From the NCBI GenBank assembly GCA_012845835.1, contig JABAKD010000029.1, positions 15,665,453-15,729,452 on the forward strand: DNA of 64,000 nt, given 5' to 3'. Source of the stretch: Undaria pinnatifida. Lineage: Eukaryota > Sar > Phaeophyceae > Laminariales > Alariaceae. The notes under the pieces were generated by a model that made no database searches, was not told the origin of the DNA, and saw nothing but the letters and a program-made list of their open reading frames with translations. Every line of letters starts with the position of its first letter. Within the stretch, counting starts at the first letter, position 1. Positions 1 to 64,000 of this stretch are shown here, piece after piece. Position numbers and translations under genes: made by a program.

Positions 1-920
1 GTTCGCGTCACTCTCTACCTCACGGACCAAACAACCTTACGCGCGATTTCTTCAATGAAAGGCAGCTTACCATTCCATTGCGGGTTCATATCGCTGTATT
101 GCAACAACATCACAGCGTCAAAGGTTTAGACTGCAAAGGAACAGGAGCGTCACTCGCGCGAGTGATCTTGAGCTACTGCTGATCAAACAACACAGTACGA
201 AAACATCAACACAGCAACATAACCCTTATGTTACCGTAGCCTGGTCTCTGCTAAACAACCGATTTCGGCTTGTTTTTTCCGTTGGTGCTGGCTGACGCAG
301 CAGCGCTTAGCTGGTACCGCTGATGCTCATGATCTCGTTCAACGCCAGCCGCTGGGTGTGCGTTGTGAAAGTTTATTTGTGGCCGTGAGGTTCGGGACTG
401 CGTTGGTGCTGCGTGTTTGGGTTCAATCCGTATTTTGTATTTTGTACCCAACCCTAATCCTGATGCTTTGGGGATTGCTCGTCGACATGCCACGGCCAAA
501 TTGCGCCATTGGATTTTTTGGCTCCTCAACTGAGCACCTCAATAACCGCATGAACCAACTCGCAGACACTAGTAACCACATAAACCAACACTCAAACACT
601 GGCTTTTATTACTAGTACAATGAAAGCGCAACCCGAAAATAAAGCCCATACTCCCAGGTCAAATATACGTTCATATTTCAAAGCAAGAACTACATTTCCA
701 CTATTTTGGGTGAATTAGTGAGTCCAGCCTAGTTATTGTTAGGGTGAAGGTTAGGGTTAGGATACGGAGGGAAGGTGATGTTTCGGAGTTTTTTTGCGGT
801 CAACCGGGGTTACTCGCAGGAGTAGTAACACCCTCCCTTCAGCGATTGACCCCACTGTTTCTTTGAGGTCCTCAGCTTTCGCGCTGTTTCAGTTTCCGAT
901 ACCAGTCCGCAATGGAATGT
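1..920. other. No gene recognised; short TTAGGG-type motifs
   Basis: I see no open frame with recognisable protein character on either strand. At 739-761 there are two to three imperfect copies of TTAGGG, the telomere-type hexamer that recurs at several other places in the window. Confidence 0.4.
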
Positions 921-922
921 TA

Positions 923-1046
923 CACGGGTCCGACCAGTAGGGATTCGGATGGTCACGAGTCCGACGAACAGAAATTCGGGTGGTCAAGGGTCCGACGAAT
1001 CGGAATTCGGATGGTCACGGGTCCGACGAATAGAAACTCTGATGGT
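923..1046. repeat. 31-bp tandem repeat, four units
   Basis: Four consecutive 31-bp units of the form CACGGGTCCGACGAATAGAA plus ATTCGGATGGT, each differing from its neighbours at a few positions. It lies in the presumed intron or downstream region of the minus-strand beta-helix gene. The units are nearly uniform in length with no indels between them, so the array is well defined. Confidence 0.85.
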
Positions 1047-1171
1047 CGGGTGTAGCCCAGTTCATGCGCGCCCGCCGTTCAGATTCTCACATATTGAGTT
1101 GCTCCGCGACATATTCCGCCGTGCCCTACAATAAACGCCCCTACGATAAAACATACCCATGTCATACTCAC

Positions 1172-1249
1172 CTCCGTTTTCAGCGAAGTTGTTTGAAAAA
1201 ACCGTGGCACCGTCGATGTAGACTTCCGATGTATAGACGGACAAGGAAC
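1172..1249 (-). CDS. 78-nt internal exon of a Pmp-like parallel beta-helix protein
   Basis: On the minus strand a 78-nt segment is preceded by a pyrimidine-containing tract ending in CCGTAG (a 3' splice site) and followed by GTGAGT (a strong 5' splice site). It encodes exactly 26 codons in phase 1-1. The peptide has the beta-helix coil signature VYIDGATVFSNNFAENGG. The exon at 3059-3136 has the same length, the same phase and a very similar peptide, while the flanking introns do not resemble each other. This argues for two real exons of one gene rather than a recent duplication of genomic DNA. The family is extracellular or cell-surface by analogy; its ligand is unknown. The gene probably continues beyond position 1. 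RNA evidence is lacking, so the exon call rests on splice signals and peptide similarity. Confidence 0.65.
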
Positions 1250-1259
1250 CTACGGTTAG

Positions 1260-2180
1260 AGAGACGGGGCCATGGGCTAAGTAAGTTCACCGGAAGACAG
1301 GTTTATGACGATGCGGGCAGGTTGTGCATGTCAAATAGCGAGTTGAGAGAGCTTGATGTGTGATACATCCCTGTACGAAGAGTACATACAGTGATTCTCT
1401 TCGGGGTCGTGTAATTGTAGTAACGGGGGGTGATGGAACATGTAAGAAGAAGGCCCAAATCAAGCTGTAAGTTACGTTTTGGCGTATCTGTACGTTGTTA
1501 TTTGGTTCGCATAACACATGGTTGGTATTAGTGCGCTGGGGACATTTGTTCGTAAGTAGTAGTGGTTACACAAAAAAAAAAACAGCTGATCATATGGGCG
1601 GACGGTAGCAACGACAGGCACCAAAGTATTATGGCGCAGCACACTTACTTAGGTTCTATGTTCAAGACATACCTTGAGCAAGCAACAGTAAATCAGCCGT
1701 GACGAAAACGCCAAACATGGCGAACCGCCCTGACGATTCTATTGCGAAACGATCAAATATTTAGTCATTCCGTTCGGAACCACACGTGCGATCGGGATCG
1801 TGCCACCACAACTGATAACTCGTTCTTATGCTTTCTGGTACTTCCGTTTCTAGCAGCACGTTCGTGCCGGAAACCCATCACGATTGCTAAGCGATTATTC
1901 CACTATAATATTCTTCCGTTTCTTAGGGTTATCGACCACTGAATCTTCTTCTCTGTTGCGCCATCTGCTGGAGAAAAACCTTCGGGAGAGTGGGAGTCGT
2001 TCGACGTTAGCCCCCCCACATTTTCGTTAACGAAATCGCGGTTTTGAAACCAGCTGCCTGGCGTATCTCCTGAAAAACGGTGCCCCTTGTCCGCCGGACG
2101 TCATGGTTCGGCCGTGCTTTGCAAACAAGAAAATATGTGAAGATGGCATTCTACTACACAGCATCCTTCCTTGTCTCTAG
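1260..2180. other. Intronic or intergenic sequence, nothing recognised
   Basis: This stretch lies between two minus-strand beta-helix exons and is probably intron. It has scattered short open frames without protein character and no recognisable repeat apart from a short A-run near 1573. Confidence 0.35.
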
Positions 2181-2183
2181 CAG

Positions 2184-2238
2184 CCATGAACCATGACCAC
2201 GACCATGACCATGACCATGACCATGACCATGACCATGA
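2184..2238. repeat. Hexanucleotide microsatellite (CCATGA)n
   Basis: About nine near-perfect copies of CCATGA (ACCATG register) in tandem. In one plus-strand frame it reads as an M-T dipeptide repeat, but the frame is closed soon after and looks non-coding. It sits in the presumed intron between the two 78-nt beta-helix exons. Confidence 0.85.
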
Positions 2239-3058
2239 TTGATGATGAAACGTTCGTTAAAGATAATCGCTGGTTTTTGGGGGGTCTATCATGGAAACAG
2301 TCGTGGGCGGGAAAAATAAAATCTCAATCAGGAGGACTCGACGAAGTTTGTTGCCCGGCCGTCGGCTCTCAGGAGCTCGTGCTCCGTCATCCGTTCGCTC
2401 TCTATTCTGGACACGTTTCATCTTCCTCCGTCAGCGAGGTTTACTGTCTCGCGCCATCCACGCGTCTGTAGGTGACTATCCAACTCGCGTCTTTGATACT
2501 GTTCCATCACTGTTATTGCGCCAGCAGCGTGAGTAGAATCGGTGTTGGTAGACAACCGCATCCGACAAGAGGCACATCCACAGCGCAGCAAAACACTGCG
2601 CTACTTGATTCGTTCTTATACCAATACGCGGTTCAACCGTAAGCCAATTTTTTTCTGCGAGACCTCGAACATTGTTGTGGGGTCCTAAAGAAATATACTG
2701 TTCTAGCAAAGAAGGATCGGGGCACGAGCAGGTAGGAGGTAAGAGCGCGTTTGTACCAAACCAACCTCGCAGAAAGCTGCTACGGCATGAAATACCGGCT
2801 GAACAACGACTACAAGGCAGTATGCAAGTGCGAATAAAGCATTCGAAAGACGCTGCACCGCTCATCGCGATATCAGTGCATATATGGTGTGCCGAGTCGT
2901 ACTACATACAGTATACGCCTACCCTCGAAATATCTACAATGCCGTTCCCAAGTTTGATATGAAGGGTTTATTTGTGTGGGTAAGGTGTACCCGCTTTTCC
3001 CCCGATAGGCTTGCTCGCAGCTTTTCCTGTGATTTCCGAACACAAGACAGTCTCTTAC

Positions 3059-3136
3059 CTCCGTTTTCGGCAGAGTTGTTCGTAAAAAGCGTCGCACCGT
3101 CGATGTGGACTTTCGAGTCTCTGGCAGATATTGCAC
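3059..3136 (-). CDS. 78-nt internal exon of a Pmp-like parallel beta-helix protein
   Basis: A minus-strand segment bounded by CGCTGCAG upstream and GTAAGAG downstream, a canonical acceptor and donor. It is 78 nt long, phase 1-1, and encodes one 26-residue coil containing KVHIDGATLFTNNSAENGG. It matches the exon at 1172-1249 in length, phase and the IDGAT(L/V)F(T/S)NN-x-AENGG core. Exon 1 at 7137-7627 also ends in an NNNATTGG coil with the same GGA-G split codon. Each exon therefore appears to encode one rung of a right-handed beta-helix, and any exon could be skipped or duplicated without changing the frame. Intermediate exons may have been lost or gone unrecognised between here and exon 1. 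Confidence 0.68.
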
Positions 3137-3149
3137 CTGCAGCGGGCGC

Positions 3150-3890
3150 GGGTGAACGTGAGACACATTTTCCCATACGTGAGACGCATACATGCGATGG
3201 CCGTTAGGATTAGTCACTCGTGAACCAACGCAAGTCGAGTTGGGGCCGATATTGTATTAAACGGGCGATATGTAGGCCACAAGTGGCCAACACCAATTTA
3301 CGTGGCATCGAGTAACCGGCTTGGTCGGACCCGCGTTCGATCACACGCCAAAGTGCAGCCTCGACAGACGCGCGCCGTTCCAACGCAAGATAGACGTACA
3401 AAACATGTTGCAGTACGACAGCCGTGCTCAAGACCCGATGGCAGTACTCCCGCCTGGGGCTAATACGCGCTTATGAGAATGAAATCATTATCTGCTGGTA
3501 ACCAGGTGTGGTGTCGTGGGAGTGACGTCGATAACGCGTTAGATGGTTCCTAAATGTATTTCCACTATCCTGCAGTAGACGTACAGCACACATGGTAATT
3601 TATCTTAGCAAGATGGTGTACCTCCTGCTAAACACATCGACCGGTAAAGCTGTCGTCGAGTACGTGCACGACGTTCTGACGTGTGGCTTCTGGGGTGATT
3701 TGGAGCCTTTTTGGTGTGTGTGGACCCTTCCCGAGAACACTACATTTCGATGAGAACAGATACTCACAAACGTCGTGCCTACGGTACACGGCCAGGGTGA
3801 AGGTACGCATATTATTGCACAGGGATCTGAGGAGTTAGGAAAACAGGCATCCCACCTTAGGGGGTGCAGGTTTTGTGTTAGCTGATGCTT
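3150..3890. other. Presumed intron, nothing recognised
   Basis: This lies between the beta-helix exon at 3059-3136 and the minisatellite at ~3895. No conserved protein or repeat family was recognised. I looked for a further 26-codon coil exon with acceptor and donor here and did not find one. Confidence 0.35.
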
Positions 3891-3894
3891 GTGA

Positions 3895-4310
3895 TAGTGA
3901 ATGTGTCCTTTGTGATAATGAATGCTTCCCTCGTGATAACGAATGACAATGCAAGTACTTTGTGCTAATGAATGTTTCCTTTGCGATAATGAGCGTGTCC
4001 TTTGTGATGATGAATGTTTCCTTTGTGATCATGAATGTTACCTTTGTAATACTGAACGTTTCCTGTGTGATCATGAATGTTTCCATTGTGATAATGAATG
4101 TTTCCATTGTGATAATTATTGTTTCCATTGTGATAATTAATGTTTCCATCGTGATAATGAATGATAATAAATGTTGTGATGATGAATGTTTCCTTTGTGA
4201 CAATGAATGATAATGAATGTTGTGATAACGAATGTTTCCCTTGTGATACTGTAATTAAGGTGTCTTTTGTGGTAATGAATGTTTCCTTTGTGATACTGAA
4301 TGATGATGAT
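3895..4310. repeat. 21-bp minisatellite, about 20 degenerate units
   Basis: Tandem copies of roughly GAATGTTTCCTTTGTGATAAT with a 21-bp period, plus some 12- to 30-bp variants towards the right end. Because 21 is a multiple of three, several frames stay open for long distances. On the minus strand it reads as a heptapeptide repeat of the type METFIIT/KETFIIT, and on the plus strand as ECFLCDN. I consider these frames a by-product of the period rather than a gene. It is located inside the presumed intron between beta-helix exon 1 and the 3059-3136 exon. Confidence 0.85.
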
Positions 4311-4329
4311 AATGAGTAAGGTTGACCTC

Positions 4330-4898
4330 CTCAATTGGGAAACTACTAGTAGTGGTTGTTTGTTGAGAGTATAAACCTTGGGTTTAGATCTAAGTTAATG
4401 CGCAGTATATTCAAGCAGTCTATTCGCACGAATGAGATGTGCAGTTGAAACTTGGGTGTAAACGTAGATTCGAGTATGTTAAAGATGTCCCGCGTTGTCC
4501 CGGTATTCTGTCGGACTACGGGCAATGTTCCGTGAAGATCGAGTGATGCAACGCACCATGATTGCTTTCCCTTCTCGCTCCTCCCTCCTTTTTCTCTTTC
4601 CTCTTCTTTTGTCTTTGGCCTCAAGCACCCTTTTGCAAACTATCCATCATCACAAGTGATCTTAATATACCACCTCTGCATTTCATCGCATAGAAGACAG
4701 AGCCTCCACGCAACCATTGTGTTCACAAGCTTTTTACAGGTTTTGAGTCTTCGACCTTCGATATAAAAACCGATCCACACCCAGCGATATCACATTGAAG
4801 ATTGTTGTATCTTTCCGGGACGTTTGAGAGGAAACCTTCAATAAGCCGGCTACAGCATCAGCATTAGCATCAGCGATCAGCATCAGTATAACCATCAC
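4330..4898. other. Unassigned; possible 5' end of the Copia relic
   Basis: No gene was recognised. The last ~200 bases run directly into the Copia gag start at 4900 and could be its leader or part of a 5' LTR. I could not find a matching direct repeat downstream, so no LTR is called. Short AGCATC repeats occur at 4855-4885. Confidence 0.3.
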
Positions 4899-4899
4899 C

Positions 4900-6370
4900 A
4901 TGGGAAAGTCCACGAAAGCAAGTGATGCGGTAGACAAGCTCGTTAGAGCTCTCGACGGCAAAATTAACGGGCTCAAGTTCGACGTATGGAAAGGCACGGC
5001 TCAGTCCGTGATAAGTGTGCGTCATACCGGGATCTCGGATATCCTGGAAGGGCGTCCTTACCCCGAGCCCGCACGAATTAGTCCTCGTTCATCTTCTATT
5101 ACAAGTAGGCCTTCACGAGCTGTAACTCGCAGCCAGGCCGCTAACGAAACCGACACTCAGTCCGGGGGAACACCCCCGGATGAAACAGCAGAGAAAGTAC
5201 AACCGGACGCAGGGAATGCTCCCGTGGACACGGAGCATCTGCCATAATCTTTACGATATTCTACACTCCCAGCCGCAACACCAGTGTTATGGGCCACGGA
5301 TGACAACATCTCAAATTTGTAAGATATCAAGAACTGGCACCGCAACAACCGTCTTCTTTTCGACTTCTTGTTCCTGAGCACACCGGGAGCTGCTGTCAAC
5401 TTCCTTCTACACTTCAAGCCAAAACAACGTGAACTTGCGAATGGGAAGGCTGCTTGGGATGGTATGGATACAAAGCATCAAAATGGTACCGATAATGTAA
5501 ACGTAAAATTTATAAACAATTAAATCAAATGGTCACGACGGATGGGCAAGACCCAGACATATTCATCAATGAAGTATACTAATTTCGGTATAAACTGGTG
5601 GACATGGGAGAGGTATTCAACGATGATAGCATACTGGGCGTAGTGACGGAAGGACGGACGGATAAATACCTTCAAATAATATATAGCGCGAGAAGCAGAT
5701 GATGAAATCACACCCGACCGAGCTGTGATAATAAATGGAGCTATGCAATAGGGGCCTTCGCGAATAGCGAAGGGGCGTGAGTCTGCTATGGTAGTCACGT
5801 CAACACCTTCAGCAGTAGTGATCTGTTCACACTGCAAAAAGCCAGGCCATCGATTCTAAAATTGCTCTAAACGAAAGAGAACGATGTCGGGGAATAAACA
5901 TCCCACAACACCTCGAAAACGTTCGTTATGTAGCCTGCATAATGACGATCGCCACGATAATAGCGACTGTCGGTCTCATATGCGGGACGACAACGTAACC
6001 CGTCGCCCTCGTCCTGGCCAACAAATTGGCCGGCATAGTAACAACCGCAGCGCTCACGCCAACACTGCACAACTCTAATTCCAAGAACGCAAGTGGAAGC
6101 TTACGTCCCAGGGACACATGCTCTATCCACTACTGCGGCTGCGACTACAGAATATACTTCCACGTCCTTTGCGACTCCTCCCTGTCCATCCTCACCTCCA
6201 GTTGGTATAGGTTATTCTTTCATCGCCGCACCTCCGATCAACATCGCCGCACTGCCCGTCGACTTCTCCATGACCACGGACAGCGGAGAGTCCAGCCACT
6301 TCATTGACAAGCAGCGTCTATTGGATAACAACTGGCAACCACTTCCACGTCTACAGGCATGGTAGCACGC
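4900..6370 (+). pseudogene. Degenerate Ty1/Copia gag and aspartic protease
   Basis: The open N-terminal part (4900-5247, 115 codons, starting MGKSTKASDAVDKLVRALDG) resembles the N-terminus of brown-algal Copia Gag. The same coding sense then continues through frameshifts and stops: ELANGKAAWDGM near 5430-5460, and segments reading DGQDPDIFINEVYY and LVDMGEVFNDDS in shifted frames between 5530 and 5640. A zinc knuckle lies at 5824-5865 with C-x2-C-x4-H-x4-C spacing (CSHCKKPGH...NC), interrupted by an in-frame TAA at 5857. The protease motif is at 6279-6290 and reads D-S-G-E followed by SSHFID; families of this type normally have D-S-G-A. Gag packages element RNA and the protease matures Gag-Pol, but this copy cannot make either protein intact. 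It is antisense to the beta-helix gene and lies in its presumed first large intron. Confidence 0.75.
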
Positions 6371-7130
6371 TCCTATGGTTGTCCCCAGTTAATGGTTTTT
6401 GTGTCGACTTATGCCCTTTGTTAATTGTGAAATGGGGAACACCTCCCGCGCGACTGGACATATCATCCGACAAAAGCAATGTTAAGAGAGGGAAGATCCG
6501 AAAGAAAGAGGACACCACAACCCTATTGAGACACCAGAGGGGAAGCACGCGGAAACCAACCAATGACAATGGCGTCGATCGGCTACCCGAAGCAGTTCGG
6601 GGTTTTGAGGCAAGAAATGATTCCTCACTTCGATGCATGTACCTGCACGACGCGTTCGGCATTATATACTGCGGTACACTCTTCCTTGACAGGTGGCATT
6701 ACATACTGCGATACCTCCCATTGTCTCGCGTTTTCGATCGCAATATATCTGCCAGCCAAAAGAGGCCGAAACCGACCATCTCAGCCGCATTACGGTCACC
6801 ACTCGCTCGACCGCCATTGCCAATTACCAGGATAGGTTGTAGTGCGTTCTGAGTGAGCGTAGGCAATGCATAGAGAGGCGAAGAAGCGATGTCAACAGCA
6901 TTCAGTCTGTTGCCGATTGAAATAACCGACCAATGGAGAGATGAATGCCCAGTTTATGGGGACACACTTCTGGTTGTGGTAACTGTTGACTGGTTGTGGC
7001 AACTATTGTAATAACTACCCTGTCCGTACACAATCACGACGGCTTGTGATAAAGTGGGACGTGGTAGCACTGGTGTTCGACTGTTTTGGTAGTAGTTCCT
7101 ACAGTAGCAGCGTAAGCCTTCCATGCAATG
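6370..7130. other. Degenerate Copia continuation and intron sequence
   Basis: The first ~450 bases may be the decayed region after the Copia protease; a plus-strand frame stays open from 6304 to 6852 but its peptide has no family I recognise. From ~6950 to 7130 the sequence would be the intron that follows beta-helix exon 1 on the minus strand. No domain can be supported. Confidence 0.3.
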
Positions 7131-7136
7131 TATCAC

Positions 7137-7627
7137 CTCCAGTTGTGGCATTGTTGTTCTTGAAGGTGCAGTCAAACACATGCATGGAGCTGGATGATAG
7201 CACGACGACCGCCCCCCCATCCTCTGAACGCCCCCCCTCCAGGACCAAGGCGTTCACGGTGAGAGTAGACCCGCCAGAAACCAGGAATATGCCGATGGAA
7301 TTTCCGACGTCTGTGACAGCACTCGATTCGGCGCTGTCGAGTGCGTCGTCGAGTGTCGCCGCACTAATAGTAGGTAGCCCTTCTCCAGTGATGGTCACCG
7401 TCTTCTGATCGGACACCTCGATCCTCTGTTGGATTTGCACGCTGTTGTACAATGTCGCGTCAAAGAACCCTTCTCCGCTGCAGTTCATCGCATCCGTAAG
7501 ACTCTGTATGTCAGCGGTTGTAGTAAGGTCCATTGAAACAGTCTCAGATGGGCATGCAACAAGTTCTGCTCCTGAGATGAAGGAGGTTGTCCACCCAGCC
7601 AGAACGACGACGACGCCTAACATCATC
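7137..7627 (-). CDS. First coding exon of a secreted Pmp-like beta-helix protein
   Basis: On the minus strand the ATG at 7626-7624 (MMLGVVVVLAGWTTSFISG) begins a hydrophobic signal peptide of about 19 residues, followed by a Cys-containing N-terminal domain (cysteines in VACPSE and AMNCSGEG) and the first beta-helix coils (VTITGEGLPTI, GIFLVSGGSTLTVNALVLEG, MHVFDCTFKNNNATTGG). The ATG is immediately preceded by a poly-T tract and AACAG, a 3' splice site, so there is probably an upstream 5'-UTR intron. The frame is open for 163 codons plus one base, up to GGAG at 7137, followed by GTGATA as donor. This gives the same phase-1 GGA-G split as the two 78-nt exons. Read without splicing, the frame ends about ten codons later. 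The protein is predicted to be secreted or surface-exposed. Brown algae have many such proteins, of unknown role. Start and signal peptide are clear; the total exon number is not. Confidence 0.68.
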
Positions 7628-7639
7628 CTGTTAAAAAAA

Positions 7640-7930
7640 AAGGAACGAACGAAGGGGGCAGAACGAAGGGGTTACCTGGAGGTCAGATCCTGCAATACCA
7701 CAATGTCTGGTAGCTTTCGCATATGCTACTGTGTACGCAGTGTCGTACTTGGCAGGACGATCAATCACGATAAATAGCTATCGGGACATTCATTGTGTGC
7801 TTCGAGGCGTGCAAGATTACCGTGCGTCTTCGGGGAAGAGATAGCCACGACATCTACTCCTTCAAGCTAGACCTCAGTGAGGATGGATAGGCAGGAAATT
7901 AGCCGGCGATGACCATGGAAGCTAACGCCA
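7640..7930. other. Upstream region or 5' intron of the beta-helix gene
   Basis: This lies on the 5' side of exon 1. A run of T (on the minus strand) and the AACAG acceptor abut the exon, so at least part of this region is probably intron. I did not identify the upstream exon or a promoter. Confidence 0.3.
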
Positions 7931-7934
7931 AAAT

Positions 7935-8800
7935 GTGATACCGGCGGCTGGGTTGCCTCAACAAGCGCAGCTTGCCCTCATCAACAGGACGGATAGCAAT
8001 GGGGTCGCATGCCACGGTTCTATTGCGGACTACGTCGTCTGTGCGGTGGGGAAAAACCATCAGCTGGCTCATCCCCGAGAAAACCAACCACGCCGCCATC
8101 AAAGCGCACATTCATCTCTTATACGGAGATCTCATGGGTCCCTTCAAACCGACGGCTCATGGTGGATACATTTTGTTAGCAAGATTGCTGATAATTCCAA
8201 CAAGTGGACCGCAGTCTACCTTACAATTGGACCGCAGTTTACGTTCTCGGCAGGAGAGATCAAACCCTCTTGCTTCGTTTCAGCTGTTCGTCACGTTAAA
8301 AGTGATACCTCTCGGCAAATACATCATCAGACGGCGTACCGACAAGGGAAGCAAATTTACGGACAGCGGGTTCAAGGATTACCGCCCACGAACAGGCATC
8401 ACGTAGGACCTCGCTGTGATATATTTCAACACGTCGGGCGGACGTAGTGCAGCGCGGTTCGCTGCATGCACGCTGATGGTGTAATCCCCATTTTATGTGC
8501 GGAGAGCTCACGATCACGGCGTCCTATATATGCTATCAGATCCCGCATTCGCCCCTCAGAACGGAAACACCGTATAAGATTATTTACGGCGAAATGGCCA
8601 ACCTTATGCCTCAGGCTGTCACGCAAATCTGATCAACCTCGCAGCGGTAGAAGTTTGCTTCCAGACGGATACGCTAACAGGAACTATCTTTTGATGTGCG
8701 AGGCGATCAACTCGCCCAAGAGCACCAGCAATCGAGAATGGGGGAGGAGGACTGCGACACCGTAGTATTGTTCGTCGCATAATTTCCTTTGCATTAGCGA
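7935..8800 (+). pseudogene. Degenerate Copia integrase relic
   Basis: Fragments of an rve-type integrase core occur in order but in shifting frames. A GAG-pre-integrase-like end (NGVACHGSIADY...CAVGKNHQLAHP, ~7995-8075) is followed by the first catalytic-Asp region (YGDLMGPFKPTAHGGY, ~8118-8165) and the second (RTDKGSKFT, ~8335-8362). A further segment near 8570-8625 reads as the conserved IYGEMANLMPQAVTQI type. The normal zinc-binding HHCC arrangement and the final catalytic Glu are not intact. Integrase inserts the element cDNA; this copy is dead. It may belong to the same Copia insertion as 4900-6370, which would make beta-helix exon 1 a later arrival between them, or it may be a separate insertion in the gene's 5' intron. 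Confidence 0.65.
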
Positions 8801-10600
8801 TAACTAGTGTGCATCGTCACACACGCCGACACCACACCCCATGCAACCTAAACTTTGGACGCTTCCCGCAAGAATATTTCAAAACCACGCGTTACCCGAG
8901 TGCACTGCACAGGAACGGAACCAGGCCATTAATCAGATATTTGGCGTCTGGTGCGCGCCGAAGGCTCCCGCAAATCCCCTGCATTGGATGTCACCGAAGG
9001 GCCCCCGGGAGGGCCCCCTAAGGGCCGCCGGAGGCGAACAAAATGCTATTAATATATATGCGCGAAAATATGCCTAAATGTTTTCTGCCTACCGCGATCT
9101 TGAAAAAATGAACCCCATTTTATTTTCCGTCAACGTCGTAACAAACATGTAAAATGTGCGCGCAGGTGATTAAAATATTAAATCATACCTCGTAATTTGT
9201 ACCACATCAACTATGTCAAACACTATGAACCCCAAGAAACTGTGTTGTCTGTTAAACGGCGTTGTTCAGTTCAATCGTGGACGATAACGAATTTACAACC
9301 AGCAATAGTCGAATAATGTGCGCGTTTTGGGCAAAAGCTATGAGGAATTTCCGTGATGGCTAGTTCCCGCTGGTGGTCAGTTCTCACCCTTACTACATAT
9401 ATATCCCCGTACCTCCCCGTGGTGGCTATTTCTTTCGGGAGGGATTCTCGTGACAGAGCTGGTTCCCACCCAAGTTCTCAAGACGTCTAATTACCGTAGG
9501 AGAAATTTAAAGCAGATCAAGAGTCGTCAACGAGGAATGCCCTTACAAACCTGACCTACGGCGGGCGGGAGGGTCTCATTTAGGGTTGGTAATCGACCAG
9601 AAACCGCCTTGATTTGATTATTGATTATTTCGGGTGTTTTAGGCTTGATCAATCATGATTATCTCATTTCAACCAAGTGGTGGGGATTAAATCAGGAAAA
9701 AATCAGGTTGTTGATTGATCATTGGTTATTTATCCTACATTGTGCTCATACTTGACCCTGTACACACCTGTTTTGTATGGGTTTGGACCACATATATTTT
9801 AGAGCATGTAATAGACTACTCACGTAATAACACGTAGTTCTGCCGCACCAGCGCCACCCCACCGCGGTCACACGGAAGCGAACCCCAGCCGTGGCTACCC
9901 TGCAGACAGTGGGAGGTATACATAGGATATAATAAGCCTGGTCTTAGGCCAGTAATAAGGGTACATTGTAATTTGATGTAAAATGCTTTCTCTAAATTCT
10001 CTGAGGTCATATAGAATTTTGAGTACCAGTGATCTGCGACGGTCTCCCATCTGCGGAGACTCGTCTTGCAAAAGGAGCTCGCCAGCCCCCCAAAGGTAAG
10101 ACATGGCCAGAGCACGGGGCAGTAACGTGCTTGGATTACCCTAACCAATTAATACGAAAGTAAACCCTGTTGTCAACTTTTGCCGATTACGTTTGGCTAC
10201 GCAGACATGCGTACATATTGGCCCTTGTAGAATTGCGGCCATGTGGATCTATGGACCGACTGCTACTGTGCAGGAGTACCTCTGGCTCTGCAGTGGTCAC
10301 TCAAACGAGGGTTATTCATCTCTGGTATTAGTTGCTTGCTGTCCACCTGATGTTAGAGGGGGCGGAGCCGTTTGTTCAGGCTGGCGATAACGCCCGCCAA
10401 CTGAAAAAGGGACAGCTACTATAAATAATACCGAAGCTCCAACGGTGTAGAACAGATACCATAGCACTATTATAGCGCACAATGAAGGGCAATACCAGGT
10501 ATAAGTATGCAGATTCATACGAAGATCAGGTGAAAAAATGATCTATTTTGAGATTATAGATAATGTATTGCATGTGCAGCGATTCACAACCCAATCGCAC
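8800..10600. other. Unassigned, no gene recognised
   Basis: The first 250 bases may be the decayed tail of the Copia integrase (an open plus frame to ~9077). From ~9080 to 10600 I see A/T-rich unique sequence with no domain, no long frame with protein-like composition and no family shared with the rest of the window. Confidence 0.35.
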
Positions 10601-10619
10601 ACCTCCCTCTAACTTCTTG

Positions 10620-10970
10620 CAAATCGGAAACCGATTGGACGGGTGCAAACCAAAGCAGGCACCAAACGTTCCGCATGTGATACCAGCACGTGAGAGCCAA
10701 CAGAACACGTGCGATGCGAAGCAGACATCAAATTTCAGAACTATCGGTGCGTGAAAGTCAATCAAACGCGCATAGTGCGACGCAGAGGTCAACAGTCCGA
10801 ATATTCCAGTACTACCGTGCATGGAAGCCAAAGCAACGCGTACAAAGCGAAGCAGGTACAAAAAATACTGAAGATATCGGCCCGTGAAAGTCAATAGAAC
10901 GCGTACAAGGCGATCAGACAACAACAGTCCGAACATACTAATGCGTGAAAGCCGAAGCAGTCAGCTCGAT
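10620..10970. repeat. ~65-bp degenerate tandem repeat, about five units
   Basis: Units begin with CGTGAAAGTCAATAGAACGC or a close variant at about 10687, 10750, 10816, 10883 and 10944, and share an internal GTACAAAGCGAAGCAG-type segment. Unit length varies from ~61 to 67 bp. Three plus-strand frames stay open across parts of it but have no protein character. No other copy exists in the window. Confidence 0.65.
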
Positions 10971-11120
10971 TAACCGAAAAGCTGAAAATGAATAACCATA
11001 CCTGAGGGAGCGGTGTCGCTCGTACAATTACAGCAACAGCATGATAAACTATACAACCAGTCAGGCGATAGAGGTGATTGGTGTTGGCATTTCAAACGAG
11101 GAGGTAAATTATTATTACAC

Positions 11121-11144
11121 GGGTTAGGGTTAGGGTTAGGGTTA
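11121..11144. repeat. Interstitial telomere-type array (TTAGGG)3
   Basis: Three perfect TTAGGG units with partial units on both sides. TTAGGG is the telomere repeat of brown algae and many other eukaryotes. Here it sits far from any chromosome end, in otherwise unique sequence. Confidence 0.85.
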
Positions 11145-11318
11145 CACAAGAAAACAACCCCCCTGAGGTTACGCCGCATACAGGCACGAGGCCCCTCCTG
11201 CTATCAGCGGGATGATACAGCATTTGCCTGGGGGTCACACACAACACACACCCTTTGTGTGCGAGGAAACACACCGTATGGAGATCTCCGTTATTATGAA
11301 CGTGAAGGGATAACATAA

Positions 11319-11625
11319 TGCCGCCACCAGCACCTCCGCTCCTTCGACAACTGCTTCGACCGCACCAGTGCAGCCGCGGCCGATCACCTCGTTCTTTCGA
11401 CCCGAGCAAACTTGTTCTACACCTGCGGCTCCATCTCCCCCTGCGGCTCTTCCTGCTACTGCTCTTTTGCTGCTGCTGTTGAATTGGCATCAGCCGCAGC
11501 TGGTAGAGCAACAGGCGCCAACACATCAGCCACCGCACTTTCTCAACAGCCAGTTGCTGACTCGCTCGCAGCCGCATTCCGTGGATGCATTGCTACCACC
11601 CCCCCGCAAAATACTACACCCTTAA
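11319..11625 (+). CDS. Possible remnant of an Ala/Pro/Thr-rich protein with an ITSFF motif
   Basis: A plus-strand frame opens after a stop near 11314 and reads a Ser/Thr/Ala/Pro-rich segment followed by VQPRPITSFFRPEQ at 11368-11409. ITSFF resembles the core of PCNA-binding boxes, and such segments occur near the N-termini of some algal transposase-like proteins; that link is inference. There is no ATG upstream in frame. The next frame (from 11412) continues in a similarly biased composition, suggesting a frameshift. It could equally be a non-coding CTG/CAG-rich tract. Confidence 0.25.
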
Positions 11626-11629
11626 AGTG

Positions 11630-12185
11630 TGCGGCAGCAGTACGATTCGTGACAAGCACCCCTTTTAATCATACCCCTCATTACCACACCCTCTACGCCC
11701 ACACCTGTAGTTGTGCGGAGGTTCTATCACATTCCGTGGTTCATCACACCCTCTTCGTGGCTCCTGCGAGCTGCACTCCATCACCCGGGTTACATAAGAT
11801 ACCACGCCTCCAACAGGATACCATAACCAGTGACATATTTTTTAAACCCGATTTTTTTTAATCGCAAAAATTATCAGCAGGATGTCTAGTATACAGTAGA
11901 TGTTGTATCGTTTCGACGATATCTTTCTGATCAATTGATGCCAACAAGAAGGGCTTGTCGAGGCTTCGGAATATATTCCTCTGCTCGAGATGTATTTCTG
12001 GGGGGGGAGGCGGCCGAGGGGGAGGGGGGGGAGATGTGGGTCTAGATTTGTTCTTTGCCTGACCTTGGCTAGCCGGCAAGTACTCTGTGATCCAGGCCTC
12101 GCTAGTAGCATCGGAACATTTGTTTTCACAGACCGGGTTAGTGGTAGCGTCGAATCTCAACCGTATGTCGGGGGACACGGCGGCA
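11630..12185. other. Unassigned, G-tract near 12000
   Basis: No gene recognised. Contains CACCCTC-type repeats at 11665-11755 and a G-rich run at 12000-12033. Confidence 0.3.
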
Positions 12186-12189
12186 GAAA

Positions 12190-13135
12190 TCCTATTGTTG
12201 TTGTTGTTGTTGTTGTTGTTCTCACATTAACTCGCATAATGAAGTCCGTGGTCACAGGACAGGCTCCAATCACTCTGGAGCTGAGCAGTACCCTAGGAAA
12301 ACACACAAACAACCCAAGGTGGTACACGAATAGACTATATCACAGCTGATGCAATCCATGCCTCCACCAGAAACATATAAAAGTGAAATCAGGAGTCAGT
12401 CTACAATGTGCCAGGTCCATACCGGTTCATACGTCTCATTACTTGCGCCTGGAAAAACCGATTATACCGCTTGCCACCCAAGAGAGACTACCACGCATAT
12501 ATTTGTTAATTGTATGCTTGGATATGATGCGGATATGATGACGGTTGAGTATTGTAGGGGTTTCCAGTGATAAGTTGGCTACATGATAGCGGGATATCGG
12601 GATGGTGGAAATACTCCGCCTATTTATCCGCCTTTCTTCCTGGCGAGCTCATTCCACGCCGCGCCTTGGCTAGGAGCAACGAAATATATATTTTATAACT
12701 AATTTTCAAGGACGTCAGCCGTGAGTTTGACGAATTTCAGGTCAATACTCATCTTTGCAATTTGTACGTCTTATACTTGTCTTCATACCGGTGACTCCAC
12801 TACCCCACTATTGTCAGCTCAATGGGTAAGCCCTCTACGCTTCGTAGGGATCAGCAAACAATATTACATGCAGTATCTATCACTACGCATACGCAGGACA
12901 GAAGCAAGTCAATTGGAAAAAGAAACAAATAACCAGAAAGGAAAGAAAGAAAAGGAAAAGAAAGGAAATAAAGCGAAAAAAGAAAACGAAAAATGAAAGG
13001 AAAGAAGAAAAGAAAAGACAAGAAAAGACAAGAAAAGGCAAGACAAGAAGAGGAAACCAGGAAAGGAAAAGAAAAAAAAGGTCATTCTAGCAGACCTTGG
13101 AAACTGACTAAAGACGGCATTGGGCTGATATTCAC
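12190..13135 (-). mobile_element. LINE-CAA 3' end, 5'-truncated copy
   Basis: Read on the minus strand, this matches the 3' untranslated part of the non-LTR element seen more completely at 29735-32328. The order is a segment containing CCAATGCCGTCTTTAGTC, a long CT-rich tract (12900-13080 as GA on the plus strand), a conserved region with GACCTGGCACATTGTAGACT and CAGTGTGATTGGAGCC-like segments, and a terminal (CAA)n seen as (TTG)n at 12194-12222. The coding part is missing, as expected for a 5'-truncated non-LTR insertion. Confidence 0.75.
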
Positions 13136-13139
13136 CCAC

Positions 13140-13505
13140 CGTAAGATAATCAAACACATAATAATTCCAAGCTGTATGTTGTGGTTGTGGTGTAACGAGC
13201 GTGGCAGGTGGTGTGTCAAGTCCCTGTAAGCATGCCGTTAGTACGTTAATCGTGAACGAGTAGGAGGAACGCCATGAAGTTTTGGCTTTCATGAGTGAGA
13301 CACAACATGCTGCTGTTGCTTTCGAGCCCGAGCATCGAGGGTTATTGAGCAGAAGGTAGACGGAGCACAACGGGAACAAAACTATTCTTGCAAACACTTC
13401 AGTTTGGGTTATCCCTTCGCACAGCTGCACACATCAGCTGCACACACCTGCAGCGACGTTGGTTGCATCTGCTCTGTAGGTGTGCACTACTGTTGCCCCT
13501 TGTAT
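13140..13505. other. Unassigned
   Basis: No gene recognised between the LINE tail and the left direct repeat of the next retroelement. Confidence 0.3.
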
Positions 13506-13509
13506 CGCT

Positions 13510-13755
13510 GTGATTGTATCATGCGGGATTGACGGTACATATATAGTCTAATGGTTGGGTACAATTTGTCACAGAGTTCCACTGTCAATGTTGGGTTTTT
13601 TCGTGACCTCTTCAGAGATGGGCGGGAAGGTCCATGGCCGATGCCATGGCACTTCCCTGTATGATAACGAACGAAGTGATGCATTGTGGGCAATTGCCCT
13701 CCGAGCATACGAGGGAAGGTCCTCGGAGCTAGTACCACCGGGTCCGCGGCAGCGC
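13510..13755. repeat. Left ~245-bp direct repeat (LTR-like)
   Basis: This matches 17045-17285 in the same orientation. Shared landmarks in order are GACGGTACAT, AGTTCCACTGTCA, GGGAAGGTCCATGGC, ATGGCACTTCCC, GCATTGTGG and TACCACCGGG. The pair brackets a region with gag-like, zinc-knuckle and protease-like coding remnants, so long terminal repeats are the simplest explanation. The copies are visibly diverged, and I did not find clean TG...CA ends or a target duplication. Confidence 0.6.
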
Positions 13756-13759
13756 AAGT

Positions 13760-16700
13760 CGGTACAATATTTGAAGTGCGCAGGTTCTGCTTACTGCCCA
13801 AAGCGTGATCAATTTGCTTTTGGGAGGTCGAAAAACACTGTTTTGCGTGCTGGTGTCGGACACCAGCCGAAAGCAATGGAAGACCCCACAGCAGCAAGAG
13901 GAGCGTGAGCGCAGGGCGCTGGCGGGGTCCATCCTCCATGTTAGGGTAGCCACAAAGGTGGAGGCCAAACCGGTGGGGGGCTGAAGCCAGAAAGTCAAGG
14001 TGGCGATTGCAGGAGACAAGCCACTTAGCCTGGGTGATGATGTTGTTACCTTCGAAGATATGCGCGAAATTCTTGATACGTACTCGGAGCACGAGCAGCA
14101 GATTCATATCCCAAACCTATATGGAGGGGACCGAGTGCTCGAGAAGAGGTGATCTCGAGCTGGTAGATTCAACGACCGGAATGATGGTGGCTGGCGAGTT
14201 CTACGATGATGAGCCTTGCGTCGACCTCTCCAAAGCAGAGCTAATTCAAGGGCTCATGACGTTTGCTGACGTTGATATGCAGCAGACGGGTGATGAATAT
14301 TTTCGCCCCACGTATTGCGCGTGCTGAAGATGGAGGCGAGCGTTCCAGTAGATAACAGGATGTTCGTGAAAACCGCGCCTTGATGAAATGCCTTGCTGAC
14401 AGCGGGCTCACGGAGGTTGTAAAGCTTAAAGGTCGGCAGTACACGCTAAAGCATTGCAAGGTGCTGGCTGAAGCAATAGCGGCGGCAATCGAGCCACTCG
14501 AGTTCCACCGCATGGTGGAGAAAAGGATGCGTTTTCGATCTCTTAATGCATGAGTTTAACGCTTTGCTCAACTTTATTGCCAAGTAGGTACAAGACCAAG
14601 CTGTAATCGAGGCCAATGCTGCTGAGGTTAGACGAACGAGAAAACAGCTTGACGCAAGGTCGGTGGTTGCTGCGGTGACCAAGCTGCTGGAAATTGCTGC
14701 TGACGAGCACGACCCGCGCGAGAGTGCCAAGGTTGTGGTGTAATAGCAGAGCGGAATCGCCGGTACGACAACAACGAGTGTTTTGTGTGTGGCAAGCAAA
14801 GAGGTCACAAGAAGGAAGACTGCCCCCAAAGCTAGCAGGATAAGACCGGGGAAGGCGTCCATGGCCAGGGCCATGGCCAGACGCCCATGCGGCAGCACGA
14901 GTCCACAAGCGGTTCCGCTCAGCATACCCGCAGCAAAGCAACCGGGATAGCCCCTGCGCCTGCCACCGCTCGAGCTACCGGGTACAAGACCGCCTCAAAC
15001 GAGGTGGGTTTCAGAGGCCGAACCTGCTGCGCCTGACGCATTTACACAGACGGATGACGATTACGTGTACATTCGCGTGCCGCGGGGGAAGACGACGCCA
15101 GTGGATAACGGGCTCGTCGAGAAAAGGTTTCCCAAAGCGCTGGGCCACATGATGCAGCACCAGTTCTTCACTACCTTACTGTGCAGCCGCCGGCACCCGC
15201 ATCATAGCAGTGGCGTGGAGATTCCAGCACCATTTATTCTGCACGTGTCTCGGTTTTACAATCTGGTGGAAGTGGTTATACGAGCGTGGATACGGTGGAG
15301 ACCCAACACCCATATGGAGGCCCTGATGCAGCATGTCGTGGAGCATCTTGCGGTTCCCGGTGTTTCCGCGTCTTTCGAGGTCAAGGTGCTCGTGGATTCT
15401 AGCTCAGACATTACCGAAATATCGGAGGGGCTAATAGAGGTCCTGCAGGGACACAGCGGCAATGAACCAAACCGCGTTAACGCAGGCATTGTTGAGCATG
15501 AGCGTTTAGTAACGTCGTGGGCCTGGAGTGTGCTATTGAGACGCAATCGTGTCCGTTCCACTTAACGAAGGAAACGTCAAGCGAACCAGTACGGTTTACC
15601 GTGCCCTTAATCGTGTTCGTTGCGGGAGAAGATGTGGTTATTATCGCGCAGAAGGCGGTGAGAGACAATCTCGGCATCGACGTGGTGGCGAAGCTCAAGG
15701 CATCTGTACTAAATGCATGCGGGTGTCAAGATTGCGCAGGGGTGGAGCTTACAGATTGTGCAGTGGGCGACGGCATCGACGTGGTGGCGCAGCTCAAGGC
15801 ATCTGTACTAAATGCATGCGGGTGTTAAGATTGCGCTGGGGTGGGGCTTATAGATTGTGCAGTGGGCGATCCCAACGCTGGTGCTGTAATCCGGGCCGCG
15901 ATTGCTGTCACGGCTTTTGAGCTGGGCAGCGATGCACCAGGTGACGTGGGCAACAACGTCACGCTGATTCTGCCGTCTTAACGACCCATGATATTCTATC
16001 ACTCCGAGGTGGAGACGCAGGATCGTGTGGGCGTGTTGGAGGCGGCTGTGGACAAGTCTGTTGACCATGACTCCCCGTCGGAATGTGCCAAGCTGCTGCG
16101 CGATATCGTTTTTCGCACGCACCTTGACGTTCTTCATCGGGGGGTTGTGTGCGACCCATCTGAATGGGTGGGGCCTATGGCGGTGCGGAGGTGCAAAGGT
16201 GTTGTGGGCGAAGCCCCAACCAGAATGTAATCGCCTACCGTGAAATGTGGCAGTTTTGCTCACACGGCCGAGGGGTGGTGACGACGAACTTGTCGTCAAG
16301 ATGCCCGTTAAGGGCCGGGGGAGGCGGCGAGCACCTGAAAGCCGGTGTCGCGCGTGTTTCATTACGCGCTGGGCCGTACTGTTTGAATAGATCTCAAGGC
16401 GCTGCGGCTGAATGCGGAGCAAACGCGGGGACTCGTACAGGGGTACGGGTTGCGTTTTTGATTATATTTTGGTTTTGGGGGAGTCCCGGATTCTGTGTTG
16501 CTGACTTTCGCTTTTATTCTGACTTTGAATCTCGAGGTTTACTGAGTTGGAGTTTCTATGTCGGGCGCTGACAGTGCCTGACGCAGCCACAGGTGGCGGT
16601 TCATCGCGGAGACTGTCCGTAGACAGAGCATTTGGGTAAGGGTTGATGCTTCCGTTCTACGGGTGTTGATTGTACTGGAATACATATTCCGTGTGTGGTC

Positions 16701-17040
16701 TGGGTTTCGGCAAGTTGCATATGCAATTGGAGATATGGTGCGTAGTGCGTGGTTTGCTTGGAGATGCGTCGGTGACGACGCGGATGCCGAAAATCATTTT
16801 TCACGGTCAGTAAATGTGGTAGACGTTACAGTAGGTCTAAGGTGATGAAAGTGACATGGAAGTGACGATCCCTAAACATGGTGGTAGATGTTACGGTAAG
16901 TCTTGATGGAACTGACCACGATGTGTTGGAATTAATAATTGCCCAACGTACGGACAGCTATGTTTATCAACGTTACTCGGTTTTAGCCACCTTGTGGTTG
17001 GTAGCCCGCTATGGGCTTTCTAGAGAGTGCTGTACCGCTA
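13760..17040 (+). pseudogene. Degenerate gag-CCHC-protease retroelement body
   Basis: Several plus-strand frames read in sequence. An acidic gag-like segment (SLGDDVVTFEDMREILDTY near 14030-14090) is followed by an Ala/Arg-rich coiled stretch near 14600-14720 (AAEVRRTRKQLDARSVVAAV). A zinc knuckle at 14779-14823 reads CFVCGKQRGHKKEDC, C-x2-C-x5-H-x4-C, one residue longer than the usual spacer. A retropepsin-like segment follows with VLVDSSSDITE, its Asp codon at 15395-15397, where D-S/T-G would be expected. A continuation at 15517-15660 reads VRFTVPLIVFVAGEDVVII. Frames are separated by stops and shifts. No reverse transcriptase, RNase H or integrase is recognisable before the right direct repeat, so the element is either deleted or a non-autonomous gag-protease carrier. 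Confidence 0.6.
15673..15870. repeat. 99-bp tandem duplication inside the protease region
   Basis: Two head-to-tail 99-bp units starting GGCATCGACGTGGTGGCG at 15673 and 15772, more than 90 percent identical by eye. The unit is a multiple of three, so the frame (GIDVVAxLKASVLNACGC) is kept across the junction. The second unit then runs into a stop. Confidence 0.85.
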
Positions 17041-17044
17041 TGGT

Positions 17045-17285
17045 CGCATCATTGAGAATTTCACGGTACATAGAATGGTTATACGATATTGTCAGACAGT
17101 TCCACTGTCACGTTTGGCGTTTCTTGTGAGCTCTTTTGCGATGGACGGGAAGGTCCATGGCTGATGGCATGGCACTTCCCCGTGTGATAACCAACGAACT
17201 ATTGCATTGTGGACAAATGAACTCCGAGCCTACCAGGGAAATCCTTCGGAGCTGATACCACCGGGCCCCCGATCGCGGGAGTCGC
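17045..17285. repeat. Right ~245-bp direct repeat (LTR-like)
   Basis: Partner of 13510-13755, same orientation. The two copies differ at many positions, which implies an old insertion if they are LTRs. Downstream of it, to ~17400, is unassigned sequence. Confidence 0.6.
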
Positions 17286-17409
17286 TAGACCCTCCAATAA
17301 CGTTATCCAAGAAAACGAGCAGGGTGGCCTCCATTGTTTCCGCCACGCTGACGAAGGCTTGCAGCCGATGTGCTCCGGCGCTATAGCACGAAGCAAAAAA
17401 CATTCCTGG

Positions 17410-17540
17410 CCAGGTATATATAATTAGGAAGGACACACAACCCGTGATACGCACGATCGGAGTACCACACACAGCTTGCAAAGATGATTTTCGACAAAAT
17501 ATTTGATCTCACAGCTGGAGTGTATTTTTTTTTTTTATAA
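17410..17540 (-). repeat. Family A head fragment
   Basis: The minus strand contains the family A head: TACACTCCAGCTGTGAGATC, then the AAACTCATCTTTGCAAGCTG-type segment, the CCGATCG block and GTTGTGTGTCC. The copy stops about 130 bp in. The T-run at 17525-17536 is the AT-rich flank found next to most A heads. Confidence 0.8.
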
Positions 17541-17544
17541 TCAT

Positions 17545-18435
17545 TAGAAGAAATAATCCACAACAATCTCCAAATTCAAGTTGGTCATTATTTTTACGCA
17601 TGATATAACTCTCTCAGCCCCTGGAAATTCCTCTGCAGATAGTTGGTTCGCTAATACCGCAGTTCGGGTAATGGCCGCTCTTAACGAACACGAATATTCC
17701 ATGAATCGTCAAGAACACACGCGATAGTTAGGCAGATCGTGGTACAATACTATGTATTTTTTCAGGTTTCCAGATTATATAGGTCACCTTACACACAAAT
17801 TGATGTCCGGCCATTCTGGGATTCCCGACAGAGAAACGTCAGGTTTTTTATACAAAATACAAACATTTCACAATTTCAAAACACTGGAAGAGATCGTGAC
17901 ATTTTGTCAAGATCTCGCTATCGTGACGTTTAGCTAAACATGCAAAATAATGAAGTAATCCATCCAGCCGCGTGCTCCGACATCACATCGCTGAATCACC
18001 TTGCTGTAGTTGCAACGTGCATCCCTGTCTCGCAGCGTTTGACCACAGCCCTCTCTCAGTGCGGCATTAGCATGGACAATGGCCGTGCTGGATTGACGAG
18101 TGAAAAGATCATTTGTTTAAACAATACAAATAATACACCTCTGCCGCAGATCGAATGTTTCGTCGAAACTCATAATTCATATGTGAAAGGTGTCGAACAC
18201 GCTCAAACTGCCAGCCGTACGTAGCCTACCCTCCCTCGCTGTTACGAAGCCATTATCTCTCCGGTTTTTACATACTTCGTATCATTCGCATCTCCCCGAA
18301 GATATAGCTACGCACGGGTTTCCTTTTGAACATTTCTTCGAAGTTACGAAAATACCAATGTGCCTGCAAGAAATCCGGCAGGATGTGGATGTCGCTGTGT
18401 ACGGCAATACCAACGTCGGACGCAGACAACATCCC
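17545..18435. other. Unassigned
   Basis: No gene or shared repeat recognised. A plus frame at 18190-18440 has reasonably mixed composition but no recognisable domain, and it runs into a LINE tail, so I do not call it. Confidence 0.3.
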
Positions 18436-18439
18436 GATT

Positions 18440-18631
18440 TCACTTATATATGTTTCTGGAGTGGAGGTATGAATTGCGTCAGCTGTGATATATGCGTGTG
18501 CCACCTTGGGTTGTGTGTGATTTTCCCTGGGGTATCCCTCAGCTCCAGAGTGACTGGAGCCTGTCCTGTGACCACGGACTTGAATATGCGAGTTAATGTA
18601 AGAACGACAACAACAACAACAACAACAACAA

Positions 18632-18682
<51 letters not shown>
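18440..18682 (+). mobile_element. LINE-CAA 3' tail with (CAA)n
   Basis: A ~160-bp 3' end of the LINE (TGAATTGCGTCAGCTGTGAT, CCACCTTGGGTTGTGTG, CCTGTCCTGTGACCACGGAC, GCGAGTTAATGT), followed by (CAA)n from ~18605 to 18682 with one interrupting AAAAC. The extreme 5' truncation and simple-repeat tail are typical of target-primed insertion. Confidence 0.8.
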
Positions 18683-18683
<1 letters not shown>

Positions 18684-18944
18684 TTCCCTCACTAGACAGC
18701 GACGCTATTATTGGTAAATGTCACGATGAAGCATGAGAAGAGCAGAATCAGGACGGGGGGATACCCGCCCGGGATCATTGTAACGGCAGCGCGAACTGGA
18801 ATACAGGGTTTCATGCCATATTACCCACATATTCATCATGCGTTGCTCGTTGTATCTCTTCAAAACGTGCTGAATTCATTTGTACGTTTTGGTCACAGCG
18901 ACTGGATGACGAAGACATGCGCTCCTTGGTGGGGTTTTACGGTG

Positions 18945-19082
18945 GATGTGGGGTTTGAACCCACGACCTGAAAAACCCATGATCTGTCGACGACGCCACC
19001 AGTTAAGGTGTTGGTGGGGTATCAGTCCGTTTGACCACTTGCAAAAGGTTAACCAATATCTTGCCCAAACTAAGCCTTAGAC
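18945..19082 (-). repeat. tRNA-like SINE fragment or tRNA pseudogene
   Basis: The minus strand carries a near-perfect pol III B box (GTGGGTTCAAACCCCAC, plus 18948-18964) and an A-box-like TTAACTGGTGG (plus 18996-19006). I could not fold a proper acceptor stem, so it is not called as a tRNA gene. The plus-strand stretch 19028-19078 (GTCCGTTTGACCACTTGCAA onward) reappears inverted at 62845-62900, so this unit is dispersed. Confidence 0.5.
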
Positions 19083-19083
19083 T

Positions 19084-19102
19084 ATAACCCTAACCCTAAC
19101 CC
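19084..19102. repeat. Interstitial telomere-type (CCCTAA)3
   Basis: Three tandem CCCTAA-type units directly abutting the tRNA-like repeat at 18945-19082. Confidence 0.85.
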
Positions 19103-19104
19103 GA

Positions 19105-19685
19105 AAATCGTTTTGAAGTTTTACACGATATTTTCTCGTGAGGCGATGGCATTGGGCGCATTGTGTGTATTGTGCAACATAGAACTTACACAGAAGTGCG
19201 ACAACTAAGTAAGTGCCTACTCTGTTGTAAACTGTAATCGACGGAGCTGTTCATCGATTGTGCGGCCACTACATGTGCATCTATCATGAGCATCGAGATT
19301 CGGTGAATTCTTAATTGAGGTCAAAAGGTTTTAGAACAGAGCCATCTGAGGTAACTCCTTTACGACACCTGGTCCACCGGTATGACTCGTTATGGCTCAG
19401 CATAATATGCTCCAGGCACAATATCACAATATTTTGGTAAATTTCGGTTTAGTGTGTATTACTGCATGTGATATCTCCCAACAGATATTCGCCTCATGTG
19501 GTAGACAACCCACCAGTAGTCGACCATTGTTGTGTGTATCACGGCCCACAAGGAGTATACTGGTTGTGGCGATAAGTAAAATACACGAAAAACGGCGATC
19601 ACAGGGACTGGGCGAATTTCCATTGATCGGGAGTTGTTGTGTCGTGCTCTCTGTAAAAAAAACCGTCTACAGAAAGTAAGCCGGT
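19105..19685. other. Unassigned
   Basis: No gene recognised. A plus frame at 19392-19679 is open but shows no domain. Confidence 0.3.
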
Positions 19686-19689
19686 CGCC

Positions 19690-19960
19690 TCGGTAGTTCT
19701 ATTGTTCTTTGAGGTGCGGTTTTTCCTATCGGTTCGGTGCGGTTCGGTGCGGTAACCCTAACCCTAACTCTAAGCCCTAACCCTAAGCCAACTTTAGATC
19801 GATGTTTAAACGGAGCGATTTACTTGAAACCGTAGACGAACCGCGGTTGGTTCCATCTACCGTGGAACCATGCTATAGGGTCACGTTTTTGTACGGTTAC
19901 GGTTCATCACGGTTGTTCACGTTTGGTCGTCCAAGGTGTACGTGCATAAGTATTCCCGCT
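19690..19960. repeat. Family F CGGTTCGGTGCGG repeats with telomere-type motifs
   Basis: CGGTTCGGTGCGGTTCGGTG at 19729-19750 runs straight into CCCTAA-type units (19751-19793), and GAACCGCGG, GGTTCCATC and CGGTTACGGTTCATC elements follow. The same CGGTTCGGTGCGG word, in inverted orientation, recurs at 26690-27045 and 28400-28500. Confidence 0.6.
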
Positions 19961-20001
19961 TTCACCTGGCTGCTTAACTCAATGACACGTAGACGGGTTG
20001 A

Positions 20002-20388
20002 TTTTTTTTTTTTCCTCACACATTTACTTTCCAGCCTCCAGACAAGCCGTGGTCACAGTTGCCGTCCCTTCTCCCCCCAATTCTTGCATGCAGTTTTTAT
20101 CACGCATCGGGTTAAGCAAACTCACTGCTCGTGATTGTTTCATCGAGTGCTGTTAACTCACGCTCTCGCGCTTTTTCCGCAAGTCAGTTTATGCACAAAA
20201 ATAAAAAAGTCCCAACGAAATCATACGAGTGCTGGAAGTGTGGTGAGCTATAGCTTTATTTTTCCTCATCCGCCGGAGGATAAAAAAAAAATCAAAAAAA
20301 CAACTGTATGCACTCTGCGGGGCTCCAACTCACGAAACTGACCTATATCAGACTCGGAAATCTCCTGATACGCCGCCGGGGCGATATA
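20002..20388 (-). mobile_element. SINE D copy interrupted by retroposon E
   Basis: Read on the minus strand, the 5' head (GCCCCGGCGGCGTATCAGGA) is followed by the B-box region (GAGTTGGAGCCCC), the conserved TCGTTGGGACTTTTTT and GACTTGCGGAAA segments, GTTTGCTTAACCCGATGCG, CTGTGACCACGGCTTGTC and a poly(A) tail (T-run at 20002-20013). A ~70-bp foreign insert at 20236-20306 splits the copy just after the tRNA-like part. Compared with 56744-57055 this copy is older and more diverged. Confidence 0.75.
20236..20306 (+). mobile_element. 5'-truncated retroposon E inside SINE D
   Basis: The insert reads GGAAGTGTGGTGAGC, then TTTATTTTTCCTCATCCGCCGGAGGAT and a poly(A) run. This is the 3' end of family E, present in opposite orientation at 33283, 40590 and 55980. 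It interrupts the SINE sequence on both sides, so E inserted later. Confidence 0.7.
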
Positions 20389-20433
20389 CCCGGTAATAGT
20401 TTACCAAACGGTCTGCCAGGTACACGTATGTCG

Positions 20434-21894
20434 CTATGATCGCCCGGGTGTGCACTTACGGTTGAAGGTGCGGTTGCTGAAAGCTGAGGTGGTCGAGACG
20501 ATTCTTCACGGCAGCATGACGTGGAGCCCGAACAAGCTTGACTATGACAGGTTACGACGGGTTTACCAGTCCATGCTCCGCCGATGCTCTAGATCGCGGA
20601 AACGTAAGCGCGACGACCGCACCCTATCGTACGGCGATGCGCTTGCCAAGACAGCTTTCGAGAGCATAGAGGCGATAGTGCGCAAACGGAGAGTATTGTT
20701 TGCGGGATTCGTAGCACGTATGAGGCAGGAGCGTCTGCTACAAATGGTGATGTTCGGGGAGCTTGTTGGGGGCAAAGGCAGGTCAGGGGGGCAAGAGAAA
20801 GACTAGATGGATCATTTGAAGGAGGATATGTCGGTCTTAAGAAATATATTCGAAGGGTGGCGAAAGGCTGCTCAGAAAAGTGGCAGATGGTTTTTACGAG
20901 TAGAGGAGGGAGACGAGTTGTTCATCCGGAAATGGCATGAAAAGGAGAGACGCAAATGTGCAGAACGACGCGCAAAGGCTGAGGAAGCGCAATCTACCGT
21001 CGGCATCTCTAAGCCGCCGGGAGAAGGAGGAAGGATGGGGAGGGGGGGGGGGAGGGGAGGGGAGAAGGGGGGAAGGGGCAAGGGGAGGGGTGGTGAGGGG
21101 AAGGATGGAAAGGGGGACGGGGGAAGGGGGGGCGTCATGCTAACCCTAACCCTAACCCTAACCCTAACCCAAGAGACTGAAGTCTGGGTTTGGCCATCAT
21201 CGTCTTGAAAGTTGGGGGCCTTCCAATGGTCGTCACAAGATTGCGTGAGACCGAGACCGCCCTGAATTGTTCGCCATGTTGCGTTCTCTCCCCAGCGCCA
21301 TTGATGATGCACTTTACTGGTACCCTCTATAAGCCCAATGCCGTCTTTAGCCAGTGACCTGGGGTCTGCTAGCTTGACAGTTTTTTTGCTCTTTCCTTTC
21401 CTCGCTCTCTCTTTTGTCTTGTCTCTTCTTCTTGCTTTTCGTGTCTTTTCTTTTATTTCCTATCCTTTTTCGTTCATGCTTTCCCTTTCTTCTCTTTTCT
21501 TTTGTTTCCCGCATTATTATTTTCATTTTTTGCTTTTTTGCTTTTCCAGTTGACTTGCGTCAGTCGTGCATGTGCGCAGTAATATATACTACGTGTGATA
21601 CATACGTGGTATTCTTTCTTGGGTGGCAAGCGCAATCATCGGTTTTTCCATGCGCGAGTAGTGAGACGTATGCACCGGTATGGACCTGGCACATAGTAGA
21701 CTGACTCCTGATTTCACTCTTTTTTATGTTTCTGGTGGAGACATGAATTGCGTCAGCTGTTATATATGCGTGTACCACCTTGGGTTGTTTGTGTTTTTTC
21801 ACGGGGGGTATTCCTCAGCTCCAGCGAGACTGGAGCCTGTCCTGTGACCACGGACTTGATTATGCAAGTTAATGTGAGAACCACAACCACAACA
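20434..21894 (+). mobile_element. LINE-CAA copy, RT C-terminal region through 3' end
   Basis: Homology to the other LINE copy begins at CTATGATCGCCC (20434), the equivalent of ~30833. The frame 20450-20803 encodes the post-RT segment (RLKVRLLKAEVVETILHGSM, WSPNKLDYDRLRRVYQSMLRR), then a stop and the basic tail (MDHLKEDMSVLRNIFEGWRKA, EKERRKCAERRAKAEE). A G-rich run (21035-21130), a telomere-type array (21139-21170), the 3' UTR with a CT-rich tract (21380-21550) and a short degenerate (CAA)n (21875-21894) follow. The copy is 5'-truncated within the RT gene. Its upstream edge lies ~45 bp from the 5' end of the inverted SINE D. Confidence 0.8.
21139..21170. repeat. Telomere-type (CTAACC)5 inserted in the LINE 3' UTR
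   Basis: The sister copy at ~31500 reads GGCGTCATGCCCAAGAGACG. Here GGCGTCATG and CCCAAGAGAC are separated by ~27 bp of perfect CTAACC repeats. The array is therefore a precise addition relative to the homologous site. Confidence 0.85.
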
Positions 21895-22119
21895 TGTCGC
21901 ACACAGTCACTGCTGTGGTTCTCCATGGCCGCCTCTTCGCCTTAGCTTACTCGGCCAGCTTCTTCGCACTTGCTTTCGTTGACACTCTATTCCAATCGGT
22001 TCTCCTTCTCCCCCGTCCCCAAACAACAAAATGCTCCACGCAGCTTGCGGTGCGAATCTGCAAAACAAAAAATTCTCGTACATGAAGACTAGACTATACC
22101 ACGTACATACGTACATACT

Positions 22120-23095
22120 ATGAAAATAAAATTCACTCCAGCTGTGAGATCAATGATTCTGTCGAACCTTATATTTGCAAGCCGTGAGTGATACTCCGAT
22201 TGCGCGTATCACTGGGTGTGTCGTCATAAAGGGTACAGGTCGACGACTTCGCTTGGAACTACAGTCCAGGGACAACAGGTCGGTCGCCCCGGTGGCGTAC
22301 CAGGTTGACCTCGAGCCTGGTATAGTTCAGTTTCGTGAGTTCGATCCCCGCCGAGTGCACACTCGTATAAAATCATTGGGACTTTTTCTCGTGCACAAAT
22401 TGACTTGCGGAAGGCGCGAGAGCGTGAGTTAGCAACACTCGATGAAAAATCGACGAGCAGTGGGAGTGCTGAACCCTATGCGCGATAAAAATTGAAGGCA
22501 AGAACCGGGGGGAAGAAGGGACGACATCTGTGATTGTGACCACGGCTTGTCCAGAAGGAGCTGGAAAGTAGAAGCATGCGAAAAAAGAGGGTAATGTTAC
22601 TCAGTCTGTGCGCGGGAACTATGTTTTTGAGTGGGACAAAATCTGGCAGCTGTGGTGGAAGGAATGCATAGGGTCATAGAGACTCGAGTGTATCCTACAA
22701 GTGGTATGACCGTTGAGGGGAGGGTTGAGGTTTCATGGGCGTGGGAGCCTGTGTTTGATCATGAGGGAGCAGGGGGGCCGCAGGTGGGGCAACTCAATTT
22801 GTGTGCGGAAGCTATAAATCTTTTTCATGGAACAAATCTGGCGGTTGTGGAAGGAATCCATCAGTTTGTCTGTACCTGGTGTATCCTGTAAGTCGTACAA
22901 CCAGTGAGGAGAGGGCGGGGTGTTCGAAGGGGTAGGGGGTGGGGGGTTGAAAGGCAATTTTCAACAGTTTTAGGTCGCATACTATCATGTAGCGGCTTGC
23001 CATACGCGTCGTGCTAGGTCCAGGCGATGGTGCAGGTGGTGGGGAAGGAGGGGGCATTTGGGGCGGGGGGGGTGGGGGGTGAATTGCAGCGTACA
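22120..23095 (+). repeat. Family A copy interrupted by SINE D
   Basis: The A head (CACTCCAGCTGTGAGATCAA at 22135) is split by SINE D at 22282-22586. A then continues (CAGTCTGTGCGCGGGAACTA at 22604) through two further modules (near 22640-22680 and 22800-22870) with G-runs, and ends in a segment with CGTCGTGCTAGGTCCAGGCG (~23007-23026) that also occurs at 41355 and, inverted, at 25210 and 25500. Confidence 0.75.
22282..22586 (+). mobile_element. tRNA-derived SINE (family D), full-length
   Basis: Pol III internal promoter: A box TGGCGTACCAGG at 22293-22304 and consensus B box GAGTTCGATCC at 22337-22347, 33 bp apart. The non-tRNA body follows (TTGGGACTTTTTCTCGTGCA, GACTTGCGG, GCGCGAGAGCGTGAGTTAGC, ATCGACGAGCAGTGGGA), then GTGACCACGGCTTGTCCAG and a short A-tail. 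It depends on a LINE for reverse transcription. This copy interrupts family A. Confidence 0.85.
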
Positions 23096-23204
23096 CATAA
23101 TGTACCAGATGTGTTGTCGTTGTTTTCACATTATTAAACCATTACTATTGCTTTCTATATATATATTTTTTTTTTTTTTTTGCTTTATTGCTTTCTATAT
23201 ACGA

Positions 23205-23350
23205 AGTAATAGTCTATACCCAACGACATCAATACACCCAGAGTCCAAATGCGATATTCATCTTAGAGAGATACGAATTTTGTCTTCACAGACGACGACT
23301 GCTGTGGAACAGAGTAAACTAAACAACAGTCGCAATTCATCGAGGTAAGG
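23205..23350 (+). repeat. Diverged relative of family C head
   Basis: The stretch with CGACATCAATACACCCAGAG and TTCATCTTAGAGAGATACG aligns by eye with the family C head (CGACATCCAGCACACCCAGT, TTCACCCTAGAAAGATCAG), but with many differences. A poly-T tract (23163-23181) precedes it. Confidence 0.45.
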
Positions 23351-23584
23351 CAACTGAAGCGCCAACGAGAACTCAACAAAACAAGCCAGACCATGCATGT
23401 GTGTAAATTGTGATATTATAAAGTGTGTAAATTGCAATATTACAGTACGACGTGAAAATTCTAGACTAAGTATCCAAGGATCATAGTCGTGCGGTAATGT
23501 GTAGGTAAAGATGATGGGACAAGCAGAACGCCCCACATCTCACTACCTTGCTCTACCTTGCGCTACCCTGCGCTACCCTGCTCT

Positions 23585-24000
23585 TTGTTTATTTCTCTAT
23601 TTGACTTACGTCTGTCGTGCGTATGCGTAGAATTAGAAACTACGTGTAATATTTACGTGGTAGTCTTGTTTGGGTGGCAAGCGGTATTATAGTCCGTTTC
23701 TTCAGGCGTAAGCAATGAGACGTATGCACCCGTATGGACCTGGCACATCGTAGACTGCCTCCCGATTTCACTTTTATAAGTTTCTGAATTGCGTCAGCTG
23801 TGATATATTATAGAAATTAAAATACTGTGATATATGCGTGTATCACCTTGGGTTGTTGTACTCCGGTGTATTTAATAGCTGTGATATTTGCGTGTATCAC
23901 CTTGGGTTATTTGTGTTTTTCCCTGGGGTTTTCCTCAGCTCCAGAGTCACTGGAGCCTGTCTTGTGACTACGTAGTTGATTATTTGAGATAGTGTGAGAA
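23585..24000 (+). mobile_element. LINE-CAA 3' end fragment, rearranged
   Basis: Starts at TTTGACTTACGTCTGTCGTG and contains GACCTGGCACATCGTAGACT, the CAGCTGTGATATATGCGTGT segment in three overlapping copies (23800-23905), then CCTGTCTTGTGACTACG and GTGTGAGAACAACC. The repeated segment shows a local tandem duplication, and the (CAA)n is reduced to one or two units. Confidence 0.7.
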
Positions 24001-24004
24001 CAAC

Positions 24005-24425
24005 CCTGAAGCCCTGTTATCTCTGTCATTTAGTATTTTATGTGTATGGAAATAATGTATAAAAGCTTTGACTCTATCCAGCGAGCCGTGAGGAGAGACC
24101 AACCAAAGACACCATAACCCACGAGGGGCACGCCTCCCAACACCGACCAACCACGCATCCCCCACTCGAAGTACCACTACGTACACGGGGGTTTGCTATG
24201 AAGGGTGGTTGGGCAATTCACAAGGTGATTGATGTATTATAATAGCGTTATACATTTTTATCTTCCGTACTGCTACTAGTAACTGCTGCTTTAGTACGAA
24301 ATATACCTGGTAGTATTAATCAAGACGGTAATGGCGTGTGGGTTGCAAATGTACCATGTAACAAAGATGACAATGTGCAACATTTAGAGTCACATCACTA
24401 AGCCTGGAAAATGTGGGATGTAAAC
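24005..24425. other. Unassigned
   Basis: No gene recognised between the LINE tail and the long inverted A copy. Confidence 0.3.
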
Positions 24426-24429
24426 CGGG

Positions 24430-25147
24430 TAGTATACCTACAACGCGGAAAACCAACCAGCACATAATAAACAGCATATGGCCACATACATCACCTCGCA
24501 TGCTGTATTTGGCAATACGTATCTCTTGCGTATAATTAGCGATGTCGATAATAATGGTGACTGTATGATGATGGTGACAAACACAGTGCATGACCACATC
24601 ACCTCGCCTGTTGCATTTGACAATACGTATATCTTTCTTATAATTAGCGATGTCAGAAAATAATGGTACCTACAAATATTCTATAAAATATTCTAGCTTT
24701 CGATCGATGTATCATACAACAACAAACTATGAAGATTTAACACGTTATTTACTACACTTAAACACTGGGTTGCATGCTGCATCTAACATCAAACCTTCTA
24801 GAATAGTAAACATTACAAGCCAGATGATATAAAGGGATGTCTTATTGCTTCAATCGTCAGGTTTGTCCCCTTTGAGAATTTATAGTTTCCGCGCACATAT
24901 TGAAATGTCCCCCCCCCCCCCCCCCTCCCCTCCCCCTCCACTGACCTCTTTTTCATAACAAACCCCAACCCTTTCCCCCCCCCCGCCCCTCCGTCCCCCG
25001 ATCCCCCCCCCCCCCCTTCCGCCTACTCTGTCCAAACGCCCCACTCACAATCAAAATCGGCCTGAGTAATAAACACCTATACGCAGTTGATACCACGTCA
25101 TTATCTTTCTGACCATCCATGACGAATGTTTCAATTATTTCCCCCCC

Positions 25148-25184
<37 letters not shown>

Positions 25185-26190
25185 AACGCCCCCTCTTTTC
25201 CGACCACCTACACGATCGCCTAGACCTAGCACCACGCGTATAACAAGCTGCTACATATCTTTGATCTCACAGCCGAAGTGTATTTGAATATTATTTGTGA
25301 CCTAAACCTCCTAAAACTCTCCCCCCTCCCCCCCCCTCTTGCTCTCCCTTACTCAAACGCCCCACCAAATATCGAAATCCGCCACATTAATAAACACTTC
25401 ACGCACAGGATATCACCTCATTATCTTTCGAGAGCCATCCATGCCGCTGTGTCCCCCCCCCCCCCGCCTCGAACGCCCCTTTCTTCCCCATCACCCGCAC
25501 CTTCGCCTAGACCTAGCACCACACGTATAACAAACCCCTGACCTAAAGCCCTTCCCCCCCCCCCCCCCCCGCCCCCCGCCCCCGCCCCCACCCCCCACCC
25601 TCCCCCCCCAACCCATCCCAACCCCACCCCCTCGAACACTTCACCCTCTCTTTACTCACTGATTGTACGACTTACCCCAGAATATACACGATAAACTGAT
25701 GTATTATTTCCAAAAATGTCACATTTATCCCCTCGAAATAATGTATAGTTTCCAGGCACATATCGAGCTGCCCCCCCCCCCCCCCTCCCCGCCCCCAATA
25801 ATATACTGGTGCCAAAACCATCAGATTTATCCCCTCGAAAGGATTTATAGCTTACATGCACAAATTGCCCCTTTCCCCCCCCCCCCCCCCGCCCCCCTCC
25901 AAACCCGCTCGCTTTTGATCAAAACCAGCCCCCCCCTTTGCCTTCACAGCTGTCAGATTTTGTCCCCCTCAGAAACGGGTTTTAGAGTTTCCGCGCACAG
26001 ACTGACTAAAATCATCCTGTTGACCCTGATAGCTACACTGTAGCTGTAAGGGGAGTCGCCGACCTATATCCTTTTAATGAGGACACACAACTCGTAATGC
26101 GCGCGATCGGAGTATCACACACAGTTTGCAAAGATGAGTTTCGACGAAATCTTCGATCTCACAGCTGGAGTGTATTTTAATTTTTTAATT
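24430..26190 (-). repeat. Long family A copy with poly-C/G tracts
   Basis: On the minus strand this is the longest A copy (~1.75 kb). The head is at 26186-26050, followed by repeated modules (GTTTCCGCGCACA..., near 25990, 25855, 25750 and 24890 on the plus strand as inverted versions). G-runs appear as C-runs at 24908-24930, 24978-25020, 25141-25182, 25455-25466, 25550-25620, 25772-25790 and 25877-25896. A distal part (24478-24830) is also present at 41900-42070. Two direct copies of an ~80-bp piece occur at 24480-24559 and 24594-24665. No protein is encoded. Confidence 0.75.
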
Positions 26191-26194
26191 ATAA

Positions 26195-26400
26195 AAAATG
26201 AAATACACTCCATCCAGCTGTGAGATCGACTATTTAGCCGTAAAAACTTATCTTTGCAAGCTGTGTGTGATACTCCGATCCCGCGTATTACGGGTTGTGT
26301 GTCCTCATCAAGGATATACGTCGGCAATTCCCCTTGCAACTACAGCAGTGCAGCTATCAGGGTCAAGACGGGACGCATGGTGCACCTTACGTGATTTTGG
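26195..26400 (+). repeat. Family A head, inverted partner of the preceding copy
   Basis: Begins with AAATACACTCCATCCAGCTG and runs through the GGGTTGTGTGTCC block to CAGTGCAGCTATCAGGGTC. Together with 26186-26050 it forms an inverted repeat with ~135-bp arms around an A/T spacer of ~15 bp, able to form a long hairpin. Confidence 0.8.
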
Positions 26401-26689
26401 CTCATGTCTCACATAACAAACATATGATATGTATGGACGAATCGATGTATTGAATATGTTTTTTTCGCGCATAGGATATGTTAACTGTTGATGTTGCTGA
26501 CGACTTTGTCTAGAATTTATATAGGAAGAAAAATACCAGAAACCTCACGCACACGCGTGTTTGTAGGATTCATGAAGAAACGGTGCACCGTAAAGAAACA
26601 GTAGAAGAACAGCGGTTTTTTTCGCCTCAAGAAAAAGCGCGAGAACTGTATAAACCCGCCATTTAAACGGTTTTTTGATACGGCGCACC

Positions 26690-27045
26690 GCGGATAAACC
26701 GCGGTTTCGTGAGTGCCCCCACAATAGCTTGAAACCCGTCCGAAGGGGCGGTTTTGTGCGGTTTGTTCATACGGTGCACCGGCGTGAAAATACGGTATTA
26801 TAGGGTTTTCCCCATGGGGATTAGCCCCGCACCATGTAGGTAAACCGTTCAACGGGGAACCGTACCGAACCGCACCGTACGATATGTCACAAAATCGATC
26901 GGCACCGCCAGATTTGCTACAAAATCTGAGAGCCGCACCGAACCGCACAGTAGGATTCCTTATTCCGGAAATCGCACCGAACCGCAACGTAGAATTTTCT
27001 AATTGCCAAAGCCGCACCGAATTGTACCGTAGGATTAACCATAGA
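26690..27045. repeat. Family F array: GCACCGAACCGCACCGTAGG-type units
   Basis: Irregularly spaced (40-65 bp) copies of CACCGAACCGCACCGTAGGA at ~26866, 26935, 26976 and 27016, preceded by diverged GGCGCACCGCGG and GGTTTTGTGCGGTTTG words. It lies immediately upstream of the non-LTR coding remnant at 27066. Confidence 0.6.
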
Positions 27046-27065
27046 ACACCGCCAGGCACCTCCGC

Positions 27066-28200
27066 GATGTGCATGGGGTGTCAGAGGAGGCCATGGCGAA
27101 CGTCGTGCTCGAACGCTGGCGGGACAGAACCTTTCGAACAGGAAAGCGAGGTGCCTTTGGGCAAATCAGTTGCGGACGTGTTGCCTGCACACGATGCCGA
27201 AACTATCAAGTCCAGCAAAACGCAGCACAGACTGGGTAAACTGAAAACCGAGATCATTGTAAGAGGTACGTCGCTTAGTTGGACCAGCTCCCAGGGGCGA
27301 GACCCCAGCGAGAAACACAGGCGACTCTCAAGGCGAGAAGGAGACGCGAGGCTTGGCCAATGCCCGGCAATGGAGTCAATCGGTGTCAGGGGCTACCTCT
27401 TTCCTAAGGGCGGGGCTTGTAGACTCAGCTAGAACCATCCCCGCATCACAGGTCGTGACGGCGGGGAAGAGGTTTTTTTTAAAGAAGGGCTTCCTGGCCC
27501 CGAGGTTCCCATGCTGCGGTGAAGCGGAGGTTAATACGCGGCATGCACGACTGTGTCACCGATCGGGCGCGGAGGTGAACCAGCGCCAATCCCTTTTGCA
27601 AGCGCTCTCCCGTACCCGTAAGAAGATTTCAATACGTCACCAAGTGGAAAGCGGTGCCCCATTCCACGCCAACAGGGACTTGCGAATGGACATCGTTATC
27701 CAAGCGGGTGGCCTCCGAGATGCAGCGGCATCAGATTATCCGGACAAGTCGATACTCCTCAACGTCACGCATGCGCACCAACAGGAGGGGGTCCACCTGC
27801 GGAAAGGTATCGCGGATCGAAACGGATAGGCTGCTTCCGTTTCCGAGGCGAGCAAGCGCAACGACGACGTTCGTCCGGGAAAGGTGCCCTTCAACGAGCA
27901 GCTACACACTCGTCACCATCGCAGCGGAAAGCTTTATACGCCTCGGCAAAGAAGGCAGCGACCTGATCGACCAGGTAGCGGCGAGCATCATTGGAGGGAC
28001 GAACGCATCGTCCCTATCGAGGAAAGGCCTGTGCAAAAAGCTCCATTTCCAAATCATCTCTGTGACCACTCAGGTCGCGATTTCGGGCACAGTTCATTGA
28101 TATAAAGTAGCTCTGACGGACCACCACGCGCGAGGGGGAAGGGAGAAAGAAGCGGGAGGACTACGGCCAATGGCGTGGGGTGGAAACGTCGATGAGGATT
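27066..28200 (+). pseudogene. C-terminal remnant of a non-LTR retrotransposon with a restriction-like endonuclease
   Basis: The first frame (to 27432) contains EVPLGKSVADVLP and SSKTQHRLGKL. A shifted frame (27353-27829) contains GATSFLRAGLVDSARTIPA, then a cysteine/histidine cluster CC-x9-H-x3-C (codons at 27512, 27515, 27542 and 27554), then LRMDIVIQAGG (Asp codon 27689-27691) and SILLNVTHA (Asn codon 27761-27763). A third frame (27840-28100) contains the C-terminal FIRLGKEGSDLIDQVAAS. A zinc cluster followed by R-x-D...(14-30)...D-V is the layout of the restriction-like endonuclease of R2/CRE/NeSL-type elements, as far as I can judge by motif. If so, the second acidic residue is replaced by Asn. 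At least two frameshifts make it non-functional. Upstream RT is absent. Confidence 0.55.
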
Positions 28201-28399
28201 TAGATAAACTTTTAATAGTGGCTAAATCAAATGTAAGGAAAGCAAGCACTATTAATATATTAATAGATTAAAAGAGAAGATCTGGCGAAAGAGAATATGG
28301 AAATGGTTGGCAGAAGATACCACTGCTTTGTGGGAAGATATTCGACTTACATCGGAACGGCATCTACGGTATACTGTCGGAGGGCAAACATAATAATAA

Positions 28400-28500
28400 T
28401 ACCCAAACACCGCACCGAACCGCACCGGAAGAATTCTTTTGGAACCATATCGAACCGAACCGTAGGGTTTTCGGTTTAAAAAAAACCGCGCAGTGCACGG
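28400..28500. repeat. Family F fragment
   Basis: CACCGAACCGCACCGGAAGA, then ATCGAACCGAACCGTAGGGT and an A-run. Same orientation as the array at 26690-27045; the two bracket the endonuclease-bearing remnant. Confidence 0.55.
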
Positions 28501-28504
28501 ACGG

Positions 28505-28845
28505 ATAACCGAAGAGAGCCCTGCATATTAGTGGTTGGTTCTGTGGTTTGGCTTTTACGTGGGTCGGGATTTCGAATAGTTTGCAAAAAATCAAAATCAA
28601 GAGGAATTACCTGCTGAAAAAGCCTTACAGCGATTCGAGTTGACGAGGAGGGAAGAAACACGAAGTTTCTTTCTTTTTCTCGCAATAGAAGAAGTGAAGA
28701 CACGTATCGTAGCGGAGAGGGGGGTGGGGGGTCAACTAAAGTGATCACGGGTATGAGTTACGCCCAGGGAGGGAGAAGAAGCGAAACGCGCAGAGACAAC
28801 CAGACGGGATGAGCAATACAGTATGCGTGTATAGTCTAGTCTACA
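28505..28845. other. Unassigned
   Basis: No gene recognised. The copy of GTATAGTCTAGTCTA at 28828 is the short motif that precedes several family A heads. Confidence 0.3.
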
Positions 28846-28849
28846 TACG

Positions 28850-28975
28850 AAAATCAAAAAATAAAATACACTCCATCTGTGAGATCGAATATATTGTCGA
28901 AACTCATATTTGCAAGCGGTGGGTGATACTTCGATCGCGCGGATTACGGGTTGTGTGTCCTCATTACACATATGC
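28850..28975 (+). repeat. Family A head fragment
   Basis: TACACTCCATCTGTGAGATCGAATAT, CGAAACTCATATTTGCAAGC, CTTCGATCGCGCG and GGGTTGTGTGTCCTCATTA, then homology stops. Confidence 0.8.
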
Positions 28976-28979
28976 AACA

Positions 28980-29730
28980 GCATCGTCAGCTTGCCCAGTG
29001 TCTTTCGTGACTCTTTATCCTTATTGGAGAGGTACCTGGTACATACTTGTACATATCTCGTGACCATACGGACTTCTGTGCAACAGAAGGTATACAAGAT
29101 TAAAGTGTACCAATACCACAACTACATAATAAACAAGTTAAAGAAGACAGAGAATTCTGACTTACCAATGTGTAGCAAACAACAACCGAAATGCACCTAC
29201 CTGGTAACGTGTCGTGAAGATGTCCAAACTCGTTCGTAGCGCCTTAGCCCGAACACCGATCTCTTGCAGTTTATTTTTGGAAGCGTTTATCAACGGAGAT
29301 CTAGGGCCAGCCGGGGTGTGGGTCGGGGTGTGGGTCGCACACGCTGATAAATATGATGATACGCGTTGCACGCTGCTGCCGCCTTAATACGCAAGTGATC
29401 GATGGTCCGATCATCGCTTGGTCTCCTGTGTCTGGCCATCATCGCTTTTAGTCGTCGGTATGTCGCAACCCGCGAAGTTAAACTTCACTAAAATGACTTT
29501 TTTCGTCCCTCGGTCAAAATGAATCCTGTTTGGAAATTATTTTGTAGTTGATCTGTCCACCTGTACCGCTGACACAGGATGATGCAGCAAGCTTATCCGT
29601 GCGCATCCTCCAACGATCTTTCACCACGGAAGTTCCTAACGTTGGCTTTTCCGCGAACATGTTCTTTACAATAACTGCTCGTTCCACCCATCGATATTGA
29701 GTACAGTCCTCCCAATCAGTGTGTCGATAT
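28980..29730. other. Unassigned, possibly decayed LINE upstream region
   Basis: No domain is recognised. The last 100-200 bases could be the linker between endonuclease and RT of the LINE that becomes recognisable at ~29735, but I see no supporting motif. Confidence 0.3.
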
Positions 29731-29734
29731 CATA

Positions 29735-32237
29735 TACAGGGCCCGATGGTCTCCCGGCCGAGCTCTTGAAGGTTTTGGCCGACGAAGGAGAATGGAACAC
29801 CCTCGGAAACTTCCACGATATCATCGTCGCTGTGTGGAGGGGGGATGGCGTACCGCAACAATGGAAATATGCAACGATTAAGGTGCTTCACAAGAAGAAA
29901 GACCGGACTGAGTGTGGCAATTATCGTCACATCTCCTTCGTGGCTCACGCCGGCAAAGTACTCCTCAAAGTCATCGCTGGTCGCCTGACTGAGTGACTAT
30001 TGCGAACGCGAGAACATTCTGCCAGAGGAACAGTGTTGGTTCAGACGCCAACGCTCGACGGTTGACATGATGTTCGTAGTACGACGACTGCAGGAACTGG
30101 CGCGGAAGAAGGACACCCCCTTGTACATGTGCTTTATCGACCTCACCAAAGCATACGACTCCGTCGACCGAAGCCTTCTGTGGGATGTCCTTGCTCGTTT
30201 TTGCGTGCCACCGAGAACGCTCGACGTCATCCGCCATTTCCACGACAGTATGCAAGCATTCGTGCGGCTGGATGATGGAGAGTGCTCGGATAAGTTCGAC
30301 GTGGGGCAAGGTCTCAGGCAAGGATGCGTGCTCGCGCCACTGCTGATTAACATGTTTTTCACGGGTACTGCGTGTGGCCGAGAAACGTTTCCTCGCTGAT
30401 GCAGCCATCACGGACAACATGGTGCAGCTCCAGCGAAAGGAGGAAGGCGAGAAGAAGGACAGGCAAAGTCGACGGACGGAAGGGAAGGGATGGGGAGGGG
30501 GTGCAGAGATTTTGGGGTATGCTGTACGCGGATGATGCGGGCATAAGTATCGCGATAATCAGAAGGGCTGGAGAGGATTATGACTGTGATCGTGACTGCG
30601 TGCTCGTCGTTCGGGCTTACAGTATCCGATGCAAAAACAGAGATAATGTGCGTGGAAAACAAAAGCGGGGGGAAGGTGTGCTTCAAGATCAATGCAGCCG
30701 GCCAGATATGCGAACAAAAAATCCAGTTTGTATACTTGGACGGAACTATCACCGCAAACAGAGACCTAAGCATTAAAATGACGCGGCGTCTTCAGAGGGC
30801 CTGGGCGTGCTTCCAGCAGTACAAGAAAATCTATGATCGCCCATGTGTGCGTTCACGGTTGAAGGTGCGGTTGCTGAAAGTTGAGGTGGTCGAGACACTG
30901 CTGTACGGTTGCATGACGTGGAGCCCGAAGAAGCCTGACTATGACAGGCTACGACGGGTTCACCGCTCCATGCTCCTCCGCTGCCTTGAATGGCGGAAAC
31001 GGAAGTGCGACGACCACACCCTCTCGTACGCCAACGCGCTTGCCCAGACAGGTTCCGAGAGCGTTTGAGGCGATAGTGCGCAAACGGAGGATTGTGTTTG
31101 GGGGATTCGTCGCACGTATGTGGGAGGAGCGTCTGCCACAGAGTGTGATGTTTGGGGAATTTGTTGGGGGTAAGGGCTACTCAGTGGGGCAAGAGAAAGA
31201 CTGGATGAATCATCCGAAGGAGGATATGTCGGTCTTTGGAATGAAACTCGAAGGACATGGCGAAAGGCTTCTCAGAAGGCTGGCAGATGGTTTCTACGAG
31301 TAGAGGAGGGAGCCGAGTTGTTCATGCGGAATTGGCATAAAATGGAGAGACGAAAAGCTGCAGAGCGACGCGCAAAAGCTGCGGCAGCGCCATCCACCGT
31401 TGGCATCTCCAAGCGGGCGGTGGGGGGGGGAAGGGGGGGGGGGAGGGGGGAGGGGGGGAGGGGGAAAGGGAGGAAGGGGGGAGGAGGGGAAGGGGGGGGC
31501 GTCATGCCCAAGAGACGAAAGTCTGGGTTGCCATCATCGTATTGAAAGTTGTGGGCGTTGCGATGGCCGTCACAAGATTGCATAAGACCGCCATGACTTC
31601 TTCGCCATGGCGCGTTTTCTCCCAGGTGCCATTGATGATGGACGTGATACCCTATGTTAGCCCAATGCCATTCTTAGTCAATTCTTAGGGTCTGCTATTA
31701 ATAGTATAACATTTTTCTTCCTTTTCTTTTTCTTTTTCCTTTTTCTCTTGTTTTTCCTCGCTTCTTGCTTCCTCTTCTTGTCTTGTCTTTTCTTGCTTTT
31801 CTTGTCTTTTTCTTCTCTTTCTCTTTCTTTTGTTTTGTTTCGTTTTCTTTTCTTTTCTTTCCTTTCCGTTATCTTCGTTTCTTTTTTTTGTTTCTTTTCT
31901 CTAATTGACTTACGCCTGTCGTGCGTATGCGTAGTGCTAAATACTACGTGTAAAATATACGTGGTAGTCTTCCTTGGGTGGCAATCGGAATAGTTGGTTT
32001 CTCCAGGCGTGAGTAATGGGACGTATGCACCGGCATGGACGTGGCACATCGTAGACTGGCTCCCGATTTCACTTTTATATGTTCCTGGTGGAGGCATGAA
32101 TTGCGTCATCTGTGATCTATGCTTGTACCACCTTGGGTTGATTGTGCGTTTTTCCCTGGGGTATTCCTCAGCTCCAGAGTGACTGACTGGAGAGCCTGTC
32201 CTGTGACCACGGACTTCATTATGCGAGTTAATGTGAG

Positions 32238-32327
<90 letters not shown>

Positions 32328-32328
32328 C
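29735..32328 (+). mobile_element. LINE-CAA, longest copy: RT through 3' (CAA)n
   Basis: A 2.6-kb 5'-truncated non-LTR retrotransposon. The RT coding region (29740-31305) is followed by a G-rich tract (31420-31500) and a 3' UTR (TGCCCAAGAGACGAAAGTCTG onward). A CT-rich tract (31700-31900) follows, then the conserved terminal 400 bp with GACGTGGCACATCGTAGACT and CCTGTCCTGTGACCACGGAC. It ends in a long (CAA)n array at 32239-32326. The terminal trinucleotide array is the 3' end of every copy in the window, so it is part of the element rather than a chance microsatellite. The last 70 bases before it are almost the same in the copies at 18440, 21700 and 12190. Confidence 0.85.
29740..31305 (+). pseudogene. 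Non-LTR reverse transcriptase with frameshifts
   Basis: RVT_1-type motifs occur in order: [11 protein letters not shown] (29740), [20 protein letters not shown] (29920-29980), the motif A segment [14 protein letters not shown] (30129-30170), the motif B segment [14 protein letters not shown] (30305-30347), the catalytic YADDAG (LYADDAG at ~30523-30543) and FGLTVSDAKTEIM (30610-30648). A post-RT segment (SRLKVRLLKVEVVETLLYGC, DYDRLRRVHRSMLLRC) follows. The catalytic Asp pair is intact, but at least three frame changes and a stop at 29994-29996 break the ORF. The enzyme would reverse-transcribe element RNA at a nicked target. The matching endonuclease domain may be the type seen at 57988-58530. 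Confidence 0.85.
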
Positions 32329-32369
32329 CGGTACATTCCACAGCTGTCAGATTTGATTTCCCTTTGTTC

Positions 32370-32670
32370 AAAAAATTATATTATAAAAAGCTGTGAGATC
32401 GAAGATTTCGTCGAAACTCATCTTTGCAAGCTGTGTGTGATACTCCGATCGCGCGCATTACGAGTTGTGTGTCCTCATTTATATTATAAAATATGAAAAT
32501 ACACTCCAGCTGTGAGATCGAATATTTTGTATGTATAGTCTATTACCTTCATTTAATGAGGACACACAACATCCCGTAATACGCGAGATCGGAATATCAC
32601 CTACACCTTGCAGAGATGAGTTTCGACAAAATCTTCGATCTCACCGCTCGCTGGAGTAGACTATATTTCT
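32370..32670. repeat. Family A heads in inverted arrangement
   Basis: A plus-strand head (32390-32480), a second short plus-strand head (32503-32530) and a minus-strand head (32665-32555), all within 300 bp. The outer plus and minus copies form an inverted repeat with ~95-bp arms. They lie ~45 bp downstream of the LINE (CAA)n. Confidence 0.75.
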
Positions 32671-32679
32671 AGTTTTATA

Positions 32680-33275
32680 ATATATTTCATTTATTATATA
32701 CCTCATTCTACTAACAATCCGATAAGGGGTTCAGACGTGAAATTTTCAATCGGAAAAATGAAAGAAATATAGGGACGATTCCAGAACTCGTCACACAAAG
32801 ATCCCTTTTCTGCCGGGTAGATGGATGGAGCGTGTCTGGCCTATCAATAGCGCGTTCACCAGTACTGGGTGTAATCGAAGCACAAGGGTGGGTGCTGGTC
32901 GACACACGCACCCCTTTCTCACACTGTATTTACTTTTAGTATGTACTATGAAAAGCATTGCTGCATGCACGCTTTTTTCAGACGATCGATGTTACACTAT
33001 CAAATCACAAATATATCTCTTATTGTTCTTGGTCAAAATAAACGGGCCTAAACAACTTACGATTGATCTATTACAATTTGTTATACTCGCAGGAAGATTG
33101 ATAAGAGTCTTCGGTCACAAAACACAAGACAGAGACATGTATACGCTATTAAAGTAGCAAGACACTCAGCCATACAGTAACAAACGAAATAGAGAAATCA
33201 GTAATCACCGTAGATAAGGTACCAAACCACGTTTTTTGTCTTCCTTCCTTCCCAGTTACCTGAATGTCTGCCGTG
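32680..33275. other. Unassigned
   Basis: No domain recognised. A plus frame at 32825-33157 is open for 110 codons with mixed composition, but I recognise nothing in it and do not call it. Confidence 0.3.
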
Positions 33276-33282
33276 TACATGT

Positions 33283-33520
33283 TGGTACTTTTTTTTTTGG
33301 TCCTCCGGCGGACGGGGAAAAACAAAGACAACTTCCCCCTGTTTTTATACACATGCATCGTGCGTCGATTTAACTCAATTGCATTCGCGCAATCTAGCGT
33401 TAGTTGACGTGTCCTGTGGTTGACGCGAGAGCTATATACTATATACCTGGTATAGCGATAGCGCGAGCTATTCCTACCGGCGGTCTCCATTACTACTAGT
33501 CCCGCAGCGTAAGCTTACGT
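33283..33520 (-). mobile_element. Retroposon E, diverged copy
   Basis: On the plus strand it starts with a T-run (the poly-A tail of the minus strand), then GGTCCTCCGGCGGACGGGGA, CATCGTGCGTCGATTTAACTC, CGATAGCGCGAGCT and CCGCAGCGTAAGCT. It matches the copies at 40590 and 55980. Confidence 0.65.
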
Positions 33521-33529
33521 TTATTATTA

Positions 33530-34510
33530 TTGTGTTGTTCACACACAAACTCGCATTATCAAGTCTGTGAGGCTCCAGTCACTCTGGAGTGAGTGGATGA
33601 ATACAACAGGGAAAAAAAAAAACCAAACAGATAAAGTTCAAGATGGTACGCGTATAGTCTAGAATATATTTTGTAAAATTAAAAGTACGCTCCGTCCGGC
33701 TGTGAGATCGAAGATTTTGTCGAACATTATTTTTTTATGCTGTGTGTGTTATACTTCGATCGCGCGTACTACTGGGTGTGTGTCCTCCAGCCTCATTAAG
33801 TATATAGGTCGGCGACCCCCCTTGGAACTACAGCGCATCTTTTACCAGGGGCAACAGGGTGATGTTAGTCAGTCTGTGCGCGTGTACATGTCATCGATGA
33901 CCCACAGGGCATGCCTCCGCAAGAAAAAAATAGAGAGTTGAATAGGGAGTCAGCATATGTGCCAGGTCCATACATTGTACAGCATTGGTACAAACGTCTC
34001 ACCACTCGCGCCTGAAAAACCGACAACATATACGAGCAATGTACCGCTTGCCACCCAGAAAAGACTACCACGCATCATCTATTACATAGTAGTATCAATC
34101 GCTTCGCCTGCTACGCACGTCAGACACAATTCAATCAGAAAAATATGCTAAGAAAGAGAAAAGTAAGAGAGGGAAAAGTAAATGAAAGAATAGACAAGAA
34201 AACAAAGAAGAAAAACTTAAAAATGACAAGACAAGAAAAGACAAGACAACACGAAGAGGAAGCAAGGAAAGGGAAGATAAAAACTACTAGCAGACCCTTG
34301 TTTTGGACTCACTCAAGGCAGCACTGGGCTCATAGTAGAGCGGGTATCAAGGACATCAATGGCACTGTGGGAAGAACGCAACAAGGCGAAGAAGTCAGGG
34401 AAGCCTTACGCTAGCTTGTGCCGGCCATTGGAAGGCCCACAAAAATGTCAAGACAACGATGGCCAGACCTAGATTTAAGCCTGTTGGCCTGGACATCCCC
34501 CCTTCCCCCC
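33530..34510 (-). mobile_element. LINE-CAA 3' end with family A nested inside
   Basis: Read on the minus strand: GGGATGTCCAGGCCAACAGG, TCTGGCCATCGTTGTCTTGAC, TGTGGGCCTTCCAATGGCC, the CT-rich tract (plus 34140-34280), GGTACATTGCTCGTATATG, GACCTGGCACATATGCTGAC, CTCCAGAGTGACTGGAGCC and a short (CAA) remnant at 33530. Family A (33655-33905) interrupts it between AAAGTTCAAGATGGTACGC and AGTTGAATAGGGAGTCAGC. Confidence 0.7.
33655..33905 (+). repeat. Family A copy nested in the LINE tail
   Basis: GTATAGTCTAGAATATATTT precedes the head (CTGTGAGATCGAAGATTTTG). The copy ends after GTGATGTTAGTCAGTCTGTGCGCG, at ~33890-33905. Confidence 0.75.
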
Positions 34511-34559
34511 CCCCCCCCCCCCGTCTTTCCCCCTCCCCTCCGCCCCCCCTCCCTTTTAG

Positions 34560-34795
34560 ACTGATGCGTGGGTATGTCGACCCGACCCGACATGTCCCCT
34601 GAGGCTCAGGTGCTGTGGGGACAGGCACCCGGAACGTCACCGTTCCGGGAGAGGTGGGACTTGAACAAGCTCACCCACCAGCAAAAAAACCTGGCTGCGA
34701 GAAAAATGTAGAAGAACAGTCTTCCGCCGGACTTGGTCCAGCTACGGCCCACCCTACCCATTCGGGCGTTGGCCCTCGCAGTAATGGATATCGTT
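34560..34795 (-). mobile_element. Retroposon E, 5' half
   Basis: The plus strand shares GTATGTCGACCCGACC, TGAGGCTCAGGT, GGGACTTGAACAAGCTCACCC and TTCCGCCGGACTTGGTCCAG, CCACCCTACCCATTCGGGCG with 56220-56420. On the element strand this is the 5' half, lacking the poly(A) end. Confidence 0.65.
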
Positions 34796-34959
34796 ATTCT
34801 ACAGCACGCGTAAGGTATTCATTCGTGGTGGTAGTCCTAACATGTTTTCCTGGCTTTCAGACCGGGCGCGTATTGCTATTGTTTGCGTTGCATAGCGATC
34901 GATGTGTAGCTGGCCTTACCCCGCTACACTCCCCCGCTGCCGAGTCTGCTGTCTACTGG

Positions 34960-35010
34960 TGAGTCTACTTGTTGTTGTTGTTGTTGTTCTCACATTAACT
35001 CGCAAAATCA
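34960..35010 (-). mobile_element. LINE-CAA 3' extremity
   Basis: (TTG)7 followed by TTCTCACATTAACTCGCAAAATCAA, the inverted last ~25 bp of the LINE. A tiny, severely truncated insertion. Confidence 0.7.
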
Positions 35011-35039
35011 ATCTGGCGAGTCTACGAACCGGTAGAAAC

Positions 35040-35464
35040 GAGTTTCTTATTCTACACATATATTATGAAAATTAAAATACACCCCAGCTGTGAGCTCGAA
35101 TATTTTGGCGAAACTCATCTTTGCAAGCTGTGTGTGATACTCCGATCATGAGTCTTACGGGTTGTGTGTCGGATATAGGTCGGCGACACCCCTTGCAACT
35201 ACAGTGTCAGATATATTGTAAAAAATGAAAATACACTCCAGCTGTGAGATCGAAGATTTCGTCGAAACTCATCTATGCAAGCTGTGTGTGATACTCCGAT
35301 CGCGCGCATTACGAGTTGTGTGTCCTCATTAAGGATTTAGGTCGGCGACTCCCCTTGCAACTACAGTGTAGCTATCAGGGTCAACAGGGTGATTTTAGTC
35401 AGTCTGTGCGCTGAAACTATAAAACCCGTTTCTGAGGAAACCCGTTTCTGAGGGGGACAAAATC
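35040..35464 (+). repeat. Two family A heads in tandem, left part of the interrupted copy
   Basis: A first head runs from 35075 to 35210, then the sequence restarts with a second head at 35230. The second runs on through GGGGACAAAATC at 35464, where the hAT-like element begins. The segment AACCCGTTTCTGAGG is duplicated at 35423-35450. Confidence 0.85.
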
Positions 35465-35570
35465 TAGGGCCTTACCCAATAAGCTAGCATATCTTTTAGC
35501 TTATATTGGCTTTGTGAGCTTATGGAAAAGCTTATGCCCGACCGAGCATAGCCACCATGCCAAATAGCTT

Positions 35571-36600
35571 ATGTGTGTGTGTTCTTCACATTAAACCGTT
35601 CTTCTACTCGTCGACATCCAGCACACCCAGTGTCCGTACTGATTCTTCACCCTAGAAAGATCAGCTCTGTGGTCACAAGCCACGACACAGAGATAATGCA
35701 TCGTAATGCATTCGACAACGCAATGTCATGCCCTAGTACTGGGTACGACAGGCACAACATACATACGTCAGCAACAGAAATACATTGGAAGAGAGAAATA
35801 CGAAATAAAAAAAAAAAAAAAGAAACAAACAAACAAAAACAAAAACAAAAAACAAAAAACAAAATAAGAAAACAAATAAAAACAAAGATAAAAATAAAAC
35901 AAAAAATGAAACAGACAAAATGAAGGGGAAATCGAAGAAACAACCCAACCGCAAAGGAGAGCCAAAGCTCGGAAAAGAAACATAATAAAATGAAATAAAA
36001 TAAAGTAAAGTAAAACCAAAATAAGATAATCCGAACACGAGCCAAAAACCTGGACACGCAAGGAGGGAACAAAGGGGAAAAAAATACCCCAGAGAAAGAC
36101 GAAAAGTGCTATGTACCTACTAGTCGGCCTGGTACCTTGCTACCCTGTCTGCCATCTCCTTCCTGCCTTCGTCCACCGCGGTCTCCCTTCTATTCCTCCT
36201 GTTGCCCCCCCTGCCCCCATTCCCTTGGACGGCTTTCCTTCTACTCCTCCTGTTTCCCCCCCTCCCCCCTTTGTGTTCTTCTCATTAAACCAAAATACCT
36301 TGTAAAAGAGAGAAACAACGAAAGAAACCAAGACAAAATAAATAAATAAATAAATAAAAAGGGGAGCCAAAGCACGGGAGATAGAAACATACCCCGAGCA
36401 TGAGCCAAAATGGACATGCAAGGGGGAAAGAAAGGGAAAGAGAAAAAATACCCCGGAAAAAAGAAACAAGTAGAAGAAGGAAGACTGGGAGGGCCAAATA
36501 AAACAGGCTCGTCACCTACCCACCATGCAAGACTCCCTTCATAAGGATAAGAAGGGGAAAGAAAAAAAATAAAATAAAATAAAATAAATAAATTCACGGA
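35571..36600 (+). mobile_element. Family C element nested in the hAT-like element
   Basis: Starts with (TG)n, then TTCTTCACATTAAACCGTTC, CACACCCAGTGTCCGTACTG, an A-rich tract (35805-35910) and AAATCGAAGAAACAACCC. It continues with a pyrimidine-rich block CTTCTATTCCTCCTGTTGCC (36188), a second TTCTTCTCATTAAACC (36278), (AATA)n and an A-rich 3' end. It is nearly identical to 52487-53485 over its whole length. The open frames in it are low-complexity and differ between copies; I regard it as non-coding. Confidence 0.8.
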
Positions 36601-37460
36601 AAAATCAAAGTACCAAGACATCACATTCCGAGCAGCCGCAGCAGTTGGCGGTACGAGTTATGTGGGAGCATAACAAGGGAAATCGAGCATAAAAGGTGGT
36701 TATGCCCGCCTTCATTTCAGGTGTATTTGTTCGAATGGTTGTCTGGCAGCACGGTGGAGACGCCAAATGGGTGGCCGTACGGTAATAATGCAATTCACGA
36801 GGCTTAATTACCCCTTTTGTCGGCTCTGTTTATCGCGATATTGGACGGTTCTACATAAGAACACTTGAACACGCACACACACGCGCGCGCGCCCACGCGC
36901 CCACGCGAGCACAAAAAATGCGGAGAGCGCAAGGGACGCAGCCGATCTTCCGATCTTCCGATCTTGCAGCGATGGCAACCGCTCTTCTCAAGTACAACAG
37001 GGGGCGGGGAAAGTAGCATTGCGTCGTGCGGGGTGCGGGGGTACTGGGTAGTCGGCTGTGTTTGGCTAGCTCGCTAGCTCTGTTTTTGCTGTCGAGTTTA
37101 GAGTAGAGAGTTCAAGCAAATTTTCCAATTGACATGGTGGGCAGTTCATGGTGGGCGGTGGTATGGAAAAGGCAGCAAGGCACTGCTGTGCGCACTGGTT
37201 GTGCTGTATATGGACACAACACAATAACACACGACAACATCAATCAGAAGTAGTATGATGTACGTAAACATACGAGTATACACTTTCGAAGTATATAGGA
37301 GCATAGACTACAGACTATATATAGACTATACGAATCGTTTAGTCTATATTTTACTTTTTCAGCACTGACACACCTGCACCTGCCATGTCGCTTGTAGAAA
37401 AAAAAAAAGAGCATAAGAACCCACGTTTCACGAGCATATCGACGACAAGCAGGAATGCCC
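36600..37460. other. Interior of the hAT-like element, nothing recognised
   Basis: Contains a CACACACGCGCGCGCG low-complexity run (36876-36906), three tandem copies of GATCTTCC (36950-36968) and TATAGACTA repeats (37300-37345). No transposase coding. Confidence 0.4.
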
Positions 37461-37657
37461 AACGAGTGTTAGACGAGCAAACACGCTTTCATCGAACAAA
37501 AATCAAGCTAGAGATGCAACAAAGAGCGAGCATAAGTCGAGCTTATCCGTGCAAAACTGGCATAAATCGCGAGCTTATTTCCAGTTTTAAAGCCTATGCT
37601 CGCTAAAAAAAAAAAGCTTATATTCAGAAAAAAAAAAGCTTATTGGGTAAGGCCCTA

Positions 37658-38080
37658 ACAAAATCTGACAGCTGTGGAGGGAAATGTATCCTTTCATCAA
37701 GTGAATCTTGTAAGTCGAATAACCGGTGAGGGGGGGGGGCGGAGTTTTGAAGGACGTGGGGGCCTGGTTTTGATCAAAAGCGAGCGGGTTTGGAGGGGGG
37801 GAGAAGGGGGGGGAAATTTGTACATGTAAGTTATAATCCTTTCAAGGAGATAAATCTGACGGTTTTGGCACCAGATTTTTTTTTTTTGGGGGGGGGGGTT
37901 GGGGCGAGGGTGGGGCGTGTGGGGCAGCTCAATATGTGCGTGGAAACTATACATTATTTTGAGGGGATAAGTGTGACGGTTTTAGAAATAATGCATCAGT
38001 TTATCATGTATATCCTGGGGTAAGTCGTACAATCAGTGAGTAGAGAGAGGGTGAAAGATATATGTATGCGATGTATGCAT
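37658..38080 (+). repeat. Right part of the family A copy split by the hAT element
   Basis: Resumes with ACAAAATCTGACAGCTGTGG, continues through the GTGAATCTTGTAAGTCG module, G-runs at 37729, 37794 and 37887, and the TATATCCTGGGGTAAGTCGT module. It ends at ~38075. Confidence 0.85.
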
Positions 38081-38094
38081 CATAAAAATAACAA

Positions 38095-38400
38095 TACGCC
38101 CCCCCCCCTCACCGGTTATTCCGCTTACAACAGGATTCACTTGATAAACTGATGCATTTCCTTCTACCGCTGTCAGATTTGTCCTCCTCAGAAACGGGTT
38201 TTATAGTTTCCGCGCACAGACTGACCAACATCACGCTGTTGACCCTGACAGCTACACTGTAATTGTAAGGGGAGTCGCCGACTTATATCCTTAATGAGGA
38301 CACAAAACCCGGTAATACGCGCGATCGGAGTATTACGCACAGCTTGCAAATATGAGTTTCCACAAAATATTTGATCTCACAGCTGGGGTGTATTTTTATT
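38095..38400 (-). repeat. Family A copy, inverted to the preceding one
   Basis: On the minus strand the head is at 38393-38240, followed by GGTTTTATAGTTTCC-type inverted modules down to the C-run at 38100. With 35216-38080 it forms a tail-to-tail inverted pair. Confidence 0.85.
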
Positions 38401-38723
38401 TCAATAATATATCAATACAATGGGACTCGTACGTAAAATACGATATTTCTCGTCTTTTTTTTGGATCGCTGCTATCAGGTGGCCAACTGTTTCTTCTCCT
38501 GCGGGGCAAGCAAGACTGCCATGAGTACGTTATGAAGAATGTCTGGATCTCGGCCGCGCTCCGTGGTGGTGCTCGGCGTATTAGAAATCACTGAACTGGC
38601 TATATTTGGCGAGGGATTGCGCTCCGCTTCTCTGACACGAGCAGGTCACTTGGAACACAACATTTTATTTAACAAGTTTTGATGAACTTTTTCTTTCTTA
38701 TTTTTTGTGTTGCTAGGAAAAAC

Positions 38724-38996
38724 ATGGCCCGCTACCCGCCCAGTCTTGAATCGCCTGCTCCGTTGCTCCGTTTTTATCACAACCTCTCAGAGGTTGCAGC
38801 AGTAGAAGCAGCAGTAGCCGCAGCAGTTGTGGCAGCTCAAAAAGCAGCAGCAGCTGGAGCAATGTACAGTGGCAGCAGCAGTACACATTTACCGAGAGCA
38901 GAATCTCTCGCGGCGGCGAGCACGGCCGACGGTACAGGCAGGGTTGTATCATGCTCGGAAATGGACCCTGTCATCTCGCTTGGTGTGCCCGTGTAG
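38724..38996 (+). CDS. Possible small Ala/Ser-rich protein
   Basis: The ATG at 38724 opens 90 codons. The protein begins MARYPPSLESPAPLLRFYHN and contains an alanine-rich, CAG/GCA-encoded stretch (EVAAVEAAVAAAVVAAQKAA), then a Ser-rich segment and a stop at 38996. It is preceded by a pyrimidine-rich tract and TGCTAG (38711-38716), a plausible 3' splice site, so it could be an internal or second exon. I recognise no domain. The Ala stretch may simply reflect a CAG-type microsatellite. Confidence 0.3.
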   Translation: MARYPPSLESPAPLLRFYHNLSEVAAVEAAVAAAVVAAQKAAAAGAMYSGSSSTHLPRAESLAAASTADGTGRVVSCSEMDPVISLGVPV

Positions 38997-38999
38997 GCC

Positions 39000-39720
39000 G
39001 AAACTCCAAGGCACCATAAATCATCATATTCAATAATTTACGTCCCCTAATTTTGCGCCCATCAAGAAACTAGGAACGCATCTTTCAAGCCGTGGGGTTG
39101 TCTATTGTCCGCCTGCTCGCTCGCTCAATCGTTCCATTTCGTGGGTAGTATATGTGTGTGACACGTCTAGTTCCTCGTTTCACGAAACACATGTTACGTG
39201 CGTTACCTGTGACTACCTTTTGCCTTGCGACATCCCCGGGACTTCACGTTACACACATGTAAGAATGTCGGAACAGTCTGGAGTTTGGCGGAACGAAGAG
39301 GAAATATCGGAGAACCGGGTAGCATAGGAGGGGGGGGTGGTTCCAGGGGAAGGAATAGCGGAAAATAGGAGGACCTCAGCAGCAACAACGTAGCACACCA
39401 GCAGCACACCAGCAGCGAGTATCGGACACAACAACCGGTAGAGGAAGAAGGGAGTAGCGCCCACGCGGCAGCGACAGCAGCAGCAGTAGCAGTAGGGAGA
39501 ACACGTCGGCAGGAGCATAGGGGTAGAGAGGTGGCACGGGGAGACACCAATCGCAATCTACATTTCTGGGCAGGAGAGTGCGCACGACAGATGATGCAGC
39601 TTCAATGGAAACAGCAGCAGCAACACAGGAGGGTCAGCAGATTAGAAGGAAGGTCGTACGACTTGACGTTACACACATCTCGAAAGGGGAATCTTGCAAT
39701 ATCATGATACATGATATGTG
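39000..39720. other. CAG/CTG-rich tract flanked by 18-bp direct repeats
   Basis: ACTTCACGTTACACACAT at 39241-39258 and ACTTGACGTTACACACAT at 39661-39678 flank ~400 bp rich in AGCAGCA-type triplets. Several frames stay open because of the triplets; none looks like a gene. Confidence 0.4.
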
Positions 39721-39724
39721 AAGA

Positions 39725-40290
39725 ATAAAAGAGCCAAAATGAAAATACCAAGGAAATATACGTATAGACTAGTAGTCTATAAATCTCTAAATATTATGAA
39801 AATTAAATTATTTTTATTTTATTTTCTCCGACCGAAGCGAGTTTCTAATCTACACCTGCGCCTCGCAATATAGGCTCCCATGAAAAAAATAGTTCGCGTG
39901 CGTGTATTCAACTAAACTTGATTTTAGTGTAGGATCATTTAGTTTTAGACTGCAGGTGACGGCAGACCACCACGGAGCAACAAAACACACACAACAGACC
40001 ACACGGGCAAAAACAGCAGCACACACCGCTCACACAGCCGGCACACAGCGCTCACACAGCGGGCAGCACACAGACAACGGGCGCAGCGGGCGACTATAGT
40101 GGCCAGCGGAGAGCGGGCATGGAGAGTGTGTGCCAGCTAGGGGTGTGTCCGCCGAATGTATCTACTGCTGTCTCGTGATGAAAGTAGGTCATCATGGAGA
40201 GACGTCCGTTGGGGGCGATTGACCTAAACTCGGTCCGTGCGCCAACGCCAGAAGGGTGACAGCAGACACGGCGGACGGGCTTGAGAGATA
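39725..40290. other. Unassigned, CACA-rich
   Basis: Contains a TATAGACTAGTAGTCTATA palindrome at 39764-39782 and a CACACAG-type cluster at 39985-40075. No gene recognised. Confidence 0.35.
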
Positions 40291-40293
40291 CCA

Positions 40294-40440
40294 ATGAGTT
40301 TCGACAGGGTAGGCAAGCTTGGAAACTCCGACACCACGAAGGCTAGGTTGCGGGAAGAGGTTAGGCTGGTGGACTTAGCACAAAGCACGCGGGGTAGGTA
40401 CACAGGCATGGGCGTCTTCAACGCCGTCGCGGCCAACTAA
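40294..40440 (+). CDS. Short open frame of unknown function, 48 codons
   Basis: Opens at an ATG and encodes a mixed-composition peptide (MSFDRVGKLGNSDTTKARLR at the start, TGMGVFNAVAAN at the end) before TAA at 40438. GC-rich codons contrast with the flanks. It could be a terminal exon or a transposon remnant; I do not recognise it. Confidence 0.2.
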   Translation: MSFDRVGKLGNSDTTKARLREEVRLVDLAQSTRGRYTGMGVFNAVAAN

Positions 40441-40589
40441 TGACCACATCAATTGCAATACAACAAACGTCACATCGGCTCTATTCCACCTGTGGTGCCC
40501 CTCGCAATCACACGAACCAACGGCCCGCGGACGCACACGTCTGACGACAGTTACAACTATCATATATATGTCGCTCGTTTTAGCGACAG

Positions 40590-40850
40590 CTATTGTATCT
40601 TCCTCCGGCGGATTGAGAAAAATGAAGCTCACCACACTTCCACGTATTTTCATACGCGTCGTGTGTCGATTTAACTCAGTTGCTTTCGTAGCCCAACGCT
40701 GGCGCACCCCTCGGATCCCATTGAAGGTATAGCCTAAGCTGTCCTCATCAGTGGTCTTCGTTACAACCCCGGCAGCGCAAGCTACCGTTGTGTAAGGATG
40801 CGTGTGTATGTCGACAAGGCCTGTCCCCTAAGGGTCAGGGTCGGTGGAGG
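40590..40850 (-). mobile_element. Retroposon E copy
   Basis: The plus strand reads CTTCCTCCGGCGGATTGAGA, CTCACCACACTTCCACGTAT, GTCGTGTGTCGATTTAACTCAG, CCCAACGCTGGC, CGGCAGCGCAAGCTACCG and TATGTCGACAAGGCCTGTCC. It ends where family A begins (40855), so part of the 5' half is missing. Confidence 0.75.
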
Positions 40851-40854
40851 TAGC

Positions 40855-42190
40855 CAAATACACTCTAGCTGTGAGATCGAATATTGTGTCGAAACTCATA
40901 TTTGCAAGCTGTGCGTTATTACTTCGATCGCGCGTATTACGGGTTGTGTGTCCTCATTAAGGACAAAGGCCGGCGACTCCCCTTGCGACTACAGTGTAGC
41001 TATCAGGGCCAACAGGGTGATTTTAGGCAGTCTGTGCGCGTAAACTAGAAAAACCGTTTCTGAGGGGGACAAAATCTGACAGCTGTGGAAGGAATGCGTC
41101 CGTTTATAAATTGAATCCCGTCAGCCGAATAACCGGCGAGGGAAGGGCGGAGTTTTGAAGGACGTGGGGGCCTGATTTTAATCAAAAGGGGGGCGGGAGG
41201 GGGGGAGGGGATGAGAGACAGGTGGGGCAGCGCAATTTGTGCGTGGAAACTATAAATCCTTCATGTGGCGGAGGGGGGGAGGATGTGGCAGGGGGGGGCG
41301 GGGGGGGGGGGGGGGTCTTCACGTCGCATAGACGTTGGGGTTTGCTACACGCGTGGTGCTAGGTCTAGGCGATGGTGCGGGTGGTGGGGAAGGAGGGGGC
41401 GTTGCGGGCGGGGGGGCGGGGGGAGTTGCCGCGGCGGCATGGACGGCTCTAAAAAGATGATAAGGCGATATCCAGGGCGTGGAAGTGTTTGTTACTACGG
41501 CGGATTTCGATATTGCGCGGAGCGTTTGATCAAGAGAGAGCGAGGAAGATATGAAAAAATACAAAAGGAGGGGGGGAAGGGGGGGAGGAGGGCGGAGATG
41601 AGTTGGAGCTACGGCATGGATGGCTAGAAGGATAATGAGATGATATCGGTTGGCTGCTAGTGTTTACTACTCTTGTAAATTTTTATTTAAGGTGGGCCGT
41701 TCGAACAAGAGGGATCGGGGAGGCGGGGGGGGGGCGGGCATTTCAACATATGCGCGAAAACTATAAACCCTTAAAAGGGACGAATCTGACTGTTGTAGCA
41801 AAAGACACCCCTTTATATCACCCGCCTAGTAATAATGTGTATCATTCTAGAAGGTTTGATGTTACATGTAGTATGCGACCCAGTTCTTAGGTGCAGTAAA
41901 CAACTAGTTAAAAGCTTCGTCTAATATTTTGTCATTGTACATGGATCGAAAGATAGAATATTTCAATCGATTGGTACAATCGTGCAGATACCATTATTTT
42001 CTGACATCGCTAAGTATAAGAAAGATATACATACTGCCAAATACCACAAGCAAGGTGATGTGGTCATGCAATGCCACCGCCATTGGGAACGAAAGGGAGA
42101 AATGCGAATCGTTAGTGCTTTGAAAGGAACGCCTAGTATACACGCGCTCAATTACGTTACGTTTTCGGTCATACTTCGGTTGGCATAGGT
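40855..42190 (+). repeat. Family A, long plus-strand copy
   Basis: Head at 40858-41010, a CAGTCTGTGCGCGTAAACTA module, several G-tracts (41190-41320, 41395-41425), the GTGGTGCTAGGTCTAGGCG segment (41358) and a distal part (41740-42075) matching the inverted copy at 24590-24930. It ends at or after ~42080. With 24430-26190 it defines the element as at least 1.3 kb. Confidence 0.8.
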
Positions 42191-42755
42191 TGGGAGGCGA
42201 TCATGCAGACGGTATGTACGGAATACCCTACGTAATAAGTTGGTAGTGCGGTTTACCGCCATGATAACATATCTGTCTGTACCTCCTTTTCACATCATTA
42301 TTGTCTTACATATACGATTTTACGCCTATGGTTTTTACCGTGCCGATGTGGGGCCCTGACGTCCCCAACTCTAAGACAGAGATATATATATATATATTAC
42401 AAATACACCGAGCTAGGTGACGTTAGCATGCGATGTCAACACTATTGAACGCGAGGATGACTTTACTTTGTTAAGCATCTGCTACTGCGTTTGGAGAAGA
42501 CGTTATTATAGAATATATTCATACCATTCTTTATTCTCGCAGTAATCTTGTCCTCCCTCCCAGTAGTAGTAATAACTTAGGGTTAGGGGTCACATTGCGG
42601 GCCCTCATCTCCCTCCCCACTAGGGTACGTGCAGTGATTAACCGCGGGAAGAATTCGGCATTTTTCCCCTCGTGGACTCGCGTAGAATTGTACCTACCCA
42701 CGCTGTTAGGCGCTTTCAGCAGTTGATCCCCCTTTTTTTGCATCTTTTGCAATAG
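42190..42755. other. Unassigned
   Basis: Contains an (AT)n run at 42381-42397 and one TTAGGGTTAGGGG at ~42578. No gene recognised. Confidence 0.35.
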
Positions 42756-42761
42756 TGTCAA

Positions 42762-42845
42762 TGTCTCTCCACGTTGGAATCGAAGCCAAGGACCAAAGGG
42801 AGTAGTATTAGAGGGTAACCACTAGACTGTCGGGGCGACAGGCAA
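42762..42845 (-). repeat. tRNA-like sequence with A and B boxes
   Basis: The minus strand contains ACAGTCTAGTGGTTACC (A box region) and GGCTTCGATTCC (B box with one extra C), 45-50 bp apart, then an A-run followed by G-rich sequence. A complete cloverleaf with 7-bp acceptor and 5-bp T stem could not be drawn by hand, so it is more likely a tRNA pseudogene or SINE head than a working tRNA gene. Confidence 0.45.
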
Positions 42846-43312
42846 CCTGAAACGAATGCAAGGATTAAATGAAACGCGAGTGAGTGTTTTCTTCGCATTT
42901 AGCTGATATTCCAGGGGTTATCCCACCAACATGCATCTACATACTACCTCAAAACAACCAGTACTGTTGCTGTAGAAGTAGTGATAACGTAGTAGTGTCC
43001 GTGACGATGCCTGTTAATAGATAAACGATCTGTCTGTTGTGTGGTCGCAAACTACAAGACAACACAGCTGGCAGCTGGTAGGCATTCCAAATACAGGAAC
43101 GTACTTCAATTTGACCATGCTAATTCAACGGTAATGAACACGCAGCAGGCAACTACAACAATGCAGGCCAGAAAACAAAACCATTTGCTATTTGCGGTAA
43201 CAGAAATACGGAGTACATATTATACATGGTCAATAAGCACGAGAGAAGAAACCCAAGAAAAAAATAGTACTCTATGATGATCTTAGAAGGATGGAAACAT
43301 GACGGGGCCAAA

Positions 43313-44124
43313 ATGAAAAGCAAAGCACAACGGACGCTTATATTATATCCTAATACAACCTCTTGTATATGAGATGGCGCGTGGCGTGTATCAACTCGTA
43401 GCTGGTGTACGCTCGTCGGCTCGCTTTCGGATAACTCGATGAAAACACAACCCGTACGATTTGAGGCAAACGCAGGTCACCCTGTGAAAGCGCTTTAAAG
43501 AATAGAAGAAGAAGATGGTTGGCGACTCCAAGCCGATATTGATAGATTGATTAATTTACTCGGCAGATGACAGCTTATTTATGGCGAGCAAAGTGGAGTG
43601 ATGGGGGTGGCCTGATCGTGACGGCACAATGCCCATGCTACGGACAGATGTACTCTACGAGTAGTTGTCTGATCTACCTACAGCAACGTTTCCTGAGGCT
43701 TGCTCCTGGTCTAACGTACCTATAGTATGGCAACGTTTTCTGAGGCTTGCTTCGAGGAACTTAGCTACGTCAACGTCCCGACAGCCAACCTAAAACCCTA
43801 TTCCATGAATGTTGCTAATCGTACGTTATTCCGCCGCATTATGTTTCGTACTAATTACACCGCATTGATCGTACGTTCTACAGGTACCAGCTTTTGGATA
43901 TGACTAACCAATAAACTGCTTTGCATAATTTATCCAAGTTATTACTGCTGATACTTCTGCATGCGAAATACCGCATCGATAAACGACATCTAACAAACCT
44001 ATTACAACTGCTTATTGCACGAACAGCTGGAATTTTACACCAGATTGCTCTCAAGTGCCATCAGGTAACGACACGATGGTTCCTGACAAATAGCATCTCT
44101 AATACCTCCTCCCGTTAAGTTAAC
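43313..44124. repeat. Left LTR-like repeat of the minus-strand Copia element
   Basis: Matches 48499-49326 in direct orientation over ~800 bp with an estimated 75-85 percent identity. Shared stretches include GTGGCGTGTAT, GGTTGGCGACTCCA, ATCTACCTACAGCAACGTTTCCTGAGG, CATGAATGTTGCTAATCGTACG and TTTGGATATGACTAACCA. On the minus strand both start with TGTT. The segment AACGTTT(C/T)CTGAGGCTTGCT is locally duplicated in this copy (43683 and 43733). End points are approximate. Confidence 0.65.
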
Positions 44125-45085
44125 AACCTTTCACTCTACGCTACAAGCAAAAAAAATCCAAAACAGAAATGCATGCAACAACAATCAGAAACGTTGGGGA
44201 AAATGTTTTGCGCAGAGCAAACTAATCTAGCTAAAGTACCCGAGGGTTGAACTCAAAATAAGCGGACACGAGAAATTATGCTCTGACGATATACGTGTTT
44301 CTGCATATGTATGCAAGTTTACTCACTAGGTCACAATACTAGAATCATCAGACGTGAACTTTATTCCGGTCAGTTGATCAATCAAGCAAAATAAAATGTT
44401 GCGGTAGCCTAACACAATGTATCTGTCCATATCCCCGCAACAATCATAGGTGTGAACAGCCTACCAGTATTCCTGCCGCCCTCAAACAAAGGAACGAGGG
44501 GTCACAGCCAGCGATTTAGAGCTGCAGAAGACCACTCATCCTAGAGAGACATCAACTCAGTCGCCCCGAACAAAGAGATCATGCGACAATCTACATGCAG
44601 TTTTTGTACAGAGATGACGCATTTTACACGTTTGATTCTACGGTTGCCCGCACCAAAACCAGCGATTATCTTTAACGAACGTTTTGTGGCTGCTCGATAT
44701 GAGGAAACATGCTATGAAAAGTATATCTTCGCATATGTTCTTGTTCGCGAAGCACTATTGACCGATGACGTCGAGGTGGCAAAGAGCACCGTTGTTCAGG
44801 ATATACGACCGTGAGCTTGTTTCAAAACCGGTGATTTCGTTATGGAAAAGTTGGGGGGGGTACCGTAGAATGACTTACACTTGATGCGGCTCGAACTTGA
44901 TGGTGTAGACGTTGTCGGTGTGGACATTGTTGATGCAGACCTTGTCGCTTTAGACGTCGTTAGATGTGCTTCGTTCGATGTCCGTCGCTTAGGACTAAAG
45001 GCTTTACTTCACCTTCAAGTTGGAGAGGTAGTTGGTTGCCTTTCCCTCAAAATTGTTTGCTGTCATCAGCTCCGCCTAGCCTGTA
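44125..45085. other. Interior of the Copia element, 3' side; no coding recognised
   Basis: RT and RNase H would be expected here on the minus strand but I recognise neither. Open plus frames at 44581-44814 and 44881-45159 have no domain. Confidence 0.35.
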
Positions 45086-45087
45086 AA

Positions 45088-47780
45088 CTATGCAGCAAGC
45101 CTCTGCAGCTTGGCCTCGATGTCTTTGGACTCCTCGTTCAGGTTGGAGAGAAAGCTTGAGTTTGGCTTGCGGGTGAACACGAAGGTCGGACATGTCGCCA
45201 ATGGTTCTTGGTCGTCCTGGGTTGATTCCGAAGGTCCTGTCTCGAGGTTTTCCCGCATGTCTTTTCGCGGTCGTGAGCGTGTGAACCTCCTCCTGGCGTC
45301 GGTCTCGTTGTTGGGCTTCTTTCCAAGGCTTGGCTTAAACGCAGCTGGTGCGATTCCGGGTGAAAAGGACATAGTCGATCCGTTGACCCTTGTCTCAGCT
45401 GATGGTCCGGTGGTCCCAGATGACGATGATCCAGAGACTCCAATGATTCCATGTGATGATGCTGATCCAGCGGATGCTCCGGTGATACAAGGTCAGTGAT
45501 CCCGAATGCAGTTTCTTCGGTGTGCGATGGTGATCCAAATCTTGTTGCTCCAAAGATCCCATGCGAAGATGATTTAATGATCCCAGCTCCTGTAGTCCGG
45601 TTCCGGTGATTCCATGCCATGCTGATCCGTAAAGTGCATGGCGTCAGAGTATGTGGTTGGGGATCTTAATCGCCCGGTTCTCCTCCTCCGAGATCCGAAA
45701 CGGGTCTCTCTCGGCGTAGGTGAACTCCACACAAGCGGTCGGGAAGTTTGTCCCCGATGCTCCCGTCGCGTGCGGGTTGTCGAAGGTACCCTCGACTCTG
45801 GGATTGGGTCTCGTACTGGCGGGCTCGTGATGCAGCACATGCGGTGCGCCCCCCGCCGTTGTGAAATGTGCGTTACCGCAACGTAGGAGGTGTAACTCCT
45901 CACGAGGACACCCAAACTTCTTTCGGTAGTGCTCCAGCCCTTGATGCCATTTCTCCAATCTCTGGTGGTGATGATGCTTCTTCTCTCGCTGAGAATGCTC
46001 AAGCTCCCGTCAACAATGCTCTGGCTGTTGCCGGTAATCTCTCCTCTTCCAGAAGGCTGTTCGCGTAGTAGTGTAACATGACCTGGACTGGCGCGCAAAA
46101 GCGCTCGGTCTCAGTGACAGTGGCTTTCTCGGGCGTGATGTCCGTGATTTGATCATTTTGGCGGCCAGTCTCCGTGACAGTAGTCTCTTTAGAAGTGTTG
46201 TTTTCGCCTGTTGGTGAGCACTTCTTCTGGGCCGAAATATACTGTCCATACCACGCTGATACCCTCTTCTGTTGAGGCGTAACGGTCGGGGTTTGCTCCA
46301 TGGCAATGCCGGAGTCGTTGCAGACACCTTCCATATCTTTAAAGGTGCAATCGTCTCTATTGGCGTCGTTGCTTGCCTACGCTGCATGAACCAAAGCAGG
46401 CGTTGATGGCGTACCAGTCGTGCTTCCCAGGGTGCAAAACAATGCGTCGTTAGAGCATACGCCCTTGTCGTCTTGGTGTTGGATGAGCGGAAGCGAAATG
46501 TTTCTGTCGAACTGAAGATGGCGGTTTTCCGTCTCGAGGATATTGTTTACCCCTTGTTGCATTGCTTTGATGGAGGAGAAGCCGCTGCGTCCCAGTCCAA
46601 GTACGACCATGGCCGAGATTCGAACAGGACTACGGTTGCCAGCCTGGCCGATGATGTATCCCCAGATGGTGCCTGTTGCTACTACGATTACCTTCTCGTT
46701 TCCGTTGGTCACGATGGTGTCCAGTTCCTGTAGCGTTTTGTATTCCTTCATGATTTTCCGCAGTTTTGGAATCCGCTCCTCGTCTATCGAATGGTCGGAC
46801 GCGTCGCTGTCCACAATCATCGTGAACCTGTCGCTATTGGGGTGAAAACCCCTTTTGCCACTACCAGCAAGCAGCCCTTTTACAAACAACACGTGCGCTC
46901 AGCTCCAACGTTAGATGTTGCCTTGCCCCTTGACGATTACTGGTTCTTCTGCTTGTCGTTGCTACCAGTAGCCTTGTTGTCGTTGTCGTCCTTCCTTTTT
47001 CAGCAGTTGCAGGCGCTGCGCCCTTGCTTTCCGCAATATCTGCAAGTCGATGCCGCAGGCATGGCTACGCCACGGCCAGCGATCTTGGTGTCGCTATTGA
47101 GCGAAAGATAATCCAAATAAAGATGGCGCATCGTGCTTTGCATCTGATCAATGACAAAAGTCAGGTCGCGGTACATCATCATCTTGATAACCTTGTACTT
47201 CAAAGTATACCTTTGTTTACAGATGTCCTTGAGTCTTCGGTCGGAGATGGACTCGCCCATCTTCTCTAGCTCTGCACCGGCAAGGGTTTCCTCATGAAAT
47301 AGTCGTCCGGATCTTCTCTCTGTTTCATCGTGGTGTTTACCAGTGTACCCATGGTAGACCGAAGGACATCGTCCGTCACTTTGCATTTGCTGACGAGCTA
47401 TAGTAGAGCTTTTTGGCCATTCCCACTCATACCAGTTGTGTCTTCATGTTAGGACAATGAGGTGCTGGTGATTTGTCGGTGAGAAGGTAAAGAAGAGCGT
47501 AAAGATCTTCGTTGGCCTTGTTGATATTTGCGATGGCCTTATCGGGAGCAGCCCGGGCTTTAACCGAAAGTGCAGGTTCTTACGTTGGGTCGGTCTGGCT
47601 CTTGATCAAGCGCGCGATATCGCGACGCATGACCCCGAGGGTCACGGTGGGTTTTTCGTGCCAGTCGCGGAACTCACTTTGCTTGCGTTCGCCCAATGTT
47701 GTACGGCCTTTGATGGCGTTAGTCAGGTTTCCGCTGTTTTTGTCGGTGGTGAAGTGCTGTAGATAGCCATGAAGTCTTGT
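45088..47780 (-). pseudogene. Copia gag and protease, integrase and RT missing
   Basis: Minus strand, reading down. The gag segments are FRDWHEKPTVTLGVMRRDIA (~47670-47610), with a TAA stop near 47580, then NKANEDLYALLYLLTDKSPA (~47520-47460) and MMMYRDLTFVIDQMQSTMRH. The zinc knuckle (47044-47003) reads CRYCGKQGRSACNC; the position normally held by His is Arg. The protease motif is at 46811-46791, DSDASDH instead of the usual DSGASDH, followed by GTIWGYIIGQAGNRSPVRIS. After ~46390 the frames (to 45088) look like the acidic linker that normally follows integrase (DARRRFTRSRPRKDMRENLE). The integrase core and RT/RNase H are therefore deleted. The element is dead both by deletion and by altered zinc-knuckle and catalytic-motif residues. 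Confidence 0.75.
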
Positions 47781-48498
47781 ATGATACTACGACAGTCGTA
47801 GTACTGCTGTTGTACCGAATAAATGCATCAAATCTACTGCTGAGATTGTTCAAAATTGTTCTCGCGCCGGGGAAACTATTCCATTTTGTTCTTGATAAAC
47901 AGTATTTGGAGTCCTCAGATCTACGATGCATCTGGTGGCGATAACTTTCGGTGGGTGACAACTCTGTCACTCTGTCCCTCATGAAGCATGAGAAGTGCAA
48001 CGCTCCTTTGGCACATAGCGATCACGCGTATCGGGAGTGTTTGACCTCTATGCTGCTGTTGCTCAGTGTAATTGAGGCTTACTATCTCCACAGATATGGA
48101 TTGCGCTTCAGCACAACCTCTAACCTACAGCGATGCTGGGGTTGTGATTTGGAGTTGCTGAGTTACAGCGTACAGAAGTTGTGCTCGATATATCGACATA
48201 TAACCTGTAAATCTAGACCAAAGTGAGATGGCAGGGTCGTGACGGTACTCACTGGGTATCACTGGTCGTATTACAGCAGTTCGACTACATCAGGAGTTAC
48301 TTTGCGCAGGACCCTCTTCGATACACGCGGTACCCAAACCAATCGCTAATTGCTTACTTTTCAACTAAGTACTCTTTGATGCTGGATTCCTCTTGTGTTA
48401 CTCGTAGAGGAGAAAATGTAAGCAGCAGTAGTGGCAGACTTCTTAACTCCCCGTTAGCCAGCAGTGGTGACTAAGGTCGTGAATCGAGATTCCAGCTG

Positions 48499-49326
48499 CG
48501 TGACGCGTTTATACATGCGGCGCTTGAAACCTATTATAACCCCTTACAATCTCTTACAACCTCTTACAACCTCTTATAAACTCTTATAAACTCTTGAATG
48601 TAAGATGGCACGTGGCGTGTATAGCTCGTAGCTGGTGCACGCTCGTAGTCTCGCTCTCGGATGACCCGATATAGACACAACCTATATGATTGGAGGCTAA
48701 CGAAGGTCACCATCAGGTTAACCTGTAGAGGAACTTCAAAGAAGAGAAGACGGTGGTTGGCGACTCCAGGACGGTATTGTACAATTGATTTTTTTTATCA
48801 ACAGATGAGAGCTGATGGTAAACAAAGAGGAGTAATCGAGGTGGCCTGATCATCATCGGATCGAGACAGCGCAATGCCGATGCTACGGAAATATGTACTC
48901 TACGAAACGTTTTCTGATCTACCTACAGCAACGTTTCCTGAGGTTTGGTTCTGGGAGTTTTCCTATGTTAACGTCCCGACAGTCGACCTAAAACCTTACT
49001 CCATGAATGTTGCTAATCGTACGCTATTCCGCCCGCATTATGTTTCGTACTGATCATACTGCATTTCTCGTACGTACTACATGTATCAGCGTTTGGATAT
49101 GACTAACCAGTGAACTGCTGTGCATCAAAATATATCCAAGTGATTACTGCTAAGACTTCTGCATGCTAAATTCCTCATCGATTAACGACATCTAACATAC
49201 CTATTATCATTGTCCGTTGTACGAACAACTCACAATGCATACCAGATAACTTTGAAGTGTTTTGAAGGAACGACATGATGGTCACTGACAAGAAGCATCC
49301 CAAATACAGAAAGTTCAACAAAGTAT
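48499..49326. repeat. Right LTR-like repeat of the minus-strand Copia element
   Basis: Partner of 43313-44124; as the gag start lies to its left on the minus strand, this is the 5' LTR. It contains a small tandem array of CTCTTACAAC/CTCTTATAAA at 48548-48595 that is shorter in the other LTR. I did not find a primer-binding site with confidence. Confidence 0.65.
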
Positions 49327-49329
49327 GCC

Positions 49330-49885
49330 AGCACATCAAACGGATTGTGCAAGAAAGCGAAAAGAAAACAAAACGAGAAAATATTTAAAATAATAAGGTG
49401 GCAATAAACGCGACCGACAGAAGAACCAAGAACTACGAGTAGGTGCTTGTCGACGACCAGCTCTGTGTTCGGGTTACCGAGGAAGCATCGCTTGCAACCG
49501 ACACTTCAGGGGTCTGGCAGCCCTTTCGTGGTGCCCTAATGATCTCGGATTGACGGACAACAGAAGAGTACCCCAGCGTAAGCTATCGAATTTGTACCGG
49601 GATCCGGCAATCAATATTATATTGGTACGACGCGCTTGCATTTATTAATCATCTTGTTTTGTTGCGCATCGTATCTATCGTCGTCGTACATTTCTGTTCC
49701 CTTTCTCTCAAGCGTAACTCTGACTTGGGGCCAGTTGAAAACCACGGGTCAGCGCTTCACCAGTAAGTATGCTTTCCCTCCCTATCCCTACTCACTCACA
49801 CCGTGCTACGATTTGCGTCTTCAGAACGTTTTTCACGTCGACTCGAGTCAAAGCCCGTGCTGACTACAAGTACCCCGTAGTAGCA
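49330..49885. other. Unassigned
   Basis: No gene recognised. A plus frame crosses from here into the triplet array but its peptide is dominated by the repeat. Confidence 0.3.
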
Positions 49886-49890
49886 ACTAG

Positions 49891-50024
49891 GAGTAGTAGT
49901 AGTAGTAGTAGTGGTAGTAGTAGCAGTAATAGTAGTAGTAGTAGCAGTGGTAGCAGTAGTAGTAGTAGCAGCAGCAGTAGTAGAAGTAGTAGTATTGGTA
50001 GTAGTAGTAGCAGCAGTAGTAGTG

Positions 50025-50057
<33 letters not shown>

Positions 50058-50093
50058 ATAGTAGTAGTAATAGTAGTAGTAGTAGTAGCAGTA

Positions 50094-50126
<33 letters not shown>

Positions 50127-50146
50127 ATAATAGTAGTAATAATGTA
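49891..50146. repeat. (AGT)n trinucleotide microsatellite
   Basis: About 85 triplets of AGT/AGC/AAT type in one block. It reads poly-Ser in one plus frame, poly-Val in another and poly-Thr on the minus strand; none has a flanking domain. One of the longest simple repeats in the window. Confidence 0.95.
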
Positions 50147-50149
50147 GTA

Positions 50150-50395
50150 TACCACCAGGACGACCGGCAATGGCGACTTAGTGTTTACGGCAGCGGCAGT
50201 AGTACGAACGAAAACTATTAATTGGAAAATGTAGGAAACAGAGTTTCAAAGATGGCATCTCTCATCTCCGGTGGTCAGGTGGTGGTTGGTGTAGATATAT
50301 ACCTGGCAACTGCCCGTGCGCCGCAAATTTTATATATGCCTGAAACCGTGCGTGAACAATGTCAGTTTTTCTTTCGAAGAAATTGGCTGTTGTAA
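50150..50395. other. Unassigned
   Basis: No gene or repeat recognised. Confidence 0.3.
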
Positions 50396-50399
50396 TCAA

Positions 50400-51140
50400 T
50401 GTTCAATATAATGTCGCCCAATAATATGACCTGCCCCCCCCCCCCCCCCGTTCCCCCCGCCCCATTTCCCCCCCCTCTCCCCCCCACCCCCGCCTCCTTT
50501 TTATCAAGAGCAGGCCCCCACATCCTTAAAAACTCCGCCATCCCGTCACCGGTTATTCGACTTACAGGATTCACTTTATGAACGGATGCATTCATTTCCT
50601 TCCACCGCCGTCAGATTTTGTCCCCCTCAAAAACGGGTTTTATAGGTTACGCGCACAGACTGACTAACATCACCCTGTTGACCCTAACAGCTACACTGTA
50701 GTTGCAAGGGAAGTCGCCGACCTATACACTCAATTAAGACACACAACCCGTTATACGCGCGCGCGATCGGAGTATCACACGCAGCTTGCAAAGCTGAGTT
50801 TCGACAAAAATATTCGATCTTACAGCTGGAGTTTATTTTAATTTTTATAATGTCGACTTCTCCGCGCCGGTTTTACGACTTACAGGATATTCTTAAATGC
50901 TGATGCCTTTCCTTCCACAGCTGTCAGGTTTTTCTCCATAAGTTTCCGCGCACAGATTGATTACCATCACCTGGTACAAGCGACATTTTAGTTGCAAGGG
51001 GAGTCGTCGACCAATATCCCTGAATAATGAGGACATACACCCAGTAATACGCTCGATCTCGATCGGTGTATCACACACAACTTGCAAAGATAAGTTTCGA
51101 CGAAATCACAGACTGCTGGATGGAGTGTATTTTTATTTTA
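50400..51140 (-). repeat. Two family A copies in tandem, minus strand
   Basis: Heads at 50842-50690 and 51128-50990 on the minus strand. The first copy continues to the C-tract at 50436-50490; the second is truncated after one module at ~50870. Both share the ACAGCTGTCAGGTTT/CGCCGTCAGATTTTGTCC module. Confidence 0.8.
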
Positions 51141-51339
51141 TATTGCTATTGAAATCGAAAATCTTCCGACATGTAGACTATAGGAAAAACTTATATTGGA
51201 CGCGAGTTAATGAAAGGAAAAGGCTGACTGAATCGAAGTTTTTCAGAAAATAATGACAGCACACAACGCAAATACATGGAAGTGGACTGGCGTAAGGGTG
51301 CCTGTATACGTGGCCCGGTCACTATTACCACGGGTGGGG

Positions 51340-51994
51340 GTGTAGGGGGGTCGTCCTGGCCAAGAGACTGAAGTCTGGGTCTGGCCATCATCGCCCTGAA
51401 AATTGTGGGCCTCCCGATGGCCGTCACAAGTTAGTGTAAGCCCGTCCTGACTTCTTCCCTTTGTTGCGCCCTCCGCCCAGTGTCACTGATGCATTATACT
51501 TTCTATGAGCCCAATGCCGTCTTTGATTCTCAGTTCCTAGGGTCTGCTAGTATGACATTTTTTCTCTTTTTCTTTCCTTGCTTCCTCTTCTTGCCTTTTC
51601 TGGCTTTTCTTGCTTTTCTTGTCGTTTCTTTTCTTACCTTTCCGTTTTCGCCTTCTTTTCTTTCCTTTCTTTTCCTTTCCCATATTCTACCTTTTTTTCT
51701 TATGTTTTTTTCGTTTTCCCATTGACTTGCGTCTGAGGTGCGTTAGCGTAGTGGTAGATACTACTTGTAGTATATACGTGGTAGTCTTTCCTTGGTGGCA
51801 AGCGGCACAGATAGTCGGGTTTTCCAGGCGCGAGTAGTGAGCCGTGTGCACCAGTATGGACCTGGCACATCGTAGACTGACTGACGATTACACTTTTTAT
51901 ATGTTTCTGGCGGAGGGATGAATTGCGTCAGCTGTGATGAATGCTTGCACCACCTTTGGTCTGTTTGTGTTCTTTCTCTGGGGTATTCCTCAGC
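51340..51994 (+). mobile_element. LINE-CAA 3' UTR fused to a SINE D tail
   Basis: Begins with GGCCAAGAGACTGAAGTCTG, runs through ATGGCCGTCACAAG, the CT-rich tract (51555-51720), TTGACTTGCGTCTGAGGTGC and GACCTGGCACATCGTAGACT to GGGTATTCCTCAG at 51993. Instead of continuing to the (CAA)n end it switches at that point to the SINE D body (TGCATACTCGTATAATATCG). Confidence 0.8.
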
Positions 51995-52231
51995 GTGCAT
52001 ACTCGTATAATATCGTGGGGACTTTTTCTCGTGCACAAATTGACTTGCGGAAAACACAAAAGCGTGCGCTGACAACACTCGATGAAGAATTGATGAGCAA
52101 CGAGATTGCTGAACCTTATCTATGCGCGATAAAAATTAATGGCAAGAACCGGGGGGAAGAAGGGACGACACCGCACCTGTGACCACGGCTTGTCCAGAAA
52201 GTAGAATTGTGTGAAAAAAACTGAAAAAAAA
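51995..52231 (+). mobile_element. SINE D body joined to the LINE fragment
   Basis: Lacks the tRNA-like head; begins just downstream of the B box region and continues to CTGTGACCACGGCTTGTCCAG and an A-rich tail. Confidence 0.8.
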
Positions 52232-52256
52232 CTAGTAGTACACAGACATTATTATT

Positions 52257-52487
52257 TGTTTTTTCACACACATCTACTTTCTAGCTTACGGACAAGCCGT
52301 GGTCACAGGTGTTGTCCATTCCCCCCCCGGTTATTGCCTTCAATTCTTATCGCGCATAGGGTTCAGCAATTCCACTGCTCGTCGATTTTTCATCGAGCGT
52401 TGCTAACTCACGCCCTCGCTTTTTCCTACATTGATTGTCAAGTCAAATTGGGCAAAAGAAAAAGTGTCCACGAATTCATACGAGTAT
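52257..52487 (-). mobile_element. SINE D body, inverted to its neighbour
   Basis: T-run, then GACAAGCCGTGGTCACAGGT and TCGATTTTTCATCGAGCGTTGC, ending at CATACGAGTATG where family C starts. With 51995-52231 it forms a tail-to-tail inverted pair. Confidence 0.8.
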
Positions 52488-53485
52488 GTGTGTGTGTGTG
52501 TGTTCTTCACATTAAACCGTTCTTCTACTCGTCGACATCCAGCACACCCAGTGTCCGTACTGATTCTTCACCCTAGAAAGATCAGCTCTGTGGTCACAAG
52601 CCACGACACAGAGATAATGCATCGTAATGCATTCGACAACGCAATGTCATGCCCTAGTACTGGGTACGACAGGCACAACATACATACGTCAGCAACAGAA
52701 ATACATTGGAAGAGAGAAATACAAAATAAACAAAAACAAAAACAAAAACAAAAAGATATTAAGAAAACAAATAAAAACAAAGATAAAAATAAAATAAAAC
52801 AATAAATGAAACAAACAAAATGAAGGGGAAATCGAGGAAACAACCCAACCGGAAAGGAGAGCCACAGCTCGGAAAAGAAACATAATGAAAAAAAATAAAA
52901 CAAAGTAAAGTACAACCAAAATAAGATAATCCGAACACGAGCCAAAAACCTGGACACGCAAGGAGGGAACAAAGGGGAAAAAAATACCCCAGAAAAAGAC
53001 GAAAAGTGCTATGTACCTACTAGTCGGCCTGGTACCTTGCTACCCTGTCTGCCATCTCCTTCCTGCCTTCGTCCACCGCGGTCTCCCTTCTATTCCTCCT
53101 GTTGCTTCCCCTGCCCCCATTCCCTTCCCTTGACGGCTTTCCTTCTACTCCTCCTGTTTCCCCCCCTCCCCCCTTTGTGTTCTTCTCATTAAATCAAAAT
53201 ACCTTGTAAAAGAGAGAAACAACGAAAGAAACCAAGACAAAATAAATAAATAAATAAATAAAAAGGGGAGCCAAAGCACGGGAGATAGAAACATACCCCG
53301 AGCATGAGCCAAAATGGACATGCAAGGGGGAAAGAAAGGGTAAAAATACCCCGGAAAAAAGAAACAAGTAAAAGAAGGAAGACTGGGAGGGCCAAATAAA
53401 ACAGGCTCGTCACCTACCCACCATGCAAGACTCCCTTCATGTGAATAAAAAAAAGAAAGAAAGAAAAAAAAAAAAAAAAAAAAAA
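52487..53485 (+). mobile_element. Family C element, full-length, with poly(A)-like end
   Basis: A (TG)8 head, then the same module order as 35571-36600, with small indels (TTCCCTTCCCTTGACGG in place of TTCCCTTGGACGG). It ends in GAAAGAAAGAAA plus an A-run to ~53485. The terminal A-tract suggests retroposition. Confidence 0.85.
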
Positions 53486-53602
53486 CAATCAGTATGCACA
53501 TACCTAGTACGAGGTCCCAACACGACCACAAGCCTAAAGCCTAACCTAAACCGAAAAACATAGGGGGCGGGATCAGGTTGTGCATACCAAATGGATTTCT
53601 AT

Positions 53603-53866
53603 GGGTGTGTGTGTGTGTTCTTCACATTAAACCGTTCTTCTACTCGTCGACATCCAGCACACCCAGTGTCCGTACTGATTCCTCACCCTAGAAAGATCAG
53701 CTCTGTGGTCACAAGCTACGACACAGAGATAATGCATCGTAATGCATTCGACAACGCAATGTCATGCCCTAGTACTGGGTACGACAGGCACAACATACAT
53801 ACGTCAGCAACAGAAATACATTGGAAGAGAGAAATACGAAATAAACAAAAACAAAAACAAAAAACA
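53603..53866 (+). mobile_element. Family C element, 3'-truncated
   Basis: The first 260 bp of family C almost unchanged, ending at AAACAAAAACAAAAAACATGGG. Confidence 0.85.
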
Positions 53867-53869
53867 TGG

Positions 53870-54750
53870 GTAGGGGAGCATGGCCGTAGATATGAATCTC
53901 ATAATCAATAAATAGAGGAAGTTGGAAAATGAAAACCGCGAAGACAACGATGAGATGGACGAAAACTGACACAGAAAACAAGTTTGATGAATGGTGACGT
54001 CATTTTGATCAACCGCCCAGCCAGGTTGACTCAGCATGCAGTCAGAGGAACGCATCCACATTGCCACCGATACAAAATTATTGTGACCCATATCACAAGA
54101 CATTTACACATTGGGTTTTGATACTGCTGTGACGAAAAAAAAAAAAACGAAAAAAGAGTTGTTGTCGCCTTGTAAATACGATGGGTTTCAAACAGAGACT
54201 TCGGACAGGAAATTGATGTACGCCGATAGCGATGGTGCTCGGGGATTGGGAAGATAGCGTGAAGCATACACCCCGCATCGGAAACGGTCTGAATGGAAAG
54301 CTGAACGGAAAACTCTGTCCGGGCGCCCTTCCCTATAAGGGTGTAGGTAAAACATGCAGCGGTACTACCCAAAACATTCCATTTTTCTACATATGTTTCG
54401 TATTTCATGCACCCTGATCTCACCTCGTATGTCTTTTGGGCTGGACTATGGCCTCTGGTCGGATCGGAATCCGATACCCGGTAATCTGGTATTCATTATA
54501 CTTCCAGTAGCTGAATATTTAAGTAAGGTGCACGTCTATGGTTCATATACTATTGTACCTGGAATATATTTGGTTGTTGGAGATTTTCATGCGGGAAATG
54601 ATTCAGCAATAATTTTTGTTCGGAACTAGTTTTTGTTACGAAAATACATTTTGTTCCTTATGGCCACTCCAGTTACTTACGTTGTTACGTTGTTAGCTGC
54701 AAGTTACTGATACCGGCAACGCACAATCCTGTTTAGAAAAAAAAGAAAGT
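53870..54750. other. Unassigned
   Basis: Unique sequence. A plus frame at 54354-54629 (91 codons from an ATG) has mixed composition near its end (EYLSKVHVYGSYTIVPGIYL) but no recognised domain; I record it as a weak possibility only. Confidence 0.3.
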
Positions 54751-54756
54751 GAACAG

Positions 54757-54765
54757 TATAAAATA
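54757..54765 (+). promoter_or_regulatory. TATA-like element upstream of 54865
   Basis: TATAAAATA about 100 bp upstream of the ATG at 54865, in the right position for a core promoter with a short 5' UTR. Supported by sequence only. Confidence 0.35.
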
Positions 54766-54864
54766 CTTAGTTTGCTACTGGAGAAATCGATAAAGGGATC
54801 TGGCCGCCCCCATTCTGCCATTCTATCGTAAACGACGCCTCTCGACTTGGTCTCCACACAAGCG

Positions 54865-55146
54865 ATGAAGATTTCATGCTGTTACATGCTCTTGGGCCTA
54901 GCTTTCACACCCCATACCCTTGCTAGCGGAGACCCGCGGAACCATGGACTGAGAAACCACGCCCAAGACAAAATTCTCCACGCAGGCATTGGTGCAGTGC
55001 GTGGAATCTGCGATCCTCTCGAGAGCGAATGCGCTTCAAATGACATGCACATCAAGGACGACATCGATACAGCGCTTAGGGTGAAATCCCAGGTCACCGG
55101 TGAGGTTTTCTGTTTCTGGGCGGGCTATGGGGAAGACGCCGCATGA
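54865..55146 (+). CDS. Small secreted protein or first exon with a signal peptide
   Basis: The ATG at 54865 opens MKISCCYMLLGLAFTPHTLA, a textbook signal peptide with a likely cleavage after LASG or LA. The mature part is hydrophilic with a Cys pair (ICDPLESEC) and the segment DDIDTALRVKSQVTG. Read straight through, the frame stops at 55144-55146 (93 residues). A strong donor, CCG|GTGAGG, lies at 55100, and a candidate acceptor, CATTTTCTTAG, ends at 55171, so the last residues may be intron and the real protein longer. I recognise no family. A TATA-like box lies upstream. There are no internal stops and no repeat sequence. Confidence 0.5.
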   Translation: MKISCCYMLLGLAFTPHTLASGDPRNHGLRNHAQDKILHAGIGAVRGICDPLESECASNDMHIKDDIDTALRVKSQVTGEVFCFWAGYGEDAA

Positions 55147-55149
55147 TGG

Positions 55150-55625
55150 ATTGCATCTTGCATTTTCTTAGTAAGCGTGCTTCGTGTCCATCGCGGTTGC
55201 CGCTGGTGTTTTTCACGTATGCATTTTGTTTGGTTATTTATCAAATCGCCATACTGCAACTGATACCCCATCATGGTGGTGTAATGAAATTGTCTAGAAA
55301 TCTACCGCTAATAATAGCTTAGTTGGAGGTGGAGTTCGAACCTCACGTTAGTCGGACTTTCGGTTTTATCTGAAAACTGAAAACCATAGAAAGCCACTAA
55401 TAGTAATGACAGCCCGTAGGCACATTTCGATGCGAGTCGACGACAAAAGATAGGGCCGAGAAGTCTTCTCGCGAGAAAAACCAACGCCCGTAAGTCGTGT
55501 GGAGGGGGGGGGAAAGAGCCCGCTTGGTGGCCCTGGATCTAACTTAGGTCTAGGGAGGGAAAAACATAGAGAACAAGTGCGGTAACACAACGCGCTTTAC
55601 GAGGAAACTATCATGTTCATTCAGA
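55150..55625. other. Unassigned, with a compact A-box/B-box-like pair
   Basis: TAGCTTAGTTGG and GAGTTCGAACCTC lie within 55315-55347, only a few bases apart. The spacing is too short for a tRNA or an ordinary SINE. Confidence 0.3.
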
Positions 55626-55629
55626 GCGC

Positions 55630-55880
55630 ACACACCGTGTGGCACGTGCTCGTCTGTGTGTCCTTCACAATAATAAGCCGAAATCAACATTAATCTACAT
55701 CCAGCATAACCAATATCGTCCTTTGTATATGACTCATAGAGAGACGAGGTCTCCTTCACCACTACGAGAGAGATACGTATCAATAATACAGCAAGGTGAC
55801 CTGGCAAACCCGCGTGATCCCAAAACAAAAATATCAAAACCAGCACACCAGGCTACTTGCACTAATATAACAGAAAACAT
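55630..55880 (+). repeat. Diverged family C relative
   Basis: GTGTGTCCTTCACAATAATA and CTACATCCAGCATAACCAAT align with the family C head but are much diverged. It ends with TAGTCTAGTCTAGTCTAGAT at 55883. Confidence 0.45.
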
Positions 55881-55979
55881 ATAGTCTAGTCTAGTCTAGA
55901 TGATAAGAAATCTAAAATGAAACCAAGCGCTGTAAATAAAGCGGAAAACAAGACGGTACCACCAAAAAGTAGAACAAGG

Positions 55980-56425
55980 CTTTTTTTTTTCATCTGAATC
56001 TTCCGGCAGATCTGATGGGGAAAAATAAAAACTAAAGCTTAAGCTCACCACACTTCCACGTATTTTCATACGCGTTGTGTGTCGATTGAGTCAGTTGCTT
56101 TCGCAACCCAACGCTAGCCGCCGCATCCTTCGGATCTCACTTTAAAGCGATAGCGTGAGCTGTCCCTATGAGCGGTCCTTGTTATATCCCGGGCAGCGCA
56201 AGCTAATGTTGTGTACGGGTGCGGGTGTATGCCGACTCGGCCTTTTCCCTGAGCGTCAGGTTCGGTGGAGATATCCACCCGGAATGTCTTGCTTCCGGAT
56301 AGTGTGGGACTTGCGTAGGCTCACCCACAAACAAAAAAACCCCGGCCATGGGAGATGGCCCTTCGCCGGGACTTGGTCCAGTTACGGTCCACCCTACCCA
56401 TTCGGGCGTTGGTCCTCGGCATAAC
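55980..56425 (-). mobile_element. Retroposon E, longest copy (~440 bp)
   Basis: On the minus strand: CCGAGGACCAACGCCCGAAT, GGACCAAGTCCCGGCGAAGG, GTGGGTGAGCCTACGCAAGT, CCACCGAACCTGACGCTCAGG, CTTGCGCTGCCCGGG, AATCGACACACAACGCGTAT, GGAAGTGTGGTGAGCTTAAG, TCTGCCGGAAGATTC and a poly(A) tail (T-run at 55981-55990). No coding frame or clear pol III boxes. A retroposed origin is inferred from the A-tail and 5' truncations elsewhere. Confidence 0.75.
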
Positions 56426-56570
56426 AAACAGCAGCTAGCAACTAACAAGATCAACACAGCACTTACTTGACAACAACCAACATCGTGGGCAGCACCTACA
56501 TATTGTACACAACCTGAGTAGCCAACACCACCTGCACCCCCAACGTTTGACACTTCTATCTCTTTAATAA

Positions 56571-56745
56571 CTAAGCGTGATGGCTGTAAAAACTAGATTT
56601 ATGCTCTGAAGCCTGAAACTTGTGAACGTAAGCGCGACCGGCCTCTTTGGTTTCAAATATTAGCACGACCGGCACATGCTTCCAATCTGCTGTCGACAGC
56701 AGTGTATATGATTTGGACACGTCATCAACAACCCGTAGACGCCGG
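56571..56745 (-). CDS. Possible terminal exon of an unrecognised gene, cut by SINE D
   Basis: The minus strand reads DDVSKSYTLLSTADWKHVPV, then FETKEAGRAYVHKFQASEHK, to a TAG at 56573-56571. Composition is protein-like and free of repeats. The frame runs backwards into SINE D at 56744, so any upstream coding part was displaced or the true acceptor (GTCGACAG at ~56698) lies inside. No family recognised. Confidence 0.3.
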
Positions 56746-57055
56746 TCGCCCCGGTGGCGTATCAGGTTATCCTCGAGCCTGGTATAGGTCAGTTTCGTGA
56801 GTTCGAGCCCCGCCGAGTGCATACTCGTATAAATTCGTTGGGACTTTTTCTTGTGGACAAATTGACTTGCGGAAAGCGCGAGAGCGTGAGTTAGCAACAT
56901 TCGATGAACAATCGACGAGCAGTGGGATTGCTGAACCCTATGCGCGATAAAAATTGAAGGCAAGAACCGGGGGGGAGAAGGGATGACACCTGTGACCACG
57001 GCTTGTCCAGGAGCTGGAAAGTGAAAGTGTGCTAAAAAAAAAAAAAAAAAAAAAA
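56744..57055 (+). mobile_element. tRNA-derived SINE (family D), full-length, intact A-tail
   Basis: A box TGGCGTATCAGG at 56755-56766, B box GAGTTCGAGCC at 56799-56809, complete body, and a 22-nt poly(A) tail (57034-57055). The longest A-tail of the family here suggests the most recent insertion. It lacks an obvious target duplication by eye. Confidence 0.88.
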
Positions 57056-57059
57056 GACC

Positions 57060-57265
57060 GGGCTGTTGTCTCCGAGACATTGCTGTTTCGTAATTACCAC
57101 AGTAATTACAGCAAAATATCATCATCATCTTCGTCATGGTGATAATATGCATCATTGGTTAGATGTCGCCTTCATCATGACGAGACATCATCGTCATCAT
57201 CGATCGTAATCACCACCATTACATCGTCTGTCGGTACAGTAAAGACGGATTGAGGGTTGAGACAC
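57060..57265. other. Unassigned, CATCAT-rich
   Basis: CATCATC/CGTCATC repeats at 57118-57230; no gene. Confidence 0.35.
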
Positions 57266-57267
57266 GT

Positions 57268-57987
57268 ATGTGTGTGTGTGTTCTTCACATTAAACCGTTC
57301 TTCTACTCGTCGACATCCAGCACACCCAGTGTCCGTACTGATTCTTCACCCTAGAAAGATCAGCTCTGTGGTCACAAGCTACGACACAGAGATAATGCAT
57401 CGTAATGCATTCGACAACGCAATGTCATGCCCTAGTACTGGGTACGACAGGCACAACATACATACGTCAGCAACAGAAATACATTGGAAGAGAGAAATAC
57501 GAAAAAAACAAAAACAAAAACAAAAACAAAAAACAAAAACAAAATGAGAAAACAAATAAAAACAAGGATAAAAATATAACAAAAAATGAAACAAACAAAA
57601 TGAAGGGGAAATCGAAGAAACAACCCAACCGGAAAGGAGAGCCAAAGCTCGGAAAAGAAACATACCAGGTAATAAAATGAAAAAAAATAAAGTAAAGTAA
57701 AACCAAAATAAGATAATCCAAACACGAGCCGAAAACCTGGACACGCAAGGAGGGAACAAAGGGGAAAAAAATACCCCAGAGAAAGACGAAAAGTGCTATG
57801 TACCTACTAGTCGGCCTGGTACCTTGCTACCCTGTCTGCCATCTCCTTCCTGCCTTCGTCCACCGCGGTCTCCCTTCTATTCCTCCTGTTGCCCCCCCTG
57901 CCCCCATTCCCTTGGACGGCTTTCCTTCTACTCCTCCTGTTTCCCCCCCTCCCCCCTTTGTGTTCTTCTCATTAAACCAAAATACCT
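57268..57987 (+). mobile_element. Family C element, 3'-truncated at a LINE junction
   Basis: Identical module order to the other copies up to TTCTTCTCATTAAACCAAAATACC, then the sequence switches to the inverted LINE endonuclease fragment. A small insert (ACCAGGT) distinguishes it at ~57664. Confidence 0.85.
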
Positions 57988-58530
57988 GAGCAAAAAACTT
58001 GGTATCCAGCTGCACTAAATCTCGTGTTGCCGGGCCGTCGAGTTTCCTGCAGGCCAATGAAGTCACAGCCGAGTTGCTGGCCTTTCGCCAGTACACGCTC
58101 GTCATGCCCATACCCGTTCTTCCCCTTTACGGCCAGGGTACGCACGTTGTAGGTCGCTACCGCCACAAGTGCCGCCTTCCGTCTCTTACGAGTCTCGCGT
58201 GCTGCTTTCTCAGCCAGCCGACGAGAGGCTCGTCCCCTCCTCCGTTTCTGTTTCTGTTGTTTCTTTTTTCTCTCTATTAATGTGATGATTGTGGCTCTCC
58301 GTTTCGTAGCCCGGTTCGCGCCTTGGTTTCCGCTGGCTGGGTGCAGCCGTCCCAGCCAACGCCGACACTCCCATCCTTCCTGTCGTGCATGCGTACCCAC
58401 GCGGTGGCCAGCCTCTCCACTCCCCAAGCTGCCCACGCTGCGCTCTCTGCTGTGGTGATGTACCCGTCCTGCCCCGGGGATGAACTCCTCGGCGTCGGGG
58501 TTAAAAAGAAAACCCATCACCACCACCCCA
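57988..58530 (-). pseudogene. APE-type endonuclease N-terminus of a non-LTR retrotransposon
   Basis: The minus-strand frame carries a basic linker (RKKQQKQKRRRGRASRRLAE), then the start of an endonuclease/exonuclease/phosphatase domain: LVAVATYNVRTLAVKG (motif I Asn, ~58165-58130) and DFIGLQETRRPGNTRF (motif II Glu, ~58065-58020). The frame ends where family C begins, so the catalytic His/Asp half and the RT are missing. Such domains nick target DNA for insertion. It is a plausible 5' end for the same LINE lineage as 29735-32328, but the two copies do not overlap, so this cannot be proven here. Confidence 0.75.
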
Positions 58531-58960
58531 CGCGGTCCTTAGAGTGAGCAGTTCACTAGCCAGACCGCGCAAGGTTCCCTCTCTACCCAGCCCGAGGCTC
58601 GATGCCCGTGTGACTGCCGCTAGACCGCTGCAGGTCCTCGCGGGCTTCCTCGGCCCACCCCAAGGACGGGGCAGGCCGAAGGAGAACGGTACGAGAGATA
58701 TGGCCGATTGCCGTACTCCGTGCTCGTAGTGGCAGCGTCCAAGAGTTATGTATCCTGTGGTGTCGGGGGCAGAGAAGATCCTGCTTAGTGACCGTTGGTC
58801 TGGGCTACGCCTTAGGGGAGAGGGAGACGTTCGGAAAGGGGCAAAGATAGTACCTGGTATTAGGGCCGTTCTTAGGCGCGTTCTACGGTCATAATAAAGG
58901 CCCGTCCACCACTTTCTTTTCTGTGGCTCCTGCATTTGTGAGCTCAAGACTTCTTCCTAA
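58530..58960 (-). other. Likely 5' leader of the LINE endonuclease fragment
   Basis: GC-rich sequence directly upstream of the endonuclease frame, with one frame (58947-58501) open on the minus strand but without a recognised domain. It could be 5' UTR or a first ORF. Confidence 0.35.
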
Positions 58961-58964
58961 AACT

Positions 58965-59305
58965 GATTTCGATAACGAAAGACAAAACTGTTACCGGACG
59001 AAATCTCTAAACTTAAGCCTAGTTCACTGAGTTACACACCGAGAATCATGCAAGTAAAATGGTCTTGAGAATTCCACTGATAGCATTAGTATTAGTATTA
59101 GCACTAGTATTTATATCAGTATCAGAAATAGCATTTTGTGTGACGTCTTTCAGAAAACATTTCATTTCTTCATACGAAAACTGATGCTACCTCTATCATT
59201 GTAGAATGCGTCCGATAAAAAATCCTCACACTAGTCATGAGATAAAAAATATGGGAATTTCGTAAATCCACGGAGGAGAATAATACTTGGTAGTGCATAA
59301 TATGA
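58965..59305. other. Unassigned
   Basis: Contains a short ATTAGTATTAGT repeat at 59085-59125. No gene recognised. Confidence 0.35.
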
Positions 59306-59308
59306 TCC

Positions 59309-59605
59309 GGTCGCCCCGGTGGCGTATCAGGTTATCCTCGAGCCTGGTATAGGTCAGTTTCGTGAGTTCGAGCCCCGCCGATTGCATATTCGTATAAATT
59401 CGTTGGGACTTTTTCTTGTGCACAAATTGACTTGCGGAAAGCGCGAGAGCGTGAGTTGGCAACACTCGATGAAAAATCGACGAGCAGTGGGATTGCTGAA
59501 CCCTATGCGCGATAAAAATTGAAGGCGAGAACCGGGGGGGAGAAGGGACGACACCTGTGTCCACGGCTTGTCCAGAAGCTGGAAAGTAAAAGTTTGAGAA
59601 AAAAA
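59309..59605 (+). mobile_element. tRNA-derived SINE (family D), full-length
   Basis: A box at 59320-59331 and B box GAGTTCGAGCC at 59364-59374. The body is nearly identical to 56744-57055, with a short A-tail running into (AT)n. Confidence 0.87.
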
Positions 59606-59609
59606 TATA

Positions 59610-60265
59610 TATATATATTATAAAATTAAAATACACTCCAGCTGTGAGATCGAAGATTTCGTCGAAACTCATCTTTGCAAGCTGTATATTATAAAAGTTA
59701 AAATACACTCCAGCTGTGAGATCGAAGATTTCGTCGAAACTCATCTTTGCAAGCTGTGTGTGATACTCCGATCGCGCGCATTACGAGTTGTGTGTCCTCA
59801 TTAAGGATATAGGTCGGCGACTCCCCTTACAGCTACAGTGTAGCTATCAGGGTCAACAGGATGATTTTAGTCTGTCTGTGCGCGGAAACTATAAAACCCG
59901 TTTCTGAGGGGGACAAAATCTGACGGCTGTGAAGGGAAAGGGGGGGCCTGGTTTTGATCAAAAGCGAGCGGGTTTGGAGGGGGGCGGGGGGGGGGGCGGG
60001 GGGGGGGGGGAAGGGGCAATTTGTGCATGTAAGCTATAAATCCTTTCGAGGGGATAAATCTGACGGTTTTGGCACCAGTATATTATTGGGGGCGGGGGGG
60101 TGGGGTTGGGGCGAAGGGGGGAGGGGGGCAGCTCGATATGTGCCTGGAAACTATACATTATTTCGAGGGGATAAATGTGACATTTTTGGAAATAATTCAT
60201 CAGTTTATCGTGTATATCCTGGGGTAAGTCGTACAATCAGTGAGTAAAGAGAGGGTGGAGTGTTC
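59610..60265 (+). repeat. Family A with duplicated head
   Basis: The first 68 bp (TACACTCCAGCTGTGAGATC ... TTTGCAAGCTGT) occurs twice in tandem (59630 and 59701), followed by the body, G-tracts at 59979-60012 and 60090-60128, and the GTGTATATCCTGGGGTAAGT module. Nearly the same sequence as 63095-63460. Confidence 0.85.
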
Positions 60266-60479
60266 GAGGGGGCTGTATATATGATATGTGTCCCACGCTT
60301 GAGCACAGGGAGCCCGCTGATTACATGAGCGATTATATCGACTTCAAGTTTGGAGTACCGTAGTATTAACGTATTATGTATACACCGATCATTTTTCCGG
60401 AGGCCTTCCTTGGTCATTCTTCCTGGGTTTAGGCCTCTCTGTTTTTTTGTTTTTCGTATCATCTATTACTCTCATTAAC

Positions 60480-61185
60480 ATCAAGTGCACTCCAGTCGAC
60501 GATCCAGGTGTGAAATCGAAGATTTGTTCGAAACTCATTTTTGCAGGCTGTGTGTGATATTCTTATCGCGCGTACTGCTTATTACGTGTAGATCGGCGAG
60601 TCCTCCGTCTAAAACTACATACAGCAGTATAGCAACTCGTACCAGGGTCAAAATCGTGATTTTAATCAAGCTGTGCACGGAAACTAATAATAACACGTTT
60701 CTGATTGGGACAAAACCTGACCACTGCTGCTGTTGTGGAATGCATCAACAGCCAATCTACTATGTATGTCCTGGACGTGCCGGTGAGGGGGGGGTGATAA
60801 AATCGCGGGAGGCGAATAGGTTTCCAATTTTTTAGGTCACGTAAAATGTTTAGTCTAGGATTTTAGTGCACGCGCGATTTAGGCAAGGGTGGGCGTGACG
60901 AAGAAGTGGGGGCGGGGGGGGGTTGATTTGAACTTGAAGGCTATCTAATGAATTAGTTGGAGTTACGTAGTTCATGGACGGCTCGAAAGGTAAAGGGGTG
61001 ATATCACCTGTCGCGTGTAGTGTATATTTTTCTGGTGGATATTGATTTTCGATGGGGCGGCGGAGGAGGTTGGGGGGTTTTGCTTGTTCGGGGAGCGGTG
61101 ATGTTTAGTACAGCGGCAGAGGAGGGGTGTGTGTGGTGGGGCGGCGGAAAGCCTGGGAGGTGGATGCGATAAGATAGTTCGCCTG
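60480..61185 (+). repeat. Family A, diverged copy
   Basis: Head at 60485-60600 (CACTCCAGTCGACGATCCAG), then GTGATTTTAATCAAGCTGTG, GAATGCATCAACAGCC, G-tracts and a distal segment with TTGGAGTTACGTAGTTCATG (the equivalent of ~41600). It has more substitutions than the other copies. Confidence 0.65.
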
Positions 61186-61393
61186 CTTGCTAAATGCAGA
61201 TGCCCAATATTTCAAACATTAACAATGAGCAAGTCAAACGGGAGCAAATTGTTTTCACGGTGAGTTTATTATGTTGATGTCTTTGTAGGTACGGTCCTTG
61301 ATTTCGGTATGCAGCAAGTACTACTACGAAGGGAACTCTCGAAGTGCGTTTGAAACCCTTGGTATTGCCCTGCCTACTGATAACTGATGTAAT

Positions 61394-62230
61394 GCCATTT
61401 CTTCTACAGTCGGATTTGTCAGTCGAAAAAGACTTTTTTCGAGTGAAGGCCAAATCGAGCTTTCTTACACAGTCGAAAAAGGGCTTTTTCGACTCAACAT
61501 TTTGCGACTGAGAATATCGACTGGCGGATCCACTCGAAAAACTCGACTTTTTTCACTGAATCCTCCAGTCGAAAAAAAAACTCGTTCAAAAACTTTACAC
61601 TTTTTTTTTCAACCGATCGCATCGTTCATCCCAGAAACAAACACGATTTTCGACGTGAGGCGGTTGGTATGAGGAAGTACTGCAGTACAGCCGGCGAAAT
61701 TCGGCTGGCAGCTCTGTGCTTCGCGCTTTCTCCGCGAGCAACAACTCGGCGAACCCTTGTTCCAGCGAGTTGGTGGCTTTGGGATTAGCCGGAAGCCGCC
61801 AAAGCTACGTTCGTGGAGTTGCACTTAGCCGAGAGCCGCCAAAGCTACAGGAGGCGCAGGCGCAGCCGTTGTTGGCAGAATTGGATCGAGACCGCGCGCT
61901 GCTGCCGTCGTGTGATAAACTCTGCTGGCGAGCAAAACTAGGAATGCGCCACGCTGACTTGTTGCGAGAAGCAACAGCTGGGATAGCCAAGCCAGCGTCA
62001 GCACCTTGTATGATACTGCAGTGTGGTACTTGGTATGGGTGTGTATAAGTGTGGCCGTGTGGGTGTGTGTTTGGTGGTGGGATGAGCGATGCGATCGGCT
62101 CAAAAACCACGTGTAAAACTTTCTTGACTGAGTTTGTCCACTGGACCCTAACCTCGTAATAAAGTCCGATTTGGGCTTCGGTCGAAAAAGGCTGTTTTCG
62201 ACTGAAAAAGCCGACCGCATCGGAAATGGC
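61394..62230. mobile_element. DNA transposon-like unit with GCCATTTC ends and TCGAAAAAG repeats
   Basis: Left end GCCATTTCTTCTACAGTCGGATTT; right end CCGACCGCATCGGAAATGGC (inverted). Both ends carry inverted CAGTCGAAAAAG/CTTTTTCGACTG words. Interior (61716-62048) is open on both strands but has no transposase domain I recognise. It contains a 37-bp tandem pair TTAGCCGGAAGCCGCCAAAG/TTAGCCGAGAGCCGCCAAAG. A clean target duplication is not visible. Confidence 0.5.
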
Positions 62231-62234
62231 CTAA

Positions 62235-62755
62235 GAATCCGTTCAGTTTTTTTGCTCACATGTTTTCTCCAGCTCGTAAGAACGTGTTTTTTAATGCTAT
62301 GCATAAGACCAAACGTTATCGTACCACTTTGTTGCTCGTTCATAATCTTATCACAGATCAGCAACATAGTGCCAAAGAAAATGGGTGTACCCCTCGTATG
62401 GAGACTAAAGTAGGCCCACTATGTTCCCAAGATTAGAAAATCCAACAAAATGAGGTGTCTCGCCACTATCTGACCCCTGAGATGGTGCCAGCCACAATAC
62501 GCCATTTTCTTGTTGCCTCTTTTTATTGTTTCGCAAATATATACGATAACATATGCCTGGCACTATATACGCGAACGACACGTATAATATGTACGTATGA
62601 CGTAAACCGGGTACCGTATACGATAACGATACGTACCATATTTTGAATACATACGAGTACTACGAGCGTATGTTGTTTTGGCCATAGGCGCTGCTGTTGC
62701 ACTGCCTTGATCTTTGGTTGGCGAAATAAATGCCGGGAAGGAAAAAGAGCCACAA
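62235..62755. other. Unassigned
   Basis: Contains CGTATACGATAACGATACGT-type near-palindromes at 62595-62635. No gene. Confidence 0.3.
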
Positions 62756-62759
62756 AGTG

Positions 62760-63090
62760 GTACTAAAACGTTTCGTCTAACCGATTAAATTCTTGCACGG
62801 TTGTATTTATCAGTCGAAAATGGCGTGTTTCGAATAAATGTTATAAGGCTTAGTTTGGGTAAGCTATTGGTTATCCTTTTGCAAGTGGTCAAACGGACCA
62901 AATAATTGGGCTTTCTCACACATGGGTAAAAAAAAGCCTTTTTTTTACTTTCATTTAATGGACAGAGTTGTCCGACTTGGGGATCTGTAAAGAGGTAGTT
63001 TTCCGGCTGGATCTGCCACTCGAAAAACTCAGTCATGTGCTCTTTTAACACATCGCATCGCTCATCCCACCACAAAGCACACCCACGCAC
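62760..63090 (-). repeat. Mixed remnant: TCGAAAA-type element and tail of the 18945-19082 repeat
   Basis: 62845-62900 is the inverted match of 19028-19078 (AAGGCTTAGTTTGGG, TTTGCAAGTGGTCAAACGGAC). Flanking parts (CACTCGAAAAACTC at ~63013, CATCGCATCGCTCATCCCA at ~63050) match 61530-61635. Confidence 0.5.
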
Positions 63091-63094
63091 CGAT

Positions 63095-63460
63095 ATATTA
63101 TAAAAATTAAAATACACTCCTGCTGTGAGATCGAAGATTTCGTCGAAACTCATTTTTGCAAGCTGTGTGTGATACTCCGATCGCGCGCATTACGAGTTGT
63201 GTGTCCTCATTAAGGATATAGGTCGGCGACTCCCCTTACAACTACAGTGTAGCTATCAGGGTCAACAGGATGATTTTAGTCAGTCTGTGCGCGGAAACTA
63301 TAAAACCCGTTTCTGAGGGGGACAAAATCTGACAGCTGTGAAGGGAAAGGGGGGCCTGGTTTTGATCAAAAGCGAGCGGGTTTGGAGGGGGGCGGGAGGG
63401 GGGGGGGAAAGGGGCAATTTGTGCATGTAAGCTATAAATCCTTTCGAGGGGATAAACCGA
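63095..63460 (+). repeat. Family A head and first modules
   Basis: Near-identical to 59690-60060 up to TTTCGAGGGGATAAA, where it switches to (AT)n and unrelated sequence. Confidence 0.85.
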
Positions 63461-63639
63461 TATATATATATCAGGTACCTCACAGAGGTATCACACAATA
63501 GCGCCGACGGTAGCTCAGCTGCTATCACTGCTGCTGTTTGTTGCTCATCGCCGCAAGTCAGTGTGGTGCATTCCTAGCTGCGCTCGTCAGCAGCGTGCAT
63601 CATACGACGACAGCAGTGGGCGGTATCGATGAAACTTTG

Positions 63640-63943
63640 CCGACAACGGCTACGCCCGCTGTAGCTTTGGCGGCTTTCGGCTAAAGTCTAACGCAACCAA
63701 CCCGCTAGGACGAGGGTTTGTCGCGCGCCACGTACAGAGCTGCCAACCGATTTTCGACTGCTGTCTAACCGCATTCCAGGAGAACCCCTTCACATAACAA
63801 CCTTCAGGAAGAACACAAAAGACTATGAAGTCGACTCGCGACTGAAGATGAGAAGCGGAGCAGAAGGACGCAGTCGAAAACAACTCCGGTGGAAAATGGC
63901 CGTTTTCGACTGGCGAAATCCGACTGTCTGTGTAAGAAATGGC
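63640..63943 (-). mobile_element. Second GCCATTTC-ended unit, inverted and truncated
   Basis: On the minus strand it begins GCCATTTCTTACACAGACAG, TCGGATTTCGCCAGTCGAAA, and shares TTAGCCGAAAGCCGCCAAAG (63684-63659) and the VALDFSRKPPKLQ-type frame with 61394-62230. The far end is missing. Confidence 0.5.
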
Positions 63944-64000
63944 CTATAGCGGTTGATGTTCCGCGCAGGAGATTCTGAAAAATACAAATGCGAGTAGTTC

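Follow-up and report, generated by a model that had tools for sequence, protein, structure and literature searches.

We describe a predicted gene of the brown alga Undaria pinnatifida that appears to belong to a family of roughly 40 large multi-pass membrane protein genes, in which the outer part of the protein would be a stalk of PMP/POMP-type coils. We consider it likely that this stalk grows by duplication of exons together with their introns and serves as a fast-evolving surface, probably one of recognition. The predicted anatomy of the gene, the family, the tandem exon copies and, for one paralog pair, a difference in rates are directly apparent in the genome; the beta-helix fold, the location at the surface, unequal exchange as the route of duplication and the recognition role of the stalk are what we infer. 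The start of the gene lies on the minus strand of the window, i.e., the whole stretch of 64,000 nucleotides that was analyzed.

The gene model, predicted and extended past the window, spans 19 exons and 57.6 kb, from C36:15673078 down to C36:15615522, and codes for 1,242 residues in an unbroken frame, with the five terminal exons positioned by hand. Exon 1 (7137..7626, 490 nt, phase 0 to 1) has a hydrophobic signal-like start, a lead-in and the first PMP-type coils and ends at the donor GGAG/gtgata. The initial annotation had put its start at 7627; the ATG is at 7626. Intron 1 (3137..7136, 4000 nt, phase 1, GT-AG) separates it from exon 2 (3059..3136, 78 nt, phase 1-1: GAISARDSKVHIDGATLFTNNSAENG), and intron 2 (1250..3058, 1809 nt, phase 1, GT-AG) is followed by exon 3 (1172..1249, 78 nt, phase 1-1: GSLSVYTSEVYIDGATVFSNNFAENG). 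Both are single-coil exons with counterparts in a paralog on contig C22, and they are the two exons of equal length and phase with canonical borders that had been recognized at the outset; the borders of exons 1 to 3 are all GT-AG and their combined frame is open. The beginning of intron 3 (1..1171, also minus strand) leads to exon 4, which lies outside the window (C36:15663995-15663915), and exons 4 to 19 extend to C36:15615522. A search for further phase 1-1 coil exons, suggested together with the first two, yielded eleven more in the same gene beyond the window, but the proposed fixed length of 78 nt had to be given up, as these are of 78, 81 or 84 nt. There is thus a succession of 13 single-coil exons (exons 2 to 14), all in phase 1-1, and introns 1 to 15 are in phase 1 throughout. 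Exon 15 carries about four coils, and downstream of the coil array there are a Cys-rich part and approximately seven membrane helices predicted by hydropathy. No clear decayed coil exons were found in the introns of the gene (the 13 strong matches are the 13 exons, and the next one has an E value of 0.23), nor was any RNA family or tRNA found within the window.

Exons 2 and 3 share 57 of their 78 bases and 16 of their 26 residues, and no other 78-mer of the window, on either strand, reaches 40/78 with one of them. When the window was scanned with a coil profile, the places of exons 1 to 3 were above the threshold and everything else remained at or below 6.2 bits. Over a 184-kb stretch, one weak plus-strand match (11.3 bits) appeared besides the exons of the gene, and a reversed copy and one shuffled copy of this stretch gave no match of at least 10 bits. 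Together with the reversed-pattern control described below, these scans exclude a chance origin of the coil exons. Joined exons 2 to 14 score 124.1 bits against TIGR01376 (cut-off 15) and 99 bits against PF02415 (Chlam_PMP, cut-off 20.6); exons 1 to 3 alone reach 26 bits with the former, above its cut-off, and 19.9 with the latter, just below. These repeat models bear out the early proposal that one exon equals one repeat unit, here a PMP/POMP-type coil in a symmetric phase 1-1 exon, and a single small exon probably encodes one turn of a spiral protein. The rung motif proposed with it, IDGATxFxNNxAENGG, survives in part: IDGAT is confined to exons 2 and 3, and the signature common to the 13 aligned coils, with few exceptions, is GA......G.T.F..N.A...GG. 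The coil array would adopt a beta-helix fold, and the signal-like start and the seven or so helices, as judged from hydropathy alone, suggest a location at the surface. Among PDB entries, matches to designed Pizza propellers were judged compositional and discarded, and the membrane exon had no match.

A strict coil-exon pattern found 258 matches in the 511-Mb genome, and the reversed pattern found one. Among the 100 of these matches that were listed, 98 are of 78, 81 or 84 nt, with any length from 78 to 84 nt permitted by the pattern. Of 30 matches fetched as loci, 28 score at least 18 bits at the matched place; a first pattern search had given two places, neither of them holding a coil exon above 10 bits. 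Exon 1 has 46 matches in the genome (E value of 2.7e-12 or better, its own copy included), 44 of which extend to the same residue 164. In 39/46 cases the membrane exon follows on that strand at a distance of no more than 320 kb, compared with 10/46 in a flipped-strand control. The resulting intervals, equivalent to 0.3% of the two-strand genome, contain 88 of the 100 coil matches listed, with the other 12 outside and seven exon-1 matches unlinked. In 32 further loci, every coil exon detected (66/66) is in phase 1 when phases 0, 1 and 2 are offered, although the loci overlap, so that exons recur, and the scoring favors borders at coil ends. An apparently intronless paralog (C21:42578, open frame of 1922 aa) turned out to be an artefact caused by a run of Ns upstream. 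No relatives could be confirmed in viral_contigs (exons 1 to 3 and membrane exon) or genome_contigs (coil array). A phage collection gave one weak match (32% identity, E value of 9e-3).

Exon duplication, which the initial annotation had put forward as a way of changing protein length, was observed within the family. Two pairs of tandem copies on contig C21 include exon and intron, one (C21:12660916/12668969) with 98.4% identity over 3,085 aligned positions and the other (C21:12698050/12699281) with 89.9% over 1,228. At this locus, a membrane-exon match is present but exon 1 was not recognized, and therefore the assignment of each tandem pair to one gene is putative. The dissimilarity of introns claimed earlier holds for exons 2 and 3 but not across the array, as exons 7 and 12 match at 28 of the 40 bases that precede the acceptor. 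An agreement of at least 20/40 upstream of the acceptor was found in 10/78 exon pairs, against a null rate of 0.0012 for random pairs of pyrimidine-rich AG sites in the same gene. For a block duplication of exons 5 to 8 into 9 to 12 there is a hint and no more: 148 of 5000 permutations do as well, as do 700 of 5000 when blocks of three exons are considered. In the mechanism that we favor, every coil in this part of the family would occupy one symmetric exon in phase 1-1 (78, 81 or 84 nt), split within the invariant Gly-Gly. The array would gain coils, and presumably lose them, as an exon and its intron are duplicated in tandem, perhaps through unequal exchange in the introns. Each duplicated unit would add whole coils and keep the frame.

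The coils seem to change more freely than the membrane anchor. Between the gene on C36 and its paralog on C22, omega is 0.94 for 12 coil exons (54 nonsynonymous and 17 synonymous changes), 0.53 for exon 1 and 0.18 for the membrane exon (0.18 and 0.28 against two paralogs). The contrast between coils and membrane exon (P of 4e-5, with rounded counts) is that of one paralog pair. It should also be noted that the coils show less synonymous divergence (0.08) than the membrane exon does (0.20; P of 0.002, with approximate site counts), which weakens a simple interpretation of the omegas. Within 11 exon pairs, the amino acid changes affect 2/88 positions in conserved columns and 44/212 in the others. 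Omega in the variable columns does not exceed 1 significantly (1.31; bootstrap 0.75 to 2.86, 18% at or below 1), so we do not invoke diversifying selection there, and relaxation fits equally well. With the core positions of the coil retained and the remainder changing almost freely, the stalk would be a surface that evolves rapidly and most likely mediates contact or recognition, borne on a membrane anchor that is conserved.

The stalk could also be a passive structural spacer whose length and outer residues drift and whose duplications are tolerated with no use in recognition. This is a credible reading to which we give somewhat less than even weight: a coil omega near 1 and not clearly higher is what it predicts, and exons 2 to 13 are recovered one-to-one and in the same order in the C22 paralog, i.e., no reshuffling is observed after that duplication. 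However, the constraint on core columns and the retention of 46 exon-1 and 258 strict coil-exon matches in the genome argue against it. Splicing of different coil subsets into many protein forms per gene seems doubtful to us. All 13 symmetric exons could be skipped in frame in the predicted model, and multiple splice variants are described for brown algal genes with one LRR per exon in the accessible part of PMC11378527; yet the donors of exons 1 to 14 are all GGAG/gt (14/14), which is also compatible with constant inclusion. The broader proposal that several hundred single-coil cassette exons across the genome, in some 40 membrane-protein genes, are alternatively spliced and rapidly turned over within their arrays, and so provide a recognition system in which a beta-helix takes the place of Ig, LRR or TPR units, we regard as rather doubtful.

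This uniform donor motif would also fit the insertion of introns, one by one, at a repeated GGAGGT (proto-splice site) in a continuous coil domain, and relatives on C24 and C27 do have about 15 to 20 coils (counted by eye) within a single open frame. The coil domain can therefore exist without the exon-per-coil layout. Homologs with coils not bounded by exons had been named in advance as evidence against the exon-per-coil idea; they exist, and exon 15 itself has several coils, but they restrict the rule to some members of the family and do not overturn it. As a substitute for exon duplication, intron insertion is improbable given the acceptor-flank similarity beyond the null and the recent tandem copies of exon and intron jointly, but it may account for the first interrupted ancestor. 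Very improbable, in our opinion, is a locus of decaying or misjoined exons that form no single working gene. The introns are indeed very long (up to 17.4 kb), the model comes from sequence alone and a number of membrane-exon relatives contain stops, but the frame is open across 19 exons, the membrane exon has the low omegas given above and most exon-1 loci (39/46) repeat the arrangement of exon 1, then coils, then membrane exon. Duplication of exon plus intron in a stalk used for recognition is the reading that we prefer.

The repeat motif is that of the polymorphic outer membrane protein families TIGR01376 and PF02415, the type members of which are the chlamydial Pmp proteins. The latter are bacterial autotransporters with a C-terminal beta-barrel. 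No autotransporter barrel was found among Pfam matches up to an E value of 1 in the five terminal segments, where there seem to be, by hydropathy, approximately seven hydrophobic helices instead. Similar coils (E value of 6e-8) are present at residues 3044-3241 of chain U2 ("Transmembrane protein, putative") of PDB 7w5z, which we take to be a Tetrahymena entry; it is also a membrane protein, but of 3,634 residues. Symmetric phase-1 exons are known to permit in-frame duplication of animal extracellular modules (EGF, Ig and others), but there the exon is a whole domain and here it is one coil within an uninterrupted solenoid. Repeat borders coincide with exon borders, in one phase, in 13/13 coil exons, as is characteristic of symmetric repeat-per-exon arrays. 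The closest known system is that of the brown algal ROCO (LRR-ROC-COR) genes, with one LRR per 72-nt phase-2 exon according to the accessible part of PMC11378527. Both have one repeat per short symmetric exon, tandem arrays, variable exposed residues, a gene family and a proposed recognition role. As far as that part of the source goes, they differ in the repeat (LRR versus PMP-type coil), in the exons (72-nt phase-2 versus 78/81/84-nt phase-1), in the GTPase domains in place of a multi-pass membrane part and in the splice variants reported for ROCO genes. No ROC or COR match was found in the five terminal segments or the joined coil array. The brown algal NB-TPR genes, whose TPR exons are shuffled (Zambounis 2012 and Teng 2023, as cited in PMC11378527), likewise have repeat-per-exon arrays proposed to diversify recognition, but, in the portion consulted, with TPR repeats and an NB domain and no PMP coil. 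In the available part of a kelp transcriptome paper, a transcript with the same annotation responds to iodine/cadmium treatment, a likeness by annotation alone. Among the papers listed in our literature searches, none was on PMP-type exon arrays.

The repeat-per-exon receptor architecture, so far described for LRR and TPR repeats in brown algae, would extend to a PMP-type coil with a multi-pass anchor. Within a single genome, this kind of domain occurs both in open frames and with one exon per coil, alongside recent tandem exon copies, which makes it directly testable how a solenoid acquires exon modularity and whether its evolution is accelerated by it. If the arrays were spliced combinatorially, they would represent a further independent recognition repertoire.

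Three exons of a minus-strand gene lie inside the window, an ATG exon (exon 1, 7626-7137) and two exons of 78 nt (exon 2, 3136-3059, and exon 3, 1249-1172), all with GT-AG splice sites and joined to one another in phase 1. Spliced in silico, they gave 215 residues with zero stops. The coordinates, lengths, phases and borders proposed in the initial annotation hold, except that the ATG is at 7626 and not at 7627. Exons 2 and 3 share 57 of 78 bases (differences by codon position 1/2/3, 8/4/9), and no further 78-mer with at least 40/78 identity to either was found on the two strands of the window. Their introns had been described as dissimilar, and local comparison outside the exons bore this out, with three exceptions: the overlap of both compared stretches, 5 donor-side bases that belong to the exon match, and a chance match of 15 bases.

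The window spans C36:15665453-15729452, and the gene continues past its low end on this contig. We fetched 120 kb there and scored AG..GT candidates against a profile of the coil, the repeat encoded by these short exons, in phase 1 first and then in phases 0, 1 and 2. The phase-1 scan provided 10 additional single-coil exons; an eleventh (exon 13) was partial in the three-phase scan and was extended to the complete 84 nt when the gene was modelled. The plus strand had a single weak match (11.3 bits), and nothing reached 10 bits in a reversed copy and one shuffled copy. With five terminal exons positioned by hand from the sequence, the predicted gene has 19 exons and 3,729 nt including the stop (1,242 residues), from C36:15673078 to 15615522. 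The single-coil exons are five of 78 nt (2, 3, 5, 9 and 14), two of 81 nt (4 and 8) and six of 84 nt (6, 7, 10, 11, 12 and 13). Introns 1-15 are in phase 1, introns 16, 17 and 18 in phases 0, 1 and 0, and GGAG precedes gt at every donor from exon 1 to exon 14. About four coils share exon 15 (321 nt), and the one-exon-per-coil rule is thus incomplete even within this gene. Hydropathy indicated a signal-like start, seven hydrophobic segments within residues 813-1183 and an additional one inside the coil region (residues 111-129), which is probably not a helix. Exons 2-14 joined scored 124.1 bits against NCBIfam TIGR01376 POMP_repeat (cut-off 15) and 99 bits against Pfam Chlam_PMP (cut-off 20.6); exons 1-3 alone were above the former cut-off and narrowly below the latter. 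The coils also matched PDB 7w5z chain U2, “Transmembrane protein, putative” (E 6e-8), presumably a ciliate protein. From the family membership we infer a beta-helix fold.

This architecture recurs in the genome (511,146,479 bases, 68 contigs). An exact exon pattern including the borders, with every length from 78 to 84 nt permitted, had 258 matches, whereas its reversed form had 1. Because the pattern recovers 11 of this gene's 13 coil exons, the true number is probably higher than 258. Lengths of 78, 81 or 84 nt accounted for 98 of the 100 matches listed; the exceptions, on C13 and C31, had 83 nt and were not coil-like in translation. A coil exon of at least 18 bits was present at the matched place in 28 of 30 fetched loci, and absent from L017 (C13) and L026. 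Scanning 32 loci (around coil matches, plus a paralog on C22) gave 66 detections, all in phase 1 and, apart from a single one of 96 nt, all 78-84 nt long; the loci overlap, so exons are counted repeatedly, and the phase result is supporting evidence only, since the score favors borders at coil ends.

The exon-1 protein had 62 genome matches including itself (46 at E 2.7e-12 or better), and the membrane exon, which encodes predicted helices, had 117, a count that takes in its own match as well as fragments, some of them with stops. For the top 46 exon-1 matches and the top 65 membrane-exon matches, we counted a first exon as linked if a membrane exon followed on its strand at no more than 320 kb, ahead of the next exon 1. 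This held for 39 of the 46 first exons, against 10 in a strand-flipped control, with a median span of 53 kb (range, 19-304 kb). Within such intervals fell 88 of the 100 listed coil matches, spread over 18 loci; the 12 outside were the two of 83 nt and ten on C21, C27 and C33, contigs that also carry membrane-exon matches nearby. Linkage and coil placement together support the view that exon 1, the coils and the membrane exon form one predicted gene, and they show that its layout recurs. That the locus is instead a decaying or wrongly joined set of exons seems very improbable.

A paralog on C36 (15530764 to 15447409, same strand) begins ca. 85 kb past the end of this gene and is 87% identical to it in both exon 1 and the membrane exon. 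On C61, eight exon-1 matches between 0.18 and 4.96 Mb are dispersed rather than tandem (spacing, ca. 0.3-2.1 Mb). Of the best 46 exon-1 matches, eight are no more than 250 kb from a contig start, against ca. 1.5 expected if even over 68 contigs and 511 Mb, a figure that small contigs may inflate. The window itself ends ca. 50 kb short of the end of C36 (15779598) and has short arrays of TAACCC/CTAACC (19753-19789, 21140-21170); the setting is perhaps subtelomeric. It also contains two-copy tandem duplications (15672-15869, 99 bp, 94% matches; 59614-59757, 72 bp, 98% matches), a TAG triplet repeat (49888-50149, 87.7 copies, 84% matches) and, on the plus strand at ca. 29640-31068, what reads in translation as a degenerate LINE-type reverse transcriptase split across frames. 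One of 120 open segments scanned in the window matched RVT_1 (2.1e-15).

Not all relatives are built from coil exons. Two loci each have a stop-free open frame, of 691 codons in L048 (C24) and 592 codons in L049 (C27), with some 15-20 coils by eye, weak matches to exon 1 (E 1.6e-8 and 5.4e-4, respectively) and membrane-exon matches downstream on the same strand, those on C24 fragmented and one piece with stops. The coil domain thus exists both uninterrupted and exon per coil. The initial annotation had named homologs with coils not bounded by exons as refuting it. Taken literally, such homologs exist, but what they show is that the exon-per-coil arrangement belongs to some members of the family, not that it is mistaken.

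Exon duplication, also proposed there, was found on C21 as tandem copying of exon plus intron units. The same 78-nt exon, with one base different and an identical protein, occurs at 12660916 and 12668969, ca. 8 kb apart, within 3,085 aligned positions of 98.4% identity, and units of ca. 1.2 kb at 12698050 and 12699281 are 89.9% identical. These pairs demonstrate exon-unit duplication within the family, and the change looks recent. The locus has a membrane-exon match and no recognized exon 1; both copies of each pair are likely in one transcript. Within this gene, 10 of 78 exon pairs agree at 20/40 or more over the 40 bases before the acceptor (null rate, 0.0012), the highest being exons 7 and 12 (28/40). 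A block duplication of exons 5-8 into 9-12 is suggestive only, its score being reached by 148 of 5000 permutations (three-exon blocks, 700 of 5000). The C22 paralog, fetched in part and possibly with additional exons, has counterparts of exons 2-13 in unchanged order, exon 5 differing in length by one codon; this counts against rapid reshuffling.

Between this gene and the C22 paralog, omega was 0.94 over 12 coil exons (54 nonsynonymous and 17 synonymous differences), 0.53 in exon 1 and 0.18 over 312 codons of the membrane exon; coils differed from the membrane exon (p 4e-5, rounded counts) and not clearly from exon 1 (p 0.17). Comparison with the other copy on C36 gave 0.40 for exon 1 and 0.28 for the membrane exon. 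These omegas should be read with care because the coils of the C22 pair show less synonymous divergence (0.08) than its membrane exon does (0.20; p 0.002, the sites of the membrane exon being counted approximately), possibly through gene conversion. In 11 equal-length exon pairs (without exon 5), amino acid changes affected 2 of 88 sites in conserved columns and 44 of 212 other sites, a comparison that is mildly circular as the conserved columns were picked from this gene's own exons; in this predicted pair, it shows a constrained coil core. Diversifying selection at the variable columns was not demonstrated (omega, 1.31; bootstrap range, 0.75-2.86).

The nearest known kind are brown algal ROCO genes, in which each LRR is on one 72-nt phase-2 exon and splice variants are reported, together with the NB-TPR genes cited beside them (PMC11378527). 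The modular logic is the same as that of the coil exons; this gene is neither a ROCO gene nor a chlamydial autotransporter. In a kelp, a possibly related transcript with the same annotation is reported to have changed with iodine/cadmium treatment. No description of PMP-type exon arrays was found in the literature searched, a body without many subscription papers. The initial observation is real and larger than first claimed. We hold with reasonable confidence, tempered by the uncertain link of the tandem copies to a single transcript, the whole proposal of a coil-stalk membrane-protein family with arrays growing by exon plus intron duplication and a fast-evolving surface. Splicing of the coil exons may generate diversity, a less likely reading. 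Judged from genomic sequence, Undaria pinnatifida likely has a fast-evolving surface-protein family made of symmetric single-coil exons.
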